A stretch of DNA of 21,553 nucleotides from a virus. The position numbers and the translations under genes are program-made. Each line of letters starts with the position of its first letter. The first letter of the stretch is position 1. Of the stretch, positions 1-21,553 are shown in pieces. The stretch lies in the IMG/VR virus record IMGVR_UViG_3300036767_000297, positions 1-21,553 of that record. The stretch is one strand, 5' to 3'. The notes under the pieces are model-generated. The model had not been told where the DNA came from. It saw only the letters and a list, made by a program, of their open reading frames with translations, and did no database searches.

Positions 1-88
1 TAGCATAAGCCATCAATGCAAAGGCATTCCCATCTGGACCAGTAAGGTCGATAACTAATTCCTTTTGAGTCTTTGCTCTTATAGTCAT
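1..88 (-). CDS. Partial small conserved phage protein (5' end only)
   Basis: The first 29 residues of a leftward gene that runs off the left edge of the window. It begins MTIRAKTQKELVIDLTG and continues with a PDGNAFALMAYA segment. Its ATG overlaps the TGA of the upstream small membrane gene (ATGA), so the two are probably translationally coupled. I do not recognise a function. The reading is supported by the overlap geometry and protein-like composition, and the rest of the gene is outside the window. Confidence 0.6.
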   Translation of the reverse strand, partial: MTIRAKTQKELVIDLTGPDGNAFALMAYA

Positions 89-234
89 ACAAGCCTTAAT
101 AATATAACTACCTGAAGAATCAATATAGCGATCGGAATTATTGTTCTAATCAATTCCATTATATGATTATATTCGTCTAGTTTTCTTTCAAATTTATTTC
201 TTTTATTTTTTGCCATTCTGAATGCCATTGCCAT
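85..234 (-). CDS. Small single-pass membrane protein, 49 aa
   Basis: A 49-codon gene whose N-terminus is basic and helical (MAMAFRMAKNKRNKFERKL). A C-terminal hydrophobic stretch at about residues 31-47 (TIIPIAILILQVVILL) is one transmembrane helix. Three in-frame ATGs lie at 234, 228 and 216. The first is chosen because an AGGAAAG ribosome site sits directly before it and overlaps the stop of the upstream gene at 241. The 3' end overlaps the next start by four bases. Function unknown; it belongs to the leftward chain downstream of the promoter at 943-971. Confidence 0.6.
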   Translation of the reverse strand: MAMAFRMAKNKRNKFERKLDEYNHIMELIRTIIPIAILILQVVILLRLV

Positions 235-240
235 TCTTTC

Positions 241-468
241 CTAATCTAAAAGGGTCATATAAGCCTTAGGCTCGTTATCAATAAACCAATCAATCCCTTT
301 TTGCATCTTATCAAATTTACCTAGCATTTCTGCTCCCTTGATGCAATCATATACCGCAACCGCATCAGGTGGTAGAGTGACTTTCATTCCACTGAATGGA
401 TTTGTGATTTCTTCAGGATGATCTAATACTTCACATTCAAATGGAAGGGCTCTTTTATTTTTTACCAT
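241..468 (-). CDS. Hypothetical protein, 75 aa
   Basis: A 75-residue acidic soluble protein without recognisable motifs. It has a Pro-rich middle (ITNPFSG, TLPPDAVAVYD) and ends in an aromatic segment (DWFIDNEPKAYM). Its ATG overlaps the TAA of the preceding gene by one base, showing tight coupling within a leftward operon. Nothing suggests export. It looks like one of the many small early-region proteins of T4-like phages. I cannot assign a function. Confidence 0.7.
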   Translation of the reverse strand: MVKNKRALPFECEVLDHPEEITNPFSGMKVTLPPDAVAVYDCIKGAEMLGKFDKMQKGIDWFIDNEPKAYMTLLD

Positions 469-905
469 TATGCAACCTCCTTCAGTAATTCTTTCTTGGA
501 AATCTTCTTGCCATTGTAGACATATGGTTTATCATACTCGCCTACATTAAGATTGATATAAAATGCGGTATGAAAATAGTCTGTCATCGCATCGCTCTTG
601 TCAAACCATTCACGACCGCCTTCAGCCAATGCTGGAGCCGTTTTAATTATTTTAAGAACTTCTTCAAAGAATGGTTGATGTTGACCGTAATTGCTTAGGT
701 GATAAACATTTACTTGGGCATAATGATCGCCTGAACCATAATGGTCTTTATAAATGTCTGAAAAATCTATTGGCCCTGCTTTGATTGTGACGTGAACACT
801 TGAATGGTGTTGCTTCTTGACGCCAAACTTCAATCCGGTATGTCCGAATCGCTTCTTAAGTTCGTTTCTTATTGCGGAAACTTCTTCTGTTTTGATATAT
901 GCCAT
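468..905 (-). CDS. LPD29-like domain protein, 145 aa
   Basis: The frame is open upstream to 971, but that part is the promoter, so I take the ATG at 905. It is preceded by GAGAGG and gives MAYIKTEEVSAIRNELKKRF. The N-terminal 45 residues follow the pattern I associate with the LPD29 family of large-polyvalent-protein domains: 'xxAxxIRxxLKxxFpgxKFxVxxxxxsxVxVxxxxGPxxF', here with KFGVKK, HSSVHVTIKAGPIDF. Such domains occur in phage and mobile-element proteins and have no settled role. It is the first gene after the promoter at 943-971. The family match is by eye only. Confidence 0.65.
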   Translation of the reverse strand: MAYIKTEEVSAIRNELKKRFGHTGLKFGVKKQHHSSVHVTIKAGPIDFSDIYKDHYGSGDHYAQVNVYHLSNYGQHQPFFEEVLKIIKTAPALAEGGREWFDKSDAMTDYFHTAFYINLNVGEYDKPYVYNGKKISKKELLKEVA

Positions 906-942
906 TTTAGTTTGCCTCTCTGTTTGCCTTATTATTAAGTAT

Positions 943-971
943 ATTATATGACCTTTTATCCTAAAGGTCAA
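943..971 (-). promoter_or_regulatory. Sigma70-type early promoter P1
   Basis: On the minus strand, TTGACC (966-971), a 17-base spacer and a perfect TATAAT (943-948). It lies just behind the stop of the 981-1256 gene and reads into the 905-468 gene. Spacer sequence and flanks are almost identical to the promoter at 2787-2815. Confidence 0.85.
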
Positions 972-980
972 CCCCTAAGA

Positions 981-1256
981 TTAACCAATATCAAAGCACC
1001 ATTGGTCCCAGGGTTCTGTTTCTGTCGCCCTTAGAACTGATTTTGATACTGAATAATCTCTAAAATTAAAACCTTCTACAACAACCTTGTGAGCTTGAAC
1101 AAAATTAACAATTGAATGCTGAATGGTATCTGCCACATCTTCACAAATATCATCACACCATAAAGTTCCAGATTGGAACCAAGGTTCAATATACTGATTA
1201 TGTCGCTTGTGAACCATCTTCTTGATATGAGCAATACATTTTCTTTCAAATCCCAT
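981..1256 (-). CDS. Hypothetical protein, 91 aa
   Basis: A 91-residue protein beginning MGFERKCIAHIKKMVHKRHN, rich in His, Cys and Trp (WCDDICEDVAD near residue 33, WDQWCFDIG at the end). No known motif is clear. The paired Cys/His could bind metal, but the spacing fits no standard zinc finger. Its ATG overlaps the stop of the 52-residue gene upstream by one base. It is the last gene of a three-gene leftward unit driven from 1808-1836. Function unknown. Confidence 0.7.
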   Translation of the reverse strand: MGFERKCIAHIKKMVHKRHNQYIEPWFQSGTLWCDDICEDVADTIQHSIVNFVQAHKVVVEGFNFRDYSVSKSVLRATETEPWDQWCFDIG

Positions 1257-1414
1257 TATTTTGTCCTCACTATAAAAGCTGGTTTAGATGGATCTTTAAT
1301 TATGTCTGGATTTGTCACTCTGCCCTTTAACAACCTGTGAATCAATTTGGCTTCACTTGATTTGATTCTTGGATCTTTTTTGATCTGTTTGTCGACCGCT
1401 TCTTTATTATACAT
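1256..1414 (-). CDS. Small basic protein, 52 aa
   Basis: A 52-codon gene filling the gap between its neighbours. It starts MYNKEAVDKQIKKDPRIKSS, is strongly basic and helical, and ends in FIVRTK. The start lies one base after the stop of the 1416-1772 gene, and GGGAGC upstream can serve as ribosome site. Its stop overlaps the ATG of the next gene. The perfect packing between two genes in the same direction is the main support. Function unknown. Confidence 0.6.
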   Translation of the reverse strand: MYNKEAVDKQIKKDPRIKSSEAKLIHRLLKGRVTNPDIIKDPSKPAFIVRTK

Positions 1415-1415
1415 A

Positions 1416-1772
1416 TTAGCTCCCTGTCACAAGTTCTAGTTCACCGGCATCGTTCTTTTTGAAACCTTCAATATAGATATGGTGCAAGTCTTCTGACTGA
1501 ATGATTGCTTTATTGGCCGCAATCCAAATATCGCCCCAGTTCTTACCTTTGACCTCTACCAATTCATTGTACGGTCCAAAGACATCGCATTTATGTCTAA
1601 TGACAGCCTTGTCGCCGAATGGGTGTGGATTATCAAATTTGATTTCACCATACTCATCACCGTTATAGATTGACCATACCGTTTCTGCACCAAACGTCTT
1701 ACCATATGTTGAATGGTAATCCATTTCTTCAAAAAACTTTTGATCTTCTTGACTTTGAACTTGATTTGACAT
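1416..1772 (-). CDS. Hypothetical protein, 118 aa
   Basis: A 118-residue acidic protein beginning MSNQVQSQEDQKFFEEM. The core looks like a small beta-rich domain (TVWSIYNGDEYGEIKFDN, then AVIRHKCDVFGPYNELVEVKG) followed by a helix (DIWIAANKAIIQSED). No signal peptide or membrane helix. It is the first gene of the unit from promoter 1808-1836, with GAGAGGG before the ATG. Not recognised. Confidence 0.7.
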   Translation of the reverse strand: MSNQVQSQEDQKFFEEMDYHSTYGKTFGAETVWSIYNGDEYGEIKFDNPHPFGDKAVIRHKCDVFGPYNELVEVKGKNWGDIWIAANKAIIQSEDLHHIYIEGFKKNDAGELELVTGS

Positions 1773-1807
1773 ATTTTAGCCCTCTCTATTGCCTAATTGT
1801 TATATAC

Positions 1808-1836
1808 ATTATACGGTCTATTTCCGTAAAGGTCAA
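1808..1836 (-). promoter_or_regulatory. Sigma70-type early promoter P2
   Basis: Minus strand TTGACC (1831-1836), 17-base spacer, TATAAT (1808-1813). The sequence after the -10 box, through the leader to AATTAGGCAATA, is the same as that after P3 (2787-2815), so promoter and leader look like one copied module. Confidence 0.85.
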
Positions 1837-1856
1837 CCTCTAATTCATCTTTTTTG

Positions 1857-1864
1857 GATAAATA
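1857..1864 (+). promoter_or_regulatory. Possible T4-type late promoter box
   Basis: GATAAATA differs from the T4 late box TATAAATA at one position. It lies 25 bases before the ATG of the homing endonuclease gene. The short A/T motif could occur by chance. Confidence 0.4.
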
Positions 1865-1889
1865 ATTACATACTCCAATAGGATTAGAA

Positions 1890-2471
1890 ATGGAACCTTT
1901 TACATATCATCTACATCACATACCAACAGATCAACACTATTATGGCGTTCGCTATAAGAACGAATGTAGAGCTTCTGACCTGTGGATAACTTATTTCTCA
2001 TCATCACCTATAGTCCACCAATTGATTGAACAATATGGCAAGGAGTCGTTTGTACCTTCTGTCCGTAAGATATTTGAAACGGCTGAAGAGGCTGTTGAAT
2101 GGGAATCAAAGTTCCTATCAAAGGTTGATGCCCAGCATAACGACAAGTGGTTAAATAGACACAATGGTAAGGACAATTTTATGGGACCTCATAAACATAG
2201 TGAAAAATCTAAGAAACAGATATCAGCAAAGATGAAGGGTAGAAAATTCTCTGCTGAAACTAAAGAATTGATGTCAATCGCCGCCAAAGATCGAGAAGCC
2301 AAACGCCGTGCTGATGGATGGACTATGCCTGAAGAAGCACGAGAGAAACAATCTGCTTATGGTAAGACTCGTGTTTGGTCCAAAGAAAGAAATGCTAAAA
2401 TGTCAGCCTCAAAAAAAGGAACCAAACGCCAATATCTCGACGACGGTTCCTTTATAATGATTAGACCCTAA
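1890..2471 (+). CDS. GIY-YIG homing endonuclease with NUMOD3 repeats
   Basis: A 193-residue free-standing homing endonuclease that would cut a phage DNA site and spread its own gene by recombination. The N-terminus has the GIY-YIG core in the T4-like phage variant: FTYHLHH, then HYYGVRY (residues 16-22, Arg21 catalytic), DLWITYFSSSP (30-40) and an acidic helix EEAVEWESKFL (about 66-76) carrying the likely metal-binding Glu. Residues about 100-135 hold a NUMOD3 DNA-binding motif (HKHSEKSKKQISAKMKGRKFS), and a second, weaker copy lies near WSKERNAKMSASKKGTK. The start has AGGA upstream. It is oriented against all neighbours, and its stop is two bases from the converging stop at 2473, typical of a mobile gene placed between units. 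Confidence 0.85.
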   Translation: MEPFTYHLHHIPTDQHYYGVRYKNECRASDLWITYFSSSPIVHQLIEQYGKESFVPSVRKIFETAEEAVEWESKFLSKVDAQHNDKWLNRHNGKDNFMGPHKHSEKSKKQISAKMKGRKFSAETKELMSIAAKDREAKRRADGWTMPEEAREKQSAYGKTRVWSKERNAKMSASKKGTKRQYLDDGSFIMIRP

Positions 2472-2472
2472 T

Positions 2473-2754
2473 TCACATCGACCAGTACGTCTCCGATGCC
2501 GGTGAACAAGAAATTGGAGTATTGATGCTCTCCTTGTATTTCTTACCAGTCATCATATTAGTTCGCTCAACCATCTTCTCGATACTCGCATAATAATAAG
2601 TAGACTCTGCTACCGCGATATTTTTGAGCTTGGAACCGTTTTTAAGAAAATGTTTTTTGGATGCCCTTGTGATTGATGCTTTCGCCGCCGATTCGGTTTT
2701 GAAAGGTCCGTCTGTGATTGCTGAATTGTCTGTGTTATAAACTAGATATGCCAT
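2473..2754 (-). CDS. Conserved marine phage hypothetical protein, 93 aa
   Basis: A 93-residue protein starting MAYLVYNTDNSAITDGPFKT, with a basic middle (ASITRASKKHFLKNG) and an unusual C-terminus (NTPISCSPASETYWSM). The look is familiar from small T4-like marine phage proteins, but no function is known to me. It has its own promoter (2787-2815) and GGAGGGC just before the ATG, so it is likely well expressed early. The converging homing endonuclease gene ends two bases from its stop. Confidence 0.75.
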   Translation of the reverse strand: MAYLVYNTDNSAITDGPFKTESAAKASITRASKKHFLKNGSKLKNIAVAESTYYYASIEKMVERTNMMTGKKYKESINTPISCSPASETYWSM

Positions 2755-2786
2755 TTTGCCCTCCTTATTGCCTAATTGTTATATAC

Positions 2787-2815
2787 ATTATATGATCTTT
2801 TATCCTAAAGGTCAA
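2787..2815 (-). promoter_or_regulatory. Sigma70-type early promoter P3
   Basis: Minus strand TTGACC (2810-2815), 17-base spacer, TATAAT (2787-2792). The spacer differs from that of P1 at a single position. It is followed by the same leader as P2, with a stronger ribosome site (AAGGAGGG). Confidence 0.88.
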
Positions 2816-2818
2816 CCC

Positions 2819-3364
2819 CTAAGATGCCTTTTCCCACTCTTTAAATGTAATAATGGTTTCAAGTTTCTTAACCAACTCCTTACCGTATTTGGTAAAAAGG
2901 ATTCCTTTATCCCACACCCAAGATTCGACATCTTGACTATGATAAAATTCTTCATCTTGGGTCAACCACCTTAGAGCTGTTTCTTCATCACCAGCACCAA
3001 GCCTAATGGTATCTTGAATAAGAGCCTTAAACTCTGCTTCTCGCTCTTGTTCAATCTGAGCTTCTTGTTCCATTGACTCAGAAACGGCCTTACTAATATA
3101 GTCAGCCTCGTCCTTTAGCTCTTGAAGGCTCATGCTATTAAAATCGTAATGACGGCCTTTTGTTCCGAAAGCGTCCTTATGGCCTTCGTATATATAAGTG
3201 GCCAACTCATCCCTCTCTAGGGCATCTAAGGTAGTGATACCTCTTTCAACCCAATAAGCCTCGTCCTCAGGATATAGTCCTGACCAACGGTTTTTTGGAT
3301 CTTCAGCGATCCAAGCCTCTGTTTTAATGTTTCTGGATTTGATTTCTTTGATAAGATCTAACAT
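2819..3364 (-). CDS. Hypothetical phage protein, 181 aa, coiled and acidic
   Basis: The frame opens at 3406, but that codon lies inside the promoter. The ATG at 3364 follows GAGGGC and gives MLDLIKEIKSRNIKTEAW. The protein is acidic and mostly helical. It has a segment GHKDAFGTKGRHYDFNSMSLQELKDE of a kind I have seen in small phage proteins, followed by a Glu/Gln-rich coiled stretch. The C-terminus is TFKEWEKAS. No catalytic motif is visible. It is a single-gene unit with its own promoter (3398-3426). Function unknown. Confidence 0.72.
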   Translation of the reverse strand: MLDLIKEIKSRNIKTEAWIAEDPKNRWSGLYPEDEAYWVERGITTLDALERDELATYIYEGHKDAFGTKGRHYDFNSMSLQELKDEADYISKAVSESMEQEAQIEQEREAEFKALIQDTIRLGAGDEETALRWLTQDEEFYHSQDVESWVWDKGILFTKYGKELVKKLETIITFKEWEKAS

Positions 3365-3397
3365 ATAATTGCCCTCTGTTTCCTTATTGTTATGTAT

Positions 3398-3426
3398 ATA
3401 ATACACTCAATCGGTCAGAAGGTCAA
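3398..3426 (-). promoter_or_regulatory. Sigma70-type early promoter P4
   Basis: Minus strand TTGACC (3421-3426), 17-base spacer, TATTAT (3398-3403, one mismatch), then a leader related to those of P1-P3 (AACAATAAGG). It reads into the 3364-2819 gene. Confidence 0.8.
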
Positions 3427-3485
3427 CCATTATTTTGCCAAAATATCATCTTTTTTTACCTAATAAAAATGAGTGGCCTCAGATC

Positions 3486-3749
3486 TTAATATGCGATACC
3501 TTGATCTTTGCCCCAATGAAATCCTTGTCTCTCTGCTTCTTTCAAAGCTGATTGGTCTTCGTTTGGAATAAAGATAAAATTCTGTCCGCATCGGATACAT
3601 GGATCACCAGGAGTATCGCCCTTATCAATTTTCGCACCACCGTTGAGCCATTCATATGATGGATTATTGTTCAGTGAGCTGATAGTTCCACAGCCAGTGA
3701 AGGTTAATCCTATTAAAGCAATGAAGGTGATCTTAAGTAAAATCTTCAT
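3486..3749 (-). CDS. Small predicted lipoprotein, 87 aa
   Basis: An 87-residue protein with a lipoprotein signal: basic start MKILLK, hydrophobic core, then FTGC with the lipidated Cys at residue 20. The mature part is short and polar and contains PCIRCGQNF, a CxxC pair that could form a disulfide or bind metal. A Shine-Dalgarno AGGAG stands nine bases before the ATG. It lies just downstream of another exported protein (3779-4012), and the pair may share the promoter at 4020-4048. Role unknown; it would sit in the host envelope. Confidence 0.75.
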   Translation of the reverse strand: MKILLKITFIALIGLTFTGCGTISSLNNNPSYEWLNGGAKIDKGDTPGDPCIRCGQNFIFIPNEDQSALKEAERQGFHWGKDQGIAY

Positions 3750-3778
3750 GGTTTCTACTCCTGGTTAGTTATAGGTTT

Positions 3779-4012
3779 TTATTCTGCTTCTTTATTAAAT
3801 AGTGACTTGAACTTTATTACCGTATTACTCCATTGAGCTCTTGCTTCTTCTCTTTTGCCTTTTTGGAAGTAAATTGTTTCAGCCTTTTCATTAGCCCACC
3901 AAGTCTTAAGTTTAAGTCCAAAATCATTAACTGGATTAGCACTCGCCTTTGGTAGAAACATTAATAAAGTAATCAACATCAAAATCAAATATTTTGTTAT
4001 TGTGTTTATCAT
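3779..4012 (-). CDS. Small exported helical protein, 77 aa
   Basis: A 77-residue protein with a clear signal peptide (MINTITKYLILMLITLLMFLPKASA, cleavage expected after ASA near residue 25). It leaves a mature piece of about 52 residues that is amphipathic and rich in Trp, Lys and Glu (TWWANEK, REEARAQWSNTVIKFKSLF). Small secreted helices of this type recur in marine T4-like phages without a known role; a host envelope effect is a guess. The ATG at 4012 is at the predicted transcription start of the 4020-4048 promoter, so the message would be leaderless. The in-frame ATG at 3979 is the alternative start but also lacks a ribosome site. Confidence 0.7.
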   Translation of the reverse strand: MINTITKYLILMLITLLMFLPKASANPVNDFGLKLKTWWANEKAETIYFQKGKREEARAQWSNTVIKFKSLFNKEAE

Positions 4013-4019
4013 ACATTAT

Positions 4020-4048
4020 ATAATAAGGTCAACAGGAGCAGATGTCAA
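4020..4048 (-). promoter_or_regulatory. Sigma70-type early promoter P5
   Basis: Minus strand TTGACA (4043-4048, perfect), 17-base spacer, TATTAT (4020-4025). A second TTGACC lies inside the spacer at 4027-4032 but has no -10 box at a proper distance. The expected transcript start, near 4013, coincides with the ATG of the 4012 gene. Confidence 0.7.
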
Positions 4049-4081
4049 CCCCTATTGGTAAAATTAAATCGAGAGAGCTGG

Positions 4082-4201
4082 ATGACACAAACTCTTGTGG
4101 TGTCTCAGACCAAAAACCACAACCATTTCGTTAAGTCTTTGTCTTTATTGGCTTTTCTGTCCCGTTTGGTGCAGATCCTTACAGCGGGGCCTTTTGGTTA
4201 A
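4082..4201 (+). CDS. Possible small protein, 39 aa
   Basis: An ATG with GAGAGAG five bases upstream opens a 39-codon frame (MTQTLVVSQTKNHNHFVKSL, then a hydrophobic SLLAFLSRLVQIL). It ends 23 bases inside the 3' end of the converging 4179-4787 gene. It carries the TAGP peptide encoded by the 13-base repeat that recurs, in the same frame, in the 4838-4960 gene. No promoter was found. It may be a remnant or chance; low confidence. Confidence 0.25.
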   Translation: MTQTLVVSQTKNHNHFVKSLSLLAFLSRLVQILTAGPFG

Positions 4202-4787
4202 ACTCTTTTCCTGGATAAAAACTTTGGATTTCTAACCATTTTTCTGAAGTTGGCTTGCAAGATTCTGTGTGGAAAAGTTTAGTATGTGGAAAGGTAGTGA
4301 CCTCTAAAGCTTCTAATACTCTAGAGCTGTAAACATACAGTGAGCTAATTTTTGGCAGTGAGGATTCGTTCAGTGAGAGAATTTTTCGCAGTGAGGATTC
4401 GTTCAATGAGGATTTACAAGTTTGGATAGCAGTAACACCTGCGTACTTACTAAAATCTCTAGAAAACTTATCACTATGCAACCAAGTACAAGGAGTTAAG
4501 GGTTTAGATTGTATTTTAATATCGTCTGCATATGAGCCATGCATTTCTACTTTAGTAAAGCCTAAGTTAACTAATCTATCATATGTTCTACTACCTATGC
4601 AATAAACCTTTTCATTTAATAGTTCTACAATATCATGTTCATAATGTTTCATAGGATCATAATGGGTAAGCAACAAAGACTGTTTCCAAGCCTTACGATG
4701 CGGTACTGTAGAAGTCTTTAAACACGGTAGCCATTTAGAACCTTCAGGCATACTGCTAGGTTGGTTAATTTGCGTATATATTTGCAT
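4179..4787 (-). CDS. Uroporphyrinogen-III synthase-like (HemD-like) protein, tentative
   Basis: A 202-residue protein whose two halves follow the HemD pattern in order. The first half has LLLTHYD (like the 'vvFTS' strand), then VYCIGSRTYDRLVNLGF (like 'vxaVGxxTAxxLxxxG') and VEMHGSYADDI. Then come CTWLHSDKFSRDF (like 'vLxlRGxxxRxxL'), SSLYVYSSRVLEAL (second 'TSxxxvxxl') and KLFHTESCKPTSEKWLEI (second 'xxigxxTAxxAxxxG'). HemD closes the linear tetrapyrrole to uroporphyrinogen III; the family is very divergent, so this is a pattern match, not proof. At about 202 residues it is somewhat short. An 11-residue tandem duplication (NESSLRKILSL, NESSLPKISSL) sits between the halves. A late-type box at 4794-4801 ends six bases before the ATG. 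It shares no operon with the ALAS gene 7 kb away. Confidence 0.42.
   Translation of the reverse strand: MQIYTQINQPSSMPEGSKWLPCLKTSTVPHRKAWKQSLLLTHYDPMKHYEHDIVELLNEKVYCIGSRTYDRLVNLGFTKVEMHGSYADDIKIQSKPLTPCTWLHSDKFSRDFSKYAGVTAIQTCKSSLNESSLRKILSLNESSLPKISSLYVYSSRVLEALEVTTFPHTKLFHTESCKPTSEKWLEIQSFYPGKEFNQKAPL
4180..4192. repeat. 13-base direct repeat, copy 1
   Basis: TACAGCGGGGCCT at the 3' end of the HemD-like gene. The same 13 bases lie at 4873-4885 in the same orientation, so the pair brackets the HemD-like gene. The GC-rich string is unusual for this AT-rich window. Confidence 0.6.
4338..4403. repeat. 33-base tandem duplication inside a coding gene
   Basis: Two adjacent 33-base units (4338-4370 and 4371-4403) differ at only three positions, and a partial third (CAATGAG) follows. 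Each begins CAGTGAG and ends CAGTGAGGATTCGTT. On the minus strand they add 11 residues in frame to the HemD-like protein. Confidence 0.85.
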
Positions 4788-4793
4788 TCTAAA

Positions 4794-4801
4794 ATATTTA
4801 G
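4794..4801 (-). promoter_or_regulatory. Possible late promoter box for the HemD-like gene
   Basis: Minus strand CTAAATAT, six bases from the ATG at 4787. It matches the phage's CTAAATAC variant except at the last base. A transcript from here would have almost no leader. Confidence 0.4.
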
Positions 4802-4830
4802 TTGACTTATATAGGTGGTGATGTTATAAT
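4802..4830 (+). promoter_or_regulatory. Strong rightward sigma70-type promoter
   Basis: TTGACT (4802-4807), 17-base spacer, perfect TATAAT (4825-4830). It lies back to back with the start of the leftward HemD-like gene and opens the rightward block that runs to talC. Confidence 0.82.
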
Positions 4831-4837
4831 AGAAACA

Positions 4838-4960
4838 ATGCGAAACGTGAATTTTGGTATATTTGAAGAAGCTACAGCGGGGCCTACAATAAATACTAGT
4901 AGTAGATACTCAAATGGCATGCTGTGTTCTACAGCATACTCGAAAGGGGAAATCCAATGA
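4838..4960 (+). CDS. Small protein, 40 aa, with capsid-targeting-like N-terminus
   Basis: A 40-codon frame that begins eight bases after the -10 box at 4825-4830 and ends by ATGA overlap with the next gene. The N-terminus MRNVNFGIFEEATAGP resembles the T4 internal-protein capsid-targeting sequence MKTYQEFIAEA, with a possible prohead protease site (I-F-E or F-E-E followed by A). There is no good ribosome site. If the sigma70 promoter is used the message is nearly leaderless, and the late-type box at 4888-4895 falls inside the gene. It may instead be a coupling leader for the next gene. Function unknown. Confidence 0.45.
   Translation: MRNVNFGIFEEATAGPTINTSSRYSNGMLCSTAYSKGEIQ
4873..4885. repeat. 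13-base direct repeat, copy 2
   Basis: Second copy of TACAGCGGGGCCT, inside the 40-residue gene, where it encodes TAGP in the same frame as at 4180-4192. Spacing between copies is 693 bases. Confidence 0.6.
4888..4895 (+). promoter_or_regulatory. Possible late promoter box
   Basis: AATAAATA followed by CT, one change from TATAAATA, about 60 bases before the ATG at 4957. It would give late expression of the 4957 and 5175 genes. Confidence 0.4.
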
Positions 4961-5166
4961 CACAAATGCGTAAATTAAACATAGGCCTAGAAATAGGGCA
5001 AGTTATAGCAGTAGGTAAAAACGACGATTTAGCTAAGATAACAAAGATTGAATATCACCAAAAATCAGGTGAAGTAAGAATCAACACAACGAGAGGACCC
5101 CGAAAAGCGTTATCGTTTAAATTGTGTGAAGAAGAATATGCCAACAAGGCGGATAGATATAGATAA
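4957..5166 (+). CDS. Hypothetical basic small protein, 69 aa
   Basis: The start at 4957 is chosen over an in-frame GTG at 4924 because AAAGGGG sits seven bases before it. The 69-residue protein is predicted to be mainly beta strand (LEIGQVIAVGKNDDLAKITKIEYH, then GEVRINTTRG), like a small SH3-type barrel. It has a basic segment (RGPRKALSFK) and a charged tail. No enzyme motif. The frame overlaps the upstream 40-codon gene by four bases. Function unknown. Confidence 0.65.
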   Translation: MTQMRKLNIGLEIGQVIAVGKNDDLAKITKIEYHQKSGEVRINTTRGPRKALSFKLCEEEYANKADRYR

Positions 5167-5169
5167 ATA
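5162..5169 (+). promoter_or_regulatory. Possible late promoter box
   Basis: GATAAATA, five bases before the ATG at 5175 and overlapping the stop of the previous gene. Transcripts from it would start at or next to the start codon. Confidence 0.45.
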
Positions 5170-5174
5170 TTATT

Positions 5175-5414
5175 ATGAAAATTAAAGACATCGACGAGAC
5201 CTTAATTGACGAAGCTCAAGCTACAGCAAAACTATGTAGATCTTCTAGACCAGATTCATCACTTGGTGCAAGTGCTTTATCAAGTTGCAAAGCTCAAGGA
5301 TTAAGAACTAGAAGTGGTGGGAAGAGTCATAAGGTAGGCAAACATAGGGTCACAGTTGGTGGCAAAAAAATTAAAGGAAAAAAATATGGCGGACCGCTCC
5401 CTGACTGGAGTTGA
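5175..5414 (+). CDS. Very basic small protein, possible internal head protein, 79 aa
   Basis: A 79-residue protein with an acidic N-terminus MKIKDIDETLIDEAQ and a strongly basic remainder (GLRTRSGGKSHKVGKHRV, KKIKGKKYGG). Two cysteines stand at about residues 21 and 38 within CRSSRPDSSLGASALSSC. The N-terminus contains I-D-E followed by A (residues 11-14), which fits the T4 prohead protease consensus (L/I)-x-E. Removal of that piece would leave a basic DNA-binding-like peptide, as with T4 internal proteins. This is inference; the family is unknown to me. It is placed after a late-type box and directly before the AlgH-like gene. Confidence 0.65.
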   Translation: MKIKDIDETLIDEAQATAKLCRSSRPDSSLGASALSSCKAQGLRTRSGGKSHKVGKHRVTVGGKKIKGKKYGGPLPDWS

Positions 5415-5415
5415 T

Positions 5416-5970
5416 ATGGATACACGTTACAAAGGTAAACTCCTTGTAGCAACACCTGTACTAAACAATAACGTTGTTTTTCAACAAAGTGTTGTCTACA
5501 TATATGATGAAAATCCCACAACAGGACAAGTATGTGGTGTTATTTTAAATAAGCCTAGTCAGTTTAAGATTAGTAGCTTAGGTTCGTTAAAAGATATACC
5601 GTTCGACCCGACACTTGAAATGACTTTTGTACATAAAGGTGGGCCGGTTAGTGATACATCTATTGTTTTATTACATACTAATGAATGGGTAAGTGCTAAT
5701 ACATTAAATGCAAATAACAAATTAGCAATTACTAGCGACTTACTTATGATAGAGAAATTAGCATCAGGTAATGAGCCTAAAGGCTGGAGAATGTTCGCAG
5801 GCATGAGTGTCTGGACTAAAGAACAACTAAATGTTGAAGTCAATGATCAAAATGCATGGCTGATATGCGATCCTACTGACACTAGTGTCTTTGATTTTAA
5901 TGAGGGCGAACAGTGGCTGAAAGGCTTAGAGCTATGTTCACAACAAATGCTTTCTAACTACATCGACTAG
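5416..5970 (+). CDS. AlgH/UPF0301 (DUF179) family protein
   Basis: A 184-residue member of the UPF0301/AlgH family, the length usual for the family. It begins MDTRYKGKLLVATPVLNNN, then VVFQQSVVYIYDEN, GQVCGVILNKPSQF and FVHKGGPVSDTSIVLLH, all hallmark positions (family form: 'FLIAMPxxxDpxFxxSVvyixeHnxxGamGlvINkP', 'vxxGGPVxxxrgfvLH'). It ends with GWRMFAGMSVWTKEQLNVEV and NAWLICDPTD, also typical. The family has been linked to gene regulation in some bacteria, but its biochemical role is unsettled. The ATG at 5416 has GGAG upstream and fits the family start; an ATG at 5386 is also possible and would overlap the previous gene. Confidence 0.88.
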   Translation: MDTRYKGKLLVATPVLNNNVVFQQSVVYIYDENPTTGQVCGVILNKPSQFKISSLGSLKDIPFDPTLEMTFVHKGGPVSDTSIVLLHTNEWVSANTLNANNKLAITSDLLMIEKLASGNEPKGWRMFAGMSVWTKEQLNVEVNDQNAWLICDPTDTSVFDFNEGEQWLKGLELCSQQMLSNYID

Positions 5971-6002
5971 TCATCTAATTACATTCTAAACATAATTATA
6001 TA

Positions 6003-6010
6003 CTAAATAA
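6003..6010 (+). promoter_or_regulatory. Possible late promoter box
   Basis: CTAAATAA, 25 bases before the ATG at 6036, with AGGAGG between them as a strong ribosome site. Confidence 0.45.
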
Positions 6011-6035
6011 TAATGCTATATTAGGAGGCATTATT

Positions 6036-6617
6036 ATGTTTAAATCTATGTTAGATTATGATTACCGCAGAGCATTAGCATTTGCGTTTTGTATGTTCAT
6101 AGCGATAGGATGTACACAAACATTAGCCGAAGGACAAACAGTTGATCCAGGATTAGAAGCAGAGCGAAACAAAACTGTTCCAGATACAGCACCAAAGGCT
6201 CCAACACCAGACGAGTTAGAGCCGTTAGTAAGTCAGATGGCAAAATGGCCAGCACTATATGATTGTGGTAAGACAGATCAAGTATTGGCAATTGTAACAG
6301 GTAAGTATGGTGAGCAACCTATGATAGTTGGCATGGGGGTTATACAAATTCCAAATGGTCAAATATTAAAAGCGCCAGTACTAGTATACTTTAATAAAGA
6401 AACGACGACGTTTAGTTTAGTATCGCATTTCGAAAATGCATACAGTTGTATAATGACATCGGGAGACGGCTTACAACCAGCTAGAGGATCAGCTAAACCG
6501 ACGCAGAAACAACAGAATAAACCATTTAAACCAGGAACTTACGAATTTTCAGATAAACTTGACCTTAAGATTAATTTAATTCAGAATGCTAATCTAGATT
6601 TTTTAGTTTTACGGTAA
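6036..6617 (+). CDS. Exported protein, 193 aa
   Basis: A 193-residue protein with a basic start (MFKSMLDYDYRRA), a hydrophobic core and either a weak lipobox (AIGC, Cys26) or a cleavage site near LAEG. The mature part begins with a Pro/Thr-rich linker and then a compact domain (WPALYDCGKTDQVLAIVTGK, MGVIQIPNGQILKAPVLVYF, YSCIMTSGDGLQPA) with two cysteines that could form a disulfide. I know such proteins only as conserved exported proteins of marine T4-like phages. AGGAGG gives a strong ribosome site. The stop codon lies inside the hairpin at 6615-6635. Confidence 0.7.
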   Translation: MFKSMLDYDYRRALAFAFCMFIAIGCTQTLAEGQTVDPGLEAERNKTVPDTAPKAPTPDELEPLVSQMAKWPALYDCGKTDQVLAIVTGKYGEQPMIVGMGVIQIPNGQILKAPVLVYFNKETTTFSLVSHFENAYSCIMTSGDGLQPARGSAKPTQKQQNKPFKPGTYEFSDKLDLKINLIQNANLDFLVLR

Positions 6618-6635
6618 CCTTCATAATGAAGGTTA
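6615..6635 (+). terminator. Hairpin at the stop codon, possible terminator or switch
   Basis: TAACCTTCA, loop TAA, TGAAGGTTA: a perfect nine-base stem that begins with the stop codon of the 6036 gene and is followed by CTCTTT. The U run is short, so termination would be weak. Its right arm can also pair with the repeat copies downstream. Confidence 0.55.
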
Positions 6636-6679
6636 CTCTTTAACCTTCACAATAAATACTCTTTAACCTTCACAATAAA
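6634..6679. repeat. Perfect 23-base tandem repeat
   Basis: Two exact adjacent copies (6634-6656 and 6657-6679), each containing CTTTAACCTTCACAATAAA. The first copy runs on into the late-type box AATAAATACT, the second into the ribosome site AAAGGAG of the 6688 gene. Confidence 0.9.
6651..6658 (+). promoter_or_regulatory. Possible late promoter box
   Basis: AATAAATA followed by CT at the junction of the two 23-base repeats, 29 bases before the ATG at 6688. Confidence 0.4.
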
Positions 6680-6687
6680 GGAGTAGT

Positions 6688-6951
6688 ATGTTTACCGAGT
6701 CTGAAGTTAGATCGCGATTAGCCTTTTATACAGGCAAATGCGTATATGAAAAGCAATGTGGCGCCGAACGTACATATATGCTTAAAACCCACCCATTACA
6801 ATCACATGATATTGATATAGAAACAAAAAACTATCATAAACCACAACCTGAACCTGAATCAGGTAGAATGGTACTATGGGATTTAGGTAAGAATAAATGG
6901 CGTGACTTAAGACCTGAGGGCTTCCGATCAATTCGAACTGAATTTTCTTAA
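6688..6951 (+). CDS. Hypothetical protein, 87 aa
   Basis: An 87-residue soluble protein beginning MFTESEVRSRLAFYTGKCVYEK and ending with WDLGKNKWRDLRPEGFRSI, a basic aromatic strand-turn segment suggestive of a small beta barrel. The pattern 'xVxFxKxxGxxRxMxxT...xWDlxxxxWRxxrxxxxxxI' is familiar from small T4-like phage proteins of unknown function. AAAGGAG lies seven bases before the ATG. Ten bases separate it from talC, so they are probably co-transcribed. Confidence 0.68.
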   Translation: MFTESEVRSRLAFYTGKCVYEKQCGAERTYMLKTHPLQSHDIDIETKNYHKPQPEPESGRMVLWDLGKNKWRDLRPEGFRSIRTEFS

Positions 6952-6961
6952 GGAGTAATGA

Positions 6962-7618
6962 GTGAAATTTTTTATTGATACAGCTAATATAGACAAAATT
7001 TTAGAACTAATTCCTACCGGTATGGTAGATGGAGTAACTACTAATCCTTCGCTTATATATAAGAATGGCGATGATATGGCTAAAACTATTAAGGGCATTT
7101 GTAATATACAGAATGGGCCTGTTAGTGCTGAAGTAACAGCAATAGATCATGCTCATATGGTTCAAGAAGGGCAATATCTAGCAAGTTTGGCAGACAATGT
7201 TGTTGTTAAAGTTCCATTAACAGTTGATGGCTTAATTGCTTGTAAGACGTTAAGACATTTAGGTATTGAAGTAAACGTTACATTATGTTTTAGTGTAGCC
7301 CAAGCCTTGTTAGCCGCAAAGGCTGGAGCAACTTATATCTCACCCTTTGTCGGACGCTTAGATGATATTGGGGAAGATGGTATGAATCTTATTGCTGATA
7401 TTGTTAAAATGTATTGTGTACAAGGATTTAAAACTGAAGTGTTAGTAGCAAGTGTTAGAAGTGTAAAACATGTCGAACTAGCGGCTGTACTAGGTGCTCA
7501 AGTAGTAACTATACCGCCAGACGTTGTCTATAAGATGTATGAACACATATTAACTAAAAAAGGATTAGATAGCTTTATGGCAGACTGGGCAAGTACAGGG
7601 CAAACTATTTTGAAGTAG
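6962..7618 (+). CDS. talC: Transaldolase, TalC/FSA type
   Basis: A 218-residue transaldolase of the short class (fructose-6-phosphate aldolase/TalC), which moves a dihydroxyacetone unit between sugar phosphates in the pentose phosphate pathway. Signatures in order: MKFFIDTANIDKI, VDGVTTNPSLI (about 22-32), SAEVTA, NVVVKVPLTVDGL with the Schiff-base Lys83, VNVTLCFSVAQALLAAKAGA and YISPFVGRLDD. The length is usual for the family. The start is a GTG placed six bases after AAGGAG; the ATG at 6958 is in another frame and closes after six codons. TalC is a well-known auxiliary gene of marine T4-like phages, thought to push host carbon toward nucleotide precursors and NADPH. Its stop overlaps the converging 7605-8108 gene by 14 bases. 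Confidence 0.95.
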   Translation: MKFFIDTANIDKILELIPTGMVDGVTTNPSLIYKNGDDMAKTIKGICNIQNGPVSAEVTAIDHAHMVQEGQYLASLADNVVVKVPLTVDGLIACKTLRHLGIEVNVTLCFSVAQALLAAKAGATYISPFVGRLDDIGEDGMNLIADIVKMYCVQGFKTEVLVASVRSVKHVELAAVLGAQVVTIPPDVVYKMYEHILTKKGLDSFMADWASTGQTILK

Positions 7619-8108
7619 CCATACCAGCTAATGGATTTTCTAATGCTTTCTCAATCTTCTTATTAATATTTTCTTCTGTCTTCTCAAGTGATTCTTCTAT
7701 CTCTGTTTGAACTGTTTTCATTTGAGCTTTAATATCTTTAACACTTGCATTGATATCAGCACGTAACTCTCTATCTAATAACTTTGTTTCTTTGTTTGAA
7801 TCTTCAGTTAGGTTTGTTACATAATCTAGATCCTCTTTAAGATCTATTTTAATATCACGTGTATAATCTCTAGCAGTTATAACTGACTCTTGTATTTCTA
7901 CTAGCTTTCCTTCAATTAATGCTATGCGTTTATCAAAGTCTGAAAGATCTGGAGCAACATATTTGTTAATCTTTGCTTCCATCATTTGATATCTATTAAA
8001 GAGTTCGAAGCCTCCCCATAGGCCACCCATAATAGTACCAATCAATGGTATAACTATTAAGAGCTTACTGCCCCCTACTTTAATTCCTTTATACTCTATC
8101 TCTGCCAT
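7605..8108 (-). CDS. Membrane-anchored coiled-coil protein, 167 aa
   Basis: A short cytoplasmic N-terminus (MAEIEYKGIKVGGSK), one transmembrane helix (LLIVIPLIGTIMGGLWGGF, about 16-34), then a long Glu/Lys-rich coiled coil from about residue 60 to 155 with the usual heptad look. It has no enzymatic motif. It is the last gene of a leftward group of exported proteins, 11 bases after the 596-residue protein. Conserved in marine T4-like phages to my recollection, role unknown; a lysis or envelope accessory role is possible but not shown. Confidence 0.75.
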   Translation of the reverse strand: MAEIEYKGIKVGGSKLLIVIPLIGTIMGGLWGGFELFNRYQMMEAKINKYVAPDLSDFDKRIALIEGKLVEIQESVITARDYTRDIKIDLKEDLDYVTNLTEDSNKETKLLDRELRADINASVKDIKAQMKTVQTEIEESLEKTEENINKKIEKALENPLAGMATSK

Positions 8109-8119
8109 TTTGCCCTCCT

Positions 8120-9910
8120 TTATTTCTTATATTGTTCGTCTATCATTTCGTTCATTATTTTATCTGAAGCTAACTCATATAGTTGTGCCGCAGGATCTAT
8201 TAACTGTGGCATGTCTTCATATACTTGTAAATCACTATACCAATTAGCTAAGTCTTCATTGTTTTTCTTTTGATATGCTTTAAATGATTCTGTATCTGTC
8301 AAACTAGCCATAAGTGCTATCTTAGTTGCTTCGTTAATAGCATTATAAGTATCAGCCATAGCCATTAAAATCTTTCTAGCTATCTTCTGTTTAGCCTTAT
8401 CAACTTGTTCTTTTATCTTTTCTTCCTTTGTCATTTCTTTCTTAGCTACTTTAGTTTTAGACTTAGACTTTGACTTAGAGTCAGCAGTTTTAGTTTCGCT
8501 ACTTGATGTTTCTTCTGTTGCTTCTGTTTCTGTTTCAGTTGTTGATGCTGTTTCAGTTGTTTCTGTTTCAGCTTCTGCTGTTTCAGTTGTTTCTGTTTCA
8601 GTAGTAGCTTCTGTTGTAGCTTCAGTTGTTTCAGTTGTTTCAGTTGTTGCTGATGCTGAACTTTCAGTAGTAGCTTCTGCAACTGCACTTTCAATTGCTC
8701 CGCCTACTGATGCTTCAACTTCTGCAACATTAACTACTTCAGTTGTTCCACCTGAGTCAGCACTAAAATCTAAACTTATTGATGCAACTTCATCAATTGT
8801 AACTACACCTGTTTCTAAGTTTGTTGAAGCCATCTCAACGTTTGCCACGTTAGCTGTTTCATCAATCTCAACAGTAAATTCTAAATTAACACCGCCGCCG
8901 CTGTCATCAGCTATTTCTACTTCAAACGACTCTTGAGTTGGTTGTGTAATAGTTGTAGTTGTATCTGTACCAGGTTGTATAATTGGATTATAAATTAATT
9001 GTGTTTGGCTTTCTAATGTGTCTATAGCAGATTGTACAGAAGTTACAATAGTTTGATTAATTGTTTCTACTACTGATTCTAGTACATCATAAGTCATACT
9101 AAGGTTAAAGTTTTGTACATCTGTATCCCAGCCTGACCCATCATAATTAGAATCTATTCCAAGGAACGTTGCTATTATCTGTGAGTTTGCACCATATGTA
9201 TTAGTTCCAACATCTAAAGTTGTACTAAAAGTTTGATATGAACTAGTTAATGTCCAAGTATTACTTTCTTGTGTGTTAGCACCTGTGTCTGGATCATAAA
9301 GTTTTACTGTAATTGTAAATTGTGTATTACTTGGGCTAGAATCTTTAGCTTGTGCATCAGCTGTGGCACTAAAGCCATAGTTTAGAGACTGTTGGTTAAA
9401 ATAGTTGTCTGTATCAGTTGTATATGTGTGTTGCCCTTCTGTTTTAATATGAAGGTCGTCAAAAACGTGAGTATGTCGTCCACACCCTTGCCCATCTCTA
9501 TAAAAACCATCTCCTGCGCCATAAGTACAAACTACTGTACTATCGCCGCCGGTTGCATTTAAATTAGAATTAACAATAACATCGCCTGTAGATACATCCT
9601 CTTCTGTTACAGTAATAGTTGTTTGTGTTACTTGTTGCGTAGACGTTACGTTTTCTATAACTGTTTCTGTAAAATTTGTTGTTGTAGTAGTTTCTAAGTT
9701 ATCGCCAACTTGTGAAGTAGAAGTTCCTGTAACTTCACTAGCAACAGATACAGAAGTCACAACGCCACCTTGCGGGCCTGTACCGCCAACTGTATATTGT
9801 TGATCGTATGCTAGACTATAAGAGGAAGAGCAACATAGCAAGACTACCAAGGCCAACGCCCCAAGTCTTCTTATTGTTGTTCCATTCTTTTTCAACGTTT
9901 TCAAGTTCAT
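8120..9910 (-). CDS. Large secreted Thr/Glu-rich protein, 596 aa
   Basis: A 596-residue protein with a signal peptide (basic TTIRR, hydrophobic LGALALVVLL, ending near SLAYDQQ). Residues 35-130 are Thr/Val-rich and beta-like. Residues about 125-275 form a domain with CTYGAGDGFYRDGQGCGRHTHVF at its start and two to three cysteines. Residues 411-474 are almost only Thr, Glu, Ala and Ser, followed by a Ser/Lys run (475-490). Residues 490-596 are a helical C-terminus. It is probably exported and extended, like an adhesin or envelope-associated phage protein, but I do not know the family. The ATG at 9910 follows AAGGA and lies 95 bases inside the upstream gene, in another frame. Confidence 0.75.
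   Translation of the reverse strand: MNLKTLKKNGTTIRRLGALALVVLLCCSSSYSLAYDQQYTVGGTGPQGGVVTSVSVASEVTGTSTSQVGDNLETTTTTNFTETVIENVTSTQQVTQTTITVTEEDVSTGDVIVNSNLNATGGDSTVVCTYGAGDGFYRDGQGCGRHTHVFDDLHIKTEGQHTYTTDTDNYFNQQSLNYGFSATADAQAKDSSPSNTQFTITVKLYDPDTGANTQESNTWTLTSSYQTFSTTLDVGTNTYGANSQIIATFLGIDSNYDGSGWDTDVQNFNLSMTYDVLESVVETINQTIVTSVQSAIDTLESQTQLIYNPIIQPGTDTTTTITQPTQESFEVEIADDSGGGVNLEFTVEIDETANVANVEMASTNLETGVVTIDEVASISLDFSADSGGTTEVVNVAEVEASVGGAIESAVAEATTESSASATTETTETTEATTEATTETETTETAEAETETTETASTTETETEATEETSSSETKTADSKSKSKSKTKVAKKEMTKEEKIKEQVDKAKQKIARKILMAMADTYNAINEATKIALMASLTDTESFKAYQKKNNEDLANWYSDLQVYEDMPQLIDPAAQLYELASDKIMNEMIDEQYKK
8488..8680. repeat. Low-complexity imperfect repeat encoding a Thr/Glu tract
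   Basis: Plus-strand text of repeated GTTTCAGTTGTTTCTGTT-like units, encoding the Thr/Glu-rich tract of the secreted protein on the minus strand. Unit order and length vary, as expected from slippage or recombination. The other minus-strand frame is open here (8446-8694), which is only a by-product of the repeat. Confidence 0.8.
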
Positions 9911-10370
9911 GTTCCTTCAACCATTTCTCATAATCGGGACGCTTCTCTGGATTCTCTGCCCATGCCTTCGCCGCATCAACTCCAATTTTGCCTTTATAAG
10001 GACAAGGAGTTCCTGCCATTTCCATAGCTTCAAATACTCTTGCATCTTGGCATAAAAGACTTACTGCCGCAACCTTCATGCCCATACCATACAATGATCT
10101 AGATAACTTGAGTCTTTCACAGTTTAAATCTCTAATGGTTGTACCGCCAGCTATACCAAAAATTTGGGTTTGTATAGCGGCGCTTGTGCCTGTAGAACAT
10201 ACATCTTGATTGTTTATCATTACGTTTGGTGCACTAGCTGTAGGTGGTGTTCGATCTACAGTAGTCGTTCCAGTAACAGTAGATGTTACTGTATTATCGG
10301 CGTGTGCCGTTGCACTAATTAAAAAAATTGTTACCATGACAGTAACAATAAGTATTGAAAACTTCTTCAT
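9816..10370 (-). CDS. Exported protein with C-terminal membrane helix, 184 aa
   Basis: The start at 10370 (MKKFSILIVTVMV) is preferred to one at 10388 because GAGGGC precedes it and it begins a proper signal peptide (cleavage expected after SATAHA). The mature part has a Thr/Val-rich region, then a Cys-containing helical domain (IRDLNCERLKLSRSLYGMGMKVAAVSLLCQ, AGTPCPYKGKIGVDAAKAW) and a charged helix. It ends in the hydrophobic tail GVGLGSLAMLLFLL, which may anchor it. The last 95 bases also encode the signal peptide of the next gene in a different frame. Conserved-looking marine phage exported protein; function unknown. Confidence 0.75.
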   Translation of the reverse strand: MKKFSILIVTVMVTIFLISATAHADNTVTSTVTGTTTVDRTPPTASAPNVMINNQDVCSTGTSAAIQTQIFGIAGGTTIRDLNCERLKLSRSLYGMGMKVAAVSLLCQDARVFEAMEMAGTPCPYKGKIGVDAAKAWAENPEKRPDYEKWLKEHELENVEKEWNNNKKTWGVGLGSLAMLLFLL

Positions 10371-10440
10371 GCCCTCTTGCTCCTGCATTTCTCAACCTGG
10401 TAGAGTTGTGCCCGATTAAACTTATTATATTGTATATACT

Positions 10441-10448
10441 TATTTATC
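10441..10448 (-). promoter_or_regulatory. Possible late promoter box for the exported-protein group
   Basis: Minus strand GATAAATA, 70 bases upstream of the ATG at 10370; an A/T-rich stretch with TATAAT-like text follows. Confidence 0.45.
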
Positions 10449-10497
10449 AGACACTACGAGATATACACCTTACAGAATAAACTGCTACTATAACTAC

Positions 10498-10986
10498 TTA
10501 CTTTAATGGGCAATTTGAACACGTATGTTGGTCTAGAATTCTAAACATACTATGTTCGTGGGTGACAAAATAGTCAGTGTGAGGTCCAGGTTCGATTTTG
10601 CATGTTGTAAACATTAAGTGTCTAGATTCTTCATCTCTGTGTGTTCCACATGCTGGTGCTTGATTCTCAGCCACTATAGGGTGAGCAAAAACTACATCAG
10701 GAAATCCATCATTATTAACATCATAATATATTGTAATACTTCTAGGAACTTCATTTACTTTCCAATCGTGAACAAACTCCAATGATGGCTCTTTAATAAA
10801 GGGATTCTCACCAAACCATTCACCCCAGAATTGATTAGTCGTTCCTTTTTTAGGAACTTCCATTAGTTCATGTTCGGCCATGCCTTCATGAATGCCTTCA
10901 TGAGCTGTAGCTTTCGTTACTAGCGACATTAAAAAGATTGAAAATAATATAAGAAGTCCAGCCATTACATGACGTTTAATTGTCAT
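10498..10986 (-). CDS. Exported protein with calcium-loop motif, 162 aa
   Basis: A signal peptide (MTIKRHVMAGLLILFSIFLM, cleavage near ATAHE) is followed by a His/Glu-rich segment (HEGIHEGMAEHE) that could bind metal. A central stretch YYDVNNDGFPDVVFAHP contains DxNxDGxxD (Asp89, Asn91, Asp93, Asp97), as in EF-hand-like or FG-GAP calcium loops. Four Cys in the C-terminal third (ACGTHRDEE, TTCKIEPG, HTCSNCPLK) could form disulfides. Probably acts in the envelope or outside the cell. No known family assigned. The ribosome site is CAGGAG before the ATG. The leader carries two hairpins and a late-type box (11098-11105). Confidence 0.72.
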   Translation of the reverse strand: MTIKRHVMAGLLILFSIFLMSLVTKATAHEGIHEGMAEHELMEVPKKGTTNQFWGEWFGENPFIKEPSLEFVHDWKVNEVPRSITIYYDVNNDGFPDVVFAHPIVAENQAPACGTHRDEESRHLMFTTCKIEPGPHTDYFVTHEHSMFRILDQHTCSNCPLK

Positions 10987-11033
10987 TGTAAACTCCTGTG
11001 GAAATACCGCTAAATTTTTTAGATTTTGAATTA

Positions 11034-11051
11034 AGCTACACCAATGTAGCT
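11034..11051. promoter_or_regulatory. Leader hairpin
   Basis: AGCTACA, loop CCAA, TGTAGCT: a perfect seven-base stem in the leader of the 10498-10986 gene. There is no U tract in either direction, so it is not a typical terminator. Confidence 0.6.
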
Positions 11052-11060
11052 GTTCGTGAT

Positions 11061-11111
11061 TAAGGCGATAATACTATCCACAATATATAGTATAGTGTAT
11101 TTATCGCCTTA
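11061..11111. terminator. Large inverted repeat, possible bidirectional terminator with late box in one arm
   Basis: TAAGGCGATAA (11061-11071) and TTATCGCCTTA (11101-11111) are perfectly complementary. A second inner pair TACTAT (11072-11077) and ATAGTA (11087-11092) extends the pairing. It lies between two leftward genes, so it could end the DUF454 transcript. The right arm overlaps the late-type box of the next gene. Confidence 0.55.
11098..11105 (-). promoter_or_regulatory. Possible late promoter box
   Basis: Minus strand GATAAATA followed by CAC, about 110 bases before the ATG at 10986 and inside one arm of the 11061-11111 inverted repeat. Confidence 0.45.
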
Positions 11112-11126
11112 GTAATTAAGATGTGA

Positions 11127-11549
11127 TTACTTTAACCAAGCAATCTTTTCGCCTGCGTCTTTTCTTCTACTATGTTCTTCTATGGAACCTGGATATCTCC
11201 AACCCCATATAGCACAACATAACATTGCACCACCTGTCCACATAATTGCTTTTATGTTTCCTGTCGTAAACCACATTAAACATAAACTTGATGCCATTGT
11301 TACCAACATCAAATACTTTGCTTTTGTAGGGAATACTCTTTTAGAAGCCCAGTTAGTTAAAAAGGGTCCAAATAGTTTGTGGTTCATAATCCAGTTATGC
11401 ATACGATCCGAACTTCGTGCAAAACAGAAAGCCGCACCTACTGCCGGTGTCGACCAAGGTAACCCTGGTAGATATACACCGATAATTGCAATTACTAATA
11501 GGACACAACCTAAACTAAACCACAATGCCTTTTTTATATTAATCTTCAT
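11127..11549 (-). CDS. DUF454/YbaN-like inner membrane protein
   Basis: A 140-residue membrane protein matching the DUF454 (YbaN) family pattern. It opens with a hydrophobic helix (KALWFSLGCVLLVIAIIGVYLPGLPWSTPAVGAAFCFARSS, compare the family 'LGvixxxLPllPTTPFLLLAAfCFARsS'), then DRMHNWIMNHKLFGPFLTNW. Two further membrane helices follow (YLMLVTMASSLCLMWF and IMWTGGAMLCCAIWGW), and the tail is charged. The family's function is not established; some bacterial members sit near heme or iron genes. Here it directly follows 5-aminolevulinate synthase by 10 bases with AAGGAG before the ATG, so the two are co-expressed, suggesting a membrane role tied to tetrapyrrole supply. Confidence 0.85.
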   Translation of the reverse strand: MKINIKKALWFSLGCVLLVIAIIGVYLPGLPWSTPAVGAAFCFARSSDRMHNWIMNHKLFGPFLTNWASKRVFPTKAKYLMLVTMASSLCLMWFTTGNIKAIMWTGGAMLCCAIWGWRYPGSIEEHSRRKDAGEKIAWLK

Positions 11550-11559
11550 ACAACTCCTT

Positions 11560-12765
11560 TTAGAGAAAAGCCTTTCTATGTGACTTTGTCTCTACTTTAA
11601 CTAAAGCATCTACTAAATTGTCCATCATAGCATCTGTATGATGCGGAGTTGGAGCAAACCGTAAACGTTCAGTACCTACCTCTACTGTAGGATAGTTAAT
11701 AGCCTGACAATAAATTCCAAAATCATTGATTAAGGCATCGCTCATTGCTTTACAGCGTTTTGCGTCTCCTACGAAGACCGGTACTATATGTGTTTCATTT
11801 TCAAAAATTTGTAAACCATTCGCTCTTAATAGGTCCTTTAAATGACTAGCACGTTCCTGATGTTGTACTCGTAGTTGATTGTTGTCCTGCAAATATTTTA
11901 CACTTGCTAAAGCACCAGCACAAGTGACTGGTGATAAAGAAGTAGTAAAAATAAAACCTGAGGCGACCGAACGGATAGCGTCTAAGACAACTGCCTTCCC
12001 TGCTATATATCCACCCTGTACACCAAAGGCTTTACCTAACGTACCATTTAATATATCAACTCTGTCCTGTGATCCTTGCTTTGCTGACCAACCAGCACCT
12101 GTTTCACCATACAGGCCAACGGCGTGGACTTCATCAAGATATGTAACGGCATTATATTTTTCAGCTAAGTTGAGAATGTCATCTAATTTACTGACATATC
12201 CATCCATGCTATACACAGACTCAAAAACAACACAAGGTGTTCCTTTGACGTCTTTCAGTATACTTTCTAACTGCTCTAGATCATTGTGCTTAAAAATATG
12301 TTTCTTAGCACCACTGTTTCTGATTCCTTCAATTAATGAAGCGTGATTTTTACTATCACTTACAAATTCAATGTCGGGAATGATTCGTTTAAGAGCAATC
12401 AATGTCCATTCGTTGGCAACATAAGCTGAAGTATAAAGCAGAGCTGACTCTTTGCTATGCAGAGAAGCTAACTCATGCTCTAATGCAACATGATAATGAG
12501 ATGTTCCAGCAATATTTCGTGTGCCACCTGCACCCGCACCTGTCTGGTTAAGGGCAGTTTTCATGGCATCTAAAACAACTGGATGTTGTCCCATACCTAG
12601 GTAATCATTTGAACACCAATTTACAATATCCTTAATATTATATTTGCCATACCATATGGCGTTAGGATATTGTCCTCTGGTACGGAGAATATCGTTAAAG
12701 ACACGGTAATTGCCGTTATCTTTAAGTTCTTGGATCTTCTCCTGAAATGGTGTTAGGTCTATCAT
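11560..12765 (-). CDS. hemA: 5-aminolevulinate synthase (ALAS)
   Basis: A 401-residue pyridoxal-phosphate enzyme joining glycine and succinyl-CoA to 5-aminolevulinate, the first committed step of heme synthesis in alphaproteobacteria. Features: YRVFNDI near Arg21, [13 protein letters not shown] (50-62), [19 protein letters not shown] (78-96) with Thr82 and Asn84, [12 protein letters not shown] (209-220, Asp211 on the cofactor ring), [17 protein letters not shown] (240-256) with Lys245 forming the aldimine, FTTSLSP, and [12 protein letters not shown] near the end. Thr82/Asn84, the TLGKAFG context and full length favour ALAS over the related KBL and BioF enzymes. All catalytic positions that I can check are kept. 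There is no ribosome site; the start overlaps the upstream 73-residue gene by 44 bases, and a perfect late box ends nine bases before it. Confidence 0.93.
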
Positions 12766-12943
12766 TAGTTTGTTTATTTATATGGGGTTTTTTAGGTGGT
12801 CCTATATAATGAACGTACGGAGCACCAAAAGAGCATCCCATAGGTGGCCAACTAACAATGTAACCGGCTTCACGCATTTCTCTATCACTTTGCGCCATCC
12901 AATCACCAAATTTACTAAACCAATTTAAAATTTTTCTAAACAT
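12722..12943 (-). CDS. Hypothetical protein, 73 aa, upstream of ALAS
   Basis: A 73-codon frame beginning [22 protein letters not shown], an amphipathic helix. A Pro/Gly/aromatic middle follows ([23 protein letters not shown]), then a polar tail. It overlaps the start of hemA by 44 bases in another frame and could couple its translation. No ribosome site is seen; TATAAT text lies four bases before the ATG, so the message could be leaderless. The overlap region also contains the hemA late box. Moderately supported. Confidence 0.5.
12775..12782 (-). promoter_or_regulatory. Perfect T4-type late promoter box for hemA
   Basis: TATAAATA on the minus strand, nine bases before the hemA ATG, and inside the 73-residue gene. 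Expected transcript start is two or three bases before the ATG. Confidence 0.6.
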
Positions 12944-12959
12944 ACTATTATATAGCAGA

Positions 12960-13183
12960 AAAGATTAACCCCCTGTAGGTACTATTGATTCTCTACAGGG
13001 GGCTCGCTATCTGAAAACATTTATTCGGGCTACGCCGCGATTGTTGTTAGGCCCTAAACCACTCTTATCTTTTATGCATTACCGTAATTGGTAATCTATC
13101 AATAAATGTGAGTAAGTCTAGTGCGGTTATCTAGGTCCTGCTTTTCATTGGTCTTCCTCTATCTGCCGCTAATATGGTGTACT
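12960..13183 (-). ncRNA. Candidate structured non-coding RNA of about 220 bases
   Basis: A 303-base stretch (12944-13246) without a real gene. Read leftward it has a promoter (13190-13218) and ends in a strong hairpin with a U-rich tail (12969-13002). Between them the transcript can fold as a three-way junction. A nine-base helix ACATTTATT (from 13109 back to 13101) pairs with AATAAATGT (from 13025 back to 13017). It encloses a hairpin ATTACC/GGTAAT (13078-13083 with 13090-13095) and a GGGC/GCCC hairpin (13027-13030 with 13051-13054). The only frame with a good ribosome site encodes five residues (MKSRT). It matches no RNA family I know, and lacks the tRNA-like acceptor and T-loop expected in tmRNA. 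Confidence 0.5.
12969..13002 (-). terminator. Rho-independent terminator of the candidate RNA
   Basis: CCCCCTGTAG (12969-12978) and CTACAGGGGG (12993-13002) form a perfect ten-base GC-rich stem with a 14-base loop. Read leftward, it is followed by TTAATCTTTT; read rightward there is no U run. Leftward use is therefore favoured. Confidence 0.7.
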
Positions 13184-13189
13184 ATGATT

Positions 13190-13218
13190 ATAGTAACACA
13201 AGTATTTACATAGGTCAA
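13190..13218 (-). promoter_or_regulatory. Sigma70-type promoter of the candidate RNA
   Basis: Minus strand TTGACC (13213-13218), 17-base spacer, TACTAT (13190-13195). The -35 box and spacing match the early promoters P1-P4, but the -10 box is weaker. A TATAAT overlaps three bases further on. Confidence 0.55.
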
Positions 13219-13246
13219 GCGAAAACCGTACTAAAAGTGGTTTAAA

Positions 13247-13381
13247 TTAATGTTTCTTGGATCTGGATCTGCCCATGTAGTGTTCTGAAGGTTCGTAGTT
13301 CCATCTTTTACCTTTATGTCCTCGAACTTCAGCATACCACATTCGCATTCTGCAAATTAGTCGTTTTACTTTGTATGCCAT
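13247..13381 (-). CDS. Small very basic protein, 44 aa
   Basis: A 44-codon gene beginning MAYKVKRLICRMRMWYAEVR and ending MGRSRSKKH, rich in Arg, Lys and aromatic residues, so probably nucleic-acid binding. An AAGG ribosome site stands six bases before the ATG but is buried in a hairpin (13387-13421). A perfect late box lies upstream (13469-13476). The composition and the regulatory context argue for a real gene; the function is unknown. Confidence 0.6.
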   Translation of the reverse strand: MAYKVKRLICRMRMWYAEVRGHKGKRWNYEPSEHYMGRSRSKKH

Positions 13382-13386
13382 TTTTA

Positions 13387-13421
13387 CCTTAAGTATAAAT
13401 TGTTAAAAAATATGCTTAAGG
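13387..13421 (-). promoter_or_regulatory. Hairpin covering the ribosome site of the 44-residue gene
   Basis: CCTTAAG (13387-13393) and CTTAAGG (13415-13421) pair, with three more pairs including one G-U. On the minus strand the AAGG used for ribosome binding is in the 3' arm. In T4, similar hairpins block translation of late genes from long early transcripts. Confidence 0.5.
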
Positions 13422-13468
13422 AATAGCAATACCCTAGTCTTTTCCAGTGTCTGTATTGATTATATGGG

Positions 13469-13476
13469 TATTTATA
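13469..13476 (-). promoter_or_regulatory. Perfect T4-type late promoter box
   Basis: TATAAATA on the minus strand, 88 bases before the ATG at 13381. A transcript starting here would begin about 45 bases before the hairpin arm at 13415-13421 and therefore includes the whole hairpin. Confidence 0.55.
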
Positions 13477-13492
13477 TAAAGTGTCAAAAAGG

Positions 13493-13521
13493 TTGACATA
13501 ATAGATAGAATGTGATATAAT
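13493..13521 (+). promoter_or_regulatory. Perfect-consensus rightward sigma70 promoter
   Basis: TTGACA (13493-13498), 17-base spacer, TATAAT (13516-13521). It drives the PDZ-like, FmdB and PiT-like genes through a leader of about 90 bases that contains a small AAAGTT/AACTTT hairpin. Confidence 0.88.
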
Positions 13522-13617
13522 ACAGCTATTAAATCATACAGGGGATATATTAGACGATAAGTTTCCAGATAAGTTGATAGTAGAAAAAGTTAAAAACTTT
13601 ACACAGGTGACTAGAGA

Positions 13618-13983
13618 ATGAAATATTTAATTATTATACTGTTATTAACATCTAATGCACATGCTTGGCCGAATAAGAATATAAATAATTTCACACCAAT
13701 GTATTTAAGTAATTTAAAAATTACAGTACTGGAAAATACTAATGGTGATTTTATAATAACAAATGTTAGAAAGTTGAGTGCCTTTAGAAGATGGAGTATT
13801 CATAAGGGAGACATTATTTTAGAAATAAATGGAGAAGATATTACAATATTTGATTTGATGGCATTAATGCCCGATGATGAACCCAAGTTTAAAATATTAA
13901 AAAAAGATGGGAAGATTACATTGAATCAAATGGATTTGAGGCATGGTATATTTTTCCCACCAGACTTTACGGAAATAAAATAA
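13618..13983 (+). CDS. Exported PDZ-like protein, 121 aa
   Basis: A signal peptide MKYLIIILLLTSNAHA with cleavage after AHA (residue 16), then a single compact domain. The motif WSIHKGDIILEINGEDITIFDLMALM (about 61-86) is the PDZ core seen in periplasmic proteases ('GLkxGDiIlxInGxxV'), preceded by strands NLKITVLENTNGDFIITNV. There is no protease domain, so it may bind peptide tails or tether another protein in the periplasm. Its stop overlaps the ATG of the FmdB gene by one base. PDZ assignment is by motif; the partner is unknown. Confidence 0.72.
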   Translation: MKYLIIILLLTSNAHAWPNKNINNFTPMYLSNLKITVLENTNGDFIITNVRKLSAFRRWSIHKGDIILEINGEDITIFDLMALMPDDEPKFKILKKDGKITLNQMDLRHGIFFPPDFTEIK

Positions 13984-14204
13984 TGCCGATTTATACTTAC
14001 AGATGTAATATGTGTGGTTATTCAGATGAAATTATAATAGATGTTGACAAACGAGATAAGAAGTTTCCTTGTGAACAAGGAGGTTGTACAGGTGTTATGG
14101 AAAGAGATATAGATGCACCATCTTTTCAACTCAAAGGAAATGGTTGGGCTAAAGATGGCTATAGTAATAAGAAACAAAAACCAAAAGAGGAGAAGAAGGA
14201 ATAA
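13983..14204 (+). CDS. FmdB-type zinc ribbon protein
   Basis: A 73-residue protein of the FmdB family: MPIYTYRCNMCGYSDEII at the start with C8 and C11, a second pair around residues 30-35 (FPCEQGGC, spaced CxxxxC rather than CxxC), then the conserved PSFQLKGNGWAKDGY segment. A Lys/Glu tail closes the protein. Members bind zinc and are thought to be small transcription regulators, although few are tested. Phage copies are common in marine T4-like phages. Four bases separate it from the membrane protein downstream, whose ribosome site AAGGA lies in this gene's last codons. Confidence 0.88.
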   Translation: MPIYTYRCNMCGYSDEIIIDVDKRDKKFPCEQGGCTGVMERDIDAPSFQLKGNGWAKDGYSNKKQKPKEEKKE

Positions 14205-14207
14205 AAT

Positions 14208-15188
14208 ATGGAATTAACTTATATGATCGTAGGATTTATTCTTGCGGCATACTCGGTTGTTGCTAATGATAGTGTACAAACATTAGGTCCTTGGATAGCA
14301 TCTAACTCAGATCATCCAGGTAACACAGAGCCATCATTTAATTGGCAAACACTTTGGCTATCAGCATCAGCAGTTTTAATATTTACATTATGGTATGGGT
14401 GGTATATTAACGGGGGCGACATATCATTTGGTAGACTAAACAAAATACCTTTCCAAGAAGTACAATGGTACCATGCAACTGCTCCACTTGTACTTCTATT
14501 ACTAACACGAGTTGGCGTACCTGTATCAACAAGTTTCTTAGTCCTGTCTGCATTTGCTAGTACATTTGTATTAGAAAAGATGTTAGTTAAATCTATTATA
14601 GGATATGCCTTAGCGGCAATAGTTGCTTATGCTATTTGGATGGTAGTTGAACGTGTTATAGATGAGAAAGCAGATAAGGTACCTGAAACACATAAAGTTT
14701 ATTGGCGTGTTGGTAGTTGGATCACTACAGCATTCTTATGGTACACTTGGTTATCACACGACATGGCCAATATTGCTGTATTCCTTCCTAGAGTATTATC
14801 CGTTGAATGGACGCTTTTTGTATCTGTTGTGTTTATAGTATTCTTAGGATACACGTTTTATGAACGTGGAGGAAAGATTCAACACGTTGTTTTAGAAAAG
14901 ACTGGCACTAGGTATGTGCGTTCAGCAACATTAATTAATGTAGTATATGCATTTATATTAATGTTCTTTAGAGAGTATAATGATATTCCTATGAGTACTA
15001 CTTGGGTCTTTGTTGGATTGTTATGTGGAAGAGAACTTGCAATATCAACACTTATGGAAAACTATAAGTTTAAGTATGTGTTTCCTATAATAGGCCGTGA
15101 CTTCTTAAAAATGATGTTAGGACTAATTGTGTCAGTAGGAATTGTATTGTCAATACACTATGTTATTATACCTAACGGGTTACACTAA
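14208..15188 (+). CDS. PiT-like (phosphate permease-like) membrane protein
   Basis: A 326-residue protein with about eight to ten membrane helices. It shows the two inverted halves of PiT/PHO4 phosphate permeases. Each has an ND-type motif (VANDSVQTLGPWIASN at 18-33; LSHDMANIAVFLP at 182-194, compare 'HGANDVANAxGPLA') and a P-x-S-T motif (GVPVSTSFLVLSAFAS at 103-118; IPMSTTWVFVGLLCGRE at 260-276, compare 'PVSTTHxxxGxxxG'). The asparagine of the second ND is replaced by His (HD), and the protein is shorter than usual permeases. Uptake of phosphate or a related anion is therefore inferred. It sits third in the operon from 13493, and its 3' end overlaps the converging SGNH gene by 17 bases. Confidence 0.68.
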   Translation: MELTYMIVGFILAAYSVVANDSVQTLGPWIASNSDHPGNTEPSFNWQTLWLSASAVLIFTLWYGWYINGGDISFGRLNKIPFQEVQWYHATAPLVLLLLTRVGVPVSTSFLVLSAFASTFVLEKMLVKSIIGYALAAIVAYAIWMVVERVIDEKADKVPETHKVYWRVGSWITTAFLWYTWLSHDMANIAVFLPRVLSVEWTLFVSVVFIVFLGYTFYERGGKIQHVVLEKTGTRYVRSATLINVVYAFILMFFREYNDIPMSTTWVFVGLLCGRELAISTLMENYKFKYVFPIIGRDFLKMMLGLIVSVGIVLSIHYVIIPNGLH

Positions 15189-15876
15189 ACATCTTACGAT
15201 AATCTTTGATTAGAGCAGATGCAAACTCACAATGTGAGTTAAGTCCAGGGTGTTGCCCGTCTTGTGCTTTATCAATATAATAATCTACTATATTATACTT
15301 GCAATATTCTATATCAGGTTCAAGTAAATCTGATATTAATTTTGCTTCTAGATTATCTAGCCCAGGCGGTTGAAAATGTAATATGCTTTTAATTCCTTGC
15401 TTTCTTAAAGACAATTCAGCATAATTTATATACCAGGAAGTTGTATGAGGATCGTCATCGGGGCTCCAAACTGTTTGATAATACCCTTTTGCTTTTTTAG
15501 ATTTTATCCAAGCACCTAGTCTATCAGTTCTACGTTCAGGATCAAAGTCAACCCCCCATCGATCCAGATCCCCATCTTTTGAAATCATCATTGAACGATT
15601 TATATAAGTCCATTGGAAGATAATTAAATCATTTGGCTTAAAGTGTTCTTGAACTAATTTGAGAGTATATAATATTTCTTTGTTACTAGAACCAGGAAAA
15701 GATAAGTTCCTTACAGTTCGATTAGCATGACGGCCTAATATTGAGGCATAACTTGATTTAGATGGCTTACCGTTACAATCTTCTAATCCTTGACCGTAAG
15801 TATAACTACACCCAAATGCATATAACGTTGGTGTTGATGTTTTGACATAGTCTATATCAAACCAGTTATTCTTCAT
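15172..15876 (-). CDS. SGNH/GDSL-like hydrolase
   Basis: A 234-residue protein with the SGNH esterase blocks. These are block I as GCSYTYGQG (22-30, nucleophile Ser24), block II/III as NLSFPGSSN (58-66, with Gly63 and Asn66), and block V as DGQHPGLNSH (206-215, Asp206 and His209 of the triad). There is no signal peptide, so it acts inside the cell unless released by lysis. Substrate is unknown; SGNH enzymes cut esters of lipids, sugars or peptidoglycan acetyl groups. It lies four bases after the lipase gene in the same direction. The pair is probably one transcript starting at 16771-16778. No ribosome site is seen. Confidence 0.82.
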   Translation of the reverse strand: MKNNWFDIDYVKTSTPTLYAFGCSYTYGQGLEDCNGKPSKSSYASILGRHANRTVRNLSFPGSSNKEILYTLKLVQEHFKPNDLIIFQWTYINRSMMISKDGDLDRWGVDFDPERRTDRLGAWIKSKKAKGYYQTVWSPDDDPHTTSWYINYAELSLRKQGIKSILHFQPPGLDNLEAKLISDLLEPDIEYCKYNIVDYYIDKAQDGQHPGLNSHCEFASALIKDYRKMFSVTR

Positions 15877-15880
15877 TGTA

Positions 15881-16723
15881 TTAACGCATTAATGTAATTG
15901 GATCTAAACTTTTCATAGCAGATGGTTGCGGAACTTCTTTACTACTATTTGCTAAATTGTTTAAGTGTTTAATATATTCATTAATATTATGATCAGAAAT
16001 AGGATCAAACTTACCTTTTAATATACTAACAAAAAATCCACGCCAACGATCCTTAGCTATTTGCCAAGGTGTATAGTTTCTAAGGTTACCAAAATGGTTA
16101 AAGTAATGACAAGTGCCGTGATGTTTATAACCCATCCAACGCATTGGTACACGAGTAACAATATCATTATTGTTTCTCCAACGGTAATGTTTGAACGGAA
16201 TATGATTAATGTAACTAGGCCAACCAACCCTTGGAGTTCCATAAGTATGTAACTCTTTAGGATTCGTACATTTATTTTCGCCTTTACAACGACTTGCACA
16301 TATAGTTGCCATGCCTGCACCTAACGAATGTCCAGTAAACCAAACGTTACGTTCTGCTTGTTCTCTTTCTAAGTCTTCTTCTATTTGAGGCCACAACTTA
16401 TCAACTTCATGTTTAAATCCTTTATGAACTCGTCCGACTGTTTCTGAAACAACAGGCCATGCTTCTGCATCAGCTTTAATATCGTTCCATTGTTTAGGTT
16501 GTGTTCCACGACAAGCAATTACAAAATCATGCTTATTCATAAAACGATATGCTTCTGCACCTTTAATATTATAGTATTCTATAGTAGTAAAGCCTAGCTT
16601 TTTACCTTCTCGAGTTGCATCTTCCCCTTCATAATAAGCAATAGCACTTAGTTCAGCAAAAAGTAATGCACGGTGTTCAAATGATAAATTAGCTATTGGT
16701 TTCGTTAATTTTTTACTGAACAT
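15881..16723 (-). CDS. Class 3 lipase (alpha/beta hydrolase)
   Basis: A 280-residue lipase of the class 3 family. Landmarks: AELSAIAYY (23-31), FVIACRGTQPKQWNDIKAD (67-85, oxyanion region), VHKGFKHEV, WFTGHSLGAGMA (128-139, nucleophile Ser133), ELHTYGTPRVGW, NNNDIVTRVP (184-193, Asp187) and SDHNINEYIKHL (243-254, His245). The full triad is thus present. It has no signal peptide. Phages of the T4-like marine group carry such lipases, and they may attack host membrane lipids at lysis or free fatty acids. It is the first gene of a two-gene leftward unit with the SGNH hydrolase. Confidence 0.92.
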   Translation of the reverse strand: MFSKKLTKPIANLSFEHRALLFAELSAIAYYEGEDATREGKKLGFTTIEYYNIKGAEAYRFMNKHDFVIACRGTQPKQWNDIKADAEAWPVVSETVGRVHKGFKHEVDKLWPQIEEDLEREQAERNVWFTGHSLGAGMATICASRCKGENKCTNPKELHTYGTPRVGWPSYINHIPFKHYRWRNNNDIVTRVPMRWMGYKHHGTCHYFNHFGNLRNYTPWQIAKDRWRGFFVSILKGKFDPISDHNINEYIKHLNNLANSSKEVPQPSAMKSLDPITLMR

Positions 16724-16770
16724 TAATATTCCTTTATTTTTATTAGTTTATGGTATAGTAATAATATAGG

Positions 16771-16778
16771 TATTTATC
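16771..16778 (-). promoter_or_regulatory. Possible late promoter box for lipase and SGNH genes
   Basis: Minus strand GATAAATA followed by CC, 47 bases before the lipase ATG. Confidence 0.5.
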
Positions 16779-16823
16779 TCCATGCGCCAGCACCTTATCG
16801 TCGAAGTATTTACACACAGGCAA

Positions 16824-16831
16824 CTAAATAC
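16824..16831 (+). promoter_or_regulatory. Late promoter box for the 16850-20193 operon
   Basis: CTAAATAC, 18 bases before the ATG at 16850. The same octamer occurs before 20281. It faces the lipase promoter in the divergent gap. Confidence 0.5.
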
Positions 16832-16849
16832 AGTATAGGAAACGAAACC

Positions 16850-17116
16850 ATGAAAAGAACCACTAGATCTATACTCGAAGAACTAAACAGTATTCACCGT
16901 ACGACTGATAACGAAGCATTAATACAGTCAACAGGGAATAACTTAATTGAAAGTTCGATTAATTTATTAAACAGAATAACTGATAGTTATGACGCAGATA
17001 CAGCCGCAGAATTAGAAAGACGTTTTATAAACAGTATTAGAAGTGGTGATCCTCGTAAATTTAAACGTGGCGTTGATAAAATAGTTGAAGCAAGGAAAAC
17101 AAATGATTCTCAATGA
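16850..17116 (+). CDS. Small helical protein, possible capsid-packed protein, 88 aa
   Basis: An 88-residue, probably all-helical protein: MKRTTRSILEELNSIHRTTDN, then NLIESSINLLNRITDSYD, and a basic end (DPRKFKRGVDKIVEARK). The N-terminus contains L-E-E and I-L-E, which fit the (L/I)-x-E prohead protease consensus near residue 10. First gene of a late four-gene operon; its end overlaps the nucleotidyltransferase start by 14 bases and supplies that gene's AAGGA ribosome site. Function unknown. Confidence 0.68.
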   Translation: MKRTTRSILEELNSIHRTTDNEALIQSTGNNLIESSINLLNRITDSYDADTAAELERRFINSIRSGDPRKFKRGVDKIVEARKTNDSQ

Positions 17117-17807
17117 AGGCGGTAACATATTCAAAAATGCTGAGGGCGAACCAGCTACAATCCGTATTAATAAAGCAGATGTAAAGCCTACATTAGGTTG
17201 GCTTGAAAAGATCACTGGATTAGATCATAAAGGCCATATGCTTGGCAGTACTGGTGTTAAAGACACTAGTGGTGATTTAGATGTTGCTATTGAGAAAGAT
17301 AAAGTTAGTAAAGACGATCTAGTAGGAAAATTACAAGCATGGGTAGTTAAAAATCATCCTGATGACGAGCCTAAACAATGGATTCGAAAGTCTGGTATTT
17401 CAGTACATTTTAAAACACCTATTAGAGGTAATGAGAAAAACGGATTTGTACAAACAGATTTAATGTTTGGTGATCAGAAGTTTATGAAATTTGCTTTAGG
17501 TGGCATGGACGCAAAAAGTAACTTTAAAGGCCAACACCGTATGATTATGATTGCCTCGTTAGCAAAAGCACTAGGATATAAGTGGAGCCCCTCAAATGGA
17601 TTAGTTGATAGAATAAGCAACGAACCTTTGGAAGGTGCAAAGGATCCAAAGTTTATTGCAAAGACTTTAATGGGTCCAACTGCAACTCCGCAAGACTTAC
17701 AAAGTGTAGAATCAATTAATGCTAAAATTAAAGCAGACCCTAATTACGAAAACTTAGTTAAAGATGCCAAAGACTGGTTTGAAAAAGATGGACTAGAGCT
17801 ACCATAA
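17103..17807 (+). CDS. Polymerase-beta-type nucleotidyltransferase
   Basis: A 234-residue protein with the nucleotidyltransferase signature. HMLGSTGVKDTSGDLDVAIE (45-64) holds Gly48-Ser49 and the metal-binding pair Asp58 and Asp60, and FVQTDLMFG (115-123) holds the third carboxylate, Asp119. This is the arrangement of the polymerase beta superfamily, which adds nucleotides to RNA, DNA, proteins or drugs; the substrate cannot be read here. The ATG at 17103 is preferred over a TTG at 17085 because AAGGA lies directly upstream. The first residues MILNEGG contain L-N-E|G, a possible prohead protease site. The stop overlaps the ATG of the ligase-like gene by one base, so the two are coupled. Confidence 0.8.
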   Translation: MILNEGGNIFKNAEGEPATIRINKADVKPTLGWLEKITGLDHKGHMLGSTGVKDTSGDLDVAIEKDKVSKDDLVGKLQAWVVKNHPDDEPKQWIRKSGISVHFKTPIRGNEKNGFVQTDLMFGDQKFMKFALGGMDAKSNFKGQHRMIMIASLAKALGYKWSPSNGLVDRISNEPLEGAKDPKFIAKTLMGPTATPQDLQSVESINAKIKADPNYENLVKDAKDWFEKDGLELP

Positions 17808-19309
17808 TGAGATTTTTTGAATTTAAACAAATTGTAAAAGAAATGGAAGCACGTATCCAACATGCAGAAGATATCATCTTCTGGGAAGGAAGTGCTGGAG
17901 CCAAACGTGCTTTGCAATCTTTAGCTAACATGGCCAAAGGTGGACACAAAGATGTAACAATCAAATGGGATGGATCACCTGCTGTAATATTTGGTCGTGA
18001 TGCAGATGGCAAGTTTGTCTTTACAGACAAGTCAGGCTTTAGTGCAAAAGGATATGATGGTAAGTCACAAAGTGGCGATGACTTACAGGCCATGTTACTT
18101 GGTAGAGGTAAAGGTGGCGAGAAGTCAGACAGTTATAAAGCATTTGCAGGCAATATGAAAGATGTATTTGACGAATTTGAAAAAGCTGTACCTAAAAAAC
18201 ACAAAGGCTATTTCAAAGGAGACATGTTATACTTTAATACTCCTGATACAATAGGTGAAACGCTGTCCTTTAAACCTAATACAGTAACATATACAGTACA
18301 AAAAGATAGTGACATAGGTAAACAAATAGCAAGAAGTAAAACTGGTGTAGTTATTCATAGAGTTGTAGATCAAAACGGTAACGAAGGTCCTTTAGGTCAA
18401 ACACCTCTATTTGAAGGTAAAGAAGTATTAGTATTACCACCAGTGACTGTAGTTGATGCTCCAAACGTAGACATGAGTAGCATTAAAGAAGTAAGTGGAA
18501 TTGTAAGTAACAATGCTAACGAGATTGACAGTTTATTAAACAAAGAAACATTAGCCGCAATGAAGGTTAGTGACTTCTCTCAAATACTTTATACATATAC
18601 TAATAGTAAAGTTGATACAGGATTAGATAAACTAGGTAAAGACTTTGTACAATGGCTATCAGGTAGCAAAGTAAGTAAAAATAAACAAGCAAAAATTATT
18701 GAATATGTAAAAACAAATATTAAGGCTTTTAATGCATTATGGCAAACAGTAAACGGTATCATGAGAGTTAAAGATGATATCATTAATCAATTAGAAAATC
18801 AACCTGCTGATGTTAAAGCATCAATAGGTGGTAAGCCTGGAGGAGAAGGTTATGTATTAGCTAATCCAAAAGGAGATATAAAACTAGTTAATCGTGCAGG
18901 CTTTAGTGCGGCTAACAGAGCAGTAAAACGAGAGGGGACTAATATGAGAGCAAGTGACTTTACAGATACCGACTTTATGCGTAGAGGTATTGATCCAGCA
19001 GACGTTGACGATAACGACGATCCAGGATTTAAACAAGATATGATGTTTAACCAATTAGGCAAAATATTAGATTCACAATCTAATCCAAAGCCGTTGAATA
19101 CCGTTACAACTGATGATGGTAAAAAAATGAAAGTTGATGTAGCACAAGCTAAAACATTACGTATGATGGCAACTACTGATAGAGTTAAGCCAGCTATACG
19201 TTTTGAGTTTACTAAAGACATTCAAAAATCAGCTGGATTAGAACAATTTCTTGCAGTTAAAGATCCAAAAGAGATGATTAATATCTTTGCTGACAAGTAT
19301 ATGAAGTAG
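17807..19309 (+). CDS. DNA/RNA-ligase-like covalent nucleotidyltransferase domain protein, 500 aa
   Basis: A 500-residue protein carrying, in order, motifs of the ligase/capping-enzyme superfamily. VTIKWDGSPAVIFGRD (50-65) has the K-x-D-G nucleotide-accepting Lys53, YFKGDMLYF (135-143) fits motif III, GGEGYVLANPKGD (345-357) fits motif IV (Glu347-Gly348), and DIKLVNR (357-363) fits motif V with Lys359. A block of about 200 residues separates III from IV, far more than in standard ligases, so this would be an unusual member. An alternative is that the match is fold-level only. It starts MRFFEFKQIVKEMEA, similar to capsid-targeting N-termini but with no exact (L/I)-x-E. Overlap with the nucleotidyltransferase gene suggests a joint role in end modification or repair. 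Confidence 0.62.
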   Translation: MRFFEFKQIVKEMEARIQHAEDIIFWEGSAGAKRALQSLANMAKGGHKDVTIKWDGSPAVIFGRDADGKFVFTDKSGFSAKGYDGKSQSGDDLQAMLLGRGKGGEKSDSYKAFAGNMKDVFDEFEKAVPKKHKGYFKGDMLYFNTPDTIGETLSFKPNTVTYTVQKDSDIGKQIARSKTGVVIHRVVDQNGNEGPLGQTPLFEGKEVLVLPPVTVVDAPNVDMSSIKEVSGIVSNNANEIDSLLNKETLAAMKVSDFSQILYTYTNSKVDTGLDKLGKDFVQWLSGSKVSKNKQAKIIEYVKTNIKAFNALWQTVNGIMRVKDDIINQLENQPADVKASIGGKPGGEGYVLANPKGDIKLVNRAGFSAANRAVKREGTNMRASDFTDTDFMRRGIDPADVDDNDDPGFKQDMMFNQLGKILDSQSNPKPLNTVTTDDGKKMKVDVAQAKTLRMMATTDRVKPAIRFEFTKDIQKSAGLEQFLAVKDPKEMINIFADKYMK

Positions 19310-19314
19310 GCGAT

Positions 19315-20193
19315 ATGGAACTCAAATTCTTAGACGAGATATATGAAGCGAGAATGACTCGCAATAGTACTGACCAAAAGAAGTTATCATATACTGACTG
19401 TGGTGAAAGGCTATACTTATCGCTATTGATTCTTGAGTTACTAAGGCAATACCCAGGTTCTTCTAAAGGTATTGCTAATGGGTATGCGAAAAAGACTGTA
19501 GACAATCAAAACTATAAGCACTTTCGTATGCATGGAACTGATTTATATAACTTAATATATTTTGTAGCTGGACCAGAAGAAGCAGTTAATAAATTAAAAG
19601 ATCCAGCGGCCGCATTGGCTTTGAGAAAACGTATATCATTTCCACTCTTAGCATTAAATGGATACCTTCATAAAATAGCTTCCGGTGGTACTGTTGGTAC
19701 TAATTCAGAATTGTTTATGCGTATAGAAAATATGTTACGCATAAACTCCGAGTATAAATCAATTAGACGGTACCTTGTTAATTACGGTACTGCTAGTATA
19801 CGTGACAAAAAGTCAGTAACAACAAAACTATTATTTGCCGCTAGAGCAAAATTAAGAAATAGTGATTTAATTTCATACTTAGAAGAACTATCAACTAACA
19901 GAGACTTAGAAACTTCGATGGTTAAGGATCACGAACCTACAATTAGTATTCCTGACCAAACACCTACATCAAATAAAGACTTAATGTTTTATAGATACAT
20001 TGTAGGTCCACGTAACTTAGTAGGTACTAAAAAGTTTTTAGACATGGCAAAGGCAGGCAAAAGTGTTCCGTCTCCTTTTATTGCTTCTTACTTTCCGGCT
20101 ATTAAATTACTGGATGATATTGTAAAAGCTGGCCCAGGATACATCACAATGCTTAAAGCACTCCAAAAACGAGCATTACAGAGCAAAAAGTAA
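19315..20193 (+). CDS. Conserved phage protein of unknown function, 292 aa
   Basis: A 292-residue helical, basic protein, five bases after the ligase-like gene. The N-terminus MELKFLDEIYEARM has an exact I-Y-E|A site and resembles the start of T4 Alt (MELITELFDE), a head-packed protein. The body is helical with Arg/Lys-rich segments (LRKRISF, IRRYLVNYG, LFAARAKLRNSD). A last stretch reads SYFPAIKLLDDIVKAGPGYITML. No enzyme motif found. Since it is the last gene of the operon and shares the N-terminal pattern, it may be packed and injected like its neighbours, which is inference. Confidence 0.72.
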   Translation: MELKFLDEIYEARMTRNSTDQKKLSYTDCGERLYLSLLILELLRQYPGSSKGIANGYAKKTVDNQNYKHFRMHGTDLYNLIYFVAGPEEAVNKLKDPAAALALRKRISFPLLALNGYLHKIASGGTVGTNSELFMRIENMLRINSEYKSIRRYLVNYGTASIRDKKSVTTKLLFAARAKLRNSDLISYLEELSTNRDLETSMVKDHEPTISIPDQTPTSNKDLMFYRYIVGPRNLVGTKKFLDMAKAGKSVPSPFIASYFPAIKLLDDIVKAGPGYITMLKALQKRALQSKK

Positions 20194-20212
20194 CCAAAAT
20201 TCCCCCAATCGA

Positions 20213-20220
20213 CTAAATAC
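20213..20220 (+). promoter_or_regulatory. Late promoter box for the 20281 gene
   Basis: CTAAATAC, 60 bases before the ATG at 20281, identical to the octamer at 16824-16831. Confidence 0.5.
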
Positions 20221-20280
20221 TATTAACTAACATACAAGAGAAAGTATGTCAGGGTCATTAGAGAAAATAGGAGAAATAAA

Positions 20281-20619
20281 ATGGCTGGAGTAGCAAGAAC
20301 AAACGGATTAGGTCACGCACACGAGACCTTATATTCAACAGCAAACTTAGGTTTTTACGTAATCGACGGTGGCGCATCATTAGCCGCTGAAGGTGGAATT
20401 GGTAAAGCCTTAGAAGCATTAGCACAAGCAATTAACCCAATCGCAATGAACAGCGAAGGAACAGCTGGATTAGTTAACGTAGTAGTTGACGATTCACAAT
20501 GGGACGCGGCGGCACTACAAGTAGCAGTACGTAACTTAGGTACAGCAGTAGGATCTGGAAATTATGATGCCTCAGGTGCAACTGCAACTGCTGGTGGACA
20601 ATTTATAGTATCTGCGTAA
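20281..20619 (+). CDS. Small Ala/Gly-rich protein, probably structural, 112 aa
   Basis: A 112-residue protein without charged clusters, very rich in Ala and Gly: MAGVARTNGLGHAHETLYST, then GGASLAAEGGIGKALEALAQAI and a beta-like end (TAVGSGNYDASGATATAGG, then FIVSA). A strong AGGAG ribosome site, its own late box and the best terminator in the window flank it. It is thus a single-gene unit built for high late expression, as expected for an abundant virion component. I do not recognise the family. Confidence 0.75.
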   Translation: MAGVARTNGLGHAHETLYSTANLGFYVIDGGASLAAEGGIGKALEALAQAINPIAMNSEGTAGLVNVVVDDSQWDAAALQVAVRNLGTAVGSGNYDASGATATAGGQFIVSA

Positions 20620-20652
20620 TTTAATTACACTTTACTATTAAAACAGTACAGA

Positions 20653-20684
20653 AAAGGGTTCAGGTTTTACTGGACCCTTTTTTT
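20653..20684 (+). terminator. Strong rho-independent terminator
   Basis: AAAGGGTTCAG (20653-20663), six-base loop, CTGGACCCTTT (20670-20680): eleven pairs with one G-U, followed by a run of seven T (20678-20684). Confidence 0.92.
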
Positions 20685-20706
20685 GTGACCGCTAAGTATA
20701 CAAGTC

Positions 20707-21129
20707 ATGCAATCATTTGAAATCAAAACATTAATTGATATAACACAAACTGGTCAAACTAAATTTAAAAGTAAGGATCGGATGCTGATTAATCAACAAG
20801 CAAATTGGAATACATTTTTCCAAGTATTAAGTATGCGAGTTAATCCAGAGTTCGGGACCTGGCCAGCAGTAGAGAAATGTAAGGTTGATGATTTAGGGTT
20901 TGGTACTAAGCATAAAGGTCAGCATAATGTTTGGACATTTCGTTTAAGTATTGAACGTGATTATGCACTAAGTGAAGACACCTTAAAGGTTGACTTTGAT
21001 TTAGTCCCCGTTATTAAAGGATTATCAGAAACTATACTAAATAATAATGACGCATTTAGAACAACAGATGTACAGGCACAAAATATAGTATTTAAGTTAG
21101 TAGATAATACTGATGGACCACAAGTATAA
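20707..21129 (+). CDS. Conserved marine phage hypothetical protein, 140 aa
   Basis: A 140-residue soluble protein beginning MQSFEIKTLIDITQTGQTKF, with a helix-strand pattern (NWNTFFQVLSMRVNPEF, NVWTFRLSIERDYAL, VDFDLVPVIKGLSETI). I recall this opening, with an 'F-x-x-x-T-L-V-D-I-T' run, in many cyanophage and other T4-like marine phage genomes, always without function. It begins 23 bases after the terminator; no ribosome site or clear promoter is visible, so it may depend on read-through. A perfect late box overlaps its stop codon. Confidence 0.75.
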   Translation: MQSFEIKTLIDITQTGQTKFKSKDRMLINQQANWNTFFQVLSMRVNPEFGTWPAVEKCKVDDLGFGTKHKGQHNVWTFRLSIERDYALSEDTLKVDFDLVPVIKGLSETILNNNDAFRTTDVQAQNIVFKLVDNTDGPQV

Positions 21130-21132
21130 ATA
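21125..21132 (+). promoter_or_regulatory. Perfect T4-type late promoter box
   Basis: TATAAATA overlapping the TAA stop of the previous gene, 114 bases before the ATG at 21247. A sigma70-like pair (TTGCGT at 21163, TATAAT at 21185-21190, 16-base spacer) also lies in this leader. Confidence 0.6.
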
Positions 21133-21246
21133 CTATTGTGAAAAGTTAAGTTGTTAGATTCTTTGCGTTTCACCAGGCATACATTATAATATAAGGCAAT
21201 TAAAAATAGGCCCCTTCCACGATAATTAACGGAATGGAGAGATATA

Positions 21247-21495
21247 ATGGTGCAACAGAAACGCACTCAACAAGACATTGAAGCAGATAATTTAGAAGCC
21301 CACGTGGCACTATGTCACGAACGCTATGAAACCTTAGAACGTCGATTAACATTAATTGAAACTAAGGTCGAACATATCCATACCGATATACTACATGGTA
21401 ACAAGTCGATGATGAAAGTAATAGTTGGTGCTACAGGCACAATAATTGCAGGCTTACTTTCCACACTAGTTGTCATCCTAATGAATTTTAACTAA
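21247..21495 (+). CDS. XhlA-like small protein: coiled coil plus C-terminal membrane helix
   Basis: An 82-residue protein: a charged helical part with heptad pattern (LEAHVALCHERYETLERRLTLIETKVEHIH), then a hydrophobic helix (IVGATGTIIAGLLSTLVVIL, about 59-78) and a short tail MNFN. This order matches the haemolysin XhlA/holin-accessory type of small phage proteins, some of which aid lysis. AATGGAGAG lies before the ATG. Ribosome site and promoter are both in the 117-base leader. Family placement is tentative since such proteins are short and simple. Confidence 0.68.
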   Translation: MVQQKRTQQDIEADNLEAHVALCHERYETLERRLTLIETKVEHIHTDILHGNKSMMKVIVGATGTIIAGLLSTLVVILMNFN

Positions 21496-21510
21496 TCCTT
21501 TTACTAAACA

Positions 21511-21518
21511 CATAAATA
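21511..21518 (+). promoter_or_regulatory. Possible late promoter box
   Basis: CATAAATA followed by CAC, five bases before the ATG at 21524. Confidence 0.45.
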
Positions 21519-21523
21519 CACGT

Positions 21524-21553
21524 ATGTTGCTACGTGAGATAACTCAATCGCTT
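21524..21553 (+). CDS. Partial gene at the right edge (5' end)
   Basis: The first ten codons, MLLREITQSL, of a rightward gene cut by the window edge. It has the same late-box spacing as 5175 and an L-R-E|I site at residues 3-5, like the other proteins with capsid-targeting-like starts. The identity cannot be judged. Confidence 0.45.
   Translation, partial: MLLREITQSL

Follow-up and report, generated by a model that had tools for sequence, protein, structure and literature searches.

A putative late operon for leader-tagged head cargo, including ligase-like and nucleotidyltransferase-like proteins, in an uncultivated marine phage

The internal proteins IPI, IPII and IPIII of phage T4, as well as its Alt protein, carry gp21-cut leaders that are short, start with Met and Lys or Arg, run through an acidic-hydrophobic stretch to x-E and are followed mostly by a small residue (the ipIII leader reads MKTYQEFIAE↓A, the arrow marking the cut). 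The proteins described here are encoded in a 21,553-nucleotide stretch of DNA (the window; IMG/VR record IMGVR_UViG_3300036767_000297) and resemble this capsid-targeted cargo in the form of their leaders and in being late proteins that include small basic ones. They differ from it in that nucleotidyltransferase (NTase)-like and ligase-like proteins, encoded in a conserved cassette, are among them, and in that P3 may be Val; moreover, cleavage and packaging are here predicted from sequence, and whereas the T4 propeptide has 10–20 residues, the leader of the NTase-like protein is shorter, down to 5. T4-GC190 of cyanophage S-SM1, which begins MKKFSAFLNE↓A, was detected in purified virions (accessible text of PMC3037559). 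As here, a leader-bearing nucleotidyltransferase-type protein is encoded by a gene directly adjoining that for a DUF6267 protein; T4-GC190, a cytidylyltransferase-type protein with an FGRFNPP motif, belongs, however, to another enzyme family, and DUF6267 (T4-GC71) is leaderless in S-SM1 but leader-bearing in the window. Jumbo phages possess RNA repair sets of Rnl1 or Rnl2 ligases with RlaP NTases (accessible text of PMC7824862), and thus also a ligase-type enzyme next to an NTase-like one; in the window, however, there is neither a significant nrdC.11 match nor an Rnl Pfam match, and leaders suggest packaging. Finally, the ejection proteins of phiKZ and SPN3US are cut by their prohead proteases (accessible text of PMC5694885), so that head proteins with propeptides are processed and ejected much as proposed here, although those propeptides are longer and the cleavage motifs, A/S-x-E, are unlike those of the window.

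Taken as a whole, the block starting at 16,850 is best explained as a late operon for leader-tagged head cargo, a reading we consider likely. The element CTAAATAC (16,824..16,831, + strand), 26 bases ahead of the operon, is late-promoter-like in that we take it to resemble the T4 late promoter consensus; [ACT]TAAATA lies within 60 bases upstream in 43 of 49 distinct upstream regions of the family of the first gene, as against 374 of 1,689 other genes. That gene (16,850..17,116, +) codes for an 88-residue protein matching phrog_11854, "virion structural protein", a family that joins it to a Phosso gene even though tblastn against phages gave no match at E 0.001. The earlier note read its start as the leader MKRTTRSILEE↓L (16,850–16,882). 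E11–L12 is indeed invariant in 18/18 homologues, and is also found in Atu_ph07 and Phosso, but the surrounding residues are equally conserved, so that the possible leader is indistinguishable from the start of the domain and is uncertain.

The leaders of the next three genes are better defined. The gene at 17,103..17,807 (+) encodes a 234-residue protein with GS at 48–49, D58, D60 and D119, of which G48 and the three Asp residues are invariant in 19/19 homologues. G-S followed by D-x-D and a further D is the motif of the pol-beta nucleotidyltransferase superfamily; because searches by profile and by sequence linked it to none of the established families of that kind (13 weak Pfam matches included no NTase), we call the protein only NTase-like. 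Its comparison by hhalign with the single sequence of T4 nrdC.11, presumably an RlaP member, was not significant (E 0.27 over 17 columns). The leader, MILNE↓GG (17,103–17,117), is 5–12 residues long across homologues, in which [LIV]xE stands beside the domain in 10/10 distinct leaders (shuffle mean 3.0, maximum 8 in 2,000 shuffles), and the leaderless homologues of Atu_ph07 and Phosso begin MGG, near the predicted cut. The predicted cut LNE↓GG of the earlier note, which has the (L/I)-x-E form, is thus supported by a site retained in homologues. The same is true of IYE↓A in the protein encoded at 19,315..20,193 (+), a 292-residue, all-helical partner protein with the leader MELKFLDEIYE↓ARM (19,315–19,347). 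Here the stretch ahead of the domain spans 9–23 residues and [LIV]xE borders the domain in 20/20 distinct leaders (shuffle mean 11.2, maximum 17, 2,000 shuffles); a leaderless homologue in SCTP-2 begins about one residue from the predicted cut, and model residues 1–14 have pLDDT below 50. Foldseek with this model gave a best E of 1.4, and a PDB sequence search with three profiles returned a single match at E ≤ 1, an unrelated viral glycoprotein (0.65).

Between them lies the gene for a 500-residue DUF6267 protein (17,807..19,309, +; PF19782, 127.5 bits against a gathering cut-off of 27, E 1.1e-36), a domain for which our literature search found no mention by name. In ATP-dependent ligases and other covalent nucleotidyltransferases, motif I is KxDG and is followed by later E-G and K motifs; the DUF6267 protein has KWDG (53–56), GGEGYV (345–350) and K359, and K53-W-D-G, E347-G and K359 are invariant in 18/18 homologues. 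No Rnl Pfam model matched it. A structure search with its model gave a best Z of 6.4 (6vt3, rmsd 4.5, 177 residues) and no Z of 8 or more, yet 49 of the 50 matches listed are titled ligases or ligase-holding complexes, RNA ligases fitting only slightly better than DNA ligases. By motifs and predicted fold, the protein looks ligase-like. Its leader, MRFFEFKQIVKE↓ME (17,807–17,842), belongs to a stretch of 11–21 residues ahead of the domain (model residues 1–15 have pLDDT below 50), and [LIV]xE is found beside the domain in 17/17 distinct leaders (shuffle mean 7.8, maximum 14, 2,000 shuffles). The retained site argues for the leader that the earlier note had proposed; the homologues, however, move the likely cut from EME↓A to IVKE↓MEARIQ, with Val at P3 where several of them have Leu or Ile. 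In six phages the leaderless DUF6267 protein begins a few residues from the predicted cut (starts placed by eye). Counting against a cargo role, only 3/11 isolated phages examined have DUF6267 with a leader. For the leader counts, homologues lacking an ATG near the aligned start, shorter than 70% of the query or more than about 88% identical to one already kept were left out, and in the retained-site counts (17/17, 20/20 and 10/10) identical leaders were counted once.

Three further starts in the window had been assigned leaders. The 79-residue protein encoded at 5,175..5,414 (+) has a leader-like start, MKIKDIDETLIDE↓A (5,175–5,213); a leader is plausible since M[KR]x(1-3)[ED]-hydrophobic opens 8/8 members of its cluster, although [LIV]xE is not kept by every one of these members (L068 has FISQE↓AG). 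At the end of the window, which interrupts the gene, MLLREITQSL... (21,524..21,553, +) begins a genuine small basic protein; because a relative 97% identical here reads MLLREITQPLDE↓KQIWGRRG... in its full-length, basic, 117-residue sequence, the cut is more likely LDE↓K than LRE↓I as first suggested. The open reading frame at 4,838, also put forward as leader-bearing, is probably no gene: indels shift its frame in a 97%-identical relative, and a search of 97 loci turned up no homologue. For the other six (16850, 17103, 17807, 19315, 5175 and 21524), the sequences and coordinates previously given are correct.

The bare motif is not enriched. (L/I)-x-E with Glu at residues 4–14 occurs in 6/31 called genes of the window, two of which (2819 and 11560) the earlier note had not listed, and in 92/504 in six related contigs; its expectation of an N-terminal excess across related genomes thus fails. 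Among 199 families, [LI]xE is found at residues 4–15 in 31/199 against 28/199, 22/199, 23/193 and 27/180 in later bins, and [LI]xE[AGS] in 5/199 against 7/199, 6/199, 3/193 and 5/180. What is beyond chance, as judged from sequence comparison, is the retention of [LIV]xE at the domain edge while the leaders diverge, together with the recurrence, across families unrelated to one another, of a longer leader resembling those of T4. This longer pattern was chosen on 330 protein families, where a mean of 19.35 match (column-shuffle mean 1.24, maximum 6 in 1,000 shuffles; internal Met, 2/1,202), and then frozen for a hold-out, where it matched 11/452 (shuffle 0.66, maximum 5; internal Met, 1/1,873) and recovered T4 ipII and ipIII; genes were called with an in-house program that places starts heuristically. 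Among the leader-bearing families are the ligase/NTase pair, proteins of lysozyme type and small basic proteins. Counting against the cargo reading, the frozen pattern misses T4 ipI, T4 alt and GC190 of S-SM1, has 0/62 matches in S-SM1, and fits only 4/118 families of at least three members by their longest member. A looser T4-derived pattern was enriched (41/452; shuffle mean 9.98, maximum 21) but also matched 43/1,873 internal Met, and was set aside as too loose alone.

The four-gene cassette is found again in jumbo phages, Atu_ph07 and Phosso among them. DUF6267 is not significantly like the ligase-like proteins of these two phages, so that different ligase-type families may occupy the same slot; in a Pfam scan the Atu_ph07 protein falls short of the RNA_ligase cut-off (E 0.002, 18.7 bits against 27) and the Phosso protein has no such match. 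The Atu_ph07 cassette (gp064–gp066 and gp068) adjoins an array of eleven leader-bearing proteins, which from a YRGM segment we assume to be ADP-ribosyltransferase-like; two members scanned against Pfam gave no ADP-ribosyltransferase match and one weak acetyltransferase match, and against PHROGs only families of unknown function and weak acetyltransferase-type matches. The cassette lies inside a block, CDS 31–76, rich in virion-protein genes, of which 29 products, counted blockwise and not per gene, were found in partially purified virions (accessible text of PMC6102473). Several observations count against the cargo reading: RefSeq labels gp064–gp066 hypothetical and only gp068 "virion structural protein"; the cytidyltransferase (T4-GC190) of P-HM2 is without leader; and no S77 protease was found on 49 IMG/VR fragments, nor gp23 on 18, the lineage of the window included in both. 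S77 protease and gp23 are present in 10/10 complete phage records examined (T4 included), as they are in Melnitz, and [LI]xE lies near the capsid-protein maturation site in 10/11 (cut positions placed by eye). In the cultured phage Melnitz EXVC044M, the DUF6267 protein has the start ...FSKYITE↓DKGG and a cytidylyltransferase-type protein begins MKKFSEIIE↓ARGD, the cuts being predicted.

We propose that the tagged set comprises the NTase-like protein (17103), the DUF6267 ligase-like protein (17807), the helical partner (19315) and small basic proteins, namely that of 21524 and those encoded nearby in relatives; the products of 5175 and 16850 may also belong to it. In this phage and its relatives, short removable leaders would direct these proteins into the head, with cleavage after Glu, and they would probably reach the host along with the DNA; for the marine phage of the window, we infer cleavage, packaging and ejection. 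The sequences themselves show leader turnover around a retained site, leaderless homologues beginning near the cut, leader re-use on unrelated proteins, conservation of the cassette, ligase-type motifs and a compatible fold. The earlier suggestion that capsid-targeting leaders sit on NTase-like, ligase-like and small basic proteins gains from the leader comparisons and further from the virion enzyme of S-SM1 and the Atu_ph07 block; it loses the motif frequency, probably the gene at 4838 and two seemingly misplaced cuts, and is ambiguous at 16850. Speculatively, the ligase-like and NTase-like proteins could mend RNA, such as tRNA that anticodon nucleases have cleaved, as infection begins, at a time when blocked translation would keep new copies of them from being made. 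That heads are pre-loaded with an injected RNA-repair kit (ligase-type, nucleotide-adding, helical partner), so that damage done to RNA by host anticodon nucleases or similar defences could be repaired although translation is already blocked, with leader gain or loss switching between a cell-made and a virion-delivered enzyme, is a tentative idea, more doubtful than the cargo reading itself.

It is somewhat unlikely that the leaders target the prohead and are cut while the proteins, as core components or enzymes acting on DNA ends or nicks, serve head assembly or the packaged DNA rather than the next host. In T4, gp21 cuts the core proteins gp22, gp67 and gp68 (accessible text of PMC5694885), the family of 16850 bears a virion structural label and the DUF6267 fold is almost as compatible with DNA ligases as with RNA ligases; yet the catalytic motifs are invariant, the leaderless DUF6267 of cyanophages argues for a cellular role, and the T4 cargo proteins that bear leaders of this kind are for the most part ejected (accessible text of PMC9026906). 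We regard it as unlikely that the packaged pair modifies RNA or some other target of the host, in take-over or attack rather than repair. The eleven neighbouring Atu_ph07 proteins, if ADP-ribosyltransferase-like as we presume, would fit such a role. T4 Alt, an enzyme that is injected and acts by modifying a protein of the host (accessible text of PMC9026906), is a parallel, but ligase-type and NTase-like neighbours fit the jumbo-phage repair pairs (accessible text of PMC7824862) and no toxin family match was found. That the Glu motifs are ordinary sequence, in proteins synthesized and active within the infected cell without targeting or cleavage, agrees with the background frequency of the bare motif and the domain-like conservation of the 16850 N-terminus but is improbable given that the leader changes while its site is kept, and given leaderless starts near the cut, re-use on unrelated families and a leader-bearing enzyme in S-SM1 virions (accessible text of PMC3037559).

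A literature search of partial depth, which is no proof of absence, found no report of a packaged RNA ligase. If the preferred reading, of leader-tagged head cargo, is true, the leader would be a sequence-only readout of head cargo in uncultivated T4-like and jumbo phages, and DUF6267 with and without it across phages provides a natural comparison. Repair-type enzymes would then enter the host ahead of translation of any phage gene, and their early presence would matter for understanding how phages overcome defences that cleave tRNA.

The four consecutive genes at 16850 to 20193 (+ strand; two of the three junctions are overlaps, of 14 bases and 1 base, and the third is a 5-base gap) quite probably encode tagged head cargo from which the tag is cut, less certainly so for 16850, judging from the sequences compared here. 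The window, an IMG/VR virus fragment of 21,553 bases, had no megablast match among 50,697 phage records. Genes are named by start coordinate: 16850 (+) has its PHROG hit in phrog_11854, annotated as 'virion structural protein' (E 2.6e-15), 17103 (+) carries motifs of pol-beta-type nucleotidyltransferases (NTase-like), 17807 (+) belongs to Pfam DUF6267 (E 1.1e-36; ligase-like) and 19315 had no family match in Pfam and PHROG profile searches. The sequence CTAAATAC lies 26 bases upstream of 16850, and [ACT]TAAATA, which we take to resemble closely the T4 late promoter consensus, occurs within 60 bases upstream in 43/49 distinct upstreams of the 16850 family, as against 374/1689 for other genes. 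The slot after 19315 seems to be swapped often, since the gene there (20281-20619; MAGVARTNGLGHAHETLYS...) differs greatly from its counterpart (49040-49429; MAGVTKVNPLVATYTGEIRN...) in G001, an otherwise near-identical contig. Elsewhere in the window, 6962-7618, 11560-12765 and 14208-15188 presumably are host-type metabolic genes, resembling transaldolase, an aminolevulinate-synthase-type enzyme and phosphate permease.

An earlier note had claimed that (L/I)-x-E near the N-terminus marks proteins packaged in the head and injected. As originally stated, the motif observation does not exceed chance: counted where its E falls at residues 4-14, the bare motif is found in 6/31 called window genes and in 92/504 from six related contigs, and in 199 families it is no more frequent at residues 4-15 than in later bins; on a strict reading, this is the result that the note itself had named as contrary to its claim. 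The frequency argument thus falls, but a targeting leader is favored by leader turnover with a retained site, leaderless starts, leader re-use, and the machinery and virions of relatives.

Among homologues from 97 loci (some on the same contig, and the window's own locus included), the N-terminal stretch is variable, both in its residues and in how long it is, but [LIV]-x-E persists beside the conserved domain. The window DUF6267 protein starts MRFFEFKQIVKE/ME-ARIQHAED (the slash marks the predicted cut), and its homologues MRFNELINE/AE-ARIQ, MRFFEFKQLNKQPLTE/A-ARIQ, MRFFEFKQTTNTSILNE/G-ARID, MKVIELFEDVKFTLNE/GAE-ARIQ or MRAFEFLTE/AKKVGREF; the 19315 family starts MELKFLDEIYE/ARM (window), MQNQQTTNNLDFLHGLFE/ARM or MMDFIKEIHE/ARM, and the NTase-like family MILNE/GG (17103), MSGNELLNE/GG, MIHPVHRVLNE/GG or MTNKIFE/GG. 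All distinct leaders hold the motif: 17/17 for DUF6267 (mean 7.8, maximum 14, in 2000 within-leader shuffles), 20/20 for 19315 (11.2, 17; 2000 shuffles) and 10/10 for the NTase-like family (3.0, 8; 2000 shuffles), a test that serves as a guide and not as a probability, because the compared sequences share descent. The window DUF6267 protein (17807-19309) is a fused form; its C-terminal part is a separate gene in contigs G015, G010 and G014 (MKASDFDSDF..., 135 aa).

The leader is also gained or lost among relatives, being absent from most DUF6267 proteins of isolated phages, and several homologues that lack it begin close to the predicted cut. In six of the eleven isolated phages compared (S-PM2, P-TIM40, P-HM2, S-WAM1, S-SZBM1 and Vibrio 2.275.O), DUF6267 starts, as placed by eye, 4-5 residues before the ARIQ position; three bear leaders (C48C1 MMLDFKNFITE/, DLP6 MMKFTQFLAE/ and Melnitz MLTLINFSKYITE/), and S-SM1 and EniLVp02 show neither a leader nor a near-cut start. 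The P-HM2 cytidyltransferase is without a leader. The NTase-like proteins of Atu_ph07 and Phosso start MGGRAF and MGGAAF, with no leader in the upstream frame before a stop; their 19315 homologues read ...QLNE/SNV and ...KLEE/SSV, and that of SCTP-2 begins about 1 residue inside the predicted mature end.

Leaders of one shape open unrelated families. The pattern M[KR]x(1-3)[ED]-hydrophobic-x-E, chosen on the same 330-family data in which it was first counted, opens a mean of 19.35 (16-22) of the 330 families, compared with 1.24 (maximum 6 of 1000) in column shuffles, 0.44 (maximum 4) in row shuffles and 2/1202 at internal Met; only 4/118 families with at least 3 members fit by longest member. 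Leader counts depend on the start positions set by a home-made gene caller. Frozen and applied to a hold-out, the pattern matched 11/452 called proteins against 0.66 in row shuffles (maximum 5 of 1000) and 1/1873 at internal Met: T4 3/97, Melnitz 3/163, S-SM1 0/62, Atu_ph07 2/46, Phosso 2/56 and SCTP-2 1/28. It finds T4 ipII and ipIII, but not ipI or alt, and uvsY is one probable false match. Two related small basic proteins have unlike leaders (MLLREITQPLDE/KQIWGRRGKDVVRKFRC and MRIVDIVPEVLTE/GVVAIWGRNKGKVVRKFRC). An MRF[FY]EFK opening is common to proteins of 530, 128, 158 and 500 aa from separate similarity clusters (L105 5222-6811, L098 16939-17325, L100 6877-7353 and window 17807), as leader re-use would predict. 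Families with the leader include peptidoglycan-binding and lysozyme-type proteins, among them those at L091 5339-6112 (MKIRELVNE/S), L096 3472-4185 (MKINEILLE/Q) and L155 13920-14939 (MRYYEFIKE/A), hinting that cell-wall enzymes may be packaged in heads.

Relatives possess the machinery. The S77 protease and gp23 are present in 10/10 complete records examined (T4 among them) and in Melnitz, and 10/11 major capsid proteins have [LI]-x-E at or near the T4 maturation site position (by eye; Atu_ph07 was not resolved). The window's lineage is represented by fragments only, with no S77 protease on 49 IMG/VR records and no gp23 on 18. Purified S-SM1 virions were found to contain T4-GC190, a putative cyanophage cytidylyltransferase (PMC3037559, excerpt); its start, MKKFSAFLNE/AERS, is shaped like that of T4 ipIII (MKTYQEFIAE/A), although the frozen pattern misses it. 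All Atu_ph07 cassette genes (gp064 19315-like, gp065 NTase-like, gp066 ligase-like and gp068 16850-like) lie within the CDS 31-76 block of the RefSeq record, where gp068 is labeled 'virion structural protein' and gp064-gp066 hypothetical. Mass spectrometry of partially purified virions found 29 products of that block, a block-level count (PMC6102473, excerpt); we infer that the two sources' gene numbers agree. After this cassette, eleven consecutive genes (L118 21588-32696) all have L-x-E leader starts, ten beginning M[KR]W (e.g. MKWHQLTE/AV, MRWEQLTE/SL); their products have a YRGM segment in common and look like head-packaged effectors.

T4 IPIII needs no more than its ten N-terminal residues to be taken into the head; positions 4 and 7 bear on targeting, and positions 8 and 10 on processing. 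Foreign proteins that carry the tag are packaged too, and Alt, like many of the internal proteins, reaches the host (PMC9026906, excerpt). Alt is cut at ITE-6 (PMC5694885, excerpt). By analogy, the tagged proteins of this phage would dock in the core, the S77 protease would cut the leader and the proteins would leave with the DNA by ejection.

The enzymes' task is less certain than this packaging course. In DUF6267, K53-W-D-G, G345-G-E-G-Y-V and K359-L-V are invariant (18/18). Its predicted model (mean pLDDT 81.2; residues 1-15 below 50) aligns best with RNA ligases, namely 6vt3 of Naegleria (Z 6.4, 4.5 A, 177 residues), T4 Rnl1 (Z 5.6) and trypanosome REL1 (Z 5.5), and 49 of the best 50 rows are, by title, nucleic-acid ligases or ligase-holding complexes; Z below 8 is weak alone, but with the invariant motifs a covalent nucleotidyltransferase is likely. 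D58, D60 and D119 of 17103 are invariant (19/19), and family searches gave no confirmation of its NTase assignment. The 19315 model is all-helical, with no Foldseek match. Atu_ph07 and Phosso keep all four cassette parts; their ligase-like proteins have EKLDGS and EGVV in common and no significant likeness to DUF6267. In jumbo phages, RNA ligases come paired with RlaP NTases, presumably to repair tRNA cut by host nucleases (PMC7824862, excerpt), and a packaged ligase-like/NTase-like pair would act even under a translation block. Packaged RNA repair by the cassette is nevertheless a tentative and rather unlikely reading; the proteins may instead modify host RNA, or act in assembly or on DNA ends. 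As for tagged head cargo, T4-type capsid targeting, which is known, probably extends here to a ligase-like/NTase-like cassette.
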